A stretch of 64,000 nt of DNA from Phycisphaerales bacterium (GTDB lineage Bacteria > Planctomycetota > Phycisphaerae > Phycisphaerales > UBA1924), in contig JAPKGU010000002.1 in assembly GCA_026647565.1 (NCBI GenBank), positions 1 through 64,000 on the forward strand, in the 5' to 3' direction. A model generated the notes under the pieces. That model saw only the letters and a program-made list of their open reading frames with translations, was not told the DNA's origin and did no database searches. Of the stretch, positions 1 to 64,000 are shown in pieces; within the stretch, counting starts at the first letter, position 1; every line of letters starts with the position of its first letter. The translations under genes and the position numbers were made by a program.

Positions 1-1
1 C

Positions 2-1423
2 GCTCGCCCGCCGAGTTCCATCTATCTCGCTCGGAAGTTCGCCAAGCGTCACAAGCCGCTTGTCGCGGCAGCGACCGTCGCCCTCCTCGGGTGTGCCGGC
101 GGAGTCGGCGGCGTGATCTGGCAGGGTCGCGTCGCCGCCCGAGAACGCGATCGTGCCACCGCCGCCCTCGATCGCGCGAATGCGGTCACGCAGTTCCTGC
201 AGGCAATGCTCCAGTCCGCGGACCCGGGTGCCGAGCAAGGCCGGAACGCCCGCGTTGCCGATGTGCTCCCGGCCGCGTCTCAAAGAGTCGAGATCGAGAT
301 GCGCGACAACCCCGGCGTGCAGGGCTCGCTCTGGGAGACCATCGGCTCGACATACTACGGGCTTGGCATGTACGCCGAGGCCGAGGCAGAGTTCAGGCAC
401 GCGCACGCCGCCTACACCAAGCACGAGAGCAAGCACTCACGCGACGCGCTCCGGATGCTCCACAACATTGCGGTCACCCTTCGACACCAGGGAGAACTCG
501 CCGCCTCCGCGGCTCTGCTCGGGGAAGCCGCAGAACTCCGCGCCACATGGCTCGGAGAAGAGGATCCGGACACCCTCCGCTCGCTTGAGAATCTCGCGAC
601 CGTGCTCAGACGCCAGGGACGCCTGAAGGAGTCCGTCGCTCTGTTCCGAAGGGTGCTTTCTTCCCAGGAGCGACACGCGGAGCTGAGCGGCACCGACACG
701 CTCGATACAAGAAACAACCTGGCTCTGGCGCTGAGAGACCTCGGCGAACTCGACGAGGCGCTCGCCATCCTCCGACACACGCTCGATCGCAAGCGAGCCG
801 TCTATGGCGCCATCAAGCCGGACCACCCGGAGATCCTGACGACCCGCCACAACATCGGTCGGGTGCTCGCCGATCTGGAGCGACTGGACGAAGCCGATTC
901 GGAGCTGCTCCCGGCGCTCGCCGCCAGGGAACGCGAGCTCGGCCCCAATCACGCCGCAACGCTCACGACGCGACTGGCCGTGGCGGACGTGCTGCGCCGC
1001 CGCGGGGACGAGGCATCGCTGGCGGAAGCGACGCGGATCCTGACGCAGTTGCTCGATTCACTCACGGAGCGAGGAATCGACCACGACGCTCTGGGACAGT
1101 CCGTCCGCGCGTGCCTGGCCGCGTGCTACAACGCGACCTCGCGGTTCGCCGAGGCAGAGGTCGAGGCAACAAAGGCCTCCGAAGACGCGGCCCTCATGCT
1201 GGGACGCGAGAACTGGATCACCGCGGACCTCCAGCGGGAGCTGGCGAACGCTCTGGTCGGACTCGGGCGGGTGACCGAGGCCGACGCCCTCTTGAGTCCA
1301 TCCCTCGCCGTGCTGGAAAAGCAACTCGGTCCAGCGCACTGGCGCACGGCTGCCGCGGCGGATCTCCTCGCGCGGAGCCGCTCCGCTTCCAGTCGGTCCG
1401 CACCGTCCGAACCCGACCCTTGA
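2..1423 (+). CDS. Ser/Thr protein kinase, C-terminal TPR part (partial, 5' end outside window)
   Basis: The reading frame is open from base 2, so the gene begins left of the window; only 473 residues are visible. A Lys/Arg-rich stretch (FAKRHKP) is followed by one hydrophobic segment at about residues 20-38 and then a long helical region with repeated tetratricopeptide units. The TM segment followed by a QGRVAARERDRA-type linker and TPRs is the usual C-terminal half of planctomycete Hanks-type kinases, so the kinase domain is inferred to lie upstream; it is not visible here. The TPR part would be extracytoplasmic or a partner-binding surface. The gene ends 6 bp from the convergent gene on the other strand. 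Another TPR membrane protein without a kinase domain is possible. Confidence 0.7.
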   Translation, partial: ARPPSSIYLARKFAKRHKPLVAAATVALLGCAGGVGGVIWQGRVAARERDRATAALDRANAVTQFLQAMLQSADPGAEQGRNARVADVLPAASQRVEIEMRDNPGVQGSLWETIGSTYYGLGMYAEAEAEFRHAHAAYTKHESKHSRDALRMLHNIAVTLRHQGELAASAALLGEAAELRATWLGEEDPDTLRSLENLATVLRRQGRLKESVALFRRVLSSQERHAELSGTDTLDTRNNLALALRDLGELDEALAILRHTLDRKRAVYGAIKPDHPEILTTRHNIGRVLADLERLDEADSELLPALAARERELGPNHAATLTTRLAVADVLRRRGDEASLAEATRILTQLLDSLTERGIDHDALGQSVRACLAACYNATSRFAEAEVEATKASEDAALMLGRENWITADLQRELANALVGLGRVTEADALLSPSLAVLEKQLGPAHWRTAAAADLLARSRSASSRSAPSEPDP

Positions 1424-1429
1424 ACTCCG

Positions 1430-4036
1430 TCAGTGCGCACCCACGCCGTTCGAGACCGCGTCGAGTCGCAGGGCCCGCCGCGGAACCGGCGGCAGCTCCC
1501 ACTGGCAGATGCCCTTGACGCCGAACTCTCGCTCCAGAAGCCCCATCTTGCGCTCAGCACCCCAGAGATCCGTCGTCGGGCGCTCCGACGCGCGAACCGA
1601 GAAGACGATCTCGCGGTCGCCCTCGCCCACGCGGGGCATCACCAGGCGAACCTCCTCGACGAGTTGGCTGTGCGCACGATCCAATCCGTCCGCCACCCGA
1701 AGCACGGCCGCAAGCTGACGAACCAGCCGGCGATCCGACTTCGAGAGCTTCGAGTACGCGCCGTGGCGACTCGCCGGCTCGACTCTTCGATGGTACCTCG
1801 CGACATTGGCAACGATCGCGATCTGCCGACGCGTAAGCCCCTGCAGATCGCTGTTCAGAATCAGACGAAGACTGTGCTTGTGGTGGCCGGCGTAGTTCAC
1901 GAGATAACCGATGTCGTGGAGCACCGAAGCGACCTCGAGAAGCAACCTCGCCTCGGCGCTTCCCGACCGGCGTCCCAGAAGCGAGTGGCGGACCATCTGG
2001 TCGAAGATCGACACCGCCAGTCGCGCCACCTGCTCCGAGTGTGCCTTCTCGTAACGGCAAGAGTCCGCGAATCGCCTCGCGTTGCTCAGGACCCGAGACG
2101 CCGGCGTTCCGCTCGATGCCTGCGGCGCCGGCGCCCGGCTCTCAGCGATCATCGAGATCACCAGGCCGTCCCGGACTCCCTTCTCGTGCACCCAGAGCCG
2201 ATTCACGTCCAGATGCCTCAGCACCCCCTCCGCAATGGCCGCGCCGCCGACGATGATGTCCGCCCTCTCCGGACTCATTCGCGGCAGTCTCATGCGATCG
2301 CGAAGCCCCATCGACCCGAGACGGTCGAGCAGGTGACGCACCTCCGATCGTCTCAGTTCCGCCCCCGGAACACCAGACCCGACCTTTCCGCTCGCCCCGT
2401 CTTTCGCGCCCGCAAGCGTCGCAAGAGCCGTGAATGTTCCGCCGGTGCCGACCACGATCGTGGGGACCAGCGGCACCGTCGGGAGCGCCTGGCGCAGGCA
2501 TCGGGCCACGTACCGCCTCATACGCTTGACCAGGGCTTCTCCGCCCCTCTCCGCGAACATCTCCGACACTCGCACGGCGCCGATCGGAATCGAGCACACA
2601 AGCTCGATCACGCCCTTGGTCGAAAGAACAATCTCGGTGCTGCCCCCGCCGATGTCGACGACCGCGGCGTGCACGTCCGACAGATCGAATCCCGCTGCGG
2701 CGCTCCGGAACGCGTTTCGGGCCTCGTCCTCTTCCGACATGATCTCCAGCGTGACCGCGGCATTCTCCCGCACCAGCGCCAGGAACTCCCGCTGGTTCGT
2801 CGCGTCTCGCACCGCGGACGTGCCGATCACTCGAAGCTTCGACACGCCGTATCCCTGCGCGATGCCGCGCATGCGAGCGATGCACTGAGCGGTCTTGACC
2901 ATCGGAGCCGACGCAAGCATGCCAGTCGACACGAGGCCCTGCCCAAGACGCGTCGTCTCCTTCTCATCGTCGAGCGTCCGGTATGTCCCGTCCGAGAGCA
3001 CCTCAACCACAAGCAGGCGGACGCTGTTGCTTCCGACGTCGATCACCGCGATGCGATCGTCCCTCGGCTCCGTCCGCCCGACAGCGTTCTCCGCGGGGGC
3101 CGTTCCGACGAGGTCTCGCGGCATGGCAACGGACGCGTCCGACGCCCACGCGCGAAGCTCGTGCACCAGTGACGCCAGCACGCCCGCACCGTGGCGATCC
3201 CTCACGCCCGCGAACAGACGCCCCCGTTCGGCCTCCACTTCCGCGAGCACCTCGCCCCTCTCGGCAATGCCGCGCCGGCTCAGCGACTTGAGAGACTCCA
3301 CGACGGACTGAAAGTCGCCAAGGTCCGCCAGGGCGCCCAGCGTCTCTTGCTCAGCAGAAAGCCGGTTGAGCACGCGCGAGCAGAGCTCCGGCGGCACGCA
3401 CGCCGCCGAGAGTTCAACGAGGTACCGAAGTCTCTTGAGCGAGAGCCGGAGCGCATGCATGTCCTCGACCGACTCGGGTAGCGCAAGAAAGTGCGCCGAC
3501 ATCTCATCCGTCACCGCGAGAATCCGCGCAACCGCGGCATCGGAGAAGAGACGCGGTCCGGCCATTGGCGGCCGCGCGCCGCGGGCCGCTTCGGACGCAT
3601 CGTCCTGAAGACTGGAGATGTCCTTACGAAGAATCTTGCGTCGAACGCGTTCCAGGTGCTTCTCGCGGAGGGCCACGACCGCCTTGAGGATCACCTCCGA
3701 GTCTTCGCCCGAGTCCCGGAGCTGCTTCAGCCGTCCGATCGCCACATCCAGCTGCCGCGCCTTCGCCACGAGCCGACGCCAGAACTTGCAGTGGCCGAGG
3801 AGTCTCGCCGCTTCCTGCTCTCCGATCGAGTCGGCGACAAGCTCGGTCACGGCCTCGAGTCGGCGGGTCGCGACGCGCAGCCGATGGACTCTTCCCGGCG
3901 TCGGTCCATCGCGCCGAATGGAGCGGGCGACCCTCGCCACCTGACGCGACGAGGAAAGAACAAGAACGGGCGCGACCGCGTCCAGCGGGAATGCCGCGCC
4001 GGGCGTCGTCTCCGGTGTGATCGCGCTCGCGGCCAT
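1430..4036 (-). CDS. CHAD - Ppx/GppA phosphatase - HD fusion protein
   Basis: This 868-residue protein has three parts. The CHAD domain (about residues 20-300) carries the signature VHRLRVATRRLEAV; CHAD helices bind polyphosphate. An exopolyphosphatase/GppA domain (about 325-620) follows, with the actin-like phosphate loops IDVGSNSVRLL and DIGGGSTEIV and the EEDEARNAF segment. The C-terminal HD-type domain (about 660-850) has VLHDIGYLVNYAGHHKHS and RVADGLDRAHSQ. The likely reaction is hydrolysis of polyphosphate or pppGpp, in the cytoplasm. The start at 4036 is preferred because GGAG lies 5 bp upstream; an in-frame start 23 codons earlier has no such site. Ppx and CHAD usually sit in separate neighbouring genes, so the fusion is notable. 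Confidence 0.88.
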   Translation of the reverse strand: MAASAITPETTPGAAFPLDAVAPVLVLSSSRQVARVARSIRRDGPTPGRVHRLRVATRRLEAVTELVADSIGEQEAARLLGHCKFWRRLVAKARQLDVAIGRLKQLRDSGEDSEVILKAVVALREKHLERVRRKILRKDISSLQDDASEAARGARPPMAGPRLFSDAAVARILAVTDEMSAHFLALPESVEDMHALRLSLKRLRYLVELSAACVPPELCSRVLNRLSAEQETLGALADLGDFQSVVESLKSLSRRGIAERGEVLAEVEAERGRLFAGVRDRHGAGVLASLVHELRAWASDASVAMPRDLVGTAPAENAVGRTEPRDDRIAVIDVGSNSVRLLVVEVLSDGTYRTLDDEKETTRLGQGLVSTGMLASAPMVKTAQCIARMRGIAQGYGVSKLRVIGTSAVRDATNQREFLALVRENAAVTLEIMSEEDEARNAFRSAAAGFDLSDVHAAVVDIGGGSTEIVLSTKGVIELVCSIPIGAVRVSEMFAERGGEALVKRMRRYVARCLRQALPTVPLVPTIVVGTGGTFTALATLAGAKDGASGKVGSGVPGAELRRSEVRHLLDRLGSMGLRDRMRLPRMSPERADIIVGGAAIAEGVLRHLDVNRLWVHEKGVRDGLVISMIAESRAPAPQASSGTPASRVLSNARRFADSCRYEKAHSEQVARLAVSIFDQMVRHSLLGRRSGSAEARLLLEVASVLHDIGYLVNYAGHHKHSLRLILNSDLQGLTRRQIAIVANVARYHRRVEPASRHGAYSKLSKSDRRLVRQLAAVLRVADGLDRAHSQLVEEVRLVMPRVGEGDREIVFSVRASERPTTDLWGAERKMGLLEREFGVKGICQWELPPVPRRALRLDAVSNGVGAH

Positions 4037-4278
4037 GGGTGCTCCAACGCCTCGACTGAATCTTAAACCGACACGTCGTCGGCTCCGCTTTCTGCCGGAG
4101 AACACGCTGCGTTATTCGCGCGGCGTTCGGCGGCTGGTAAGGAATCTGCGACCTGCGCTGGAACAGCCCGGCGACCCGTGCGAAGAATGTCCCACCGGCC
4201 GCTCATGGGGAATGGCCGCGGAGCGCCCGTGCAGCACGCGGGCTGGGTCCTGCGATCGGACCCTCGGAGCACTCACGA

Positions 4279-5145
4279 ATGACGACCAAAGGCCGACCGG
4301 CCCCGTGGTGGGGTGTCCCCATCATCGCCCTCACGCTTGTCTTCTCCTCGGGATCCTCCAGCCGAGTCAGTGATTCGTGGTATCCGGCCGTCTCGAGGCC
4401 GTCGGAGCTTCGCGAGCTGGCTGTTGCCGTTCGCGGACGAGTGGAGCGGGTCAGCGTTCAGCCGGGCGACGCCGTAACACCGGGGCAGGAGATGCTCGCG
4501 CTCGAGGACGCGGTGCAGCGCCGCAGCATCGAGCTGGCCGAACTCGCCTCCGCAGACGACTCCGCCGTCAGGAACGCCGTGCTCACGCGCGATTACTGGG
4601 CGGAGGAAGTGCGGCTCACCCGCGAGTCGCTCTCACAGGGCGGGGCGAGCGAGACCGAGCTTCGCGACGCCATGTACAAGCTCGGTCAGGCCGAACTTGC
4701 GCTCATCGCCAGCCGGCGTCAGCACGAAGAAGCCCGAGTCCAGCTCGAGCGCGAGCGCGCCCGACTCGACGAGATGCGCGTCGTCAGCCCGATCGCCGGA
4801 CGCGTGCTCGAAGTGCACAAACGCAAGGGCGAGACCGCCGACGAGCAGACCAAGGTCATCACCGTGGTCTCCGTCGATCCGCTCTGGCTGGAGGTCAACG
4901 TGCCCACGCGGGACTCCCTGTCGCTCCGCTCGGGCGGAGCGGCTCTGGTCCGATGGCAGGACGTCGGCGACGATGTGCCCGAGATGAATGGAAAGATCAT
5001 CTTCATCTCGCCAGCGGGGCATGCCGGTGCGCGCCAGGTGCAGGTCCGGGTGGAAGTTTCGAACACTCGATCGCTTCCCAGCGGACTCCACGGAAGCGTC
5101 AGATTCCTCGCCTCCGGGGAACCCGGGGGATCGGTTGGCCCCTGA
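4279..5145 (+). CDS. HlyD/RND-type periplasmic adaptor protein
   Basis: The protein has 288 residues. A hydrophobic N-terminus (about 10-25) serves as signal or anchor. It is followed by half of a lipoyl/biotinyl-like domain (VRGRVERVSVQPGDAVTPGQ), an alpha-helical hairpin (about 75-165, rich in Glu/Arg/Ala), the second lipoyl half (VVSPIAGRVLEVHKRKGE) and a beta-barrel (VDPLWLEVNVPTRD...). This is the membrane-fusion protein layout that links an inner-membrane transporter to an outer-membrane exit. GGAG lies about 10 bp before the ATG. It is the first gene of a five-gene co-directional set ending in a SecA homologue. No RND or ABC transporter and no TolC-like gene is adjacent, which suggests an unusual partner. 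Confidence 0.82.
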   Translation: MTTKGRPAPWWGVPIIALTLVFSSGSSSRVSDSWYPAVSRPSELRELAVAVRGRVERVSVQPGDAVTPGQEMLALEDAVQRRSIELAELASADDSAVRNAVLTRDYWAEEVRLTRESLSQGGASETELRDAMYKLGQAELALIASRRQHEEARVQLERERARLDEMRVVSPIAGRVLEVHKRKGETADEQTKVITVVSVDPLWLEVNVPTRDSLSLRSGGAALVRWQDVGDDVPEMNGKIIFISPAGHAGARQVQVRVEVSNTRSLPSGLHGSVRFLASGEPGGSVGP

Positions 5146-5304
5146 CCCCCCCGCTGCTACCCTTAGGCCCCCTCGTCGCCGCCGGGGAGACCGAGCGCAA
5201 CGCGAGGCCCCGACTCTGGACGGCGACCCTTCGAGCGCGAGCCACACACCACGGCCTGCGCGAGCGTTCCTCAACACGTCACAACTCTTTGAAAGGACAA
5301 GCAC

Positions 5305-5640
5305 ATGGCAGAGAACTCCGGTCAGGATCAGTCGAGGCAGATCCAGCTCCGCATCGACGAGTCCAAGATGTCCACGACCTACGCCAACACCATCCGCACC
5401 TCCACCACGGCCGACGAGGTCGTCCTGGACTTCGGCATGAACCTGCCGATGCAGACCGGCGACAACCAGCAGGTCATCATGTTCAACGTCGGCAGCCGGG
5501 TCATCATGAACTGGGCCGGCGCCAAGCGACTGGCGATCAGCCTCGGCCAGGTCGTCCGACAGTTCGAGGATCGCAACGGCCAGATCTCGCTCGGGCCTGC
5601 CGGTCGTCCCGATGGCGACGGCCCGAAGCTGAGCCAGTGA
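5305..5640 (+). CDS. DUF3467 family protein
   Basis: This 111-residue soluble protein has the typical DUF3467 body: a start of QIQLRIDESKMSTTYANT, then VVLDFGMN and VIMNWAGAKRLAISLGQVV. No signal peptide or membrane segment is present. The family's function is unknown. The ATG is preceded by AAAGGA at good spacing. It lies between two adaptor-protein genes of the SecA/M50 cluster, which hints at a cytoplasmic accessory role there (inference). Confidence 0.85.
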   Translation: MAENSGQDQSRQIQLRIDESKMSTTYANTIRTSTTADEVVLDFGMNLPMQTGDNQQVIMFNVGSRVIMNWAGAKRLAISLGQVVRQFEDRNGQISLGPAGRPDGDGPKLSQ

Positions 5641-5689
5641 CCGTGGCGGCCTCCGCGGCACATCTCTGAGTCACGGAGTCGCTCGCACG

Positions 5690-7606
5690 ATGTCAAGGGA
5701 CGCCTCTTTGATCAAGGACGGCGATTCAACCAGCGGCGCACAGGCGATGGAAGCATCGACCGTCGCGCCGCTGGTTGCGTTCCTTGACTCCCTTCTCGCT
5801 CATCAGGTCGAACTGAGCGGTGCGGAGGCCGGCGTTGTCTGGCTTCGCGCAACAAGAACACGCAAGGCCGGGCCGGTCGCTATTCGCCAGGACCGGATCG
5901 ACCCGGCAAGGACCGGCGAATGGCTCCCGTCCGTCTCGCAGCGCATCGAACGCGTTGCCGAGTCGCTCGGCGAAACCTCATCACCAGCCGCAGCGACGCG
6001 ACCAATCGTTGAGCCGATCCGCATCGGCCGCGACGGCGTCTACCAGGCGGGCGCGTCGCACCTCGTGGCGATCGTGCCCCTCAGCGCCGCAGGAACAATC
6101 GAGGGATTCACGGGCCTGCTGCTGCGTTCCGTCGACCAGAAGACCGCCTCCGAAGGTGCGCTGCGGGCCAGTCTCGCCGGGATCGGATTCGAGGCATTCC
6201 TCTGGCAGCAGAATGCCGTCCGCGAGGGTGAGCAGCGCGTTCGACTGAAAGAAGTGCTGGAACTCACCGACGCCGCGCTCCAGGGCAGCGACGCAAAGGC
6301 CATGTGCGCGATCCTCTGCCATGAACTCCGGCGCAGGTACGCATGCGAACGCGTCTCGATCGGCTTGATCAAGGGTGAGTCGATCGCTGTCGCAGGAATC
6401 AGCGGCGCCGACACCGTAGACACCCGTTCCCCCGCGGCGGAGACACTCCGTGACGCGATGGAAGAGTGCGCAATCCAGGACACCGAGATCTTCTACCCGA
6501 AGCCGCCCGAGAGCGAGCACGATCCGATGACCCGCAGGATCACGATCGCCCACGAGCGGCTCTCGCAGAAGGACGGGCCTTCATCGATCCTGAGTCTTCC
6601 GCTCAGGATCGAGGGCGACCTCGTCGGCGTGATGGTCCTTGAGAGGCCGTCGAACGATCCCTTCCCTCCCGGAGCCGCCGCACTCCTCCGCCTTGTCGCC
6701 GAGTTCATCGGCCCGGCGGTGTGGACACGTCGACTCGCCGATCGCGGCGTCGCCGCCGTTGCCCGCGACCGCTGCATCGACCTTGGCCGCGCCATCGTCG
6801 GCCCAAGGCACACCGGCTGGAAACTCGTCGGCGCGATCCTGCTGCTGGCCTTCCTCGGGCTCGCGGCGATCCCAATTCCGGATCGGGTGCGCGCCCAGGC
6901 GGAAGTACGAGCGATCACCTCTCGGACGATCCCGCCGCCCTTCAACGGATACTTCGTCGAGACTCTTGTGAAACCCGGCGACCACGTGCGGGCCGGAGAC
7001 GTCCTCGGCCGCATGGACATCAGCGAGCTGACGCTCCAACTCGAGCAGGAGCGCGGCAAACGCGAGGTCCTCGAGACCGAGCGTGACAACGCGCACGCGT
7101 CGGGCGATCTCTCCACGTGGAGGCGAGCCGCACGAGGCATCGACGAGACCGACGCCAAGATCGCGCTTCTCCAGTCGAGCATCGCACGCGCAGAGGTTCG
7201 GTCACCGATCGACGGCGTCGTCAGCCGCGGAGACCTCGACGACTTCGTCGGCGCACGCGTCGAGCCGACGATGGCACTCTTCGAGGTCGTATCGCCCGGA
7301 CGACTCGCTATCCTGAGAGTCGACGAGCGCGATGCCAGGCGAGTCAAGCCGGGGCAGCGCGGCTGGATTGTCTCCGCCGCGAACCCCGCGAGGAAAGTCC
7401 CGATCATCGTCGAACGCATCAACCCGTCGGCGGACGCCGACGAGGGCGCAAACGTGTTCCGTGTCGAAGCATCGATCTCAGATCCTCCGGAGTTTCTGAA
7501 TCCCGGCACCCGGGGCAGGGCCAGACTCCGCGACGGGTGGACGACCGGCCTGGCCGCCCTCGCTCGCCCGATTGTCGATGAGATACGACTTCGGTACTGG
7601 TGGTGA
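5690..7606 (+). CDS. GAF domain - transmembrane - HlyD adaptor fusion
   Basis: The protein has 638 residues. About residues 20-165 and 180-345 look like two GAF-like sensory modules; the second is the clearer (ELTDAALQGSD...ILSLPLRIEGDLVGVMVLER). A single TM segment at about 380-400 (LVGAILLLAFLGLAAIPIP) is followed by an HlyD-type part: a lipoyl half-domain (PPFNGYFVETLVKPGDHVRAGD), a helical hairpin, the second lipoyl half (AEVRSPIDGVVSRGDLDD) and a beta-barrel. The GAF part would be cytoplasmic and the adaptor part periplasmic. The gene ends just before the M50 gene, so the two are probably co-transcribed. The fusion suggests that a small ligand or signal controls adaptor assembly; this is inference. 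Confidence 0.82.
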   Translation: MSRDASLIKDGDSTSGAQAMEASTVAPLVAFLDSLLAHQVELSGAEAGVVWLRATRTRKAGPVAIRQDRIDPARTGEWLPSVSQRIERVAESLGETSSPAAATRPIVEPIRIGRDGVYQAGASHLVAIVPLSAAGTIEGFTGLLLRSVDQKTASEGALRASLAGIGFEAFLWQQNAVREGEQRVRLKEVLELTDAALQGSDAKAMCAILCHELRRRYACERVSIGLIKGESIAVAGISGADTVDTRSPAAETLRDAMEECAIQDTEIFYPKPPESEHDPMTRRITIAHERLSQKDGPSSILSLPLRIEGDLVGVMVLERPSNDPFPPGAAALLRLVAEFIGPAVWTRRLADRGVAAVARDRCIDLGRAIVGPRHTGWKLVGAILLLAFLGLAAIPIPDRVRAQAEVRAITSRTIPPPFNGYFVETLVKPGDHVRAGDVLGRMDISELTLQLEQERGKREVLETERDNAHASGDLSTWRRAARGIDETDAKIALLQSSIARAEVRSPIDGVVSRGDLDDFVGARVEPTMALFEVVSPGRLAILRVDERDARRVKPGQRGWIVSAANPARKVPIIVERINPSADADEGANVFRVEASISDPPEFLNPGTRGRARLRDGWTTGLAALARPIVDEIRLRYWW

Positions 7607-7611
7607 TCCCG

Positions 7612-9801
7612 ATGCCCACACGCCAGGCCTCCCCCACATTCAGCGACGTGTGGTACAAGGTGGCTCAGACCCGCCCCCGCGTCAGCCCCCACGCCCGGAT
7701 CGTGCGACAGCGCTTCGGCGGCGGCACCGCCTACGTCATCGAAGAGACCGCGGGCAACGCCTTCTACCGCCTGAGCGAGGCCGCGTATCGATTCGTCGGC
7801 CTGCTCGACGGCAGTCGAACGGCGGACGAGGCGTGGGAGGCGTGCGCGTCGCAGATCGGCGACGACGCCCCGACGCAGAGCGAGTGCATCGAGCTCCTCT
7901 CCACGCTCGATTCCAGCGGTCTGCTGATCGGCGACACGTCGGTCTGGGCCGACATGCTGGAGCACCGGCAGGCCGCCTCCCTCACATCCCATCGTCGCAA
8001 GCGGACGGGCCTCGGCCTCTTCCCATGTCTGCCGCTCATCAATCCGGACCGGCCGCTCGACCGATGTCTCCATCTCTATCGCTGGCTCTTCGATTGGCGC
8101 GGCGCGGCCTTATGGACCAGCGTGATGCTCGTCGCGCTCGTGATGCTCGTCTCCAACGCCCCCCGCTTCGCCAACGAGCTCGACCTCTCGGCCATGCTCG
8201 ACCCTCGCAATCTCGCGATTGTCGGCATCGTCTTTCTCTGCCTCCGAATCATCCACGAGCTGGGGCACGCCATGGCCTGCAAGGCCATGGGGGGCAGATG
8301 CACGGAGATCGGCGTCATGCTGGTCGCCATGATCCTGCCGCTCCCTTACTGCGACGCAACCAGTTCGTGGGCGTTCCCGGCGACAAGGCGACGCGTGCTC
8401 GTCGCCGCCGCGGGCGTCTACGTCGAGATGTTCATCGCCGCGATCGCGGCCATCCTCTGGGCCAGGTCGGACCCTGGGCTGTTCAGCGCCGTCTGCCGCA
8501 ACGTCATGGTCGTGTCCGGCGTCGCCACGCTTCTCTTCAACCTGAACCCTCTGCTGCGATACGACGGATACTACATCCTCAGCGACGTGCTCGGCATCCC
8601 GAATCTCTCGCAGAGGGCCAATGAACTCTGGAAGCACGGCATCACACGCTACGCCTTCGGCGTACGCGGGGGCCGCCCCCCGCTCCTCCGCGATCGCAAG
8701 GAGCTGATCATCGTGGCGATGTACGCCGCGATGTCCGTGCCCTACCGGATATTCGTCACGCTCACGATCTGCCTGGTCGTGACCCAGAAGTACTCGTCTC
8801 TCGGGCTGGTCCTCGGCGTGTTGTGCTTCGTCATGATGGTCGTGTGGCCGATCCTCAAGGGAATCGGCTACTTGCTCGTCTCGCCCGCGTTGCTCGGGAG
8901 GCGCGTGCGGGCGATCTCCGCTGTCGCGGGCGCCGCCAGTGTCGTGACGGTCGTGCTGGGACTCATACCGGTGCGCGAGCACGTGGACGCGCCCGGCTGG
9001 ATCCACTCGACCAGCAGCGCGGTCGTGCGCGCAGGAGAGAACGGCTACGTGGCCGAGGTGCTCGCCCATGTCGGGCATGAGGTCAACGCCGGCGATCCTC
9101 TCCTTCGACTGGAGAACCCCGAACTGACCGCAACGTACCTCGCCGCGTCCGCTCGACTCGCCCAGGCCGAAGCCGCGCTCGACGAGGCGTCGATCAAGTC
9201 CCCGGCCGATCGTCGCGCCGCGCAGGCACAACTCGCCTTCGCGACCGAAGATGCGGCCGAGGCCGCGTCTCGAATGGAGTCTCTGACGCTTCGTGCCGCA
9301 GAGTCGGGGACGCTGGTCGCCACCGGCGCTTCCGCGACGGACTGGGAGAACCTCCAAGGCAGCTTCGTCTCCAAGGGCGCACTCCTCGGCCGGGTCGTCT
9401 CGCTCAAGGATGTTCGAGTCCGGACACTCGTCGACGATCGGGACTTCGAGCACGCGTTCTCCCGCGCCGACAGCATCAAGGCCCGGGTGAGAGTCCGTGG
9501 ACTGGCCGGGCGGGACGTGCCGGTCCGCATCGAGCGCATCGCACCCGCGGGCTCTCTCGATGTCGCAAACCCGGCGATGGCGAACGTTGCGGGTGGCGAG
9601 GTGGCCGTCCGACAGACGCAGGAAGGCCGGTACGAGACGCTCAGCCCTCAGTTCGTGGTCGACCTCCTTCCACTCTCGGACTCGGCGCCCGGGATGATCG
9701 GTCAGCGTGTTCGCGCTCGCTTCCTGATCGATCGACGCCCGCTCGCCTCACAATGGCTGAGGAGACTCGAGCAGTTCTGGGACGAGAGGTTCGGAGGATG
9801 A
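7612..9801 (+). CDS. PqqD-like / site-2 protease (M50) / HlyD fusion protein
   Basis: The protein has 729 residues. The N-terminal 100 residues resemble a PqqD/RRE-type winged helix (AFYRLSEAAYRFVGLLDG...). A polytopic domain follows with the zinc site HELGH (about residues 215-219) and the second M50 motif NLNPLLRYDGYY (about 300). Further TM helices lead to a lipoyl domain (VVRAGENGYVAEVLAHVGHEV), a helical hairpin and a beta-barrel. Proteins of this kind are often named putative peptide zinc metalloprotease and are related to YydH-type RiPP proteins. The likely role is intramembrane cleavage of an exported substrate coupled to an adaptor. ATG 7612 is chosen; GTG codons at 7600 and 7603 are alternatives that overlap the upstream stop. 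The stop overlaps the SecA-like start (ATGA). Confidence 0.82.
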   Translation: MPTRQASPTFSDVWYKVAQTRPRVSPHARIVRQRFGGGTAYVIEETAGNAFYRLSEAAYRFVGLLDGSRTADEAWEACASQIGDDAPTQSECIELLSTLDSSGLLIGDTSVWADMLEHRQAASLTSHRRKRTGLGLFPCLPLINPDRPLDRCLHLYRWLFDWRGAALWTSVMLVALVMLVSNAPRFANELDLSAMLDPRNLAIVGIVFLCLRIIHELGHAMACKAMGGRCTEIGVMLVAMILPLPYCDATSSWAFPATRRRVLVAAAGVYVEMFIAAIAAILWARSDPGLFSAVCRNVMVVSGVATLLFNLNPLLRYDGYYILSDVLGIPNLSQRANELWKHGITRYAFGVRGGRPPLLRDRKELIIVAMYAAMSVPYRIFVTLTICLVVTQKYSSLGLVLGVLCFVMMVVWPILKGIGYLLVSPALLGRRVRAISAVAGAASVVTVVLGLIPVREHVDAPGWIHSTSSAVVRAGENGYVAEVLAHVGHEVNAGDPLLRLENPELTATYLAASARLAQAEAALDEASIKSPADRRAAQAQLAFATEDAAEAASRMESLTLRAAESGTLVATGASATDWENLQGSFVSKGALLGRVVSLKDVRVRTLVDDRDFEHAFSRADSIKARVRVRGLAGRDVPVRIERIAPAGSLDVANPAMANVAGGEVAVRQTQEGRYETLSPQFVVDLLPLSDSAPGMIGQRVRARFLIDRRPLASQWLRRLEQFWDERFGG

Positions 9802-11789
9802 CCCTCGCTCCGGCCGACACCCGGCTCTGGAACTGGCTCGGCCACCCGACTCGACGCGGCCCGGCGCCCAAGGGTGTCGACGCGATCAGCCAGAAGGTGC
9901 GGGGCTGGCACGCGCGACGCAAGGCCGGATCGACACTCCGCGAAATCGCCGTGTCGGCGGTGGAAGAGTCGGACTCCCTTCGCCACGTTGCCGACGCGGA
10001 TCTCCGTGCGCGAATGGACGAGGCCAGACGCCGTGCGGTCGTCACGAGTCGGGACGAGACCGTCATCGCCCATGCCTTTGCGCTGATGCGTGAGGTCGTC
10101 CGGCGCGAGGCGGGCGTCTCGCTCCATCCCGAACAGCTCATGGGCGCACTGGCCATGTCCCGCGGCGCCTGCTGCGAGATGGCCACGGGAGAGGGAAAGA
10201 CGCTCACCGCGATCCTGCCCACCGCCCTGCTCGCATGGCGAGGTCACGGCGTCCACGTGATCACCGTGAACGACTACCTCGCCGCACGCGACGCGGAGCT
10301 GACACGCGCCATCTACGCTCGGCTCGGCGCGTCGGTCGGCGTCGTGACGGATGCCACGAAGGAGGCCGATCGGCGCGACGCGTACGCCCGAGATATCACG
10401 TACGTGTCGGACAAGCAGGTTGTCTTCGACTACCTCCGCGACCGCCTCAGGACCCCCGCCTCGCCCCGCCTTGTCTCCCACCTGATGGAGCAGATCGACC
10501 CGGACGGCTCGAACGGCGCCCCCTGGTCGAGCCGGGTCGTGCAGAGGGGACTCTTCGCATGCGTCGTTGACGAGGCCGACAGCGTGCTGATCGATGAGGC
10601 GGTCACTCCCGCGATCATCGCGACCGACTCCGGTGACGCACGGGCCTCCCGGGCGGAAGTCTACTACGCGGGCGCCTCGCTCGCTCGCTCGCTCATCGAG
10701 GGTGACCATTACGTCGTCGACACCCGCCTCCGACGTGTTCGCCTCACTTCCTCCGGCAGAGAGGCCCTTGGCGGGCTGGCAACGGGTCTGCCACCCTTCT
10801 GGCGCGGGCCGCGAAGGCGTGAGGAACTCGTCACACAGGCCCTGACGGCGCTCAAGCTCTTCTCGAAAGACGATGAGTATGTCGTCGTTGATGGCAAGGT
10901 GCAGATCGTCGATCCTTCCACCGGCAGAATCCTCGAAGGGCGACAGTGGCAACTCGGGCTCCATCAGGCCGTCGAAGCCAAGGAGGGCCTCGAGATCTCC
11001 GAGCCGCGCCGCGCCTCCGCACGCGTCGCCTACCAGCGGTTCTTCCAGATGTACCGCTTTCGCTCCGGGATGAGCGGCACCCTCTGGGAGGTCCGCAACG
11101 AACTCTGGTCCGCCTATGACCTGCCCGTGGTGCGGATCCCCACGCACCGCCCGATCGCTCGCGACGAACGCCCCGACAGGTTCTTTCGATCCGAAACCGA
11201 GAAGTTCATCGCCGTCGCGGACGCCGTCGAAAGCCATCGCACCGCCGGAAGACCCGTCCTGATCGGCACGCGAAGCGTCGCCGCATCGGAACGCATGTCG
11301 ACCCTTCTGACCGAGCGATCGATCCCGTGCAGCGTACTCAACGCCAATCGCGAGGCCGAGGAGGCCGCCATCATCGCCAGAGCAGGCGAGTCCGGCACGG
11401 TCACCGTGGCGACGAACATGGCCGGGCGTGGAACCGACATCCGAATCGACGCGAAGGCCCGCGACGCCGGAGGGCTCGTGGTTCTGGCCACCGAACGCCA
11501 CGACGAGCGACGCGTCGATCGCCAGCTCTTCGGCCGCTCGGGCCGCCAGGGAGATCCCGGGATTGCGCAGGCATTCGTCTCCCTCGACGACTCCCTCATC
11601 CGCCGGCACGGCTTCCCACCCCTCACACGGCTCGCCTCCCTGCCATCCCTGCCCGGCCGGCACTTCGTGGCGGGATTGCTCTGGCGTCAGGCCCAGTGGG
11701 CCGCGGGGCTTCGTGCCGCGACCGTGCGCTCCGAGGTCGCTCGAGCCGACGCCAGACTTGAGCAGTCCCTCCGCGGCCAGAGCCGGTGA
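9798..11789 (+). CDS. SecA-like preprotein translocase ATPase (accessory SecA paralogue)
   Basis: The protein has 663 residues. It carries Walker A GEGKT (about 131-135), the VITVNDYLAARDAE segment, the DEAD box (258-261, VVDEADSVLIDEA), the FFQMYRFRSGMSGTL region, and motifs VTVATNMAGRGTDI and LFGRSGRQGDPG. These are diagnostic of SecA, the cytosolic motor that drives proteins through SecYEG. It is much shorter than a housekeeping SecA and lacks the C-terminal CxCxSG zinc tail. The start is placed at the ATG overlapping the M50 stop (ATGA, with GGAGG just before it). Translational coupling to two HlyD fusions and a protease argues for a dedicated export task rather than general secretion. 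Confidence 0.87.
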   Translation: MTLAPADTRLWNWLGHPTRRGPAPKGVDAISQKVRGWHARRKAGSTLREIAVSAVEESDSLRHVADADLRARMDEARRRAVVTSRDETVIAHAFALMREVVRREAGVSLHPEQLMGALAMSRGACCEMATGEGKTLTAILPTALLAWRGHGVHVITVNDYLAARDAELTRAIYARLGASVGVVTDATKEADRRDAYARDITYVSDKQVVFDYLRDRLRTPASPRLVSHLMEQIDPDGSNGAPWSSRVVQRGLFACVVDEADSVLIDEAVTPAIIATDSGDARASRAEVYYAGASLARSLIEGDHYVVDTRLRRVRLTSSGREALGGLATGLPPFWRGPRRREELVTQALTALKLFSKDDEYVVVDGKVQIVDPSTGRILEGRQWQLGLHQAVEAKEGLEISEPRRASARVAYQRFFQMYRFRSGMSGTLWEVRNELWSAYDLPVVRIPTHRPIARDERPDRFFRSETEKFIAVADAVESHRTAGRPVLIGTRSVAASERMSTLLTERSIPCSVLNANREAEEAAIIARAGESGTVTVATNMAGRGTDIRIDAKARDAGGLVVLATERHDERRVDRQLFGRSGRQGDPGIAQAFVSLDDSLIRRHGFPPLTRLASLPSLPGRHFVAGLLWRQAQWAAGLRAATVRSEVARADARLEQSLRGQSR

Positions 11790-11909
11790 AGATCATCGCT
11801 CGGATTGTCCACCCCGGGGGACGGGAACCGGTAACAATGGGCATCAGGGAAGATGGCCGCCGCGTGGACACGCGATCAGGCCGCCCAGTTCGCAAGGAGG
11901 CCCTTCCGC

Positions 11910-12896
11910 ATGCCGAACACGGTTGACCTGGCGCCGCAGATCGAGGCACACGCCAGGACGTTCAAGGCCCTCACCGACGTGGTGGAGCAGGTGGTCGTCG
12001 GCCAGAGGTACATGGTCGAACGCCTGTTCATCGGTCTTCTCTGCAACGGTCACGTGCTGCTCGAAGGCGTGCCGGGGCTTGCCAAGACTCTGACGGTCAG
12101 CACGCTGGCCGGCGCGATCCACGCGAAGTTCAGCCGCATCCAGTTCACCCCCGATCTCCTGCCCGCGGACCTCGTCGGCACGCTCATTTACAACCCGAGA
12201 GACGCGACGTTCACACCCCGAAAGGGCCCGGTCTTCGCGAACATCGTGCTGGCCGACGAGATCAATCGCGCCCCGGCAAAGGTGCAGAGCGCCCTCCTGG
12301 AATCGATGCAGGAACGGCACGTCACCATCGGCGACGTCACGTACCCGTTGCCCGACCCGTTCCTCGTCCTCGCGACCCAGAATCCGATCGAGCAGGAGGG
12401 CACCTACACCCTCCCCGAAGCCCAGATCGATCGCTTCATGCTCAAGCTCCGCATCGGGTATCCCACACGAGAGGACGAGCGGAAGATCGTCGATCGCATG
12501 GCTTCCAGCGCCCCGAAGACCAGGGTCGAGGCGTCGGTCACGACGGACGAGATCGCCGCCGCCCGCCGCCTGGTCGACCAGATCTACGTCGACGATCGTG
12601 TCAAGGACTACATCGTCTCGATCGTTCACGCCACGCGCCGGCCGAAGGAGTTCGGGCTGGACATCGCGCGGCTGATCGCCTTCGGAGCGTCGCCGCGTGC
12701 CTCGATCTCTCTGACGATGGCCGCGCGGGCACACGCCTTCATGGAGGGACGACCCTACGTCAGCCCGTCCGACGTCAAGGCGATCGGGATGGACGTGCTG
12801 CGTCATCGCGTCATCACAAGTTACGAAGCCCAGGCGGAGGACGTGACCTCCGAGGACGTGGTCCGGAAGGTCTTTGACCATGTTCCGCTCCCGTAG
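11910..12896 (+). CDS. MoxR family AAA+ ATPase
   Basis: This 328-residue protein has Walker A (EGVPGLAKT), Walker B (VLADEINRAP), the sensor segment LATQNPIEQEGTYTLPEAQIDRF, and the C-terminal AAA lid. MoxR proteins act as chaperone-like ATPases with von Willebrand-A partners, which are encoded directly downstream. The ATG at 11910 has AAGGAGG nine bases upstream, so it is preferred over a start 19 codons earlier. It is the first gene of an eight-gene operon and overlaps the DUF58 gene by 17 bp. Confidence 0.93.
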   Translation: MPNTVDLAPQIEAHARTFKALTDVVEQVVVGQRYMVERLFIGLLCNGHVLLEGVPGLAKTLTVSTLAGAIHAKFSRIQFTPDLLPADLVGTLIYNPRDATFTPRKGPVFANIVLADEINRAPAKVQSALLESMQERHVTIGDVTYPLPDPFLVLATQNPIEQEGTYTLPEAQIDRFMLKLRIGYPTREDERKIVDRMASSAPKTRVEASVTTDEIAAARRLVDQIYVDDRVKDYIVSIVHATRRPKEFGLDIARLIAFGASPRASISLTMAARAHAFMEGRPYVSPSDVKAIGMDVLRHRVITSYEAQAEDVTSEDVVRKVFDHVPLP

Positions 12897-13797
12897 ACCA
12901 GCCCCGCGCTTCGACGACGCCTCGCCCCTCGGACCGGACCTCGCCCGAGAAGTTCGTCGTCTTCACGTGCTCACGCGCCGCAGGGTCAGCGATCTGCTCG
13001 CCGGAGAATACCACTCCGCTTTCAAGGGGCACGGCATCGAGTTCGCCGAGGTGCGAGAGTATGAGCCGGGCGACGATGTACGCTCCATCGATTGGAACGT
13101 CACCGCACGCACCGGAAAGACCTTCATCAAGCGATTCGTCGAGGAACGACAGCTGACCGTTGTTCTCGCCGTCGATCTCTCACGCTCCGGCGCCTTCGGA
13201 ACAAGGACGCGAACCAAGCGACGCCTCGGCGTCGAATCCGCGGCAGTTCTCTCCCTCGCCGCCACGCAGAACCAGGATCGCGTCGGCCTGATGCTCTTCA
13301 CCGATCGAGTGGAGAAGTTTGTCCCGCCTCGAAAGGGCGGCCCCCACTGTCAGCGGCTCATCCGCGATCTCCTGGCGTTCGAACCCGAAGGGGCCGGAAC
13401 CGATCTTGCCGCACCCATCCACCATCTGGCCAGGATGCTGAAACGGCGATCGCTCATCTTCCTCATCTCCGATTTCGAGGCGCCCTCGTTCGCATCGGAC
13501 CTTGCGGTGCTCGGTCGACGCCACGACGTTGTCGCCCTCTCCATCTCCGACCCCGCCGAGCGTCACGTACCGCCGCTCGGGCTGGTGGACGTCGTCGATC
13601 CCGAGACCGGACACATCCGTACGGTCGAACTCGGTCGCTCCGGATCAAAGCGGTACCAGACCGAGTGGAATCGACGCCGGGAAGTGATCGAACGCTCGCT
13701 CGCCGGTGCCGGTGTCGACGTCGTCCCGCTCTCAACCGATCGGCCGTTCGTGCAGGACCTTGCCGCGTACTTCCGTCGCAAGGAGGCCCGCCGATGA
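12880..13797 (+). CDS. DUF58 domain protein (VWA-like)
   Basis: This 305-residue protein has the DUF58 hallmark EFAEVREYEPGDDVRSIDWN, followed by a VWA-like fold with AVDLSRSG and VGLMLFTDRVEKFVPPRKG. No membrane segment is seen, so it is probably cytoplasmic, working with MoxR. The start at 12880 lies inside the end of moxR, and the stop overlaps the next start (ATGA), a sign of translational coupling. Its exact function is unknown in the family. Confidence 0.92.
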   Translation: MFRSRRPAPRFDDASPLGPDLAREVRRLHVLTRRRVSDLLAGEYHSAFKGHGIEFAEVREYEPGDDVRSIDWNVTARTGKTFIKRFVEERQLTVVLAVDLSRSGAFGTRTRTKRRLGVESAAVLSLAATQNQDRVGLMLFTDRVEKFVPPRKGGPHCQRLIRDLLAFEPEGAGTDLAAPIHHLARMLKRRSLIFLISDFEAPSFASDLAVLGRRHDVVALSISDPAERHVPPLGLVDVVDPETGHIRTVELGRSGSKRYQTEWNRRREVIERSLAGAGVDVVPLSTDRPFVQDLAAYFRRKEARR

Positions 13798-14801
13798 GGC
13801 CTCTGCGCACCCTCGCCGCCGTCGTCGCAGTGCTCGTGGTCGCCGTGGCCGGCTGCGACCGCCCCAAGACGCCACCGGACGCACCCGCACCAGACGCAGG
13901 CGTCAGCCGATCCGCGGGCAGCCCGCTCGCAACGCTGACCGTTCGGGTCCAGAGCGACACCATCGCCACGAGCGACCTCCTGAACGTCGACGCGATCGTG
14001 ACCGCGGCAGACGTCGCAAGAGTCAGCACGCCGGAACTCCCGTCCACGGATGCCCTCCGAGTCGTCGAATCCTGGGCGTCCCCGTCGGTCATGCGATCCG
14101 ACGGGTCCGTCGAGCAGGTGTGGAGCTTCAAGCTCGAACCGGATCTCCCCGGCACCTTCGAGCTCCCCGGCACGCGCGTGGGCGTGCGGAACGCCCAGAC
14201 CGGGGAAGTTTCGTTCCTCACCACCGAAGCGATCCCCATCACCGTGAGGTCCCTGCTCGATGCCGACGACGCCGCTGTCTCCGAGCTTCGCACCGTTCCC
14301 GCGCCGCCTCCGACGTCGGGCACGATCACCCAGACCATCGGCTCGCTGACCGCGGGCGTCGTGCTCGCCGCGATCGTGGTGCTCCTGCTCATCGCCGCAG
14401 GCGTCACGCTGCTCGTACGGCGAAACCGGGTTCGATCCATCATCCCCGGCTCCCGCCGCGAGCTCTCACGACTCATGCAGTCCGTCCCGGACCTCGACGG
14501 GACCGCTCGTGCCGCCGTGCTCGCGGACGCGTCCAGAATCCTCAGACGCTGCATCGCCGAGCGGGCCGGCGTCGATGCGACCACCATGACCATTGCCGAA
14601 ATGGCGTCCGCGTGCCCCGAGGTTCTCGAGCTCGGCCGGATCCGAGGCGCCCTCGAGGCGGTCGAATCGCATCTCTTCTCCGGCAGCCCCGTCGAGCCGG
14701 ATCTCGCCGAATCCGTCCTGCGATCCATCGACCAGTCGCTCGATGAACTCGCCACCTTCGTGCCCACGAAGTATGTGGACCCCATCGGGGGTGTCGCATG
14801 A
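13794..14801 (+). CDS. Predicted lipoprotein with BatD-like and C-terminal cytoplasmic part
   Basis: The 335-residue protein starts with a signal peptide ending in a lipobox (VAVAGC, Cys about residue 19). A beta-rich extracytoplasmic domain resembling BatD repeats follows (LTVRVQSDTIATSDLLNVDAIV, LPGTFELPGTRVGV). A second TM helix (about 185-207) and a helical C-terminal domain complete it. It fills the place usually held by a DUF4381-type protein in MoxR/Bat operons. Both ends overlap neighbours by 4 bp. A lipoprotein with a further TM segment is slightly unusual; the first segment may instead be an uncleaved anchor. Confidence 0.7.
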   Translation: MRPLRTLAAVVAVLVVAVAGCDRPKTPPDAPAPDAGVSRSAGSPLATLTVRVQSDTIATSDLLNVDAIVTAADVARVSTPELPSTDALRVVESWASPSVMRSDGSVEQVWSFKLEPDLPGTFELPGTRVGVRNAQTGEVSFLTTEAIPITVRSLLDADDAAVSELRTVPAPPPTSGTITQTIGSLTAGVVLAAIVVLLLIAAGVTLLVRRNRVRSIIPGSRRELSRLMQSVPDLDGTARAAVLADASRILRRCIAERAGVDATTMTIAEMASACPEVLELGRIRGALEAVESHLFSGSPVEPDLAESVLRSIDQSLDELATFVPTKYVDPIGGVA

Positions 14802-15862
14802 GCTTCCAGTACGGCTCCTCATGGGCGTTCTTGCTCCTGATCGTTCCGGCAGCCCTCCTCGCGGCCCGCCTCTTCCGCGCCCCGCCTCCGCTCGTCCTGC
14901 CCGGGGCCTCGCACCTCGCCGGGTTCTCGTCCCTTCGCCTGCACTTCCGCGCGCTGCCGCTCATTCTCCGCGCGGCCGCCTTGGCAATGCTCGCCATCGC
15001 CATCGCCCGTCCGCAGACGCTCACCGGACGCGTCGAGACCTCAAAGGAGGGCGTCGCCATCCAGATCGTCATCGATCGCTCCGCGAGCATGGGTGCACCG
15101 ATGGAGTTCGATGGCCGCTCCCTTGAGCGGATCGAGGTCGTGAAGCGAGTCCTCAGAGACTTCCTGCTCGGCGACGGCAAGACACTCAAAGGCCGCCCCG
15201 ACGACCTCGTCGGACTGATCGTCTTCTCCGGCTTTGCTGACACCCTCGCGCCGCTCGTGCACAACCACGACATCGTCGTTGACATGGCGATGTCCACGCA
15301 GCTCGCGCCCGCGGCACTGCCCGAGGGCGGCACCGCAATCGGCGACGGACTGGCGCTCGCCGCCGCCCGACTCAAGTCCGCCGAGGAGCAGATCCAGAAA
15401 CGCGCCAAGGCAGGCATTCCACCCGATTTCAAGATCAAGAGCAAGGTCATCGTGCTGCTCACAGACGGCGAGCACAACCGGGGCGAGGTGCTCCCCGAGG
15501 ACGCCGCCGCCATCGCCGCAGAATGGGGCATCAAGATCTACTCCATCGGCATCGGCGGCACCGGCGGCGTGGTCTTCATCCGTGGCGCCGACGGCCGTCA
15601 ACGCATCCCCATTCGCGACTACGTCGATGAGCGCACGCTCACCGCAATCTCCCAGAGAACCGGCGGGAAGTACTGGAACGCTCGAAACGCCGAGTCGCTC
15701 CGAGAGATCTACGCCGAGATCGACCGGCTCGAGAGAGTCTCCGTCACATCCCAGAGACGAACCATCTACGAAGAGAAGTTCCCGCCTCTCGCCCTCGCCT
15801 CGCTGTGGCTGCTCGCGGCCGAGATCTTCCTGTCTGCAACACTGCTCCGGAGGTTCCCGTGA
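14798..15862 (+). CDS. batA: BatA-like VWA domain membrane protein
   Basis: The protein has 354 residues. N-terminal hydrophobic segments (about 8-25 and 55-75) precede a VWA domain with an intact MIDAS: DRSAS, the Thr of EGGTAIGD, and LLTDGEHN. A last TM helix lies near the C-terminus. BatA/BatB proteins were named from the Bacteroides aerotolerance operon and are thought to bind ligands on the periplasmic or membrane surface. The gene overlaps neighbours at both ends within the moxR-bat operon. Confidence 0.88.
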   Translation: MSFQYGSSWAFLLLIVPAALLAARLFRAPPPLVLPGASHLAGFSSLRLHFRALPLILRAAALAMLAIAIARPQTLTGRVETSKEGVAIQIVIDRSASMGAPMEFDGRSLERIEVVKRVLRDFLLGDGKTLKGRPDDLVGLIVFSGFADTLAPLVHNHDIVVDMAMSTQLAPAALPEGGTAIGDGLALAAARLKSAEEQIQKRAKAGIPPDFKIKSKVIVLLTDGEHNRGEVLPEDAAAIAAEWGIKIYSIGIGGTGGVVFIRGADGRQRIPIRDYVDERTLTAISQRTGGKYWNARNAESLREIYAEIDRLERVSVTSQRRTIYEEKFPPLALASLWLLAAEIFLSATLLRRFP

Positions 15863-16860
15863 CCGGCCTCGTCGCACCCGACAACCTCGATCTCCTCTGG
15901 CTGGCGCCGGCGCTGCTCGCGTTGCTCGTGTGGGCGTCGCTGAGAAGGCGAGCCATCGCCCGGAGCATCGGCCGAGTGGAGATGATCGGCCGGCTCGTCC
16001 CCGCCTCCCTCGCGTGGCGAAGGGCCGTTTCGGCAACCCTTGTGCTTCTCTCCTGTGTCGCCATCGTGGCCGGCCTCGCCCGCCCCCGCGGCGAGCCGAT
16101 CGAGCAATCCGCCACCGTCTCCGGCCGAGACGTGGCGTTCGTTGTGGACGTCTCGCGCAGCATGCTCGCCACCGACGTCTCACCCACGCGACTCGATCGC
16201 TGCAAGGTCTGGATGAAGGACGTCCTCGACACGCTCGACGGCGATCGTGCGGCGCTCGTGGCCTTCGCGGGCACTGCGTCCATCAAGTGCCCCCTCACGC
16301 TGGATCGGACGTTCCTTGAGATGCAGATCGATGATCTCGCTCCCGGATCCGTTGCCAGGGGCGGCTCCCTGATTGGTGACGCCATCCGCAAGGCGGTCAA
16401 CGAAGTCTTCGCCCAGGACTCCACGCGCCATCGCGACATCATCCTCTTCACCGACGGCGAGGACCAGGAGAGCTTCCCGGTCGAGGCGGCACGCGCCGCC
16501 GCGGAGAAAGGCATCCGCATCATCGCCATCGGCATCGGCAGCGACACCACCGGCTCCCCTGTCCCCGCCCCGACCGACCGCCCAAACCCCGAGTACCTGA
16601 GCCACCGTGGGGAACGCGTCGTCTCAAGATTGAATCCGACCACGCTTGCCGAGATCGCGACCGCGTCCGCAGGCGGCGTGTTCCTGAACGTCGGCACAGG
16701 CACGATCGAGCTCGACCGTGTCTACGCGGACCTCGCAAGGCACCTGCCCACGTCCGAGATCCGGGTGGACTCAACCACCGCTTTCGAAGAACTCTTCCAG
16801 ATCCCGCTGCTCATCGCGTTCGTCCTGCTTGCCCTGGAGGGACTCATCCGTGATCGCTAG
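15859..16860 (+). CDS. batB: BatB-like VWA domain membrane protein
   Basis: The GTG start at 15859 overlaps the batA stop (GTGA) and has GGAGG a few bases upstream. The 333 residues comprise two N-terminal TM segments, a VWA domain with MIDAS elements DVSRSM, the GGSLIGD segment and LFTDGEDQ, and a C-terminal TM helix. It pairs with BatA. A second, longer reading from 15805 lacks support. Confidence 0.88.
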   Translation: MTGLVAPDNLDLLWLAPALLALLVWASLRRRAIARSIGRVEMIGRLVPASLAWRRAVSATLVLLSCVAIVAGLARPRGEPIEQSATVSGRDVAFVVDVSRSMLATDVSPTRLDRCKVWMKDVLDTLDGDRAALVAFAGTASIKCPLTLDRTFLEMQIDDLAPGSVARGGSLIGDAIRKAVNEVFAQDSTRHRDIILFTDGEDQESFPVEAARAAAEKGIRIIAIGIGSDTTGSPVPAPTDRPNPEYLSHRGERVVSRLNPTTLAEIATASAGGVFLNVGTGTIELDRVYADLARHLPTSEIRVDSTTAFEELFQIPLLIAFVLLALEGLIRDR

Positions 16861-18013
16861 CCACGCGCTCGCCGCTCTCCTCGTCCTGGGCCACACCCCG
16901 AGCGACGCTCTCGCCGATTCCGTGATCCGGCGCACGATCATCCGCGCCACGCACGCCTACGAGAGACAGGACTTTGAAGGCGCCGTGCAGGCGTACGCCG
17001 CGATCCCACCCACGCCCGATCGGCCCGCGACCATCTGCTACAACGAGGGCCTGGCCTTCGCGGCGCTCCAGGATCGCGCACGCGCCGCTCAGGCGTTCCG
17101 CCTTGCGGACCTCAACGCGACAGACCCCGCCATGCGTGCCGCCGCCAGGTTCAACCTCGCCCGCATCCGGTACGAGAACGCCATGGAACTGGCCGCCCGC
17201 GAACCAGAACAGGCGATCGAGGAGCTTCGCGACGTCGCTCGCACCTTCAGATCAGTGCTGGAGGTCGATCCGAACGACGCCGACGCCGCTCGCAACGTCG
17301 AGCGAGTCCGCCTGGAGATCCGCCGGCTCCAGGAACAACTCAGACAGGAGGCGGAGCAACAGGACCAGCGACGCGAGCAGATGCAGAATCTCGCGCAGCA
17401 GCTCCAGCAGCTCGCCGAACGCCAGCGCCAGGCCGCAGACGAGAGCCAACGCGCCGAGCAGCAGATGCAGCAGGACTCCGCCGTGGGCGCGGAGGCCGCG
17501 CGACAGGCCCGCTCCACGCAGGACCCCATCTCGGAAGAGACCGAGAATCTCATGCAACAGGCGCTCGACATGCTCCAGCAGATGGGCGAGACCGAGAGCG
17601 GCCAGACCGAGGTCTCGGAGGCGCTCGGGCAGATGGCCCAGGCCAGGCAGGAGCAATCGCAGGCCGACCAGGAGCTCTCACGCTCGCAACCCGGACCCGC
17701 CGAGCAGGACCAGCGCGACGCCGCCGACCTGCTGCAGCAGGCCGCCGAGCGGATGTCGCAGGCAGGAGGGGGCGAGCCGGACGAACGTCCCGGCCAGGGC
17801 CCCGGACAAAACCAGCCGGAGCAGAGCGGCGAGCAGCCCGGCGACGGCCGTCAGGAACAGGAGACACAGGCCCAGGGACCGCCCCGACAGGTCGAACGCA
17901 CCGGCAGAGCCGACGGCGATCCGATCGCCCGTCGCCTGCTCGAGAAAGAGATCCTCGACAGGGCGAACCGCATCCGTCGCGGGCCTCCCATTCCGGTGGA
18001 AAGGGACTGGTGA
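16850..18013 (+). CDS. batC: BatC-like TPR protein with long Gln/Glu-rich coiled coil
   Basis: The GTG start at 16850 overlaps the batB end and gives a clean signal peptide (cleavage near DALA/DS). The mature protein has TPR units (TICYNEGLAFAALQDRARAAQAF and similar), then a long Gln/Glu/Arg-rich coiled coil (about 160-300), then a Gly/Pro/Gln-rich low-complexity tail. It has 387 residues. The protein is probably periplasmic and a scaffold for BatA/BatB. Confidence 0.8.
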   Translation: MIASHALAALLVLGHTPSDALADSVIRRTIIRATHAYERQDFEGAVQAYAAIPPTPDRPATICYNEGLAFAALQDRARAAQAFRLADLNATDPAMRAAARFNLARIRYENAMELAAREPEQAIEELRDVARTFRSVLEVDPNDADAARNVERVRLEIRRLQEQLRQEAEQQDQRREQMQNLAQQLQQLAERQRQAADESQRAEQQMQQDSAVGAEAARQARSTQDPISEETENLMQQALDMLQQMGETESGQTEVSEALGQMAQARQEQSQADQELSRSQPGPAEQDQRDAADLLQQAAERMSQAGGGEPDERPGQGPGQNQPEQSGEQPGDGRQEQETQAQGPPRQVERTGRADGDPIARRLLEKEILDRANRIRRGPPIPVERDW

Positions 18014-18017
18014 TCGC

Positions 18018-19775
18018 ATGACCCGCTTCGCATCCATCGCGCTCCAGATCGCGATTCTGCTCGGCCTCGCGTCCCCCGCCGTGGCCGACGACCCCCAGAT
18101 CACGCTGCAGGTGAGCGCCACCGACATATACGCCGACGACGTGCTCACGCTCGTCATCAAGGTGTCGCGCCATGACCAGCCGATCGGGACCATCGATCCG
18201 GCCTTCGATGCCAGCAACGACTTTGAGTTCTCTCAAGGGTCCGTCATGCAGGGAAGCCAGACGACCGCTCGCCTCGACGGCAACCGGGCCGTGCGCGCCG
18301 TTCGATTCGACACCAGCATCCAGTACTCGCTCTCACCGAGGCGAACCGGCACGCTCACCATCCCCGCGGCAACCATCGAGATCGACGGCACTCAGTATCG
18401 CACCAATCCCGTGGAGATCCGCGTCTCCACGCCCCCCGTCGCAGACTTCGCGACCGTCTCGCTCCTGCCCACGGATACGGTGGCCTATGTCGGGCAGGCG
18501 ATTCCGATGCGGCTCGCGTGGGAGATCAACAGAGACATCGAAGACGGTCGAATGATCGGAGACGACCTCCCATTGGGCGCCGAGATCTTCTCCGCTGCGC
18601 CGACCGCTGCCGACGTCCAGAGCTCCACTTCGCTCAACTTCATGGGCAAGTCGATCCCCGCTGCTGTCACCCGGAGCACCGGCGGCGTCGGTCTCAAGGT
18701 GGATGCGCCCTTCCGAGTCGTCTTCGACACGCCCGGCTTCCACACCCTGGGCCCCGTCGGCGTCGTCTTCACCGCTCGCCAGGGCAACGCAACACGAAGA
18801 TTCTCCGCCGAGTCCCAGCCCGTCACCGTCGACGTGCGCCCCCTCCCCGAGCGGAACCGCCCGGAGACCTTCAGCGGCATCGTCGGGCCATGCGAGATCC
18901 AGACGAGTCTCTCTTCCTCCTCGATGCGAGTCGGCGATCCCGTCACGCTCACGGTCCGGCTCAAAGGTGAACTCCCACCCTCACGTCTTCCCGCGCCGGC
19001 CGTCCACCTTCAGAAGTCGATCACCGAGGCGCTCCGCCTCGCACCTGGCGGCTGGGTCGACGGAGGCGAGCAGGGCGAGTGGCGGGTGTACAGCATGACC
19101 GTGCGCCCCCAGATCCCCGCGCTCAAGGAGGTGCCGCCGATCGAGGTTTCGTACTTCGATCCCGCGTCGGCCGAGTATCGCGTCGCAAAGAGCAGACCCA
19201 TCCCTGTCACCGTCGAGGCGTCTCGACAGGTCACCGCCGCCGACGCGATCGGTGCTGGCGGGCGAGCGATCGCGCCGGAGACGCTCCCCAGCGCCGAACC
19301 CGGCATCCGCGCCAACCAGACCGGCAAGGATCGGCTGATCCAGGAGTCGTTCGACCTCGACGCACGTCTCCGATCCCCGATCGTGTTCGGCGTCCTCATC
19401 GGCGCGCCGGGCCTATGGACCGTCGTCGCAGGCACCGCGTTCATCGCACGCCGCTCCAGCCCCGCAAGACGCCGCAGAGCCAGACTCCTCCGGTCCGCTG
19501 GTTCTCTCGCTCGTTCCGCCGATCCGAGCCGACGGGCGCTCGCCGCCCGATCCTTCGTCGCGGCACACACGGACCTCGATCCCGAAGCCGTCACCATGCT
19601 CGATGCCGAACGCCTTCTCGAATCAACGCACACGGAGGACCGAGTGACCATTCTGAACGCTCTCAGGGACGCCGAGGCCGTCGACTTCGGGCGGGCGCCG
19701 CCCCCCTCGCCATCGGGGACGAACCTCCGCGGCGCGATCCGCTCGCTTGCACGCCGCCTGGAGGACCAGGCATGA
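18018..19775 (+). CDS. batD: BatD-like oxygen tolerance protein
   Basis: This 585-residue protein has a signal peptide (cleavage after AVA), a run of Ig-like beta repeats typical of BatD (ITLQVSATDIYADDVLTLVIKV; later CEIQTSLSSSSMRVGDPVTLTV), one TM segment at about 455-480, and a cytoplasmic helical tail. BatD is expected to be anchored in the membrane with its bulk in the periplasm. It starts 4 bp after batC and overlaps the next gene by 4 bp. Confidence 0.86.
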   Translation: MTRFASIALQIAILLGLASPAVADDPQITLQVSATDIYADDVLTLVIKVSRHDQPIGTIDPAFDASNDFEFSQGSVMQGSQTTARLDGNRAVRAVRFDTSIQYSLSPRRTGTLTIPAATIEIDGTQYRTNPVEIRVSTPPVADFATVSLLPTDTVAYVGQAIPMRLAWEINRDIEDGRMIGDDLPLGAEIFSAAPTAADVQSSTSLNFMGKSIPAAVTRSTGGVGLKVDAPFRVVFDTPGFHTLGPVGVVFTARQGNATRRFSAESQPVTVDVRPLPERNRPETFSGIVGPCEIQTSLSSSSMRVGDPVTLTVRLKGELPPSRLPAPAVHLQKSITEALRLAPGGWVDGGEQGEWRVYSMTVRPQIPALKEVPPIEVSYFDPASAEYRVAKSRPIPVTVEASRQVTAADAIGAGGRAIAPETLPSAEPGIRANQTGKDRLIQESFDLDARLRSPIVFGVLIGAPGLWTVVAGTAFIARRSSPARRRRARLLRSAGSLARSADPSRRALAARSFVAAHTDLDPEAVTMLDAERLLESTHTEDRVTILNALRDAEAVDFGRAPPPSPSGTNLRGAIRSLARRLEDQA

Positions 19776-20602
19776 TCCGATTCCTGCTCCTGCTCACCTC
19801 CATCATGCTCGGGCCCCACGCCCTCGCTTCGGAACCGGATCTCGCACGAGCGCACCAGCGGCTCACCGAGGCCGATCGCCGGTTCGAGTCGGCGCTCGAG
19901 GGACGGGCCAAGGGGAACTCCAGCGCGACCGACGACTTCCTCGCCGCGGCACGCGCGTACGAGTCCGTCGCCGCCATGGGCTTCCAGAACCACGCGCTCC
20001 TGGCCGACGCGGGAAACGCATATCTGCTCGCGGGAGATCTGGGGCGTGCCGTGCTCGCGTTCAGGCGTGCCGATCTGCTCGCGCCGAACGATCGCGCCGT
20101 GCGAGACGGACTCGCCCAGGCTCGATCCATGATCCAGGTGGCCGTCAAGAAGGACCGAAGGAACCGCACCACCGACGCGCTCCTCGCGTGGAGGCCCTTC
20201 GTCAGCAGGAACGCGATGCTCGTCGCCGGCCTGACGCTCTACGCCGGCGCGTGGGCCGTCGCCATCGCTCGCGTGTTCTCCCACCGGCACGTGCCCGGAT
20301 GGCTCGGAGTCTCGTGCGCCGTCCTCGCGGGAGCCGCCGGCCTCGTGCTTGTCCTCGATCGACGACACAACGACGGCAGGTCCTCGGGCGTCGTCATCGC
20401 CGACGGCGTCACGGCGAGGAACGGCCCCAGCGGTGCCGTCTACGCGCCGACCTTCACGACGCCCCTCCGTGCCGGCGTCGAACTCCGGATCATCGAACTC
20501 CGCGACGGCTGGTACCAGGTCGAACTCGCCGATGGGCGGCGCACCTGGCTCCCCGCGCCGGCGATCGAGCCGATCGAGCCGTGGTCCTCATCCGCGATGT
20601 GA
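19772..20602 (+). CDS. batE: BatE-like TPR and SH3 domain membrane protein
   Basis: This 276-residue protein has a signal sequence (cleavage after ALAS), TPR units (about 60-120), two TM helices (about 145-195) and a C-terminal SH3-like domain (GVVIADGVTARNGPSGAV...WYQVELADGRRTWL). This matches BatE/aerotolerance proteins that end the operon. The ATG overlaps the batD stop (ATGA). The stop lies 7 bp from a convergent gene. Confidence 0.82.
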   Translation: MIRFLLLLTSIMLGPHALASEPDLARAHQRLTEADRRFESALEGRAKGNSSATDDFLAAARAYESVAAMGFQNHALLADAGNAYLLAGDLGRAVLAFRRADLLAPNDRAVRDGLAQARSMIQVAVKKDRRNRTTDALLAWRPFVSRNAMLVAGLTLYAGAWAVAIARVFSHRHVPGWLGVSCAVLAGAAGLVLVLDRRHNDGRSSGVVIADGVTARNGPSGAVYAPTFTTPLRAGVELRIIELRDGWYQVELADGRRTWLPAPAIEPIEPWSSSAM

Positions 20603-20609
20603 TCCACCG

Positions 20610-22823
20610 TCAGGACACCGAAATCCGCGACACGTTCTGGATCAGCCAGTTGTCCGCGTTCAGCGTCGGCTCCCAGAAGACCCTCGTCAGCTCGGTCGCG
20701 GCGTTGCGCCCGAAGATGTTGATGGATCCGTCCGCGAGCACCTGCGCGCGAAGCGCCCCGACCGGTCGAGCAATCGAAGCGTCGTCTCCCTCGGTCAGCT
20801 CACGGATCTTCCACGTATTGTCCGAGTTCGGCACCCACCAATAGAGCGTGACCTCTCCGTTGCCCTTGATTCCCGCGATGTTCAGGCCGCCGTCCGGCGT
20901 ATGGAACGCCACGATCGACTCACCGTCGAGCGTCGGGCCTGTGGCCGCGTTCGTGAGGTCCGAGGTCGCCCAGAACCCGGCGAATCGCGGGATCCACCAC
21001 GTGGTGATGACCCGGCCCGTTCCGTCGACGCCCACAATGTTGATGCCCTTCCATCGCGTCTGATAGACCGTCAGCCCGCCGCTGAAGGGCGGCGCGCCCG
21101 TGATGGTGCTCAGATTGGAGAGCACCCAGTACCCTTCCGTCCTGTTGCTGTTCCAGATCACCTCGATCTGGCCGCTCGCGTTCAAGCCCGCGATATTCTG
21201 GCCATTCCACGGCGTCACGTAGCTCGTCAGAGGGCCGACAAACGCGGGCATCTCCTTGCCCAACGGCCGCAGAAACTCGTCCGCGACATCGTTGAACGAA
21301 TACGCGTAGTTCCCCTGGTTGACGGCACCCGTCTGCCTGTACATCACCAGGTCGCCGTCCGCGGCCAATCCCGCGATCGTCACCTGCTTCGTCGAGTCCG
21401 CCGACACGAACTGCGTGAGACCCGAGACGATCGGCTGGGCGCCGCCGATCTCGCCCGTCAGGTTCCGCACGCTCCACGAACCCGTCTGTGATCGCTGGTA
21501 CAGGTAGACGCCGGAAGCGGTCGGCACAGCGACATACAGCTTCCCGTCCTTGCTGTCCGTCCACGAGGCGATCTCAAGCCCAGGATCGGTCTGAGGCGAC
21601 GTGCCCCCCGCCTCCGCGATGAGGTCGAACTCTCGCCACACGCCGTCGTTCCCGAGGATGAACGCCAGCGGCCTGCCCGTCCCGGTCTCCAGGATCGCGT
21701 CCGAGCCGAGGATCGTGTTCGTGATCGTGCCGAGCGGCGTGAACCGCGTCGCGAGCCCCGCGAATCGAGCCGCGTTCCCTGACGCGGTGACCATGCTCGT
21801 CGGAAGGAGCGTCGACCCGTTCGGCGAGACCGTCAACTCGATGCGCGCCGGCGAACCCGCAAGCTGCACCGACACCGTGCTCCCCAGCAACGTCCACGTG
21901 GCCGACACCCCGCCGGAGAGGTCTCCCGCGTCGTAGTCCGCAAGCCCGTACACCACCGCGGTGCCGTTCGCGCGAAGGTCAAGGAACTGCGCCCCGATAC
22001 CGGCGTCACCCGTCGAGAAGAACTCCTTCGCCGCCGCGCTCGCCGCCCCGATGCCCAGCCGGTATCCCCCCGCGACCTCCGGGACCGTCGCCTCGGCATC
22101 CGCACGGACAGCGACGCCGAACGACAGGTCGCCATCCGAAGAGGCCATGTCAACGGTGAGCAGGACCGACTTGTCCTTGCTCAGGTACAGGAACTCCTTC
22201 TTGCTGGTCTGGAACTGGCCCCCGTCGCCGATCGCCGTCACCTCGGTCGTGCGAGCGATCGGAACTGCTCCGTCACCCGTTGCGAACCAGACGAGGAAGT
22301 TCCCCGACGCGACCAGCGATCCGTTCAGGACCGACGCTACCCCGGTGTTCGGACTCCATTGGAAGACGGTCCAGATCCAGTTCCCTTGAAAGTCAGACTG
22401 CGTGATCGCCGTCTCCGGACGCTCGATCATGTTCCAGAGGTACGCATCGGTCGTCGTGTCATCCACCCCGGCGTACCACCCCGCCGGGTACCCGCGATTG
22501 CTCCAGAAGTTCGCGCCGATCTCAACGTCCGCCGGAGTCCCCGCCGGCGTGGGCCTTAGGAACAAGCCCCCGAGATCCCGCTGCTCCACCCATTCCCGAT
22601 CGAGCGGCACGCCCGCGTCCCGGCCCGTGGCGCCCGACGAGAAGACCGTTCCCCCCGCCAGACCGCTCGCCGTCGCAGTGCCCTCGATGATCACGGCAAC
22701 CGTTGTGGTGCCGATCCGCTCGAACCCCGTCCCGACAAACCCCGCGAGCAGCCGCCGCGGCTCAAGCTCCACGCACTCGAACGCAACCGCCACGCTCCGT
22801 CCGCTGCCAGCATCTCGCGCCAT
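20610..22823 (-). CDS. Planctomycete surface protein with LEPRRLLA motif and repeat module
   Basis: The protein has 737 residues from the start at 22823, which has GGGAG seven bases upstream; an in-frame extension of 94 codons upstream is possible but poorly supported. LEPRRLLA (residues 20-27) is the N-terminal sorting/secretion motif found in many planctomycete surface proteins. A beta-rich central part follows. The last 300 or so residues are repeats with LSTITGAP, WKGIN, TWWIPRF and GGLNIAG. The same module ends the divergent neighbour. No enzyme motif is seen; the repeats may form a propeller. Confidence 0.75.
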   Translation of the reverse strand: MARDAGSGRSVAVAFECVELEPRRLLAGFVGTGFERIGTTTVAVIIEGTATASGLAGGTVFSSGATGRDAGVPLDREWVEQRDLGGLFLRPTPAGTPADVEIGANFWSNRGYPAGWYAGVDDTTTDAYLWNMIERPETAITQSDFQGNWIWTVFQWSPNTGVASVLNGSLVASGNFLVWFATGDGAVPIARTTEVTAIGDGGQFQTSKKEFLYLSKDKSVLLTVDMASSDGDLSFGVAVRADAEATVPEVAGGYRLGIGAASAAAKEFFSTGDAGIGAQFLDLRANGTAVVYGLADYDAGDLSGGVSATWTLLGSTVSVQLAGSPARIELTVSPNGSTLLPTSMVTASGNAARFAGLATRFTPLGTITNTILGSDAILETGTGRPLAFILGNDGVWREFDLIAEAGGTSPQTDPGLEIASWTDSKDGKLYVAVPTASGVYLYQRSQTGSWSVRNLTGEIGGAQPIVSGLTQFVSADSTKQVTIAGLAADGDLVMYRQTGAVNQGNYAYSFNDVADEFLRPLGKEMPAFVGPLTSYVTPWNGQNIAGLNASGQIEVIWNSNRTEGYWVLSNLSTITGAPPFSGGLTVYQTRWKGINIVGVDGTGRVITTWWIPRFAGFWATSDLTNAATGPTLDGESIVAFHTPDGGLNIAGIKGNGEVTLYWWVPNSDNTWKIRELTEGDDASIARPVGALRAQVLADGSINIFGRNAATELTRVFWEPTLNADNWLIQNVSRISVS

Positions 22824-23229
22824 GACCCGACTCCCGGCACCCTGCGAGGCGCCCGATCCCGACAACACCAGGTCCCCACGAGTTCTTCCGCTTCCCCCTG
22901 CGACCGCGCCTCGGACCGCCCGGAACAGGGTCCGAGGTCCGATCGAGTCCCATGACATCATACCAAACAGACGATGTCCCGACGCTTGTCCCGTCGTGCG
23001 GATGCCGAAAATGATCGACCGACGGGGTTCGTCCACGTCACGGATAACGCACACGACGCCCGGAAACTGCGTCTCGGCCGCCAGAGTCGGCATCCGACTT
23101 GACATCAGGTGCGAAAGTGTCCAATGTTACTGGTGGGAGGGGAATGCTCGGGCCGACCGCCCGGGCAATGGTCGGGGTGACGCGCCGCGAACCCCGCCGC
23201 CTGCCAGAGAGGACGATCGGAGGACCGCA
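22824..23229. other. Intergenic region between divergent surface-protein genes
   Basis: This 406-bp gap separates two divergently transcribed genes that share a C-terminal module, so both promoters should be here unless the left gene starts further upstream. A TTGACA hexamer sits at 23099-23104 on the + strand, but no good -10 box follows at 16-18 bp. No RNA gene or repeat was recognised. Confidence 0.4.
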
Positions 23230-25056
23230 ATGTCCCACATCCGGCATCAATCCGGCCGTTTCCCCGTCAGCACACCGGCGTTCGGCTCCATGGTTGCCGA
23301 GACGCTGGAGCAGCGCACGGTCTTGGCCGCGCCGTTCCCGTTCAACCCCAACCACACCCTCGTTGAGCTTCAGACAACGCTCGGCAACATCCGCATCGAG
23401 CTCTTCGACGACGTGACACCCCTCGCCGTCGCCAACTTCCTGTTCCTCGTCAACAACAACCGTTACGACGGCTCCTTCTTCCACAGGCACGCCACCAACT
23501 TCGTCATCCAGGGGGGCGGATACACATTCGACAGCGACGACGGCCTGGGGGACGTGCAGGACAACGGCACCGTCAACAACGAGTTCAACCGGTCCAACCT
23601 CGCTCGAACCCTCGCCATGGCCAAGGTCGGCGGCAATCCCGACTCCGCCACCAGCGAGTTCTTCTTCAATCTCGCGAACAACTCGTCGAATCTTGACAAC
23701 CAGAACGGCGGCTTCACCGTGTTCGGCCAGGTCTACGACGACGAGTCCTGGGCCGTTGTCGAGACAATGCGCACAAAGGAGATCGTCAACTTCGGCGGCG
23801 CCTTCAACACCACGCCCGTCATGGACTCATTCGATCCAGAGGCCGGCGAGGTGGACGCGTCCTGGTTCATCTACATCAACGACGCCGTGGTGATCCACAC
23901 CGCCGAGGGCGTGCTCACGTCTCTCCTCAACGCCGTCCCGAACGTCACCGCCGGGCCGTCCGGCAGCGCCGTCATCGGCGTGCTCAACGAGCACGGCCAG
24001 ACAACCCTGTACCAGAAAGTGTCCGGCGGATCCGCATGGGTCGCCGTCGATCCCGACAGAGACCAGTCCCTCCCGACCCCCTCGCACAACATGGTCACGT
24101 GGCGAGATCCCAAGGACAACCGCTTCTACGCCGCCGTGCCGACACCCCAGGGCCTGCTCCTCTACACGAACACGTCCGCCGGCGTGTGGACCACGAGAAA
24201 CCTCACGAGCGAGATCACCGGCGCCGGCATCATCTCGTCCGAGATCACGCAGTGGCGCACCAATCCCACGCGAAACAACGTGGTGCGGATCACCGGTCTC
24301 CTCGCAAACGGCGACGTCGTCCAGTACGAGCAGACCGTCGCGACGACCTCACTCGGCTACCGCTGGAACTTCAAGAACCTGTCGGACGATCTCCGCGCGA
24401 TCGGAGCCACCACGCCCACGTTCCAGGGCCGCCTCATCGCCTACACGACCGCATGGGACGCATGGCACATCGCGGGGCTCGACGCCGCCGGACAGATCCA
24501 GACCATCTGGCGCGGGCCGCGCATGTCCCAGTGGGTTCTGAACAACCTCAGCACGATCACCGGCGCCCCAGCCCTCTCCGGAGGACTCACCGTCTACCTC
24601 ACAACTTGGAAGGGGATCAATCTCGCCGGCGTCGATTCCAGCGGCAACCTCCGCATCACGTGGTGGATCCCACGCTTCGAAGGCACCTGGGTCGTCACAG
24701 ACCTCTCTTCCGCCATCGAAGCCCCCGCCATCGATGGAGAGTCGATCATCGCGTTCAACACGCCCGCAGGCGGCCTGAACATCGCCGCTCGGACCACCGA
24801 CGCCAAGATCATCGTCTTCTGGTGGGTCCCCGGAGCACCGGGCAACCAGTGGCGAGTGCAGGACGTGAGCGACGCCGCCAGCAACGTCGAGACCCCGATC
24901 ATCCCAGGCGGCGAACTCAGCGCCGTGGCGGGCGGGGACGGCGTCACGAGCATCGTCGGCAGAGGCCCGGACGGCGCCGTCATCAGGTACTACGGCTCCG
25001 TCGTCGGGCAGACGTGGTTCATGGAGAACCTGAGCGACAACGCGACACTCGTCTGA
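23230..25056 (+). CDS. Secreted cyclophilin-type peptidyl-prolyl isomerase with surface motif and repeat module
   Basis: The 608-residue protein begins with a planctomycete surface motif, LEQRTVLA (residues 26-33). A cyclophilin domain (about 44-205) follows, with FFHRHATNFVIQGGGY (catalytic Arg of FHR) and FFFNLANNSSNLDNQNGGFTVFG. The remaining 390 residues are repeats with NLSTITGAPALSGGLTVY, WKGINLAGVD, TWWIPRF and DGESIIAFNTP. GGAGG six bases before the ATG fixes the start. The enzyme would catalyse proline cis-trans isomerisation outside the cytoplasm. Its repeats match the divergent neighbour closely, so the two have exchanged or duplicated this module. Confidence 0.87.
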   Translation: MSHIRHQSGRFPVSTPAFGSMVAETLEQRTVLAAPFPFNPNHTLVELQTTLGNIRIELFDDVTPLAVANFLFLVNNNRYDGSFFHRHATNFVIQGGGYTFDSDDGLGDVQDNGTVNNEFNRSNLARTLAMAKVGGNPDSATSEFFFNLANNSSNLDNQNGGFTVFGQVYDDESWAVVETMRTKEIVNFGGAFNTTPVMDSFDPEAGEVDASWFIYINDAVVIHTAEGVLTSLLNAVPNVTAGPSGSAVIGVLNEHGQTTLYQKVSGGSAWVAVDPDRDQSLPTPSHNMVTWRDPKDNRFYAAVPTPQGLLLYTNTSAGVWTTRNLTSEITGAGIISSEITQWRTNPTRNNVVRITGLLANGDVVQYEQTVATTSLGYRWNFKNLSDDLRAIGATTPTFQGRLIAYTTAWDAWHIAGLDAAGQIQTIWRGPRMSQWVLNNLSTITGAPALSGGLTVYLTTWKGINLAGVDSSGNLRITWWIPRFEGTWVVTDLSSAIEAPAIDGESIIAFNTPAGGLNIAARTTDAKIIVFWWVPGAPGNQWRVQDVSDAASNVETPIIPGGELSAVAGGDGVTSIVGRGPDGAVIRYYGSVVGQTWFMENLSDNATLV

Positions 25057-25088
25057 GCGGGCGCCACACCCTGAAACTCCACGCAAAA

Positions 25089-25112
25089 GGCCCCGAACCG
25101 CAGTTCGGGGCC
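25089..25112. terminator. Bidirectional intrinsic terminator
   Basis: A perfect 10-bp stem (GGCCCCGAAC / GTTCGGGGCC) with a CGCA loop lies between two convergent genes. AAAA precedes it and a pyrimidine-rich TCTCCCTT follows, so it can serve both strands. Confidence 0.85.
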
Positions 25113-25146
25113 TCTCCCTTCTCGGCTGGTGCGCCCGGCAGTCGGA

Positions 25147-26001
25147 TCACCCGATCCGATTCGGATCGAACTCCGACATGAAGTCCTTCTTCTTCCCGGG
25201 CTTCTCGTACTTGTCCTTCTTCGACGGCTTGCTCTTCGGCGCCGACTCCTGACCTTCCGCCCCCTCCGCGCCGTGCGCCGACTCCTGACCGCCCTCGTCA
25301 TCATCGTCCTCGTCGGGGCCGTCCTGATCGATCGCGTCCTGTGCCGCCTGCGCCTGCGCGTGGAGCTCGGCCTCGACCGCCTCCTCCGCGTCGGCAACGC
25401 CCGCGGCCTGCTTCTCCTTCGCGAGCTGACGCTTCAACGCCTCGATCTTGACCTTGTCAGGCGCCAGAATGATGCTCGCCTGCTTCCCCAGCCAGCGAGG
25501 GTCCATCTCAACCTTTGCCACGTCCGAAAGATCGCGGCAGATCTGCGCCAGCCGGTCCAGCCCGAGGCCCCTGTGCATCATCTCTCGCCCGCGAAACCGC
25601 TGCGTGATCTGCACCTTGTGCCCGGCCATCAGGAACCGGCGGGACTGATCAACGCGGATCTTCACATCGTGCGGATCGATCTTCACCGAGCGTCCCAGCC
25701 GCACCTCCTTCATCTCGGAGGACTTCGATGCGGCGCGGTTCTTCCGCTCCTTCTGGGAAAGCTCGAACTTGTGCTTCCCGTAGTCCATGATCTTGCACAC
25801 CGGCGGACGGGAATCCGGCACGACCTCAACCAGGTCGAGGCCTTGCTCCTGCGCCATGCGCATCGCCTCGTACGTCTCGATGACGCCGATCTGCTCATTG
25901 TTCGGACCGATCACGCGGATCGGTGAGATACGGATCATGTGGTTGACGCGGGTCCGCTGGATCGGCGGACCGGAGTCTCGGGAAAAGCGTCGAAGAGCGA
26001 T
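25147..26001 (-). CDS. infC: Translation initiation factor IF-3 with non-canonical ATC start
   Basis: IF-3 binds the 30S subunit and proofreads initiator tRNA and start-codon choice. The frame holds the N-domain (RVNHMIRISPIRVIGPNNEQIGV), the linker and the C-domain (RGREMMHRGLGLDRL). The first ATG (25938) would cut off the conserved RTRVN segment. In frame 21 codons upstream an ATC at 26001 follows AAGGAG with 7-bp spacing, and a stop codon lies just before it. IF-3 genes typically start with AUU or AUC, which allows autoregulation, so ATC is taken as the start (284 residues). A C-terminal extension of about 85 residues, acidic and then Lys-rich, is longer than usual. Confidence 0.93.
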   Translation of the reverse strand: MALRRFSRDSGPPIQRTRVNHMIRISPIRVIGPNNEQIGVIETYEAMRMAQEQGLDLVEVVPDSRPPVCKIMDYGKHKFELSQKERKNRAASKSSEMKEVRLGRSVKIDPHDVKIRVDQSRRFLMAGHKVQITQRFRGREMMHRGLGLDRLAQICRDLSDVAKVEMDPRWLGKQASIILAPDKVKIEALKRQLAKEKQAAGVADAEEAVEAELHAQAQAAQDAIDQDGPDEDDDDEGGQESAHGAEGAEGQESAPKSKPSKKDKYEKPGKKKDFMSEFDPNRIG

Positions 26002-26008
26002 GAGACAA

Positions 26009-26014
26009 CTCCTT
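26009..26014 (-). promoter_or_regulatory. Ribosome binding site deciding the infC ATC start
   Basis: AAGGAG on the minus strand lies 7 bases before ATC 26001-25999. No comparable site precedes the ATG at 25938, so this supports the rare start codon. Confidence 0.75.
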
Positions 26015-26315
26015 CAAAAATGAACGACAAGCGGCGCAACACGCGACACTCGCACGCTCGACAGCATGATGCCACAGACCGGGAACTGGCCAAACGGGCG
26101 CCGACTCATGCGTCCACACGACGCGAACCGGCGGACTGATTCAAGGCCATCAGCGCACTCCGTTACCCCGGATCAAGGTCAACAGGCCACACGCCCGTCG
26201 ACCACCCGACGACCGAAGGTTAACCGAACGAATCCCCCGAGGCAAGCCAATTCCCCAACCTTCTGGTGGAGCCGGGCACTCCCTCCGACCGGTCCACGCG
26301 CACACCAGAAGCCCA
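26015..26315. other. Intergenic region upstream of infC
   Basis: This stretch of about 300 bp lies between the end of the kinase gene and the infC ribosome binding site, both on the minus strand. It should hold the infC promoter and leader. No convincing -35/-10 pair, hairpin terminator or RNA gene was recognised. Confidence 0.4.
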
Positions 26316-27695
26316 TCAGGTCAGGGCCAGAATCACGTTGAAAATCACACTCACCACCGCGACCACAAGTACCGCAATGAACAGAGGTTGCGACAGAACC
26401 GCCCCGGCTCCGCCCGCCGAGCTCACGCGGCTCTGATCGACCGCGATCTCCACAGGCGTTGCCGCCTCCGCCTTCGCGATCGATTGCAGGTCCACCGCAC
26501 CAAAGTCCCGATGCGCAATCACCGGCGGCTCACCCTTCCGGACCGCACGCAGATCAATGAGCAGGTCGCGGCAGCTCTGGTACCGCGCCCGCGGGCTCTT
26601 CTGCATCATCATCTCGATGACTTCAGAGATACCCGCGCTCAACTTCGGATTCACGTGATCCGGCGACACCAGCTCCGCCTTCAGATGCTTGTGCATCACC
26701 GCAGACGGGTTCTTCCCGTCAAACGGCACGTTGCCAGTCACCATGTGGTACATCGTCGCGCCCAGCGAGTAGATATCCGCGGGCGGCCCGATGCTCACCT
26801 CGCCACGGATCTGCTCCGGAGAGATGTAGTACGGCGTGCCGAAGGCCTTGCCCGCCTCCGCCTCCGCCGCTTCCTTGTCCGAGATCGCCCGCGCCAGCCC
26901 CATGTCCGCCAGCTTCACCACCCCGTCCGAAGACAGCATGATGTTCTTCGGCTTCACGTCGCGATGCACCAGCCCCTTCTCGTGCGCGTGCTGGAGCGCC
27001 TCCGCGACCTGGATGACGATGTCGATCGCCTCCTGCTCGCTGAATCGCTTGTGCTTCACGATGTCGTCGTAGACCGTACGGCCGTCGACGAACTCCATCA
27101 CGAAGTAGTGATACTCCCCCGCCTTGCCGACGTCGAACGCCTGCACGATGTTCGGGTGATTCAGCGCCGCCGCCGCACGACCCTCAGCGTAGAAACGCTC
27201 GATGAACTGCGGGTTCCCGCTGAACTTCCGAGGCAGGATCTTGATGGCCACCGTTCGATCAAGAGAGATCTGCTTGGCCTTGAAGACCGTCGCCATCGCG
27301 CCCTCGCCAAGCTTCCCCAGCACCTTGTACCCTGGGATCTTCTGCCCCGATCGCTGCGCCTCGACGATCTGCTTCAGACGGATGATCTGCCGCTCGGTGA
27401 CATAGTTGTGCGTCACCAGCATCTGCGCCAGCGACCGCTGGTTCCGATCGTCCTTGACCTGCTCGAGGCAATGCGAGACCTCGTCCTGCGTCGCAAGCCC
27501 CTGCTCGATCACCAGCCGACCCATCAGGGTGTCGAGATTGGTCCCCGCCTTCTCCGCCTCGGCCTTGATCGCCGCCTGCGTCTCCGACAACGAGGCCGCC
27601 GGCGACGGCGAGGGGCGACGCGCGGGAACCTTCCCACCCTCACCCGCCAGGGTCGGTGTCTTGCCCGGATCGTCGTGCTGTGGGGAAACGCTCAT
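26316..27695 (-). CDS. Hanks-type Ser/Thr protein kinase with N-terminal helical domain and C-terminal TM anchor
   Basis: The protein has 459 residues from the ATG at 27695. About residues 45-115 resemble the small helical domain found at the N-terminus of type II secretion ATPases (LMGRLVIEQGLATQDEVSHCL). The kinase domain (about 120-385) has the glycine loop GEGAMATVFKA, the catalytic HRDVKPKN, DMG in place of DFG, and SPEQ for APE. The last 20 residues form one TM helix (FIAVLVVAVVSVIFNVILAL), so the kinase is tail-anchored facing the cytoplasm. No strong ribosome binding site precedes the chosen ATG; a GTG about 24 codons upstream is an alternative. Confidence 0.85.
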   Translation of the reverse strand: MSVSPQHDDPGKTPTLAGEGGKVPARRPSPSPAASLSETQAAIKAEAEKAGTNLDTLMGRLVIEQGLATQDEVSHCLEQVKDDRNQRSLAQMLVTHNYVTERQIIRLKQIVEAQRSGQKIPGYKVLGKLGEGAMATVFKAKQISLDRTVAIKILPRKFSGNPQFIERFYAEGRAAAALNHPNIVQAFDVGKAGEYHYFVMEFVDGRTVYDDIVKHKRFSEQEAIDIVIQVAEALQHAHEKGLVHRDVKPKNIMLSSDGVVKLADMGLARAISDKEAAEAEAGKAFGTPYYISPEQIRGEVSIGPPADIYSLGATMYHMVTGNVPFDGKNPSAVMHKHLKAELVSPDHVNPKLSAGISEVIEMMMQKSPRARYQSCRDLLIDLRAVRKGEPPVIAHRDFGAVDLQSIAKAEAATPVEIAVDQSRVSSAGGAGAVLSQPLFIAVLVVAVVSVIFNVILALT

Positions 27696-27939
27696 GCCGA
27701 TCGAAGAAACCGCCGCGCCGGACGCCACCGTGACGCCACCACTCCTGTCGGCACTCGGATGCTCCACGCTAAGTCCCCCTGGGCACTCTGTCAACGCGCC
27801 CCTTGATGCTCGCCCATACGGGCCCGAGGTCCCAACGGTTGCCGCCTCGGTCCCCGTGCCCGGTTCCCACCCCACGTCCCTACACTGTTATCGCCCTTTC
27901 CGCGTTCCCGAACGTGCGACGTTCGGAGGAGACCAGTCG

Positions 27940-28623
27940 ATGCCCCCGACAGCCCCAAGAATCGCCGTCATTCTCGCCGGATGCGGGCGCAATGACGGGA
28001 GCGAGATCCACGAGTCCGTCTCGTGCCTCATCCACCTCGCTCGGCGCGGCGTGACCTACAGGTGCTTCGCCCCCGACAGGCCGCTGGTCGACACCATCAA
28101 CCACGTCACCGGAAAGCCCGAGGGCGAGCCCCGCAACGCCATGGTCGAGGCCGCACGAATCAGCCGAGGAGAGATCTCACCGCTCGCGTCGCTCGATCCC
28201 GCCTCATTCGATGCCGCGGTCTTTCCCGGCGGATTCGGCGCCGCAAAGAACCTCTGCACATTCGCCTTCAAAGGCCCGGACTGCGAAGTGGACCCCGACG
28301 TCTCCCGCGCCATCCGCGCTTTCCACGAGCAGAAGAAGCCCATCGGACTCTGCTGCATCGCACCCGTCCTCGCCGCTCGCGTCCTCGGAAGGGCCATGGG
28401 CGGACCCGGCTGTCAGGTCACGATCGGGAACGATTCCGGCACCGCCGCCGCCATCCAGGCCATGGGCTCTCGGAACATCCCGACACCCGTCACAGAATGC
28501 GCTCACGACGCCACCAACCGGCTCCACACCACCCCCGCGTACATGTACGAGGCCACGCCGCACGAGGTCTTCGTGGGCATCGGTCGCATGATCGACAGCG
28601 TCGTTGACGGCTGTCGAAACTAG
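27940..28623 (+). CDS. elbB: Isoprenoid biosynthesis glyoxalase ElbB (DJ-1/PfpI-like)
   Basis: This 227-residue protein follows the ElbB pattern: IAVILAGCGRNDGSEIHESV at the start, FPGGFGAAKNLC in the middle and KKPIGLCCIAPVLAARVLG, with the nucleophile Cys in the last motif. ElbB has glyoxalase activity and has been tied to isoprenoid formation in E. coli. GGAGGA nine bases before the ATG sets the start. No isoprenoid gene is adjacent. Confidence 0.88.
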   Translation: MPPTAPRIAVILAGCGRNDGSEIHESVSCLIHLARRGVTYRCFAPDRPLVDTINHVTGKPEGEPRNAMVEAARISRGEISPLASLDPASFDAAVFPGGFGAAKNLCTFAFKGPDCEVDPDVSRAIRAFHEQKKPIGLCCIAPVLAARVLGRAMGGPGCQVTIGNDSGTAAAIQAMGSRNIPTPVTECAHDATNRLHTTPAYMYEATPHEVFVGIGRMIDSVVDGCRN

Positions 28624-28720
28624 GGTTTGTGCCCCATATCGATCCACCCTCTCACACCGGCCATCCGAAACCCAGTCTCGACGCGGACCATCCCGCGTTG
28701 AGGTGCGAACGCTCCCCGCC

Positions 28721-30706
28721 ATGCTTGTCACCGAATCCCGACCACGAAACCTGAAGTGGTTCCACGCCGGTCCGCTTCTCTATGGCGACTGGGGCACGAG
28801 CCGCCTCTACGTCCTCGGACTGGCGTTCGCCTTCACCGGCGCCGAGTCGGTCGTCTACATGGTGGCCATCGGCGTGCTCATGGCGGCCGTCGCATGGGCA
28901 TACTCAATCGTCTGCCGGTCCTTCCCGGACGGTGGCGGGGTCTACGCAGCCGCACGCCAGATCAGCCCCGTCGCCTCGGTCGTCGGCGCCACCCTGCTCC
29001 TCTGCGGATACATCATCACGGCTGTCATCTCCGTCGTCGAGGCACTCCACTACTTCGGAATCCCCGACGGCCCCTGGCTCGCCGTCATCGCCATCATCGT
29101 GCTCACCTTCATCGGACTCGTGAACTGGCTCGGATCCAAGAGCGCCGGAACCTTCGCCCTCGTCGTCGCGTTCGCGGCACTGGGCGTCTGCGCCATCATG
29201 GCCGTGCTCTCCATCCCCTACATCCCAGACGGCCTCGCTCGCGTCCGCATCGACCCGAGCCGCAGCACGTGGTCCCACTGGATCGCCTTCACCCACATCG
29301 TCCTGGCCCTCGCCGGTGTCGAGGCCGTTGCAAACATGACCGGTCTCATGAAGCGCCCGGTCGAGAAGACGGCCAAACGCACGATCATCCCCGTGCTCCT
29401 CGAGGTCGTTCTGCTCAACGTGCTCTTCGGCATCGTGGCGACATCCATCTTCACCCAGATCCCGGAGTTCCGTCACTTCACGACGCCCATCGGCGAGGTG
29501 ACGGCAGAGCAGCTGGCGGCACTCGGCCACGAGGGACACGCCGCCGCCGCGAAGATCGAGGACGTCAAGAACACCAGCATGAAGCTCATCGCCGAGCACG
29601 TCGGCGTCAACGCATTCGGCCCCGCGCTCGGCATGACCTTCGGCAAGATCTCTGCGTTCGTCTTTGCGCTCCTGCTCCTCTCGGCGACCAACACCGCGAT
29701 CATGGCGATGGTCTCCGTGCTCTTCTCGATGGCCCAGGACGGGGAGCTCCCCCGTCCCCTCCGGCGACTGAACTACTCCGGCGTCCCGTCGATCGGCCTC
29801 ATCGTCTCCATTCTCGTGTGCATGGTCGTCACGCTTTTCGAGAGACGACCCGAGCGACTCGCCGAGCTTTACATCATCGGTGTCTGCGGCGCCATCACCG
29901 CAACCGTGATCTCGTGCGCCATCGGAAAGGAGATCAAGCTCTCCCCCATGGCCCGGCGCGGGCTTCTCGCCCTCGGGATCTTCCTCCTCGCCGTCACGCT
30001 CACCATCGTCGCCACCAAGCCCAACGCCACGCTTTTCGCCGGTGGCGTCGTCGCCATCGTCCTGCTCGTCAGGGCACGGCTCAAGCGCGCCGAAGCGCTC
30101 CGCCCGCCCCCCGCCGAACCCACCGACGGCTGGCTCGCACAGGTCCGACGCATGCCCGCGTCGCTCGCCTCCGACAAGCCCCGCATCATGCTCGCGGCAC
30201 GCGGTCACTCCCAGCAGGCATACGCCGTCGACCTGGCAAGACGCCGCGAAGCGATCCTCTTCGCCATCTTCGTCCGCACCCTGCGCGTCCTCGACGTGCA
30301 GCCCGGAAAGGCGCCGAGACTCGAAGACGACCGAGAGGCACAGGCCGCCCTCGGGACCGCCGCCGTACTGGCGCAGGAGGCGGGCGTGCCCTTCGTCCCG
30401 ATCTATGTCACCGCAACGGACATTGTGGAAGAGATCCTCGACTACACGGCCACGTTCGGCTGCGACACGCTCATCATGGGCAAGTCGCGCAGGTCGCTCT
30501 TCGCTCGCGCCGTCGAGGGCGACGTCGTCTCTCGGATCACCGCCGTCCTCCCACGAGAGATCGACCTGATCCTGAGAGCCGCCGATGCGCAGCCCGGCGC
30601 CCCCGATGGCTCGCAATCGAGCCAAGAGCAGCCCGCGCCGGCCAAGCCGCCTCCGCCCGGCGATCGCGACCAGACGCCGGACTCCGACCTCGCCGGCCCG
30701 ACCTGA
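28721..30706 (+). CDS. APC family amino-acid permease with C-terminal universal-stress-like domain
   Basis: The 661-residue protein has about 12 TM helices (residues 15-480) with the family motif around FSMAQDGELPRPLRRLNYSGVPS. About 150 cytoplasmic residues follow, resembling a Usp nucleotide-binding fold (IMLAARGHSQQAYAVDLARRR ... GCDTLIMGKSRRSLFARAVEGDV). The tail is rich in Pro/Gln. The substrate cannot be read from sequence. Attached Usp domains may sense ATP and gate transport (inference). The ATG at 28721 has no clear ribosome binding site; the upstream frame overlapping elbB has no domain support. Confidence 0.83.
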   Translation: MLVTESRPRNLKWFHAGPLLYGDWGTSRLYVLGLAFAFTGAESVVYMVAIGVLMAAVAWAYSIVCRSFPDGGGVYAAARQISPVASVVGATLLLCGYIITAVISVVEALHYFGIPDGPWLAVIAIIVLTFIGLVNWLGSKSAGTFALVVAFAALGVCAIMAVLSIPYIPDGLARVRIDPSRSTWSHWIAFTHIVLALAGVEAVANMTGLMKRPVEKTAKRTIIPVLLEVVLLNVLFGIVATSIFTQIPEFRHFTTPIGEVTAEQLAALGHEGHAAAAKIEDVKNTSMKLIAEHVGVNAFGPALGMTFGKISAFVFALLLLSATNTAIMAMVSVLFSMAQDGELPRPLRRLNYSGVPSIGLIVSILVCMVVTLFERRPERLAELYIIGVCGAITATVISCAIGKEIKLSPMARRGLLALGIFLLAVTLTIVATKPNATLFAGGVVAIVLLVRARLKRAEALRPPPAEPTDGWLAQVRRMPASLASDKPRIMLAARGHSQQAYAVDLARRREAILFAIFVRTLRVLDVQPGKAPRLEDDREAQAALGTAAVLAQEAGVPFVPIYVTATDIVEEILDYTATFGCDTLIMGKSRRSLFARAVEGDVVSRITAVLPREIDLILRAADAQPGAPDGSQSSQEQPAPAKPPPPGDRDQTPDSDLAGPT

Positions 30707-30764
30707 TGCCGTGTGCGCACACAACTCGTACACTTCGAGCAGCCAGCGCATGGAGGCACGGCGA

Positions 30765-33188
30765 GTGAGAGACCCGTTCGAATCGCACGCACCCGATCAC
30801 GACCCCCTGCTGAAGGACCTCACCGCCCCTCAGCGCGAGGCCGTCCTCCTCACCGAGGGCCCGCTGCTCGTCCTCGCAGCCGCCGGCTCCGGAAAGACAC
30901 GCGTCATCACCCGCCGCATCGCCCACCTCATCCGCATGGGCGTGCCCGCATGGTCCATTCTCGCGCTCACGTTCACCAACAAGGCCGCCGGTGAGATGCG
31001 CCAGCGCGTCACAACGCTCCTCGGCGAGGGGCGCCACACTCGCGGCCTGACCGTCTCCACCTTCCACGCCCTTTGCGCCCGACTCCTCCGCAAGTACGCC
31101 GACATCGCGAACCTCCCCGGCCTCAAGCCCGACTTTGCGATCTACGACACCAGCGACCAGACCTCGCTCCTCAAGCGGGTCATCGCCGATATGTCACTCT
31201 CCACTTCGAACTGGCCCCCCCGTTCCGTTCTCTCGGCGATCAGCAACGCCAAGAACGAGATGCTCACCGCCGAAGCCTTCGCCGCCCGCGCAACCGACTT
31301 CTACTCCCGGTCGATTTCACGCATCTACACCGCCTATGAGAAGGCCCTTCGCAACGCCGGCGCCGTCGACTTTGACGATCTCCTGCTCCTCACCGCGACG
31401 ATGCTCGAACGCTCCCGGGAAGTGCGAGACGACTGCCACCGTCGCTGGCAGTACCTCCTCATCGACGAGTACCAGGACACCAACCGCGCCCAGTTCAAGA
31501 TCGCCTCGCTCCTCGTCGGCCTGCCCGAGCCGCTGCCCGGCGAGGACCAGGACTCTCGCGGACCAAACGTCTGCGTCGTCGGCGATCCCGATCAGGCGAT
31601 CTACGGCTGGCGCGGCGCAGATATCTCCAACATCCTCGACTTCGAGCAGAACTACCCCGCCGCACGCGTCGTCACCCTCGGCGAGAACTTCCGATCGACC
31701 GCTCCGATTCTCGCCGCCGCCGACACGCTCATCCGCAACAACCAGCGCCGGAAGCACAAGGACCTCTTCACCTCCACGCCCGGCGGCGAAAAGCCCCTGG
31801 TCGTCACCGCACGCGACGAACAGCACGAGGCCGTGCTCGTCACGGACTTCCTCCGGCGCACCCGCCAGGAGTCCGAATCCCCGCTCGGATGGCGAGACAT
31901 GGCCGTCTTCTACCGCACCAACTCGCTCTCCCGCGTCATGGAGGACGCCCTCCGGTCCGCAGGCATCCCCTACACCATCGCCCGCGGCACATCCTTCTTC
32001 GAGCGCGAAGAGGTCCGCAACGCCCTCGCCTATCTCCGTGTCGTCGCCAACCCCGCCGACGATGTCTCGCTCGCCAGGATCATCAACACGCCCTCACGCG
32101 GCATCGGCGACACGTCCGTCGAACGGGTCCAGACGCTCGCAAGCACATCGGGAACACCCCTGCTCGAAGCCATGCGGAGCGCCTCCGAGATCGCAGACCT
32201 CTCCGCTCGCGCCAGGTCCTCCATCGCGTCCTTCGTCGCGATGATCGACGGCTGGACGGGTGCGGGCACGTTCATGGGATCACAGATCTCTTCCTCGCTC
32301 TCGGACCTCGTGGAGCGCGTGATCCGCGAGTCGGGCCTCGAGGCCCACTATCTCGCCCTCTCCAAGGCCGGAAAGTCCGAGGCCGACCTCGAGCGCCCCG
32401 AGAACCTCTCAGAACTGGTCTCCTCCGCACGCCAGTTCGAGAACGAGTTCGACCCCGACTCCGATCCAGCGTTCTTCCCGGGCGCAGACGCCGCTCGGGA
32501 TGGACGGCTCGCGCCGATCCCGCCGCTGCTCGCCATGCTCCGCGCCTACCTCGAATCGATCGCCCTTGTCGCCGATGCCGACGCCGTCGATCCCGAGCAG
32601 GGCTCGGTGACGCTCATGACCCTCCACGCCGCGAAGGGCCTCGAGTTCAAGGCCGTTGCGATCATCGGACTCGAAGAGGGCCTGCTCCCCCACTCACGCG
32701 CCCAGACCTCCGACGCCGAGCTCGAGGAAGAGCGACGGCTCTTCTTCGTCGGCATCACGCGCGCCATGCGGCATCTCCAGATCTCTTCGTCCCGATACCG
32801 CACCATCCGGGGCATCCCCGAGCGGACGATCCAGAGCCGGTTCATCGAGGAACTTCCCCGCGAGCACGTCCGATTCAGCGACCAGGCCGACCTCATGGCC
32901 GATGCCGATCCGTTCGGAGACGACGCCTTCGTCGATGAGCTTCCCACCTCGCGCCACGGCGCCGGCCAGCGAACAGGAACGCCCGCCACGCTCAGGCAGT
33001 CAGATCCCGCACAGGGCCGCGCAGCCGGCACGCTCACAGCCGGATCCCTCGTTCGCCATCCGCAGTTCGGCGAGGGCAAGGTCCTCAGCGTCACCGGCGG
33101 CATGGGCGCTCGCGCAACCGTGCAGTTCAAGAGTGTCGGCACCAAGACGCTCGTGCTCCAGTACGCACGCCTCTCGCGAATCGGCTGA
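30765..33188 (+). CDS. pcrA: UvrD/PcrA-type superfamily 1 DNA helicase
   Basis: This protein of about 807 residues has all SF1A motifs: the Q-motif region LTAPQREAV, Walker A AAAGSGKTRV, LTFTNKAAGEM, IDEYQDTN, VVGDPDQAIYGWRGAD, LGENFRSTAPIL, VTLMTLHAAKGLEF and FVGITRAM. A C-terminal tudor-like segment (VRHPQFGEGKVLSV) is typical of PcrA. It unwinds DNA 3' to 5' in repair and conflict resolution. The GTG at 30765 has GGAGG eight bases upstream; an ATG five codons earlier is an alternative. It is convergent with dnaE2. Confidence 0.92.
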   Translation: MRDPFESHAPDHDPLLKDLTAPQREAVLLTEGPLLVLAAAGSGKTRVITRRIAHLIRMGVPAWSILALTFTNKAAGEMRQRVTTLLGEGRHTRGLTVSTFHALCARLLRKYADIANLPGLKPDFAIYDTSDQTSLLKRVIADMSLSTSNWPPRSVLSAISNAKNEMLTAEAFAARATDFYSRSISRIYTAYEKALRNAGAVDFDDLLLLTATMLERSREVRDDCHRRWQYLLIDEYQDTNRAQFKIASLLVGLPEPLPGEDQDSRGPNVCVVGDPDQAIYGWRGADISNILDFEQNYPAARVVTLGENFRSTAPILAAADTLIRNNQRRKHKDLFTSTPGGEKPLVVTARDEQHEAVLVTDFLRRTRQESESPLGWRDMAVFYRTNSLSRVMEDALRSAGIPYTIARGTSFFEREEVRNALAYLRVVANPADDVSLARIINTPSRGIGDTSVERVQTLASTSGTPLLEAMRSASEIADLSARARSSIASFVAMIDGWTGAGTFMGSQISSSLSDLVERVIRESGLEAHYLALSKAGKSEADLERPENLSELVSSARQFENEFDPDSDPAFFPGADAARDGRLAPIPPLLAMLRAYLESIALVADADAVDPEQGSVTLMTLHAAKGLEFKAVAIIGLEEGLLPHSRAQTSDAELEEERRLFFVGITRAMRHLQISSSRYRTIRGIPERTIQSRFIEELPREHVRFSDQADLMADADPFGDDAFVDELPTSRHGAGQRTGTPATLRQSDPAQGRAAGTLTAGSLVRHPQFGEGKVLSVTGGMGARATVQFKSVGTKTLVLQYARLSRIG

Positions 33189-33242
33189 TGCCGCTTCTCT
33201 CGACGTCGTCGCCCATCCAGAGATGCGCCGCGGGCGCTCCAG

Positions 33243-36200
33243 TCAATGAAAGTCCCTCGATCGACTCGTCACCGGCGCGACCGTGTTCGTGAATCTCTCC
33301 AGCCGCGACACCAGCACGTGCACCACGATCCCCTGCCGCTCGACCTTGCCGTGCGCGATGATCGTCCCGCTGTGCCGGGCGACCCGCCGATACCTCTCGT
33401 AGACATCGGGCCGCACGATCAGATTCGCGACCCCGGTCTCGTCCTCGATGGTGATGAACACGATCCCGCTCGCGGTGCTCGGCCGCTGCCGGATCAGCAC
33501 CAGCCCGGCAACGGCGATCCGTGCTCCTGCGGGCGTCATTCCCGCGTCCGAAAGGTCGCGTGTCGGGCGGACGCCACGCGCAAAGAGCGCCTCACGCACG
33601 AACCCGATCGGGTGCGTCCGCAGCGTCAGGCCGACGCTGCCGTAGTCACGCGTCACCTCGTCGTGCTCGGTGAGCGGCACCAGGCACGGCAGCGGCTCCA
33701 CCGCCTCTTCCACGCGATCAAAGAGCGGCATCTCCGCATCGCGCAGCACCCTCGCCTCCCAGAGCGCCCGTTGGCGCGAGATCCCCAGCGATCCGAACGC
33801 GTCCGCCCGCGCAAGCCGACGGATCGCTCCCGCGCCCACACCGCTCCGACGCTGCAAGGACACCAGATCGCGCACCGGCCCATCACGCTGCACCGATGAA
33901 GCGATCGCCTCGGCATCCGCGCGCGACATCCCGCTGATGAGCCGCATGCCCAGCCGAATCGCGGGCGACGCACCGTCGCGCCCGTCCTCCAGGGTGCAGT
34001 CCCACCCGCTGGCGTTCACGTCCACGGGCCGCACCTCGACGCCGTGCTCCTTCGCGTCGCGGATGATCTGGGCCGGTGCGTAGAACCCCATCGGCTGGCT
34101 GTTGATCAGCGCCGCCGCGAACGCCGCGGGACAGTGGCGCTTGAGCCACGATGAGACGTACACCAGGAGCGCAAACGACGCCGCGTGGCTCTCGGGGAAG
34201 CCGTAGCTGCTGAACCCCTTGATCTGCTCGAAGCACCGCTCCGCAAACTCCAGCGGATATCCGCGCGCTGTCATCCCCGCGATGATCTTCTGCCCGAAGC
34301 GATGGATCAGATCCCCCTTGCGCTTCCACGCCGCCATCGCACGCCTCAACTGATCCGCCTCGCCCGGCGTGAAACCCGCCGCCACGATCGCGAGCGACAT
34401 CGCCTGCTCCTGGAACAGGGGCACCCCCAGCGTCCGCCCCAGCACCGCCCTGACATCCTCGCTCGGATACGACACCGGCTCCTCGCCCGCGCGACGCCTC
34501 AGATACGGGTGCACCATCTTCCCCTGGATCGGCCCCGGCCTGACGATCGCCACCTCGATCACGAGGTCATAGAAACATCGCGGCTTCAACCTCGGCAGCA
34601 TCGACATCTGCGCCCGGCTCTCAACCTGAAACACCCCGACCGAGTCCGCCTTGCACAGCATGTCGTACACCGCCGGATCCTCGGCAGGCACCGTCGCCAG
34701 CGACAGCGGTGTTCCCTGGTGCCGCTCCACGAACTCGAACGCCCTGCGGATGCACGTCAGCATCCCAAGCCCCAGGACGTCCACCTTCAGCAGGCCCATC
34801 GCGTCCAGATCGTCCTTGTCCCACTCAACCACCGTCCGATCGTCCATCGACGCGTTCTCGATCGGCACGATCTCCGACAGCGGCCCGCGGCTGATCACGA
34901 ACCCGCCCACGTGCTGCGACCTGTGCCGCGGGAATCCGAGAATCTCGCCCGTCAGCATCGCCAGCCAGCGGACCGTCGGATCGTCCGCCTTCATCCCGTG
35001 GTGACGCAGACTCTCGGGATCGATGTCCCCTGCTCCCCACCAATCCATGTCCTTGGCGAGCCGGTCCACAGCGTCGAGCGAAAGCCCGAGCGCCTTGCCA
35101 ACCTCTCGCACCGCGCTCCGCCCCCGATACGTGACGACCTCCGCCGTCAGCGCCGCTCGCTCCCGCCCGTACTTCCGATACAGATACTGGATCACCTCCT
35201 CGCGCCGCTCGTGCTCGAAATCGATGTCGATGTCCGGCGGCTCGTTCCGCTCCTTGCTGATGAACCGCTCGAAGAGCACGTTGATCCGGTCGGGGTCCAC
35301 GCTCGTGACACCGAGCGCGTAACAGACGGCCGAGTTCGCCGCCGCACCTCGCCCCTGGCAGAGAATCCCCCGCGACCTCGCAAAGACCACGATGTCGTGG
35401 ACGGTGAGGAAATAGGGCGCAAAGCGCAGCTCCTCGATCAGCCGCAGCTCGTGCTCGATCTGGGCAACCACCTTCGCGGGCACGCCCTTCGGGTAACGGT
35501 CCCTCGCGCCTCGCCACGAGAGATCCGCAAGGTGGGACATCGCCGTCGTTCCGGCCGGCACGACCTCGTCCGGGTACTCGTAGCGCAGCTCATCGAGCGA
35601 GAAGCCCCCACACCGCTCCGCGATCTCCACCGTCCGCGTGATCGCACGCGGATCCTGCGCAAAGAGACGCACCATCTCCTCCGGGGGCTTCAGATGCCGC
35701 TCCGCATTCGGAAGCAGCAGGTATCCCGCCCGGTCCAGCGTGCACCCATGACGAACGCACGTGAGCACGTCCCGCAGCACGCGCCGTTCGGGCACGTGGT
35801 GCAGCACGTCGTTCGTCGCCACCCGCGCCACACCCAGGTGCTCCGCGAGCGACGACGCGACTGCCGCACGCTCCGCATCATTGCACGCATAGGCACGCGA
35901 CACACCGATCGAAAAGCCGTCCGCCGCAAACACGCCCCGCAGCCCCGCCAGCACATCAACAAGCCCCGCGCCCGGCACGTCCGGCGTCAGCGCGATCCCG
36001 ATCAGCCCCTCCGCGTGCTCGGCCAGATCATGCAGCGACAGGTGGCACTCCCCCTTGGGCGCACGCCGCTTCCCCAGCGTCAGCATGCGACAGAGCCGCG
36101 CATACGCCCGCCGATCCGTCGGATACACCGCCACCCGCAGCCCCGCCGCCTCCGGGTCGGTGAAACGCAGCACGCAGCCGACAACAAGCCGCACACCATG

Positions 36201-36473
36201 CTCCTTCGCCGCAACATGCGCGCGGACGATCCCGCCAAGCGTGCAGTCGTCGGTGATCGCGATCGCCCGATACCCGAGCGCCGCGGCCCTCGCCACCGAC
36301 TCTTCCGGGTGGCTGGACCCGTGAAGAAACGAGTAGTTCGACGCGCACACGAGTTCCGCATAGACGCCCCTCGCCACACGCGCCCCCGACGCCGCGTGCC
36401 CGACACGCGACGACGACCCGCCGGGCCGGGCGTAGGGATGAGGGACGTGCTTGGGCTTCGGAGTATCGGGCAT
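33243..36473 (-). CDS. dnaE2: Error-prone DNA polymerase III alpha subunit (DnaE2/ImuC)
   Basis: The protein has 1076 residues. It has an N-terminal PHP domain (YAELVCASNYSFLHGSSHPEE), a C-family polymerase core with the catalytic Asp pair in PPDIDIDFEHERR, a helix-hairpin-helix region and a C-terminal OB fold (IAVAGLVLIRQRPSTASG). Length and the missing tau-binding tail fit DnaE2 rather than replicative DnaE1. It performs translesion synthesis together with ImuA and ImuB, which lie directly upstream on the same strand. ATG 36473 is preferred over a GTG two codons earlier. Confidence 0.93.
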   Translation of the reverse strand: MPDTPKPKHVPHPYARPGGSSSRVGHAASGARVARGVYAELVCASNYSFLHGSSHPEESVARAAALGYRAIAITDDCTLGGIVRAHVAAKEHGVRLVVGCVLRFTDPEAAGLRVAVYPTDRRAYARLCRMLTLGKRRAPKGECHLSLHDLAEHAEGLIGIALTPDVPGAGLVDVLAGLRGVFAADGFSIGVSRAYACNDAERAAVASSLAEHLGVARVATNDVLHHVPERRVLRDVLTCVRHGCTLDRAGYLLLPNAERHLKPPEEMVRLFAQDPRAITRTVEIAERCGGFSLDELRYEYPDEVVPAGTTAMSHLADLSWRGARDRYPKGVPAKVVAQIEHELRLIEELRFAPYFLTVHDIVVFARSRGILCQGRGAAANSAVCYALGVTSVDPDRINVLFERFISKERNEPPDIDIDFEHERREEVIQYLYRKYGRERAALTAEVVTYRGRSAVREVGKALGLSLDAVDRLAKDMDWWGAGDIDPESLRHHGMKADDPTVRWLAMLTGEILGFPRHRSQHVGGFVISRGPLSEIVPIENASMDDRTVVEWDKDDLDAMGLLKVDVLGLGMLTCIRRAFEFVERHQGTPLSLATVPAEDPAVYDMLCKADSVGVFQVESRAQMSMLPRLKPRCFYDLVIEVAIVRPGPIQGKMVHPYLRRRAGEEPVSYPSEDVRAVLGRTLGVPLFQEQAMSLAIVAAGFTPGEADQLRRAMAAWKRKGDLIHRFGQKIIAGMTARGYPLEFAERCFEQIKGFSSYGFPESHAASFALLVYVSSWLKRHCPAAFAAALINSQPMGFYAPAQIIRDAKEHGVEVRPVDVNASGWDCTLEDGRDGASPAIRLGMRLISGMSRADAEAIASSVQRDGPVRDLVSLQRRSGVGAGAIRRLARADAFGSLGISRQRALWEARVLRDAEMPLFDRVEEAVEPLPCLVPLTEHDEVTRDYGSVGLTLRTHPIGFVREALFARGVRPTRDLSDAGMTPAGARIAVAGLVLIRQRPSTASGIVFITIEDETGVANLIVRPDVYERYRRVARHSGTIIAHGKVERQGIVVHVLVSRLERFTNTVAPVTSRSRDFH

Positions 36474-36505
36474 GCACACCTCGCTCGCGGGTCTTCATCC
36501 GCGCC

Positions 36506-38059
36506 TCACGCCCACACCCCATGCACAAACCACCGCCCCGTGGCACGCTCGCGATACACCCACAGCCACACGCCGCTCGCGTCGCGCACGCGGTAGTAAT
36601 CCCGCTCCGAACACCCACCCGGACCACTGCCCGTCTCCCTCCACCACGCCGCGCCGATCCGCTCCGGCCCGACGCCAGCATCGATCGCGATCTCGCGCCC
36701 TCGCCACGAGAGACGCGACGGCGGACGATCCGGGCAGAGCGCGATCGCCTGCGCCGGCTCCGGAGACTCCAGCAGCAGCGAGGGCCTCGCAATGCCCGGC
36801 GCAGGCGGCTCCCCGATCTCATGATCCTCCAGCATCGCCGAGCGATGCGTCGCAAGACGCTCCGGCACGTGCGTCGCCGCAAGCCCCGCCCGCATCACAC
36901 GCTCGTGCCCGAGCCGGTTCGAGAGCAGATCGATCAGCACCCCGCGATCTCGCCCCTCCCCACCCCTCTTCGCTCTCTCATCAGTCTCCCGCCACCGCTC
37001 CGCCTGCCTGTGCCCGAGCCGTCCCACACGCAACGCACGCACCGAGATCCGCTCCACGCCGTATCCCAGGTGCGCCCTCTCAACCCGCGGACGCAGCACC
37101 GACCACAGATGCACCGCATCGCGGCACGGCCTGCTGAAACACGCCTCGATCACGACCGGCACGCAGTCCACCCGCACCAGCTCGACCACGACCGCCCTCG
37201 CCCCCGACTCACGCTCGCCCAGCATCGCGCCGAGCTCATCGAGCAGCCCCCGCACCGCGGCCTCGATCGCCTCCACCCGCGTCGTTGCACCGTCAAAAAC
37301 CACCTCAGCACACGCCGGCCGCTCCGCCCGCACGGGCGACACTGTCTCGATCGCAGCACCCGTCGCCTGATCCAGGCGCAGAAGAACCTCCGCGCCGAAC
37401 CGAGCCGGCAGCGCCGAGCGGGGCTGCGCCATCAGATCCCCCACCGTCGCGATCCCGATCTCGGCCATCGCCTCGACCGTCGATGCGCAGATCCGAAGCG
37501 CCTCCAGCGGAAGCCCCGCGAGCGCCACCGCCAACTCCTCGCGACGCGCCAGCACCGCGGGCCGCTCAGAGAATCTCGCAAACGCCCACGCGCTCCCGAA
37601 CGTCGGCGCGATCGCGCCCGAGACACGCAGCCCCAGCCGCTCGCACTGCCCGATCGCCCGCAGGAGCAGCCGCCGCTCACCCCCAAACACCCGGGCGCAC
37701 CCCGTCACATCGAGCAGCAGCCCGTCCGGCGGATCGATCGCCACCACCGGGGAGAACCGCTCCGCCCACATCGCCAGACGCACCAACGCGCGCGCATCAC
37801 CGATCGGGTCGTGATCGAGCAGCACGACGCCGCCGCAAGGGAGCAACGCCCCCGCGTGCGCCACAGTCATACCCGTGCGCACGCCGCCGCTCCCCGCCCG
37901 CCCGCAGCACGCCGCGACCACCCGCCCTCGCGACGACGTCGCAACCAGCACGATCGCGCCGGACACTTCACGCCCCGCGCCGCCGCTCGCACGCCTCAGC
38001 CGCCGACGCACCAGATCCGTGCTCCACTCCGGAAAGTGCAACGAGAGCGCCCGTTCCAT
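36506..38059 (-). CDS. imuB: ImuB, catalytically inactive Y-family polymerase homologue
   Basis: The 517-residue protein aligns with DinB-type polymerases but lacks the acidic residues of the N-terminal catalytic motif (LSLHFPEWSTD in place of a DxDxF motif), as is normal for ImuB. It keeps the palm/finger outline (LLLDVTGCARVFGGE), a helix-hairpin-helix region and a C-terminal segment ending near WLWVYRERATGRWFVHG. ImuB bridges the beta clamp, ImuA and DnaE2. Its start overlaps imuA by 92 bp in another frame; this start is needed for the conserved N-terminus. Confidence 0.9.
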   Translation of the reverse strand: MERALSLHFPEWSTDLVRRRLRRASGGAGREVSGAIVLVATSSRGRVVAACCGRAGSGGVRTGMTVAHAGALLPCGGVVLLDHDPIGDARALVRLAMWAERFSPVVAIDPPDGLLLDVTGCARVFGGERRLLLRAIGQCERLGLRVSGAIAPTFGSAWAFARFSERPAVLARREELAVALAGLPLEALRICASTVEAMAEIGIATVGDLMAQPRSALPARFGAEVLLRLDQATGAAIETVSPVRAERPACAEVVFDGATTRVEAIEAAVRGLLDELGAMLGERESGARAVVVELVRVDCVPVVIEACFSRPCRDAVHLWSVLRPRVERAHLGYGVERISVRALRVGRLGHRQAERWRETDERAKRGGEGRDRGVLIDLLSNRLGHERVMRAGLAATHVPERLATHRSAMLEDHEIGEPPAPGIARPSLLLESPEPAQAIALCPDRPPSRLSWRGREIAIDAGVGPERIGAAWWRETGSGPGGCSERDYYRVRDASGVWLWVYRERATGRWFVHGVWA

Positions 38060-38705
38060 GATCCCACTCCACGCACCATCGGTCTCGACTCGTGACCATC
38101 AACGCATCGCCACACGTCCCCCTGCTCCGCACCAGTTCGATCCGCCATCGCGGACGCGCATCCGCCCCCTGCCCCACCGCAGGGATCACAAGACGCCGCG
38201 TCGTCGCGCTCGACAGCACCCGCGCCTCGGCCCGCGGCCGCGCCAGCATCGCGATCGCGCCCGTGGACTCCGCCGCGAGTTGCAGCCGACGCGTGCACGC
38301 GATGTCCATCGCGCACGCATCCCCGATCACCGCGACAACGCAAGCCGATCGCAGCGCCGTCTCCATCGCCCACAGTCGCGATGGCCCGTCCGGCGCCTCA
38401 ACGAGAATCGACCTCGCCAGCAGCGACTCCCCCGGTCCGCGCTCACACCGACCAGTCAGCACACACGGATGCGGGCGGCACCGCTTCCCCACCCAAACCA
38501 CAACCCCCTCGCCGAGAGACCTCGCAACCCCCGCCAGCACGCACAACGCAGGCATCCATCCCGCGCCCGCCTCACCCCCGCACCACTCATGCACCGCGCC
38601 CAACGCCAGCGGCCCCGCCACCGTCTGGACAGCCCCCGCTCGCGACGCCGGCTGATACGCCGCCAGACGCTCCCGAAGGGCTTCAATCACATTTGATCGG
38701 TCCAT
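37968..38705 (-). CDS. imuA: ImuA, RecA-like mutagenesis protein
   Basis: The 245-residue protein has the degenerate RecA-like fold of ImuA: GAVHEWCGGEAGAGW near the N-terminus, GEGVVVWVGK, the ETALRSACVVAVIGD segment, then ARRLQLAAE-like helices. ImuA interacts with ImuB in SOS mutagenesis. It is the first gene of imuA-imuB-dnaE2. The ATG sits inside a cluster of TGATCGG half-sites, so its expression is likely repressed by a protein bound at the start. Confidence 0.85.
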   Translation of the reverse strand: MDRSNVIEALRERLAAYQPASRAGAVQTVAGPLALGAVHEWCGGEAGAGWMPALCVLAGVARSLGEGVVVWVGKRCRPHPCVLTGRCERGPGESLLARSILVEAPDGPSRLWAMETALRSACVVAVIGDACAMDIACTRRLQLAAESTGAIAMLARPRAEARVLSSATTRRLVIPAVGQGADARPRWRIELVRSRGTCGDALMVTSRDRWCVEWDHGTGALVALSGVEHGSGASAAEACERRRGA

Positions 38706-38732
38706 GATCGGTATACTAACTGAAGCCGATCA
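38694..38732 (-). promoter_or_regulatory. Candidate operator at the imuA start (three TGATCGG half-sites)
   Basis: TGATCGG occurs at 38694-38700 and 38705-38711, and its reverse complement CCGATCA at 38726-38732. The last two form a perfect 7-bp inverted repeat with a 14-bp spacer. Starts of the three sites are 11 and 21 bp apart, close to one and two helical turns. The sites cover the imuA start codon. An SOS repressor is the obvious candidate, but the motif is not the known E. coli or Gram-positive LexA box. Confidence 0.55.
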
Positions 38733-38765
38733 AAAGACAATGCGATCTCGGAAAAACCGCTTAAC

Positions 38766-39440
38766 TCATTGCTTAGAAATACTTTGCACACACTCAGGCA
38801 CGTCGTTCCGTGGGCTGTTCACGCGCGTCGAAACCGGCTTGGCAAGCATCAGCTCCGGCGGAAAAGACCGGATCAGGTCGGACGCGTCCTCAACCTTCGG
38901 ATCCAGCCACCGGTCAGTATCCGACGCATCCAGGATCAGAGGCATCCGGTCGTGGATCTCGGCCATCATCTCGTTCGGCGTGGTCGTGATGATCGTGAAC
39001 GTCCGCACGATCTCGCCCTCCGGCGACGTCCACGACTCCCACAACCCGCCGAACATCAGCGGCCCCTCGTCCGATGACGTGATGTAGAACGGCTGCTTGG
39101 TCTTGCTCCCCTCCATCTTCTTCCACTCGTAGAACCCGCTCGCAGGCACCACGCACCGCCGCTTCCTGAACGCGACCCGGAACGCCGGCTTCGTCGCCAG
39201 CGTCTCCCCCCGCGCGTTGATCATCGTGTTGCCGATCGAGAGGTCCTTCGCCCAGGACGGCACCAATCCCCATCGCAACAGGTGCGCCGCTCGCCCGCCA
39301 TCGGGCGACGTACGCACCACCGGCGCCTCCTGCGTCGGCGCGATGTTGTACCTCCGCGGCAGATCAATCGGGTCCGACGTCAGCCGCAGCAGCCGATGCA
39401 ACTGCGCCCAGGTCAAGAGATGTGTGTACCGCCCGCACAT
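38766..39440 (-). CDS. yedK: SRAP/YedK (HMCES) family abasic-site protein
   Basis: The 224-residue protein begins MCGRYTH, giving the essential Cys2 that crosslinks to abasic DNA once Met is removed. Other family motifs are RYNIAPTQEAPVV, RWGLVPSWAKD, INARGET, RCVVPASGFYEW and HDRMPLIL. SRAP proteins protect abasic sites in single-stranded DNA through a covalent bond. It lies 60 bp upstream of imuA on the same strand, so it joins the translesion cassette functionally. The start is fixed because Cys must be residue 2. Confidence 0.94.
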   Translation of the reverse strand: MCGRYTHLLTWAQLHRLLRLTSDPIDLPRRYNIAPTQEAPVVRTSPDGGRAAHLLRWGLVPSWAKDLSIGNTMINARGETLATKPAFRVAFRKRRCVVPASGFYEWKKMEGSKTKQPFYITSSDEGPLMFGGLWESWTSPEGEIVRTFTIITTTPNEMMAEIHDRMPLILDASDTDRWLDPKVEDASDLIRSFPPELMLAKPVSTRVNSPRNDVPECVQSISKQ

Positions 39441-39681
39441 GCGCAGATAGCGTAGCCGATCGACCACGCGGCACGCCCTGCGCTCGCCGTGGCGAGCCGC
39501 CCGCCTCGCCAGCCACGAGGCCCGGCTTTTCCGCCCGAACGAACACGCTGCTTCATGAACATGGCAACACGCGTGGAACGCAATGCTCACAGGCGTGACG
39601 GATCGACATGGGCACACCCAACAGACGCAGTCAACGCCGACCATCCGCGCGAATGTCCAGCCCGCGAGAGGCCTCACCCGG

Positions 39682-41688
39682 CTACTTCGATGCCCTGCCA
39701 TACCACCTGTCGAGCACCAGCGTGCGATCCTGCGCGTGCGGCCTCCATACCTGCACGCGTGCCAAGCCATCCTCCATGAACTCGACACTGCCCTCCAGTG
39801 GCCATTGACCCGAAGAGCGGTGCTCCGTCAGGTGGACTTTGAACGATCCACCATCGCCCGCAGGCACGATGTCGCCTTCGAAGACGATCGCGTTCTCAGA
39901 ACCGAAGCTGGCAAGCGCCAGGCAACGCAAGGATCGCGTGCCCGTGTGGTGATACAGATAGATGTCCATCGCATGCGACGATGACGACCCGTCGTTGATC
40001 ACCTCGACGCGCGCGTAGATCGCGTCCGTGTGCGGAACATACTGGAACGTGGACCGTGTGCGGGACTCGACCTCAGCCCGTGCCGCATCTGGGCCGTCTC
40101 CGGCGGCACTCTCCCACGCCCGACCCAAGACCCTCTCAAGCGGGCGCATCAACTCGGAGGGCGTGCCGCCTCGCGTGACGAAGGGAACCCCCGCGCCATC
40201 GGCTCGCTCCGCCTCGGCGACACGCAGTCGATCCCACCCAGCCAACAGCTCATAGTCGTTCCCCGCCATCTCCGACAGGTCGTCGCGGTACCTGTCGGGC
40301 CCGACGAAAGTCCAACTGTCGCGGAGACTCCGAGGCCCGCCGATCTGATGCAGTGTGAACACACTCTCAGCCCGGTCTCGCTCAAACGTAGTTCTTCCCT
40401 CCCCCACTCCTCGCATGACCGAGCCCACGCTCAAGAGCCGAATCTCTCCGAACCCAGGGTGCCAGTAGTACGCGGTCATCGCGCTCCACGGGCTGCCGTC
40501 GGTCAGACTTCCCAGACGCATCGATCGGATCGACTGCTTGCCCGGGCCCCAGTGCCATGTGTCGTACGTGTCTCTCCCCGCGGCCGTAGTCATCTTCCAA
40601 CGCCCGCCGATGAGCCGCGAGAACGCCGCGAGCGGCTCGGCGCTCCATGGCCCGTCTCTCATCACGTTCACGAACCGCTCGCCCTCTCGCCGGAACAGCC
40701 CTCCCGAGCACCCGAGCCAGAGCGTGCCATTGCGGTCCTCGAAGAGATGCTGCACATGGCTGACGCTCAGACCGTCCGCCGCTCCGAACACTGTCAACCT
40801 CGCCCCGTCGAATCGCGTCACACCCGCGCCGAGCGTCGCGAACCACAAGTCGCCGCGCCGATCCTCCGTCACGTCCCAGACGCGGTCGATCCCGAGCCCG
40901 TCCTTGGCGGAGTACGTGCGCACCGTACCGCCGTCGATGCACGTCACGCCCCCGCCGTCGGTCCCCATCCAGATCCGTCCGCGCCGATCCGCATGCACGC
41001 ACAACACCTGATCGCTCCCGAGCCCATCGACGCTCGTGTAGCTCGCAAATGCCGCGCCGTCGTACTTGAACAAACCCGCACCATCGGTCGCAAACCAGAT
41101 GCTGCCGCTCTGATCCTGCGCCATGTCCAGGACCACGCCGGGACCGACAAGCGAACGACCGATCGGAGCCCTTGCCGCGGGCAACTCGAAGGGAACAAAG
41201 GCCTTCCCGTCAAAGCGACTCACACCGGCCAGCGTGCTGACCCAGATCGCACCCGAGCGATCAAGGAAGAGACTCCACACGTCGTTGTCGCGTGCGGCGT
41301 CGCCCAATCTGAACGTGGTGAACACGCCGTGCTCGAATCGGCTCACGCCACTGTCAGTGGCGATCCACACCGCCCCTCCCTGGTCCTGCGCGATGCCACG
41401 CACCGCCCTGCCCGCAAGACCCTCACGCGGACCGTAGAACATCAGCTCGCGGCCATCGAAGCGTCCAACGCCGTCGTCGTTGGTGCCGAGCCAGAGGTGC
41501 CCGTCGCGATCCTGAAAGACCCTGCGGACGTACGCGCTGACCTGTCCGCGTGCTTGGAACGACTCCGTCGGACTCATCATCGGCCCGCTCCACGGCTGGG
41601 CGTACGCCTCGGAACTCCCGGACGCAAGAGCAGTCGCCAAGACACAGGCGACCCACGCCGCGAAGGAGTGCTGGCTGAATGACCGCAT
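39682..41688 (-). CDS. Secreted two-component-regulator-type propeller protein
   Basis: The 668-residue protein has a signal peptide (cleavage after AYA) and a well-placed GGAGG seven bases before the ATG. About residues 45-360 hold repeats of the regulator-propeller type (VFQDRDGHLWLGTNDDGVGRF, IAQDQGGAVWIATDSGVSRF, VTEDRRGDLWFATLGAGVTRF). These form the beta-propeller usually found in the sensor part of hybrid histidine kinases, but no kinase domain follows. The C-terminal 300 residues are a beta-rich domain of unknown type (SRLIGGRWKM...). It probably acts in the periplasm or on the surface. Confidence 0.8.
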   Translation of the reverse strand: MRSFSQHSFAAWVACVLATALASGSSEAYAQPWSGPMMSPTESFQARGQVSAYVRRVFQDRDGHLWLGTNDDGVGRFDGRELMFYGPREGLAGRAVRGIAQDQGGAVWIATDSGVSRFEHGVFTTFRLGDAARDNDVWSLFLDRSGAIWVSTLAGVSRFDGKAFVPFELPAARAPIGRSLVGPGVVLDMAQDQSGSIWFATDGAGLFKYDGAAFASYTSVDGLGSDQVLCVHADRRGRIWMGTDGGGVTCIDGGTVRTYSAKDGLGIDRVWDVTEDRRGDLWFATLGAGVTRFDGARLTVFGAADGLSVSHVQHLFEDRNGTLWLGCSGGLFRREGERFVNVMRDGPWSAEPLAAFSRLIGGRWKMTTAAGRDTYDTWHWGPGKQSIRSMRLGSLTDGSPWSAMTAYYWHPGFGEIRLLSVGSVMRGVGEGRTTFERDRAESVFTLHQIGGPRSLRDSWTFVGPDRYRDDLSEMAGNDYELLAGWDRLRVAEAERADGAGVPFVTRGGTPSELMRPLERVLGRAWESAAGDGPDAARAEVESRTRSTFQYVPHTDAIYARVEVINDGSSSSHAMDIYLYHHTGTRSLRCLALASFGSENAIVFEGDIVPAGDGGSFKVHLTEHRSSGQWPLEGSVEFMEDGLARVQVWRPHAQDRTLVLDRWYGRASK

Positions 41689-42166
41689 GGCGAGACCTCC
41701 ATCGACGCGTGCCGAGTACCCATGGATCCACGCAGACGATGGGTTCACGCCAGAGATTGAACACACTGGACCGGAGCGCCGGGCGTATCCAGCATGTAAC
41801 ACCAGGAAGCACCTCGCCCGCTCACCCAACGCGGGAGTTCCCCATCACGCGAGCACCCGCGAGAGGCCGCTCGCCGAGCCGCGTCCATCAGCGTCCCGCT
41901 CCCCTGTCCGCACTCGGACCGCGTCCTCAGCCGCAGACCCACAGTCGCGACACCACGCACAGCACAGAGCCCCTCCAGATCGCAGGGCCACACCGGAGGG
42001 CTTGCTTGCTGAATCGGGATGCCGGGCTTCACGCACGCAACGCCAGTCGAGAGTCTCAATAACACCAAGTCCCCGACCAATGCGCGTGACGAAAGCGCTC
42101 CGACGGCTCTCAAGCGCTCCCCGGCTCCGGCCGATCCTCACGCCGGTTCGGCGGGAGGAAGCCAAC
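41689..42166. other. Intergenic region between propeller gene and chemotaxis operon
   Basis: This 478-bp gap lies between divergent genes and should carry the promoter of the chemotaxis operon and that of the propeller gene. The only sites recognised are the two ribosome binding sites at its edges. No convincing sigma-70 or sigma-28 boxes, repeats or RNA genes were seen. Confidence 0.4.
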
Positions 42167-42709
42167 ATGAGTCGTGCCAGAGTGCGGCGCTCTCGCACGG
42201 TCCCGAGCAGGCGACCACCCATGGCGGCAACCCATCATCACATCCAGGCGATCGTTGACGCCACACGCTCCGTCTGTGAGATGATGCTGCGTCTGCCCGT
42301 CTCCTTCACCTCGCCACGCCTCACATCGACCCAGTCGCACGATGTTCAGGGCATCGTCGGCCTCTCGGGCGACGCAACGGGATCCGTCACGATCGGCCTT
42401 GATCGGGCGAGCGCCGAAGCACTCGCGACGGCCCTGGTCGGCGCACCAATCAAGTGCGGCTCCTCCCACTGCGACGATGCCATCGGCGAGCTGACGAACC
42501 TGATCGTCGGCGCGGCCAAGACCCGCTTCCCGGAGCCAGACGTCCGAATCGGGTGCCCGCGCGTCGAGTCGCCCTCAACGCGATCGAACGGCTCTCCGGA
42601 CGGGGCGCAGGTCACGGCGTTCTCCTGCAGCATCGGCGATGCCACCATGCACATCGAAGTCGCACTGCGTTCACTCAAGCCGCTTGCTGCCGACCCGCAC
42701 GCCGCCTGA
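42167..42709 (+). CDS. cheX: CheX-type CheY-P phosphatase / chemotaxis protein
   Basis: The 180-residue protein has the CheC/CheX/FliY fold with the catalytic ExxN motif in GELTNLIVGAAK. CheX dephosphorylates CheY-P. The first 30 residues are Arg-rich and not conserved. GGAGGAA six bases before ATG 42167 supports this start; an ATG 18 codons later is possible. It opens the operon and is followed 17 bp later by cheY. Confidence 0.83.
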   Translation: MSRARVRRSRTVPSRRPPMAATHHHIQAIVDATRSVCEMMLRLPVSFTSPRLTSTQSHDVQGIVGLSGDATGSVTIGLDRASAEALATALVGAPIKCGSSHCDDAIGELTNLIVGAAKTRFPEPDVRIGCPRVESPSTRSNGSPDGAQVTAFSCSIGDATMHIEVALRSLKPLAADPHAA

Positions 42710-42726
42710 TCAGGAGCAGAGAACAC

Positions 42727-43110
42727 ATGCGCGTACTCATCATCGACGACAGCAAGACCATGCGCAGCATCGTGAAGTCCGTGATCGAACCACTCGGTGC
42801 CACCGCGATCGAGGAGGCTGGCGACGGCAAGGAAGCGCTCGAACGCGCCGCAGCGTTCAGACCCGACCTCGTGCTGGTGGACTGGAACATGCCCATCATG
42901 TCAGGGCTTGAGTTCGTCGTGGCGTTCAGAGCCACAGGCAGCAAGACGCCCGTCATCATGGTCACCACCGAGGCCGAGAAGCCGCGCGTGATCGAGGCCA
43001 TCAAGGCCGGCGTCAACAACTATGCAATCAAACCCTTCACCCCCGCCGGCCTGACCCAGATCATCGAGAGCACGCTGGCAAAGGCTCGGAGCGGAGCCAG
43101 AGCGGCTTGA
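42727..43110 (+). CDS. cheY: CheY-type response regulator
   Basis: This single receiver domain of 127 residues has DD near the N-terminus (LIIDDSKTM), the phospho-acceptor Asp in LVLVDWNMPIMSG, Thr in MVTTEAE and Lys in IKPFTPAGL. No output domain is present. It receives phosphate from CheA and presumably acts on the flagellar switch or another motility motor. Confidence 0.92.
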   Translation: MRVLIIDDSKTMRSIVKSVIEPLGATAIEEAGDGKEALERAAAFRPDLVLVDWNMPIMSGLEFVVAFRATGSKTPVIMVTTEAEKPRVIEAIKAGVNNYAIKPFTPAGLTQIIESTLAKARSGARAA

Positions 43111-43284
43111 TGAGGCCGAGCAATCACCGTCGCTCGTGCGGCGCGGATACGCCGCACGCTTGCCGAGAGGCCCGTGGCACTCGGCGTGCCTGACGGCGCA
43201 CGCCCGCCGACCCCTCAGTCCCATTTCCCCGACACGCAATCAGCGCCTCCAGAAGACACGGAGTGTTCGACGGATCGGAGCCCG

Positions 43285-44379
43285 ATGATGCCGACTCCCA
43301 GCTCAGACGCACAGAAGGGTCGCCATCACGTGCATCGGCGCGCCGTGACCCGTCACGATTGCGCAGTCGAGGCGACCATGATCGCGTTGGACGGCAGCGG
43401 CGTCTCTGTCAAGGCCAGCATCGTCAACGTGGGTGAGGGTGGTGCCATGGTCAGGACGCACGCGGACGTGCTTCCCGGCCAGCGTTGGTGCCTCGCTCTG
43501 ACGCTTCCCGACGGCTCGAGGCACACCGCGTGCACCATCGTCCGCCGTGTCCGTGCGCACGAGGGCTCACGGCTCGCCGGACTCCAGTTCACACTCGACC
43601 CGTCGATCCTGCTCGCGATCGGTGTCCGCTGCGAGTCCCTCCGGGAGGACAGCCAGCTGCTCAGATCAGCAACGCCCCCGAGCTGGTCGCGCTCCCGAGG
43701 CGTCCAGGTCGCCCATCCGGTCCGCGTCAAGTCCCTCATTGCCTCCTGCCTCCACTCGACCGCCGATCTGACCATCGACGAACTCTGCATCGACTCGGAC
43801 CTGGACGTGCAGGGGCAGGTGATCGCCGACAGCGCCTGCATCATCGGCGGCACAACGCACGCCCTCAGCAGGATCTCGGTGGCGGAACTCGGCTCCCCGG
43901 ATGTGCGCCGCACCATCGTCGTCCTGGGTCGTTCCGAGATCATGCACACCATGATTCACGCCGCAGAGTGCGCGATCTCTCGCCTGCGGGAACAAGCCGA
44001 CGGCGGAGCAAAGCGACTCGCCGAGATGAGCGATCAGCAGGCAGAGGCACTCTCCGCTGCCGACCGCGAAGCGATCATGATCATGCGATTCGACCGTGAG
44101 GCCGCTGAGACCCAGATTGCAAGGATCGAACATAACAGTTCAATTGTGCGCCAGAGAGAGAACGCACTCCGGACCTGCGAGCTCCGCGTAGGACGCGCCA
44201 TCTACCCGGGTGTCGAATTAACCGCCGGCCAGCACACCGCGCGTTTCACGACGACCGTACAGGGCCCACTCATCGTCACCCTGGGGGCATCCGGAGATCT
44301 CGTGCTCGCGCCCGAAGGGGACGGCCGCGCAGCGATTGCCCCGACCGAGGTGGCGACCGTCACCCGCGCCGCCGCGTGA
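43285..44379 (+). CDS. PilZ domain - FapA/DUF342-like fusion protein
   Basis: The protein has 364 residues. A PilZ-like domain (about 15-130) starts RRAVTRHDCAVEAT and contains VNVGEGGAMVRT; PilZ domains bind cyclic di-GMP, though the N-terminal RxxxR box is only partly readable. A FapA-like right-handed beta-helix (about 140-235; IDSDLDVQGQVIADSACIIGGTTHA) follows, then a coiled coil (about 240-305) and a short beta end. GGAG precedes two adjacent ATGs (43285, 43288). In the chemotaxis operon it may connect second-messenger level to taxis. Confidence 0.75.
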   Translation: MMPTPSSDAQKGRHHVHRRAVTRHDCAVEATMIALDGSGVSVKASIVNVGEGGAMVRTHADVLPGQRWCLALTLPDGSRHTACTIVRRVRAHEGSRLAGLQFTLDPSILLAIGVRCESLREDSQLLRSATPPSWSRSRGVQVAHPVRVKSLIASCLHSTADLTIDELCIDSDLDVQGQVIADSACIIGGTTHALSRISVAELGSPDVRRTIVVLGRSEIMHTMIHAAECAISRLREQADGGAKRLAEMSDQQAEALSAADREAIMIMRFDREAAETQIARIEHNSSIVRQRENALRTCELRVGRAIYPGVELTAGQHTARFTTTVQGPLIVTLGASGDLVLAPEGDGRAAIAPTEVATVTRAAA

Positions 44380-44464
44380 CGCCCCAAGTCGCGTCTCTGG
44401 CTCAAGTAGCCCCGCACACGCTCCGATTCAAGGCACCTGCTCCAGCCCCCACTCGAGAGAGCTC

Positions 44465-47062
44465 GTGCGCGCGGACTCAATTCTAGATGTGTTGTCGAAG
44501 AAGGTCGTCCTCGTCGAAGAGGACGATCTGACGCTGCTCGTCGAGATCCACGATCACCTCGCGCAGCTGCGATCTGGCCTCGACGGCCCCACAGCCCATC
44601 CGGCACTCGAAGCCTTGGCGCACGCCGAGTCACTCACCGAGAAGCTCATCCAGCGATCCGCCGATGACGCCGCCGCGACGCTCAGGGACCTGCGAACTCG
44701 CGTCGATGCGATCCAGCGGGCGCTCGGCGCTGCAGCGGGTCCGGCGCCCGCAACCCTCAGCTCACAGGCGTCCGATGGACCCGCCGTCGCGCAGGCCGAC
44801 CACACCGGTCTTCTGAGCACATGGCTTGCCGACTGCACTCATGCTCTCAACGCCCTCGAAGAGACACTTCTCGCGATCGAGTCCGGCGTTGAGGTCGAGT
44901 CACACCTGACCGAGACACGGCGAAAGCTCCACACCCTCAAGGGCGAGTGCGGCGTCCTCTCGCTTCACACCGCCCAGTCCGTCCTCCACCAGGCCGAGAG
45001 CGCGGTCGACTGTGCCGGCTCCGCGCCGCCAGGGGAGACCACGGACGCCCTCTTGGCCGTGGTCGACTGGATGCGTGCGTACGCAGACCGGCTCGGCGAG
45101 GCGGCGAACGCCGCGCCTCCCGATCCGGACGCCCTTCTGGCCCGGCTCCGCACCATCCCGGCAGGGGCGAGACCGTTCGCCCAGGCCCCCGAGCGCCCCC
45201 CAGAGTCGCACAGTGCCAACGCCCCGGAAGACGCTCCGCAACCGACGGAAGCATCCGGCCGGCAAGGAGCGCACGTCTCCTTCACGGTCGATCCGAGTAT
45301 GGTGGACACCCTCGGCGAGTTCCTCGGCGAGGCACGCGAGCACCTCTCCAGGGCGGAGCAGGCGTTGCTCGAGCTTGAGCAGCAGCCCGGCGAACAAGAG
45401 CTGCTGAACACAGTGTTCCGTGCGTTCCACACGATCAAGGGCGTGGCCGGCTTCATGAATCTAGGCCCCGTCGTCTCGCTCGCGCACAGCGTCGAGTTCC
45501 TCCTCGACGCCGCCCGCGCCGGAAAGCTCGCGCTCCAACCCGAGCACCTGAGTGTCGTGCTCCAGGGCAGAGACCTCATGGACCACATGCTCTCCATGAT
45601 GGCCGGCGACGCGGTGCCGCCGATCGAGATCGCCACGTTGAACGCGCTCGTGGCCGCCATCGAGTCGCTGGCCAGCGGCACGCCCTCCACAGTCCCCGTG
45701 CCCGTCAGTCGGGACACCCACTCGGACATGACCCCGCCTCCGCCGGAGTCCGCCGGGGACGAATCGCCGACCATGCCCACCGCCCGGCAGCCCGGTGCAT
45801 CACCGTCCTCGCCACCAACCGTGGCCAGGCAGGATGTTCGCCGCGCGGACCAGACCGTGAAGGTCAGCACATCCCGAATGGACGCGCTCGTCGACATGGT
45901 CGGTGAACTGGTCATCGGATACCAGATGATCGCGCAGGATCCCGCGATCCAGACCATCGCCGAGCAGAGATCGCAGCGCAATCTGGCGATGGTGGGCAAG
46001 ATCATCCGCGACCTCCAGGAGGTCTCCATGTCGCTCCGAATGGTCCCGATCAAGGGGGCCTTCCAGCGCATGGCGCGCCTCGTCCGGGACGTCTCCGCCA
46101 AGACCGGGAAGCGAATCGAGTTCCGGAGCGAAGGAGACGACGTCGAGCTTGATCGAAACGTCGTCGAGGAGATCGCGGACCCGCTCGTTCACATGGTGCG
46201 CAACGCCTGCGACCACGGAGTCGAGGCCGCCGACCAGCGCCGCGCGGCTGGGAAGCCCGAGTCCGGTCGCATCACGCTCAGGGCCTTTCACTCCGGCGGC
46301 TGCATCGTGGTGGAGATCGAAGACGACGGCCGCGGCCTCTCTCGAGACAGAATCCTGGCCAAGGCCATCGAGAAAGGCATCTACGCACCTGATCGCCCGA
46401 TCGCCGAGATCTCGGACGCAGAGGTCTTCGACCTCGTCTTTCTCCCCGGGTTCTCAACGGCGGAGAAGGTGACGGACATCAGCGGTCGCGGCGTGGGCAT
46501 GGACGTCGTACGCCGCAACATCGAGGCCCTCCGCGGGAAGGTCGAGATTCGCTCGACGCTCGGCAAGGGCACCGTCTTCTCCATGCGCCTCCCCCTCACC
46601 ATGGCCATCATCGACGGAATGGTCGTTCGGGTCGGCTGCGAGCGCTTTGTCATCCCGACCCTCTCGATCGAGCGGACCATCATCCCGAAGCCCCAGGACC
46701 TCCACACCGTGGCCGGCTACGCCGAGATGGCCCTCGTCCGCGGCGATCTCCTGCCGATCGATGACCTGGCCGCGTGCCTGGGACGCGGTCAGACCGCAAC
46801 TCCCGCGCAGTCGCGTGTTCTGGTCATCGTCGAGACGAAGGGTGGCGGCGCCGGGTCGCGGGCGTGCCTCGCTGTTGACGAGATCATCGGACAGCAGCAA
46901 GTCGTCATCAAGAGCCTCGGAGACGCCGCGCCGCACGTGCCCGGCGTCTCGGGCGGCGCCATCCTCGGCGACGGCCGCGTCGCGCTGATCCTCGACATCG
47001 CCGGCGTGCTGAGAGGAGCGATCGCCGCGGCCGGACAGCCCTCCAAGGAGATCGCTCAATGA
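44465..47062 (+). CDS. cheA: Chemotaxis histidine kinase CheA with two HPt domains
   Basis: The protein has about 865 residues from GTG 44465. A helical N-terminal part precedes HPt domain 1 (LHTLKGE, His156) and HPt domain 2 (FHTIKGVAG, His322). Dimerisation and HATPase domains follow, with HMVRNACDHGVE (N box), DDGRGLS and GRGVGMDVV (G boxes). A CheW-like domain ends the protein. It autophosphorylates in response to receptors and passes phosphate to CheY and CheB. The start is uncertain, since no ATG precedes the conserved part; GTG 44489 is an alternative. The stop overlaps cheW by 4 bp. Confidence 0.93.
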   Translation: MRADSILDVLSKKVVLVEEDDLTLLVEIHDHLAQLRSGLDGPTAHPALEALAHAESLTEKLIQRSADDAAATLRDLRTRVDAIQRALGAAAGPAPATLSSQASDGPAVAQADHTGLLSTWLADCTHALNALEETLLAIESGVEVESHLTETRRKLHTLKGECGVLSLHTAQSVLHQAESAVDCAGSAPPGETTDALLAVVDWMRAYADRLGEAANAAPPDPDALLARLRTIPAGARPFAQAPERPPESHSANAPEDAPQPTEASGRQGAHVSFTVDPSMVDTLGEFLGEAREHLSRAEQALLELEQQPGEQELLNTVFRAFHTIKGVAGFMNLGPVVSLAHSVEFLLDAARAGKLALQPEHLSVVLQGRDLMDHMLSMMAGDAVPPIEIATLNALVAAIESLASGTPSTVPVPVSRDTHSDMTPPPPESAGDESPTMPTARQPGASPSSPPTVARQDVRRADQTVKVSTSRMDALVDMVGELVIGYQMIAQDPAIQTIAEQRSQRNLAMVGKIIRDLQEVSMSLRMVPIKGAFQRMARLVRDVSAKTGKRIEFRSEGDDVELDRNVVEEIADPLVHMVRNACDHGVEAADQRRAAGKPESGRITLRAFHSGGCIVVEIEDDGRGLSRDRILAKAIEKGIYAPDRPIAEISDAEVFDLVFLPGFSTAEKVTDISGRGVGMDVVRRNIEALRGKVEIRSTLGKGTVFSMRLPLTMAIIDGMVVRVGCERFVIPTLSIERTIIPKPQDLHTVAGYAEMALVRGDLLPIDDLAACLGRGQTATPAQSRVLVIVETKGGGAGSRACLAVDEIIGQQQVVIKSLGDAAPHVPGVSGGAILGDGRVALILDIAGVLRGAIAAAGQPSKEIAQ

Positions 47063-47571
47063 ACACCTCCGCATCGGTCGCTTCTATACGCCACCACGAT
47101 CGGGCAGGCGGGCAACGCGACAAGTTCCTGACCTTCTGCCTCGGTCGCGAGGAATACGGCCTGCCGATCCTCGTGGTCCGCGAGATCATCGGCGTGATCG
47201 ACATCACACCGCTCCCGAGGACTCCGGCCCACGTCAAGGGCATCATCAACCTCCGCGGGAAGATCATTCCCGTCATCGACCTGCGCGCCCGATTCGACCT
47301 TCCCCCTGTCGCGTACACGTCCAACACGTGCATCATCGTCGTGGAGAACACCGGTGCCGCTGGCGTTGTGACGCAGCTCGGAATCGTCGTCGACGCGGTC
47401 AGCGAAGTCCTCGACATCGACCAGAACTCCATCGAAGCCTCGCCGTCCTTCGGCGTCGCGATCCCCCAGTCGTACATCCTCGGGATGGGCAAGCTGAGGG
47501 AACGCGTCATCATCCTGCTCGACATCAACAGCGTCGGATCGATGCGGACGAGCGAGGATGCCGCGGCATGA
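47059..47571 (+). CDS. cheW: Chemotaxis coupling protein CheW
   Basis: The 170-residue protein is a single CheW domain (FLTFCLGREEYGLPILVVREII, TPAHVKGIINLRGKIIPVIDLR). It couples CheA to receptors. Both ends overlap neighbouring genes by 4 bp. Confidence 0.94.
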   Translation: MNTSASVASIRHHDRAGGQRDKFLTFCLGREEYGLPILVVREIIGVIDITPLPRTPAHVKGIINLRGKIIPVIDLRARFDLPPVAYTSNTCIIVVENTGAAGVVTQLGIVVDAVSEVLDIDQNSIEASPSFGVAIPQSYILGMGKLRERVIILLDINSVGSMRTSEDAAA

Positions 47572-48590
47572 GCTTCCTCCTCGGTCATCGCACCTCCACG
47601 CCCACCCGCCGAGCTGCCGGAGCGATCGGCGCGCTCGCCGCCAGCTCGCTGCCGATCCTCGCTCCCGCACCGTCCGCGCTCGCGATCTCGGCCCTTCCCG
47701 GCTCCGCTTCGCTCCAGCCAGAGACCTCCGATCCGCGCTCGGCCGCGTCCGATCCTTCCGCCGAGGCGCCACGAAGCCAGGTGTCGGAACCCGAAAGGGC
47801 CCGGCCGTCCGATCCCACGCCATCGCGCCTCCATCTCACCGCCGGAACCGATGTGGTCAGCGCGTACTACTTCCGAGGCATCCGCCAGGAGGACAGCGGC
47901 CTCATCGTCCAGCCGTACGCCGACTTCTCGCTCGATGTCCGTCGAACCGACTCAGCGACTATCTCATTCAAGCTGGGCACCTGGAACTCTCTTCATGGCC
48001 AGGCCACGTCCGCCGGCACCGACGACGATGCGACCGAACACTGGTACGAGGCCGACGTCTACGCCGGCGCTGGGGCCGTGATCGGCAAGTGGACGCTCGA
48101 CGCACGCTACACGTGGTATCTCAGCCCGAGCGATGCATTCGGCACGGTGGAGGAAGTCAGCTTCGGCGTCGCCTTCGACGACTCGGGGCATCTGGGTCGC
48201 TGGTCACTCCGACCGAGCGCGACGCTCGCGATCGAGACCGGCCCGCACGCCGCAGACGGAAGGCGCAACGGTGCGTACCTCCAGCTCGGCATCGCTCCCG
48301 GACTCACGCTCTCCGCCGGACGCATCGAGTCCATCGCAGTCGCCTTCCCCGCGCAGGTCGGCCTCAGTCTGTCGAACTACTACGAGGGCAGCGACGAGGA
48401 GAACGACACGTTCGGATACGCGTCGGTCGGCATCAGAGCCACCGTGCCCATACCGATCGGTCACTCATGGGGCCACTGGTCCTTCTACGGCGCGGCCCAG
48501 GGACTGCTCCTGGGCGACGCCGCGCGGAGTTTCAACGACGGCGACTCGGCCGAGCTGATCGGCTCTGTCGGTGTCTCGGTCTCTTTCTGA
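47568..48590 (+). CDS. Putative outer-membrane porin (TorF/TIGR02001-like)
   Basis: The 340-residue protein starts with a signal sequence (about 1-38). A Ser/Pro/Glu-rich linker follows to about residue 85. The rest is a beta-barrel pattern starting [22 protein letters not shown], with alternating beta strands and a terminal Phe. This opening resembles TorF/TIGR02001 putative porins. It is translationally coupled to cheW (ATGA), an unusual place for a barrel protein. What passes through it is unknown. Confidence 0.65.
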
Positions 48591-48645
48591 ACCATTCACA
48601 CACATCAAGGACACCCGACAACTTTCACTCTCAAGAGGTGTGCAC

Positions 48646-50415
48646 ATGAAACTGGCCAACATGCGACTCCGCACGAAGTTCCTGGCGCTCATCGCGCTGG
48701 TGGTGACGTCCATCGCCGGGCTCTCATTGGAGGGCTACATGACGACCCAGAAGATCCGCGTCGGTGGTCCCGCATACCAGGAGATCGTCATGAGCAAGGA
48801 CCTCCTGGCCGACATCCTCCCGCCTCCGGAGTACATCATCGAGAGCTACCTCACTCTGCATCTTCTGCCCGACTTCTCAGCCCCCAGCGAGCGACAGGCC
48901 CTCGTCGATCGGTTCGCTCAGCTGAAGGAGGAGTTCAACCAGCGCCTGCAGCACTGGAAAACCCAGCCCCTGGACGATGAGGCGCAATCGCTCCTGTTCG
49001 GCCCGGTGAGCGAGTCCGCTCAGCGGTTCTACGCCCTCGCGAATGATCAGTTCATCCCGGCCGTGATGAGCGGCAAGCTCGAAGAGGCCGACTTGGTGCT
49101 CACCAATGAGCTCCACGACGCTTTCATGCAGCACCGACGCGCCATCGACGAACTCGTGCAGGTCGCACTGCAGAGCTGCCAGACCGCAGAGCAGCACGCC
49201 GCCGCTGCCGTCGTAGCGGGCTGGCGTGTCATGGCCGTGGGGTGCGCCATCGCAATCGGCGCGGTCGTGGGTCTGTCACTCCTCATCGCCCGCAGCGTCA
49301 CGCGCCCGATGCTGGCGCTCGACGGCCGCCTGCGAGAGATCGCCAGCGGCGACGGAGATCTGACCAGCCGACTTGAAGTGACTGGGCGCGACGAGATCGG
49401 CCGCGTCGCCGAGTCGTTCAATGCATTCGTCGCCAAGATCGAACGCCTCGTCGGCGAGGTCAAGACCGCTACGGTCGAGATCGACGCCGGGGCGTCGCAG
49501 ATCTCCGGAGCAAGCCAGTCTCTGGCAGAGTCGTCGAGCGAACAGGCAGCAAGTCTGGAAGAGATCAGCGCCAGTGTCGAGCAGATGTCCGCAATGACGC
49601 AGCAGAACGCCGATAACGCGCGCCAGGCGAGCACCATGGCCCAGGGCGCCAAGCAGGCAGCCGACAAGGGACAGACCGAGATGCTGCAGATGGTCGCGGC
49701 CATGAACGAGATCAAGAGCTCGTCAACCGAGATCGGCAAGATCATCAAGGTCATCGACGAGATCGCCTTCCAGACCAATCTCCTCGCGCTCAACGCCGCT
49801 GTCGAGGCCGCCAGAGCCGGAGAGGCGGGCAAGGGCTTCGCCGTCGTCGCCGAAGAGGTGCGAGGCCTTGCCCAGCGATCCGCCGAGGCCGCCAAGAACA
49901 CATCCTCCATGATCGAGGAAGCCGCCAGACGCGCAAACGCGGGCGTTGAGATCGCCGGCGGCGTCGGCACGGTTCTCGACGAGATCGCTTCCGCCACCGG
50001 CAAGGTCAACTCCATTCTCGCCGAGATCGCTTCCGCATCCAGCGAGCAGGCCAAGGGCATCTCCCAGATCAACACGGGAATCAGCGAGCTTGACAAGTCC
50101 ACCCAGACGAACGCCGGCAACTCCGAGGAACTCGCGAGCGGCTCGCAGCAGACCGCCGCGCAAGTCGCGTCACTCCAGGACCTCGTGCGCCAGTTCCGAA
50201 CGACCGAAGACGCCCGCACGTCCGGCGCAGCAGGCCGCACGCCGATCGCCGCGTCGCGGGTCGGAATGGGCCGCGCCGGCCACGGTCCCTCGCTCGCACG
50301 CGGGCCGTCGCGCACCGGCATGAATGGCGCATCCCGGCGCGACGACACCTCACGCAAGGCCGCCGAACGCGCGATACCGCTCGACGCCGACGATGACGCG
50401 CTCGCCACCTTCTGA
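48646..50415 (+). CDS. Methyl-accepting chemotaxis protein
   Basis: The 589-residue protein has TM1 (about 12-30), a periplasmic four-helix-type sensor region (about 31-185), TM2 (about 187-212), a HAMP domain, and a signalling domain with the conserved tip [23 protein letters not shown]-terminal Arg/Gly/Ala-rich tail of about 60 residues follows. A CheR-docking pentapeptide of the NWETF type is not present. It senses an unknown ligand and controls CheA. AGAGG precedes the ATG. Confidence 0.94.
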
Positions 50416-50471
50416 GCCCGAGACCCTGCGCAGGCCGACTCACGCAGCATCGCCACCGACACGGTCACACG

Positions 50472-51293
50472 ATGGCAACACTCGCACCGTCACAGTTCGA
50501 GCGAATCGCGGAGATCGCCAAGAGGCGCTGGGGGCTCTGCTTCTCGGAGAAGAAACTCCCTCTCGTGACCAATCGTCTCGCGAGCTTCATTCGCCGCTCG
50601 CCTTTCAAGGATGTCCAGTCATACCTGGATCATCTCGAGAAGCACGCCTCCGAAGAGGACATGCTCGTCTTCTTCGACATCCTCTCCACCAACGTCACAA
50701 GCTTCTTCCGTGACCCCGCGCACTTCGAGTGCCTCGAACGCGAGTTCTTCACGCCGCTGGCCCGGGGGAACACTACCACCCCGGGTCGAAGGATCCGCAT
50801 CTGGTCGGCGGCGTGCTCGACCGGGCAGGAGCCGTACTCCCTCGCAATGTCCGCGTGCGAGAGTCTCCCGGATCTGGACTCCTGGGACGTGAAGATCCTC
50901 GGAACGGACCTCTCAAACTCGGCCGTCGCCCAGGCCAGGTCGGCGACTTACCCCGCCGACAAACTCGACGGCATTCCTCCTGCGATCGCCGAACGGCATC
51001 TCATCCACGATCGACGCGCGGGAACCGCCACGATCGCACCCCGTGCCCGCGGGCTTGTGACGATCGCCCGGCTCAATCTGATGGACGCATGGCCTTTCAA
51101 GAGCAAGTTCGACGTCATCTTCTGCCGAAACGTCATGATCTACTTCGACGCACCGACGCGACGAGACCTCGTCAAGAGGTTCCACGAACTCCTCCATCCC
51201 GGGGGCATCCTGGCGCTCGGCAGCTCCGAAAGTCTCGCGGGGCTCAACGCGCCCTTCACGCCGGTCCAACCCTCGGTCTATCGGTCCGCCTGA
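50472..51293 (+). CDS. cheR: Chemotaxis protein methyltransferase CheR
   Basis: The 273-residue protein has the N-terminal helical CheR domain and a SAM-binding domain with WSAACSTGQEPYSLAM, ILGTDLS and FDVIFCRNVMIYF. It methylates Glu residues of the MCP. Its stop overlaps the cheD start by one base (TGATG). Confidence 0.94.
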   Translation: MATLAPSQFERIAEIAKRRWGLCFSEKKLPLVTNRLASFIRRSPFKDVQSYLDHLEKHASEEDMLVFFDILSTNVTSFFRDPAHFECLEREFFTPLARGNTTTPGRRIRIWSAACSTGQEPYSLAMSACESLPDLDSWDVKILGTDLSNSAVAQARSATYPADKLDGIPPAIAERHLIHDRRAGTATIAPRARGLVTIARLNLMDAWPFKSKFDVIFCRNVMIYFDAPTRRDLVKRFHELLHPGGILALGSSESLAGLNAPFTPVQPSVYRSA

Positions 51294-51838
51294 TGGAGAC
51301 ACGCTTGCTCCAAGACCAAGCTCCATGGAAAGCACGACCCGTTGATCCGACGGGGAAACTGGTCGTGGGTGTCGCCGACCTGCTCGTATCCAGCGACCCC
51401 GACGGAACGATCATCACCCACGCCCTGGGTTCATGCATCGGCCTGACAGTCTACGACCCCGTCGCCCGCGTCGGTGGAATGCTGCACTACATGCTCCCGA
51501 GCGCCGACCTCAACAAGGAACGCGCGGAGGAATCGCCCGCGATGTTCGGCGACGCCGGCATACCGCTGCTGTTCCGGACCTGCTACGAGCACGGCGGCAA
51601 GAAGGAGCGGCTCATCGTCTGCGCCGCAGGAGGTGCCGAAGTCCTCAGCGCGGACGGGCACTTCAAGATCGGCTCACGCAACCGCACACTCCTCCGCAAG
51701 ATCCTGTGGAAGAACAACGTGCTGCTCGCCGCCGACGAGACCGGCGGCACGCAGAGCCGCACCCTCTCGCTCCGACTCTCCGATGGAATCGTCGCCGTCC
51801 GCTCCCAGGGAGTCGAGAGGCAGGTCTGGCCACTCTGA
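51293..51838 (+). CDS. cheD: Chemoreceptor glutamine deamidase CheD
   Basis: The 181-residue protein has the catalytic Cys in THALGSCIGL and His in GGMLHYMLP, which mark CheD. It deamidates receptor Gln residues and in other species also interacts with CheC. It starts one base inside the cheR stop. Confidence 0.92.
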   Translation: METRLLQDQAPWKARPVDPTGKLVVGVADLLVSSDPDGTIITHALGSCIGLTVYDPVARVGGMLHYMLPSADLNKERAEESPAMFGDAGIPLLFRTCYEHGGKKERLIVCAAGGAEVLSADGHFKIGSRNRTLLRKILWKNNVLLAADETGGTQSRTLSLRLSDGIVAVRSQGVERQVWPL

Positions 51839-51879
51839 CGCTCGAATCAGTCGCAGGCACCAAGCCCGGAGGTCCCACC

Positions 51880-52259
51880 GTGAGCTGCAACATCCTCATC
51901 GTTGACGACTCCTCGCTCCTTCGCAAGGCGGTCCGCCGCGTGGCCGAGATGGCCGGGGTGCCCGCCGAACGCCTCCGTGAGGCCGCAAACGGAAGGGAAG
52001 CGCTCGACGTCGTCGAATCCGAGTGGATCGATCTGGTGCTGCTCGACATCAACATGCCTGTCATGGACGGCGAACAGTTCGTACGGGAGCTCCGCCGGCG
52101 ACCGGATGTCGCTCAGACGCCGATCATCGTCGTGAGCACCGAGTCGAATGCCGAACGACTGCAGCGCCTCAAGGACATGGGCGTCACCGAGTTTCTCCGA
52201 AAGCCCTTCCAGCCCGAAGACCTCTGCCGCCTCATCTCAAAGCTCCTGGGAGTCAAGCC

Positions 52260-52263
<4 letters not shown>
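51880..52263 (+). CDS. CheY-type response regulator (second copy)
   Basis: The GTG start at 51880 with GGAGG seven bases upstream gives 127 residues. This is a single receiver domain with LIVDDSSLL, phospho-acceptor Asp in LVLLDINMPVMDG, VVSTES and Lys in LRKPFQPED. It differs clearly from the first cheY and overlaps the second cheX by 4 bp, so these two probably work as a pair. Confidence 0.9.
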
Positions 52264-53815
<1,552 letters not shown>

Positions 53816-53929
53816 GACGTGCGTCACCGGCGATGGCTCGGCCGCCGATCTCTAGCGACGACATCCCGCAACTCTCGGGCAGAACAGGTCCCCGACGGAC
53901 GCGCGAGCGACACCAACCTCGCCAGCCGC

Positions 53930-55069
53930 TCACTCCCCGTCGCGGAGACGTGCGTCCAGCTCCTCCAGCGTGAATCGCACGCACAGGATCGACGGCTTCT
54001 CGCCCTGCGCCCACGTTCCGTAGGTCGTCCCGACGAACGTGCCGTCCGGGAGCACCTCAAGCCCCGCGTATCCGCAGTCGGAACCCCCGAGATTGTCCTT
54101 CAGGCGAACCAGCATCGGACGCCGCGCCCCGGGCTTGCCCGTCATTGGTGCATCGGCGTCGACCGACCTCTCCCCCGCCGGATCCGACGCGACGATGTGG
54201 TCCCAATCTCCTATCCACGCGACCCAGTCGCCCCACCAGGGGTCGTTCCTCGCCATGAATCGAAAGGTGACGACGATTCGGCCATCCGGCGCATTCACCG
54301 CGATGTGCCGGTCCCCCGTGAGCCACGCGGGCAGCTCGCGCGGCTCGGTCCACGTCGCCGCACGATCCTCGCTGAACATGACGTGCGAGTTCTTCACGCG
54401 CCGATTCTCTCGCAACAGAATCGCGAGCGTCTCCCCGTCAGGCGACCACACCACCCCCGGCTCGCACAAGTGCACATCCGTTCCCGCCCAGATGGTTCGC
54501 GGCTGGGACCACGTCAAGCCACCATCGTTCGAGTCCGTCTGATAGAGCGTGAACATCCCCTCGAACGTGCCACCGGCGCGAATGAAACGCCCGTCATCGT
54601 GAAAGAACGCCGTAAACGCCTCGTCGCCGCGACGGACGACCCCTCCCATGGCCACGATCCCGCCGAAATCGCCGATCGGCTCGAGTTCGCTCCACGTGGT
54701 GCCCGAGTCCGACGAGCGGGCCGCACGGATCGGGTACAGGCCTGAGAACAGGATGAGCGACTCGCCCCCCAGCCCAAACAGCGTCGGCGTCTCCTGACTC
54801 GTGGCCCAGGTCTCGGGTGTAGCCAACCGATCGGACCAGGTACGCCCACCATCCACGCTGCGCTTGAGCACGATCGGGCCCTTGCCATGCCCCTTGGGAT
54901 ACGCAGCCAGAATCGTCGCGCGGTCCTCCAGAAGCAACGTCGACACATGTCCGAGGTACGTCCCCGGCTCATGATCCACGACCACCTGCCGCGCGGCGTC
55001 GGCATCCAGGTCGATCCTCGTCGGTTCGTGGGCCAGGCACAGAACCGCTATCAGCGCAAGCGTCACCAT
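53930..55069 (-). CDS. Sialidase-like exo-glycosidase fold protein (BNR/Asp-box repeats)
   Basis: The 379-residue protein has a short signal sequence and at least four Asp-box motifs (SVDGGRTWS, SSDSGTTWS, SNDGGLTWS, SEDRAATWT), which mark the six-bladed sialidase propeller. The Arg triad needed for sialic acid hydrolysis was not confirmed. It may be a glycosidase for host or algal glycans or a binding protein. It lies convergent with cheB, 114 bp away. Confidence 0.78.
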   Translation of the reverse strand: MVTLALIAVLCLAHEPTRIDLDADAARQVVVDHEPGTYLGHVSTLLLEDRATILAAYPKGHGKGPIVLKRSVDGGRTWSDRLATPETWATSQETPTLFGLGGESLILFSGLYPIRAARSSDSGTTWSELEPIGDFGGIVAMGGVVRRGDEAFTAFFHDDGRFIRAGGTFEGMFTLYQTDSNDGGLTWSQPRTIWAGTDVHLCEPGVVWSPDGETLAILLRENRRVKNSHVMFSEDRAATWTEPRELPAWLTGDRHIAVNAPDGRIVVTFRFMARNDPWWGDWVAWIGDWDHIVASDPAGERSVDADAPMTGKPGARRPMLVRLKDNLGGSDCGYAGLEVLPDGTFVGTTYGTWAQGEKPSILCVRFTLEELDARLRDGE

Positions 55070-55366
55070 GCCACGATCCTACAGAAAGCTGCAAGTCTTC
55101 GCCCCGCATCGGCTGCCCCACCTCTGCCCGACTGGCTTCCTCGCATGCCCGTTGCTCTCGCTGGGGTTATCGCCCGCGCCGCCGTTCGCGGGAGCATCCC
55201 GCGGCCACGGACCGGCGACCAAAGCGGCACCGGCCAATGGAGGGGCGAGCAGGCGGGACCGCAAGCACATAAAGTTCGCGAATCGAGTCGCTGCGCCATT
55301 GAGCCAGGCCCAGGACTCGATAGCATACAAACTGTCCATAGGACGACATACGCGGGAGTCATCGTG

Positions 55367-56470
55367 ATGCGAGTTCAGTGTGCGCGAGTCTTGGCGTTAT
55401 CGGCCGCAATCGGGATGTGCAGCGCTGGCGCATCCGCCCAGATCACCATCCCCACAGTGACCATCGGCGATCTCGGCAACGCGCCGGACACGATCGTCAT
55501 GATTGATGGAACGTCCGGCTACGGCTCGGTGGCGTACGAGTACAACATCGGCATGTACGAAGTCACCAACGCGCAGTACGCCGCGTTTCTGAACGCCAAG
55601 GCCAAGTCGGACCCGTTCGGCCTCTACAACAACACCGCGTTTGCTGGAGGCATGGCCGGGATGTACGGCGGCATCGCGCGCTCGGGCTCGCCGGGTTCGT
55701 ACACGTACTCGACCATCAGCGGTCGGGCCGACCACCCGGTGAACTATGTCTCGTTCTGGGACGCCTGCCGCTTTGTCAACTGGCTGCACAATGGCCAGGG
55801 CAACGGCGACACGGAGACCGGCGCGTACACGCTCGGCGGCATCACGAACCCGGTGAATACCTCGGTCAATCGCAACGCGGGCTGGAAGTGGGCATTGACG
55901 AGCGAGAACGAGTGGTACAAGGCCGCGTACCACCAGCCCGCCAGCGAGGGCGGTGACCGCGACAACTACTGGCTGTATCCGACCCAGAGCAACGGGATCG
56001 GCATCTTCTTTGCCAACTACGCCGACAACGGAATCCACAACACCACGCCCGTCGGCTCGTACCCGGCGTATTACTACGGCGCGTTCGACATGGGCGGAAA
56101 CGTGTCCGAGTGGAACGACACGATCACTTTCGGCTCCTACCGCGGCGTCCGGGGCGGGGCGTTCACCGACGACTCCAGCACCCTGCGGTCCGTCAGCCGC
56201 GAGTACGTCAGCTTTCCGACGGTCGAGAGCTACGCCATCGGGTTTCGTGTCTCCCAAGCCATTGGCCTGCCGTCCTGTCCCGCTGACTACAACGGTTCTG
56301 GCGACGCTGGCGACATCCTCGATTTCTTGGACTTCTTCGACGACTTCGGCGCATGCGACGGACAGGCTGCTCCATGCGGGCAACTCGGCAACCCCGATGT
56401 GAACGGCGACACGAGCATCGATGTTCTGGACTTCCTCGACTTCCTCGACGCGTTCGGGCAGGGTTGCTGA
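55367..56470 (+). CDS. Secreted FGE-sulfatase (SUMF1) domain protein with dockerin-like tail
   Basis: The 367-residue protein has a signal peptide (cleavage after GASA), then a formylglycine-generating-enzyme-type domain with MYEVTNAQYAAFLNA, HPVNYVSFWDACRFVNWL, FDMGGNVSEW and RGVRGGAF. Its C-terminus has two Ca-binding-like repeats (ADYNGSGDAGDILDFLDFF, PDVNGDTSIDVLDFLDFL) ending in GC, a dockerin-like tail common in Phycisphaerae. Such proteins are usually structural or binding proteins rather than true FGEs. GGGAG eight bases upstream sets the ATG. Confidence 0.85.
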   Translation: MRVQCARVLALSAAIGMCSAGASAQITIPTVTIGDLGNAPDTIVMIDGTSGYGSVAYEYNIGMYEVTNAQYAAFLNAKAKSDPFGLYNNTAFAGGMAGMYGGIARSGSPGSYTYSTISGRADHPVNYVSFWDACRFVNWLHNGQGNGDTETGAYTLGGITNPVNTSVNRNAGWKWALTSENEWYKAAYHQPASEGGDRDNYWLYPTQSNGIGIFFANYADNGIHNTTPVGSYPAYYYGAFDMGGNVSEWNDTITFGSYRGVRGGAFTDDSSTLRSVSREYVSFPTVESYAIGFRVSQAIGLPSCPADYNGSGDAGDILDFLDFFDDFGACDGQAAPCGQLGNPDVNGDTSIDVLDFLDFLDAFGQGC

Positions 56471-56530
56471 GCCGTTATCCCTCGGTGCCGCCTTGAGTGG
56501 GCGAACGTAGCCCGAAGATGGCGCGTTCTC

Positions 56531-57064
56531 GGCGGGTGGCACCGACCTCCTCCAAACCTCCGCCCCAAACACGCGGACCGCCGTGCCACCGAAGTTGCTG
56601 GCCTTGCGGCAAGTTCGGTGCTCGATCCGCAGACTTCGCCTCTCTCCCATTAACCCCGGCTCGCTTGCACATCCACTCGCCATCCGGCACACTCCCCGCA
56701 TGTACGAACAGGCGTCCCCACCTCACCCGCCGCGGGGCGAACCCCGCTTCTGGCAGCCCGGCGGCGGCTTCGACCACAACGTCCGCTCCGAGGCATCCCT
56801 CATCAAGATCATCAACGACATCCACAACAATCCCGTCGAGCGCGAACTCGTCGCCTCGCCGATCGAGTGGCGGTGGTCCAGCATTCACTGGTGGTTGAGT
56901 CGCGAGACGAGCCCCTGCCACAACCAGGGAGAATGCCGCGTCCCGTGCGACCTCCCGCGTGGCCGCATGTGGCGCACCTGGAAGCCGCGGACCGGCACAG
57001 CCGCCCGGTCAAGGAGAAAGGGCGGCCTTGAGACCGCCCATTTCCTAACGAATCGGGGGGACAG
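56531..57064 (+). repeat. Transposase-unit repeat, copy A (internally deleted)
   Basis: This unit matches 60942-61808: both start GGCGGGTGGCACCGACCTCC and end at CGAATCGGGGnGACAG. Outside these points the sequences diverge. Copy A lacks about 330 bp in the middle of the coding region. Confidence 0.85.
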
Positions 57065-57095
57065 AACACCAATAGAACTTTCTTGGAAAGCGTAA
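56700..57095 (+). pseudogene. REP-associated transposase remnant with in-frame internal deletion
   Basis: A 131-codon open frame has the first 10 or so residues of the intact transposase joined in frame to its last 105 residues (RGEPRFWQPGGGFDHNVR onwards). The lost part includes the HVH metal motif, so it cannot be an active nuclease. A one-base difference near the end removes the normal stop, and reading continues 14 codons. Reading remains open, so a short protein could still be made. Confidence 0.8.
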
Positions 57096-57184
57096 GGGAT
57101 TGGGAGCCGTCGACCTGCCCGTTGCTGGCCTCCGAAGGGCTTGGAAGGGCCAACTGACCCCGCTGGACCGTACACTCTCCGCTC

Positions 57185-59974
57185 ATGCACCCAACTGCCA
57201 TTGGCCCATTCAAGGTTGATCGCGAACTCGGCCGTGGCGGCATGGGGGTGGTGTACCTCGCCACCGATACCAAGCTCGACCGTCAGGTCGCCATCAAGGC
57301 CCTGCCCGCCGACCTCGCCGCGGACGCTGATCGCCTGGCCCGCTTCCAGCGCGAGGCCAAGGTTCTGGCGTCGCTGAGCCACCCCAATGTCGGCGCGATC
57401 CACGGGCTCGAATCCGCCGGTGGTCAGCAGTACCTCGTCCTGGAATACATCGAGGGTGAGACGCTCGCGGAAAGGCTCGAACGCGGGCCCACGCCGGTGG
57501 ATGAGTCGCTCTCGCTCGCCAAGCAGATCGCCGAGGCCCTCGAAGCCGCACACGACAAGGGCATCGTCCACCGCGACCTCAAGCCCGGCAACGTGATGGT
57601 CACGCCCGAGGGCGTCGTCAAGGTGCTGGACTTTGGTCTGGCCCGCACCGGCGAAGGCTCCCCCAGCTCGTCCCACGCCGCGATGCCCGATTCGCCCACG
57701 ATCACCACGCCCGCCAGGCATTCGCCCACCATCCCGGGCGTCATCATGGGCACCGCCGGGTACATGTCGCCCGAGCAGGCCCGTGGCAAACCCGTCGACA
57801 AACGCTCCGACATCTTCTCGTTCGGCTGCGTGCTATACGAGATGCTCACGGGCACGATGCCCTTCCGCGGCGAGACCGTCGCCGACGCCATCGGCGCCAC
57901 GCTGCACAAAGAGTCGGACCTCAGTCTCCTCCCGCCGGGGACGCCGCCCACCGTCCGACTGCTCCTCACGCAGTGCCTCGCCAAGGACAAGGCCAGCCGC
58001 CTTCGCGACATCGGCGACGCACGGCTCGCGCTCATGCAGGCAATCGGCGACCCGGGCGGATCGGCGCTCGGGCTCAGCAGCACCGACACCGAGCCACATC
58101 GGCGCGGCATGAGCCGAGCGCTCGCCGTCGCACTCGCCGCGGTCGCGGTCATCGGTGGAACCTTTCCCCTCTGGTCCGGACGCGTCGGGCTCGCGGGCGC
58201 AAGGGCGGGCGCTGACGTTCCCAAGCAAGTCGTGCGATTCACGATCGAGCCGCCGGCGGGGTACACGCTTCCGCCGTATATCGGAGGCGGCTCGGGCATC
58301 GCCATCAGCCCGGCGGGCGATCGGATCGTGTTCGTCGTCGAGGCAAACAACCGGACGTATCTCTGCGTGCGGGACGTCGCGAGCGCCCAGTCGCGTGTGC
58401 TGCCCAACACGGAAGGCTGCGCCAATCCGTTCTTCTCGCCCGACGGCACGTGGATCGCGTTCACCTCCAACTCGCGCTTGATGAAGATGCCCGCCGCGGG
58501 CGGCCCGGCGCTGACCATCTGCGAGGTGACCACCTTCGCCTCCTTCGCGTGGCTCGACGACGACACGATCGTCTGGGGCGCCGGGCCTGCGGGGCTATGG
58601 CGCGTGAGCTCGAGCGGCGGCAAGCCCGTTCAACTCGCCAAGGCCGGCCCGGGCGCGACGACGGTCGGCGGCGACCTCGTGGTCACGGGCTTCAACGTCC
58701 CGGTCGCCGTGCCGGGCGCGGACTACATCCTGTCGGACTCGTGGAGCGGCTTCTCCACCGAGGAGTACAACCTCGTCGCCGTGTCACTCAAGGACGGCCG
58801 CGTTCGCCCCGTGCTCCGCACGGCAACCGAACCCCGCCTCATCGCGCCCGACCGCCTGATCTTCACGCGAGGCACGACCGTCATGACCGTGGGCTTTGAC
58901 CCCAAGCGCGGCGTCACCGTCGGCGAGCCAACCGTCGCCCTCGAACGGGTCCTCACCGACATGTGGATGGATTCGGCGTACATCGGCGCGTCTCCGAGCG
59001 GTTCGTTCGCCTACGTGCCCGGCGCCCGGTATGGCGGCGATCGGCGTCTCGTCCGTGTCGATGAGGCGGGAAAGCCCACGCCGATCCTCGACAGGACCGA
59101 TACCTATCCGATGAACCCGGTAGTCTCTCCCGATGGACGTAAGGCCGTGCTCACCACGCTCCGCAACAAGATCGAGATGTGGGTGCTCGACCTTGAACGG
59201 CGATCGATGTCGCTGGTGAACTCCAAGACTGAGGTGTACTCGCCCAGATGGTCGGCCGATGGCGCGTCGATCGTGGCCGGGCACACCGATGCGCAAGGGG
59301 TCACCAGTCTTGCGAAGTGGCCGGTCGGCGGCGGGGACCCCACGATTCTCCCCGGCACACCCGGCCGGTTCGACAACGCGCTCCAGGATCTTCCCGACGG
59401 CTCGGGGTTGCTGGTCGAGAGCGGCGTGCTCGATGTCACGAGCAAGCCAGACCTGTTCCTGTACAACTACGCGAAAGGCTCGTTCACACCCGTGCGGAAC
59501 AGCCCGGCGATTGAGACCGAGGGCCGCGTCTCACCCGACGGCAAGTGGATCGCGTACACCTCCGACGAGTCGGGACACGCGGAGATCTATCTCGGGCCTC
59601 TGGGCGCGAGCGGGCCCAACGTGCAGGTTTCGACCAACGGGGGGCGGATCTCACGATTCTCCCATGATGGAAAGCGCCTCTTCTTCAGAGATGCGCAGGA
59701 CACCATGATGGCCGCGGCCATCGACTATTCCGGCACTGAGCCCAAAGTATCCGTGCCGACCAAGCTGTTCGAGATGAAGGCGTCGGGCCCGTATGCGGTG
59801 CTGAGTCTGACCGGGTATGAGGTGTTACCCGAGGGCGGGTTCCTGATGATCGAGCGACCGGCGTGGGAACGAGAGACGCGTGTGATCCACGTGGTACTGA
59901 ACTGGGCCGAGGAACTGCGTGCCAACGGTGCGGGCAATTTGACTTCGCGCGGTATCGTGACAACAGCACCGTAA
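57185..59974 (+). CDS. Hanks-type Ser/Thr protein kinase with WD40-like (TolB-type) propeller
   Basis: The 929-residue protein has a kinase domain (about 8-285) with GRGGMGVVYLA, Lys in VAIKALP, HRDLKPGN, DFGLA and GTAGYMSPEQARG. One TM helix (about 305-325) follows. The long C-terminal part has PD40/TolB-like propeller repeats (ISPAGDRIVF, FSPDGTWIAF, VSPDGRKAVL, VSPDGKWIAYTSDESGHAEIY). The kinase is cytoplasmic and the propeller probably periplasmic. It is flanked on both sides by mobile repeats, so it may have moved with them or lies between insertions. Confidence 0.9.
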   Translation: MHPTAIGPFKVDRELGRGGMGVVYLATDTKLDRQVAIKALPADLAADADRLARFQREAKVLASLSHPNVGAIHGLESAGGQQYLVLEYIEGETLAERLERGPTPVDESLSLAKQIAEALEAAHDKGIVHRDLKPGNVMVTPEGVVKVLDFGLARTGEGSPSSSHAAMPDSPTITTPARHSPTIPGVIMGTAGYMSPEQARGKPVDKRSDIFSFGCVLYEMLTGTMPFRGETVADAIGATLHKESDLSLLPPGTPPTVRLLLTQCLAKDKASRLRDIGDARLALMQAIGDPGGSALGLSSTDTEPHRRGMSRALAVALAAVAVIGGTFPLWSGRVGLAGARAGADVPKQVVRFTIEPPAGYTLPPYIGGGSGIAISPAGDRIVFVVEANNRTYLCVRDVASAQSRVLPNTEGCANPFFSPDGTWIAFTSNSRLMKMPAAGGPALTICEVTTFASFAWLDDDTIVWGAGPAGLWRVSSSGGKPVQLAKAGPGATTVGGDLVVTGFNVPVAVPGADYILSDSWSGFSTEEYNLVAVSLKDGRVRPVLRTATEPRLIAPDRLIFTRGTTVMTVGFDPKRGVTVGEPTVALERVLTDMWMDSAYIGASPSGSFAYVPGARYGGDRRLVRVDEAGKPTPILDRTDTYPMNPVVSPDGRKAVLTTLRNKIEMWVLDLERRSMSLVNSKTEVYSPRWSADGASIVAGHTDAQGVTSLAKWPVGGGDPTILPGTPGRFDNALQDLPDGSGLLVESGVLDVTSKPDLFLYNYAKGSFTPVRNSPAIETEGRVSPDGKWIAYTSDESGHAEIYLGPLGASGPNVQVSTNGGRISRFSHDGKRLFFRDAQDTMMAAAIDYSGTEPKVSVPTKLFEMKASGPYAVLSLTGYEVLPEGGFLMIERPAWERETRVIHVVLNWAEELRANGAGNLTSRGIVTTAP

Positions 59975-60007
59975 GCCGCTTGCGCTGCGACGGCACAAAC
60001 ACAAACA

Positions 60008-60029
60008 CCCGCGAGCGGGGGCTCGCGGG
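60008..60029. terminator. Intrinsic terminator hairpin after the kinase gene
   Basis: A perfect 9-bp stem (CCCGCGAGC / GCTCGCGGG) with a GGGG loop lies 33 bp after the kinase stop, followed by CGTTCATTGTTC. The T tract is weak, so efficiency is uncertain. Confidence 0.65.
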
Positions 60030-60044
60030 CGTTCATTGTTCAAT

Positions 60045-60088
60045 CGGGGTGACAGGATTTGAACCTGCGACCTTCTCGTCCCGAAGCG
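60045..60088 (-). pseudogene. tRNA-Pro 3' half fragment (att-like), copy 1
   Basis: On the minus strand an anticodon loop TTCGGGA (CGG anticodon), a 5-nt variable region, a T stem-loop GCAGG-TTCAAAT-CCTGT and the acceptor strand CACCCCG are in the right order and lengths. The 5' half (D arm, matching acceptor strand) is absent. tRNA 3' halves are classic integrase target copies. Confidence 0.75.
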
Positions 60089-60191
60089 CGAGCACTATCT
60101 GAACGCCTTCCATAACCCACGTTACACGCGACAGTTACGAAAGGCGAGGAATGTCGCTCTTGCGCCCGTTTGCGCCGGGTTCCGCCCCGTT

Positions 60192-60209
60192 GCGCGGTGT
60201 ACACCGCGC
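60192..60209. repeat. 18-bp palindrome, copy 1
   Basis: GCGCGGTGTACACCGCGC is a perfect palindrome. It recurs at 61945-61962 and, with one changed base at the centre, at 62087-62104. Confidence 0.85.
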
Positions 60210-60212
60210 CAA

Positions 60213-60440
60213 TCATCTACAGAACTCATGCTGAGTGCGTACTCCGCGCCGTCCGTATCGCTGGATTTGTGGTCCGTCATTTCCAAGACGCATGTGCGGG
60301 AACGGCAGGATGTGGTCCGCGTTCAGCACCTCGCCGTACGCGTCGTACACCCACTGCCCCGCCACCTCGGCAACAGGCGTCGAGCCCTCGCCGGGATCAA
60401 CGATCGCAACCACGTCGCCGCGCCTTGAAAGGTCGATCAA
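60213..60440 (-). pseudogene. RHS-repeat protein fragment
   Basis: The minus strand encodes RRGDVVAIVDP, then QWVYDAYGEVLNADHILPFPHMRLG. This matches the conserved YDAYG segment near the end of planctomycete RHS-repeat core domains. After that the frame degenerates, and no toxin tip or upstream repeats remain. It is a remnant only. It sits downstream of an AT-rich small gene on the same strand. Confidence 0.65.
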
Positions 60441-60534
60441 GTACTACAGTAGAACGACTGCTTGAAGTCGGCAGCGCCGTGAACGAGTCCGGATCGAGTT
60501 TCTGAACACTACGATCCAGGGGTCCGCTCACGCA

Positions 60535-60918
60535 TCAATGACCGCGAGAATTGATCGCATTTCGCAACATTAGCATAAACCATCCCGGAGCGCGAAAGAT
60601 CCGTTCATCAAGGGAAACACTAACAAGTTTATCGCGATCACTATACAACCACGCGGACGATACGTCAATGGCAGTATCTTCCATAGAAATGATCTCATCC
60701 CATTTATAAACCCCGTCTGCGGTAGATACGCCGTCGCAATCACATGTGGCTTGCCAATCAACAGAAAGCCATTTGATTGTGTAACCCATAATCTCATTCA
60801 CGCTATCAAGACGAACATCATTGATGCGATAATTGACATCAATTTTGGGCCTCTTGGTTGGTCGGAATGTCGCATCAAGTAACCGGTGTAGTTCTTTCAA
60901 TATGCTTTTGTGATTCAT
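60535..60918 (-). CDS. Small AT-rich protein, possible RHS-toxin immunity protein
   Basis: The 127-residue soluble protein (MNHKSILKELHRLLDATFRP at the start, GWFMLMLRNAINSRGH at the end) is not recognised. GAAGGG precedes the ATG. Its base composition is visibly poorer in G+C than every neighbour, with codons such as AAT, ATA and TTT that are rare elsewhere in the window, so it was acquired recently. Size, composition and the RHS remnant beside it fit an immunity gene of a polymorphic toxin; this is inference. Confidence 0.6.
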   Translation of the reverse strand: MNHKSILKELHRLLDATFRPTKRPKIDVNYRINDVRLDSVNEIMGYTIKWLSVDWQATCDCDGVSTADGVYKWDEIISMEDTAIDVSSAWLYSDRDKLVSVSLDERIFRAPGWFMLMLRNAINSRGH

Positions 60919-61110
60919 TGCAAGCCCTTCACAGATCGAATGGCGGGTGGCACCGACCTCCTCCAACCCTCCGCCCCGAACACACGGACCGCCGTGCCAC
61001 CGAGGTTGGCCGCTCTGGGCCAAGCTCGGTGTCCGAACAACAGACTCCGCCCCCCTCCCATCAACCCCGGCTCGATTTGACATCCACTCGCCATCCGGCA
61101 CACTCCCCGC

Positions 61111-61791
61111 ATGTCCGAACACGCGTCTCCGCTGCCTCCGCCTGCCCGCCGCCGCATGCACCGGCGTGAGGGCACGGGCTCGCCCCGATTCCTCACCTTC
61201 TCCTGTTATCGGCGCGTCCAGCTCTTCCACCCATCCATTGCGGATCTCTTCGCGGACACCCTCGCCGCGGCACGCATGAAGCACCGCTTCGCGCTGCACG
61301 CCTGGGTCGTCATGCCCGAGCATGTCCACCTCCTCATCACCGCACACCCGGACCTCGACGTCGGCGCCGCACTCCGCTCCATCAAACTACCAGTCGCCAT
61401 CGAGGCCATCAAGCTGTGGACCGCCGAATCCGCCCGTCATGAGTTCACCCGCTCTCTCCCCACCGTCCACACGCCGCGGGGCGAACCCCGCTTCTGGCAG
61501 CCCGGCGGCGGCTTCGACCACAACGTCCGCTCCGAGGCATCCCTCATCAAGATCATCAACGACATCCACAACAATCCCGTCGAGCGAGAGCTCGTCGCCT
61601 CGCCGATCGAGTGGCGGTGGTCCAGCATTCACTGGTGGTTGAGTCGCGAGACGGGCCCCTGCCGCGACCAGGGGACACGCCGCGTCCCGTGCGACCTCCC
61701 GCGCGGCAACATGTGGCGGACCTGGAAGCCGCGGATCGGCACAGCCACCCGGTCAATGAGAAAGGGCGGCCTTGCGACCGCCCATTTCTAA
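61111..61791 (+). CDS. REP-associated tyrosine-transposase-like protein (RAYT, Y1/HUH fold)
   Basis: The 226-residue protein has a Y1-type transposase layout: FLTFSCYRRVQLF, the metal-binding HVH in MPEHVHLLI (residues 71-73), then SLIKIINDIHNNPVERELV and EWRWSSIHWW. In this family the nucleophilic Tyr normally stands at the start of the YIxxNP motif. Here that position is Asp151 (DIHNNP), and the deleted copy has the same residue. Activity is therefore doubtful or works differently. It would act on single-stranded hairpin DNA. Confidence 0.82.
   Translation: MSEHASPLPPPARRRMHRREGTGSPRFLTFSCYRRVQLFHPSIADLFADTLAAARMKHRFALHAWVVMPEHVHLLITAHPDLDVGAALRSIKLPVAIEAIKLWTAESARHEFTRSLPTVHTPRGEPRFWQPGGGFDHNVRSEASLIKIINDIHNNPVERELVASPIEWRWSSIHWWLSRETGPCRDQGTRRVPCDLPRGNMWRTWKPRIGTATRSMRKGGLATAHF
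61764..61783. terminator. Hairpin at the 3' end of the transposase gene
   Basis: GGGCGG and CCGCCC pair around an 8-nt loop, with AAA before and ATTT after. It overlaps the last codons of the transposase and recurs in copy A at 57020-57039. It may serve as a terminator or as a recognition hairpin of the element. Confidence 0.5.
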
Positions 61792-61797
61792 ACGAAT

Positions 61798-61841
61798 CGG
61801 GGTGACAGGATTTGAACCTGCGACCTTCTCGTCCCGAAGCG
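61798..61841 (-). pseudogene. tRNA-Pro 3' half fragment (att-like), copy 2
   Basis: This is the same 44 bases as the first fragment, from the anticodon loop to acceptor strand CACCCCG. The expected 5' half is replaced by unrelated sequence, so this is no functional tRNA. Confidence 0.75.
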
Positions 61842-61944
61842 ACTTAGCTACTTGGACGCGTTCCATAACCCACGCTAGCGGAGACAGTTACGAAAGGCGA
61901 GGGATGTCGCTCTTGCGCTCGTTTGCGTTGGCTTGCGCCCAGTT

Positions 61945-61962
61945 GCGCGGTGTACACCGCGC
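61945..61962. repeat. 18-bp palindrome, copy 2
   Basis: It is identical to the palindrome at 60192-60209 and lies at the same place inside the direct repeat. Confidence 0.85.
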
Positions 61963-62186
61963 CGCATGAGCATCCGCATGGATGCGCGGCGCTGATCGCG
62001 CATGTACTCGCTCGTTCTGGAGCGACGCACACGCCGGAATGGCGACATTTCTGGGGAGCGTTCGTCGCTCAGAACTCGCAGCAACAGCGCGGTGTGCACC
62101 GCGCCCAGCATCGGGGGTCACGAAGCGGACTCGCTGAGGCTTCCGAAACGGCTGGGATGAGGACAACCCCTAGTGGCGCACGAGGC
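61963..62186. other. Non-coding stretch between palindromes and TIR gene
   Basis: No supported gene is present. It contains the third palindrome and further short inverted segments. Several small open frames on both strands show no recognisable motif. It could be decayed coding sequence of an integrase upstream of the tRNA fragment, but no integrase motif was found. Confidence 0.4.
62087..62104. repeat. 18-bp palindrome, copy 3 (one base changed)
   Basis: GCGCGGTGTGCACCGCGC pairs over 8 bp on each side. It lies 142 bp from copy 2 and outside the direct repeat. Confidence 0.8.
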
Positions 62187-63074
62187 TCAGGAGAGACTAT
62201 TGGGGGTTGATCTGCGAGGAAACTGCGCGATGAGGTGTGCGATCGCCTCTTCGGCTGTTCGTCCATGTCCGCCGGATATACTGGCCATGCTCGCGAGTTC
62301 TGTCTTGGCGACGGCCCAAGCGAGAAAGACGCGTCCGTCTCCGCGCGTGTGAATGTCGAAATCATCCAGCGAAGGAAACTCAGGGCTCTTTCGGCAAAGG
62401 CGCGACTTGTATCCATCGATCGATTCGTAACCGCACTCGAAGCGGTCGATACGGGAATCGCCGTACTCGTGTTCCATGATGCCCGTGCTGGACAGATCCG
62501 CCTTGCAGGTGGGACACTGGAATCTCTCTAGAGCATCTTGGGCCTGTTGCAGGCGGTCCTCGGCCGCATCGATCTGAGCCTGCAGACAGGCGATTACGTC
62601 TTCCCCAACCTGCCGCTGGAGATCGGCACGCGAATGTGCTAGGTATCGGGCGGGATCAACGCACTGCAGGATCTGCAGGGCCAGTGTCGCAGCGTCGGTG
62701 CCGTGGGTGCGCAATGCCATCTTATCTGCAAGCGAAGGGCTGACTTCTGCGACCTCCTGACGGGAGACTCCGTGCCATACCGGGATTATGGTGGAGCTCT
62801 GATCGATCTCACGTGCGACCAGCCCTCGGAGTTCCTGCCGCGGCCACTGTTTCTGAAAAAACCAGGGGCTCAGAATGACGAGTCCAAAGTGAGACGACGC
62901 CAACCCCCTGTCGATCGACTCGGACAGGCTGTCCCCAGGCTTGAGTGTGAACTCGTCATACCACACCCGAAGGCCGAGATTCCGAAGCGCTATCGCTAGT
63001 TCACGTACAAGCAGCTCTTTGTCCTCAGAAGCGTGTGAGATGAACACGTCGTACTTCGTAGGCACATGACCCAT
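62187..63074 (-). CDS. TIR domain protein with coiled coil and cysteine-rich C-terminal part
   Basis: The 295-residue protein has an N-terminal TIR domain: YDVFISHASEDKELLV, VWYDEFTLKPGDSL, LVILSPWFFQKQWPRQELRG. Glu81 of the WPRQEL segment is at the place of the NADase catalytic Glu of bacterial TIR proteins. A coiled coil (about 150-184) follows, then Cys187, Cys190, Cys214 and Cys227, which could bind zinc. NAD+ depletion on infection is the known role of many such proteins. It lies 107 bp downstream of a DUF499 gene on the same strand, as expected for a defence locus. Confidence 0.85.
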   Translation of the reverse strand: MGHVPTKYDVFISHASEDKELLVRELAIALRNLGLRVWYDEFTLKPGDSLSESIDRGLASSHFGLVILSPWFFQKQWPRQELRGLVAREIDQSSTIIPVWHGVSRQEVAEVSPSLADKMALRTHGTDAATLALQILQCVDPARYLAHSRADLQRQVGEDVIACLQAQIDAAEDRLQQAQDALERFQCPTCKADLSSTGIMEHEYGDSRIDRFECGYESIDGYKSRLCRKSPEFPSLDDFDIHTRGDGRVFLAWAVAKTELASMASISGGHGRTAEEAIAHLIAQFPRRSTPNSLS

Positions 63075-63181
63075 GCATTGACCCCATCGCGATCGCCGTC
63101 CGTCAGGGTGTAACGAGAAACGTCTCCACACCCCGTCTCCCCCTCAGCCTTCTCAGGGCGGGGCGAGTATTTGGTCGAGGC

Positions 63182-64000
63182 TCATTCGGCCTCGAACCCA
63201 TGACTCTTGAACTTGAGCACCCGGCAGTTCTCCGTCACAGCCCGCACCGTTGGCTGGTCAACTCCGTCAGGCACTTCAACCTGTATCTCAACGGTGACCA
63301 TGACATTCGCGTCCTTGAGTCCCGTGAGGTGGGATAGAACCTCCTGCGCGATGCGACCAGCGTCTCGCCCCAGCCGCGTCGCATCCACCTCTACCACACC
63401 GAAGAAGCGGGTCGGAGCCGAAGACGTTGCGCGACTAATTCCGGTGGTGGGAAGCCCGACCCCGCCAGAGCCCGGCACTGGCGGCGGCTCGCCTCCGACC
63501 TGCACACCGCTCGGGGGATCGCCTCCCGGCACAGGCACAGCGTCAGCCGTCTGCTGGCGGCTCGCCGTCTCCGACTTCACAACCAGACTCTTCCCATCCG
63601 CCACGACCATGTCGATGTTCGCCGTGCGCAAGCCAACAAATCGCTTCTTCTTGTCGTCGTAGAAGTCGGCATACCCGAAGCCCTCACTCTGCCATGTCAA
63701 TCTGCTCACGCCGTCTCGCACGGCGTCGAGCAGGACCTGAGGAGACTTCACCCGAGGCAGATACAGGTACTGCGCGAAGTCGTCAACGAGTTGTTTCACC
63801 GAGACACTCTCGCCCCGCCAAAGGGGAACTCGATCCAATTCCATCCGCAGGAGCGTCCCGGCGTATCGAGTCGCCAGGCCACCATCGTTGATGAGCTTCT
63901 TCGACGCACGAGGCGCAAGCCAGTCCGCCCCTTGCAGACGAACCTCGCTCCACTCGACCGGTGCTTGTGTGCTCGGTTGTCCCGGCACGAGCAGCCACTG
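63182..64000 (-). CDS. DUF499 family ATPase, C-terminal part (partial, 5' end outside window)
   Basis: The frame is open to the right edge. The visible 272 or so residues match the C-terminus of DUF499 proteins: EWSEVRLQGADWLAPRASKKL, RMELDRVPLWRGESVSVKQL, FAQYLYLPRVKSP, FGYADFYDDKKKRFVGLR, RIAQEVLSHLTGL and a final TENCRVLKFKSHGFE. A Pro/Gly-rich linker lies in the middle. The family are large P-loop ATPases found in defence islands with DUF1156 methyltransferases, DUF3780 and helicases; those partners would lie to the right of the window. Confidence 0.82.
   Translation of the reverse strand, partial: QWLLVPGQPSTQAPVEWSEVRLQGADWLAPRASKKLINDGGLATRYAGTLLRMELDRVPLWRGESVSVKQLVDDFAQYLYLPRVKSPQVLLDAVRDGVSRLTWQSEGFGYADFYDDKKKRFVGLRTANIDMVVADGKSLVVKSETASRQQTADAVPVPGGDPPSGVQVGGEPPPVPGSGGVGLPTTGISRATSSAPTRFFGVVEVDATRLGRDAGRIAQEVLSHLTGLKDANVMVTVEIQVEVPDGVDQPTVRAVTENCRVLKFKSHGFEAE

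Follow-up and report, generated by a model that had tools for sequence, protein, structure and literature searches.

The two direct repeats near the right end of the window, by which the whole analysed stretch of 64,000 nucleotides of a Phycisphaerales contig (C112) is meant, are very probably attR-type junctions of integrative elements that an integrase has stacked at the anticodon loop of a tRNA-Pro(CGG) gene. This tRNA gene is a repeatedly used landing site in the Planctomycetota family concerned, and the islands examined carry anti-phage genes. Both tandem islands at tRNA genes and accretion that involves decayed elements have been described before (PMC4383910, PMC5704250), and tandem arrays are a recognised sub-case of tRNA-targeted islands (PMC4383910). 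Nothing specific was found in the literature on planctomycete tRNA islands. New here are the Planctomycetota element family, its recurrent use of tRNA-Pro(CGG) across the family, its defence cargo and, presumably, the palindrome-marked element ends. A recurrent integration hotspot is mapped in a little-studied bacterial family, and because the element ends are exactly defined by the tRNA half, the arm repeats and the palindromes, such islands can be cut out of other genomes.

The repeat pair and the intact tRNA-Pro(CGG) gene

The repeats (60042-60210 and 61795-61963) comprise 169 nt each and align without gaps at 87% identity. As the earlier note had stated, both open with one shared tRNA-Pro 3′ half: they agree in all of the first 44 nt (44/44) and in 82% of the 123 nt that follow, where 22 of the non-tRNA positions differ. 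ARAGORN called no tRNA in the window, and no PF00589 integrase is listed on contig C112, in agreement with the same note, which had seen neither an intact tRNA-Pro gene nor an integrase in the window. A scan of the window end against Rfam gave no match.

The source genome is a metagenome-assembled genome (MAG) of 3.94 Mb in 265 contigs, 89% complete. The intact tRNA-Pro(CGG) gene, for which a search had been advised, is located on another contig of this MAG (C215:13441-13514), and the window halves match it at 42 of 42 positions, in a block that opens with the first anticodon-loop base (loop TTCGGGA) and closes with the discriminator base. The best ungapped match of the 42-nt half elsewhere in the 69-kb contig C112 reaches only 23-26 of 42, so the match at the two window sites is not due to chance. 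The whole genome contains three close copies, namely the intact gene and the two window copies. An origin of the 44-nt block from an unrelated dispersed repeat family, which the earlier note had named as the refuting case, was rejected because there are only these three.

Directly downstream of the intact gene, on the same strand, a tyrosine integrase of 538 aa is encoded (C215:11799-13412; PF00589, E 2.6e-10; phrog_1, E 6e-25). Behind it are encoded an unknown protein and a DUF1580-like one, then a Prim-Pol/AAA protein, a ParB-methylase and a product that weakly matches a small terminase subunit (phrog_2538, E 7e-8). It was not possible to recognise a head, tail or large-terminase gene among the genes scanned. 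No relatives of the integrase type were found in IMG/VR, plasmid or phage searches, nor of the Prim-Pol protein in IMG/VR, and phage and IMG/VR scans gave no relatives of the element. Attachment sites of tyrosine integrases in the anticodon loop are a described class in tDNA islands (PMC4383910). Judged by its sequence, the tRNA half of the window belongs to this class.

Read on the minus strand, which is the tRNA sense, the order of features is an HmaB-like methylase, an HmaC-like ATPase, a TIR protein, a right end with the tRNA half at 61796, a remnant of 1.6 kb, a right end with the tRNA half at 60043, a terminator-like hairpin and a kinase gene (Table 1).

Table 1. Features at and around the two tRNA-Pro(CGG) junctions, in window coordinates
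Feature	Position	Strand	Basis
Second REP-associated tyrosine transposase (RAYT) copy, internally deleted	56531..57064	+	93% identical over 352 bp, including CGAATCGGGG(G/T)GACAG
Terminator-like hairpin directly past the tRNA 3′ end of att2	60008..60029	-	Like the hairpin behind intact tRNA-Pro(CGG) in G007 and G139
tRNA-Pro(CGG) 3′ half at the outer junction, att2 (displaced copy 2)	60044..60085	-	42/42 identical to intact gene, first anticodon-loop base to discriminator base
Integrative-element right end (arm region) at att2	60086..60209	-	82% to the other copy; aligns with right ends of G001, G002 and G003
Four TTGCGC-like repeats, 10-bp spacing, candidate integrase arm sites	60160..60195		Sequence inspection and right-end alignment
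Palindrome GCGCGGTGTACACCGCGC	60192..60209		Element-end palindrome pattern search
Bracketed remnant without integrase	60210..61795		No integrase; no conserved left end beside att1
So-called RHS remnant	60213-60440	-	No Pfam/NCBIfam match
AT-rich gene	60535-60918	-	No Pfam/NCBIfam match
REP-associated tyrosine transposase (RAYT)	61111..61791	+	PF01797, E 1.1e-7; NF047646, 84 bits (cut-off 80)
tRNA-Pro(CGG) 3′ half at the inner junction, att1 (displaced copy 1)	61797..61838	-	42/42 identical to intact gene
Full-length right end of the element lying beyond 61962	61839..62105	-	About 310 bp including the tRNA half; 76-79% to G001 and G003 right ends
Four TTGCGY repeats, 10-bp spacing, candidate arm sites	61913..61948		Sequence inspection and alignment
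Palindrome GCGCGGTGTACACCGCGC	61945..61962		Element-end palindrome pattern search
Second right-end palindrome GCGCGGTGTGCACCGCGC	62087..62104		Element-end palindrome pattern search
TIR-domain protein, cargo of the element beyond att1	62187..63131	-	PF13676, E 1e-21; PADLOC PDC-S66 and ThsB matches
HmaC-like DUF499 ATPase, start	63182..64000 (on to 66562)	-	PADLOC HmaC, 1027 bits; Pfam DUF499

Element ends and tandem arrays in related genomes

The right end at 61796-62105 is 76-79% identical to sequences in two genomes of the same genus (G001:1489752-1490065, G001:1520572-1520881 and G003:903801-904109). Each of these right ends is joined to the same tRNA-Pro half, and the versions in G002 are shorter. 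In the conserved part, TTGCGC-like repeats recur at 10-bp intervals, together with two palindromes of 18-19 bp. The repeats and palindromes may be arm sites for the integrase or accessory proteins, or an operator.

A whole-genome search of four same-genus genomes with the palindrome pattern GCGCGGTGTN{1,3}CACCGCGC gave 7, 10, 9 and 7 occurrences, both strands being counted, and a reversed control pattern gave none in the same genomes. Almost all sites lie at element ends. The palindrome is present once per left end, just ahead of the integrase ATG, and is also found at right ends. Only two sites, C30:34035 and C39:2249 of G002, depart from this, and the latter adjoins an apparent truncated left end. 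At C30:34035 (L236, approximately 1480-1760) a left end with an integrase of the same family and the palindrome stands beside a different tRNA-like half, in which ARAGORN called no tRNA; the element family may have switched its target there.

The tandem order of elements is visible in G001 (JAHBWV010000001, a Phycisphaeraceae MAG), where a single contig contains the intact tRNA gene at 1555299, element A with an integrase, a 3′ half at 1520574 (34.7 kb), element B, which has an integrase of its own, a 3′ half at 1489759 (65.5 kb) and then the displaced native terminator CTTGTTTCAGAGTAAAGCCCTTCGATGAGCACATCGAAGGGCTTT. In G018 and G015 an almost identical terminator follows tRNA-Pro immediately, and in those two genomes no second tRNA half was found within about 18 kb of tRNA-Pro. 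Each of the G001 elements also contains a second, shorter PF00589 recombinase (G001:C1:1505232-1506059 and 1535450-1536271).

In G001 and G003 the displaced halves lie downstream of the tDNA on one replicon with it and share its orientation. In the source genome, the tRNA half is likewise a 3′ end fragment, with the intact gene and the fragments on different contigs. G003 and G002 each contain at least one displaced half joined to a matching right end. Eight more genomes of the family (G075, G113, G124, G087, G129, G120, G139 and G073) possess displaced halves, in one orientation per contig, and the block begins at or within one base of the start of the anticodon loop in all of them, a single divergent copy in G075 being the exception. 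In G124, G120, G087 and G075 the tRNA has a related integrase beside it; the intact tRNA gene of G073 was not found on the two stretches examined. The suggestion that the window repeats are traces of successive insertions thus gains support from the G001 elements, split by 3′ halves of one orientation, and from the similar situation in these eight genomes.

In some G002 copies, all that is left of tRNA-Pro is its last 11 nt, which adjoin another shared sequence (L240 1490-1500; G002:C2, approximately 14150-14170). This suggests a second integrase class with another crossover point, at the acceptor/T-arm end of tRNA-Pro.

Origin of the window pair and of the bracketed remnant

Very probably, the tyrosine integrase of this element family recombines within the anticodon loop of tRNA-Pro(CGG). 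An incoming element would bring its own tRNA 3′ half and restore the gene, the old half being pushed to the far end, and repeated insertion would produce a head-to-tail stack to which every element contributes one displaced 3′ half. The 120-310 bp or so beside each half are the conserved right end of an element, with its 10-bp repeats and palindromes. The inner junction at 61796 would mark the end of the element with the defence genes for TIR and Hma-type proteins, and the outer one at 60043 that of an older element, which has presumably decayed to about 1.6 kb, lost its integrase, gained a REP-associated transposase and become immobile. The assumption that the 3′ halves are att scars of an integrase is borne out by the start of the block at the anticodon loop, the integrase beside the intact gene and the tandem elements in genomes of the same genus.

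The earlier note had regarded the repeats as brackets of a small island. The junctions with tRNA halves are confirmed; however, both copies are of the right-end type, and the bracketed 1.6 kb is therefore a decayed remnant and not an element with two ends of its own. As there is no integrase and no conserved left end in it, the segment most plausibly represents what is left of an older insertion after decay. Its described content (an RHS remnant, an AT-rich gene and a transposase) was confirmed in part. The transposase is a RAYT, which stops 5 nt from the tRNA end of att1. No Pfam or NCBIfam family was found for the AT-rich gene or for the putative RHS remnant, in the latter case even at relaxed thresholds, so that the RHS label is unproven.

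Both RAYT copies (56531-57064 and 60942-61808) end at the tRNA-end-like sequence CGAATCGGGG; in the internally deleted copy this is a 12-nt trace (57053-57064). Short pieces of the RAYT upstream flank (60930-61070) are dispersed on contigs C146, C51, C257, C38, C220 and C237 of the same genome. Such dispersal is expected of REP sequences. The transposase resembles known RAYTs in passing the NF047646 cut-off and in these scattered flank pieces, but it is a passenger in the remnant and not the cause of the tRNA repeats.

The shared tRNA-end-like ending of the RAYT copies (57053-57064 and 61797 onward) shows that this block was copied at least once, which would suit an ordinary duplication of one element end with its tRNA half, for instance by recombination between the transposase copies, in place of two insertions. 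Such an origin is unlikely, since outside the identical tRNA halves the two junctions agree at only 82%, hardly more than the 76-79% shared with right ends of other genomes, and since the relatives hold independent tandem elements with their own integrases.

The surroundings of the pair bear on its genomic position. The native outer flank of the tRNA-Pro locus was found at the start of contig C92; it has a type I terminator, matches the G001 flank at 80% identity and is followed by a decayed tRNA 3′ half. The outer junction at 60043 was considered as the native chromosomal border, a reading favoured by the hairpin that follows it, and was dropped, because the native terminator and flank are on C92. 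Below 60043, C112 runs into a UvrD region, which in G001 is situated about 400 kb from tRNA-Pro, and positions 1-60 kb show no synteny with the tRNA-Pro flank of G001 or G003. No left end or integrase of either window element is in view. Given the flank on C92 and the distant UvrD region, it is possible that the pair has been rearranged, that the flank is the left end of another, older element, or that the contig is chimeric. The last explanation, with C112 joined at a tRNA half or repeat and the pair or the left flank an artefact, would accord with the fragmentation of the MAG into 265 contigs and the non-syntenic left flank; it is nevertheless quite improbable, as the 22 differences in 123 non-tRNA positions make the copies distinguishable, each junction corresponds to element ends known from other genomes, and the UvrD gene of C112, 83-84% identical to those of G001 and G003, points to the right organism. 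A chemotaxis-type cluster was noted at 43174-53815 of the window; no close ortholog of its CheB-like gene was found in three genomes of the same genus, where the best identity was 40%.

That the halves are merely decayed or duplicated tRNA genes arising without an integrase, as the decayed 3′ half on C92 might suggest, is hardly credible: all but two of the many copies begin exactly at the anticodon loop (one begins a base later and one is divergent), each group of copies is joined to conserved element-end sequence, an integrase gene follows several of them, and the tandem arrays in G001 and G003 refute it.

Likeness to known elements and defence cargo

The stacked elements resemble the anticodon-loop islands described by Islander (PMC4383910) in the intact tDNA with a displaced 3′ fragment of the same orientation, in the crossover region at the anticodon loop and in the tyrosine integrase adjoining the intact gene, which is seen on C215 and in both G001 elements. 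In contrast to those islands, the window holds far ends only, and the integrase and intact tRNA gene are on another contig. The remnant is also reminiscent of CIME accretion (PMC5704250), where a later insertion and an integrase-less decayed element share one tRNA site in tandem arrangement. However, a CIME, having lost its integration and transfer genes, keeps both attL and attR, whereas both visible junctions of the remnant are of the right-end type, with no conserved left end beside att1. The elements examined have no recognised conjugation genes.

Satellites of the type of phage-inducible chromosomal islands possess an integrase, a replication gene and a packaging gene, lack structural genes, and are induced and packaged by a helper phage. 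The C215 element is similar to them in its integrase, Prim-Pol/AAA gene, weak small-terminase match and lack of recognised head, tail and large-terminase genes, but the elements are 30-35 kb in size, with defence and host-like cargo, and no helper phage is apparent.

Beyond the HmaC-like ATPase, an HmaB-like methylase (PADLOC HmaB, 538 bits) extends to the contig end, C112 ending at 68946 inside its gene. At the equivalent place, element B of G001 carries AbiD, type I RM and Drt4, and element A carries MmeI-like, RhuM-family and MkoA-like genes. The three elements with visible cargo thus have different anti-phage systems in the right part of each. From this gene content, the tRNA-Pro(CGG) site looks like an exchange point of defence genes, so the junctions can be used for finding more defence islands.

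A broader reading can be offered only tentatively and is rather doubtful. In a Phycisphaeraceae-like family, tRNA-Pro(CGG) might serve as a permanent stacking site for satellite-like elements (with an integrase, Prim-Pol, ParB-methylase and a small-terminase-like gene, but no virion genes) that exchange anti-phage systems at their right ends, and the palindrome of 18-19 bp, with a single copy at the left end, immediately ahead of the integrase start codon, and two copies at the right end, might couple integrase control to end recognition.

A block of 16.4 kb carrying type I RM, Drt4 and AbiD is 99.98% identical between G001 (C1:1489756-1506165) and G003 (C1:903800-920209) and ends exactly at the tRNA end, and the two genomes are approximately 87-95% identical elsewhere. 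In G003, this shared outermost G001 material is followed by an integrase-bearing remnant. The common block is probably the result of a recent transfer.
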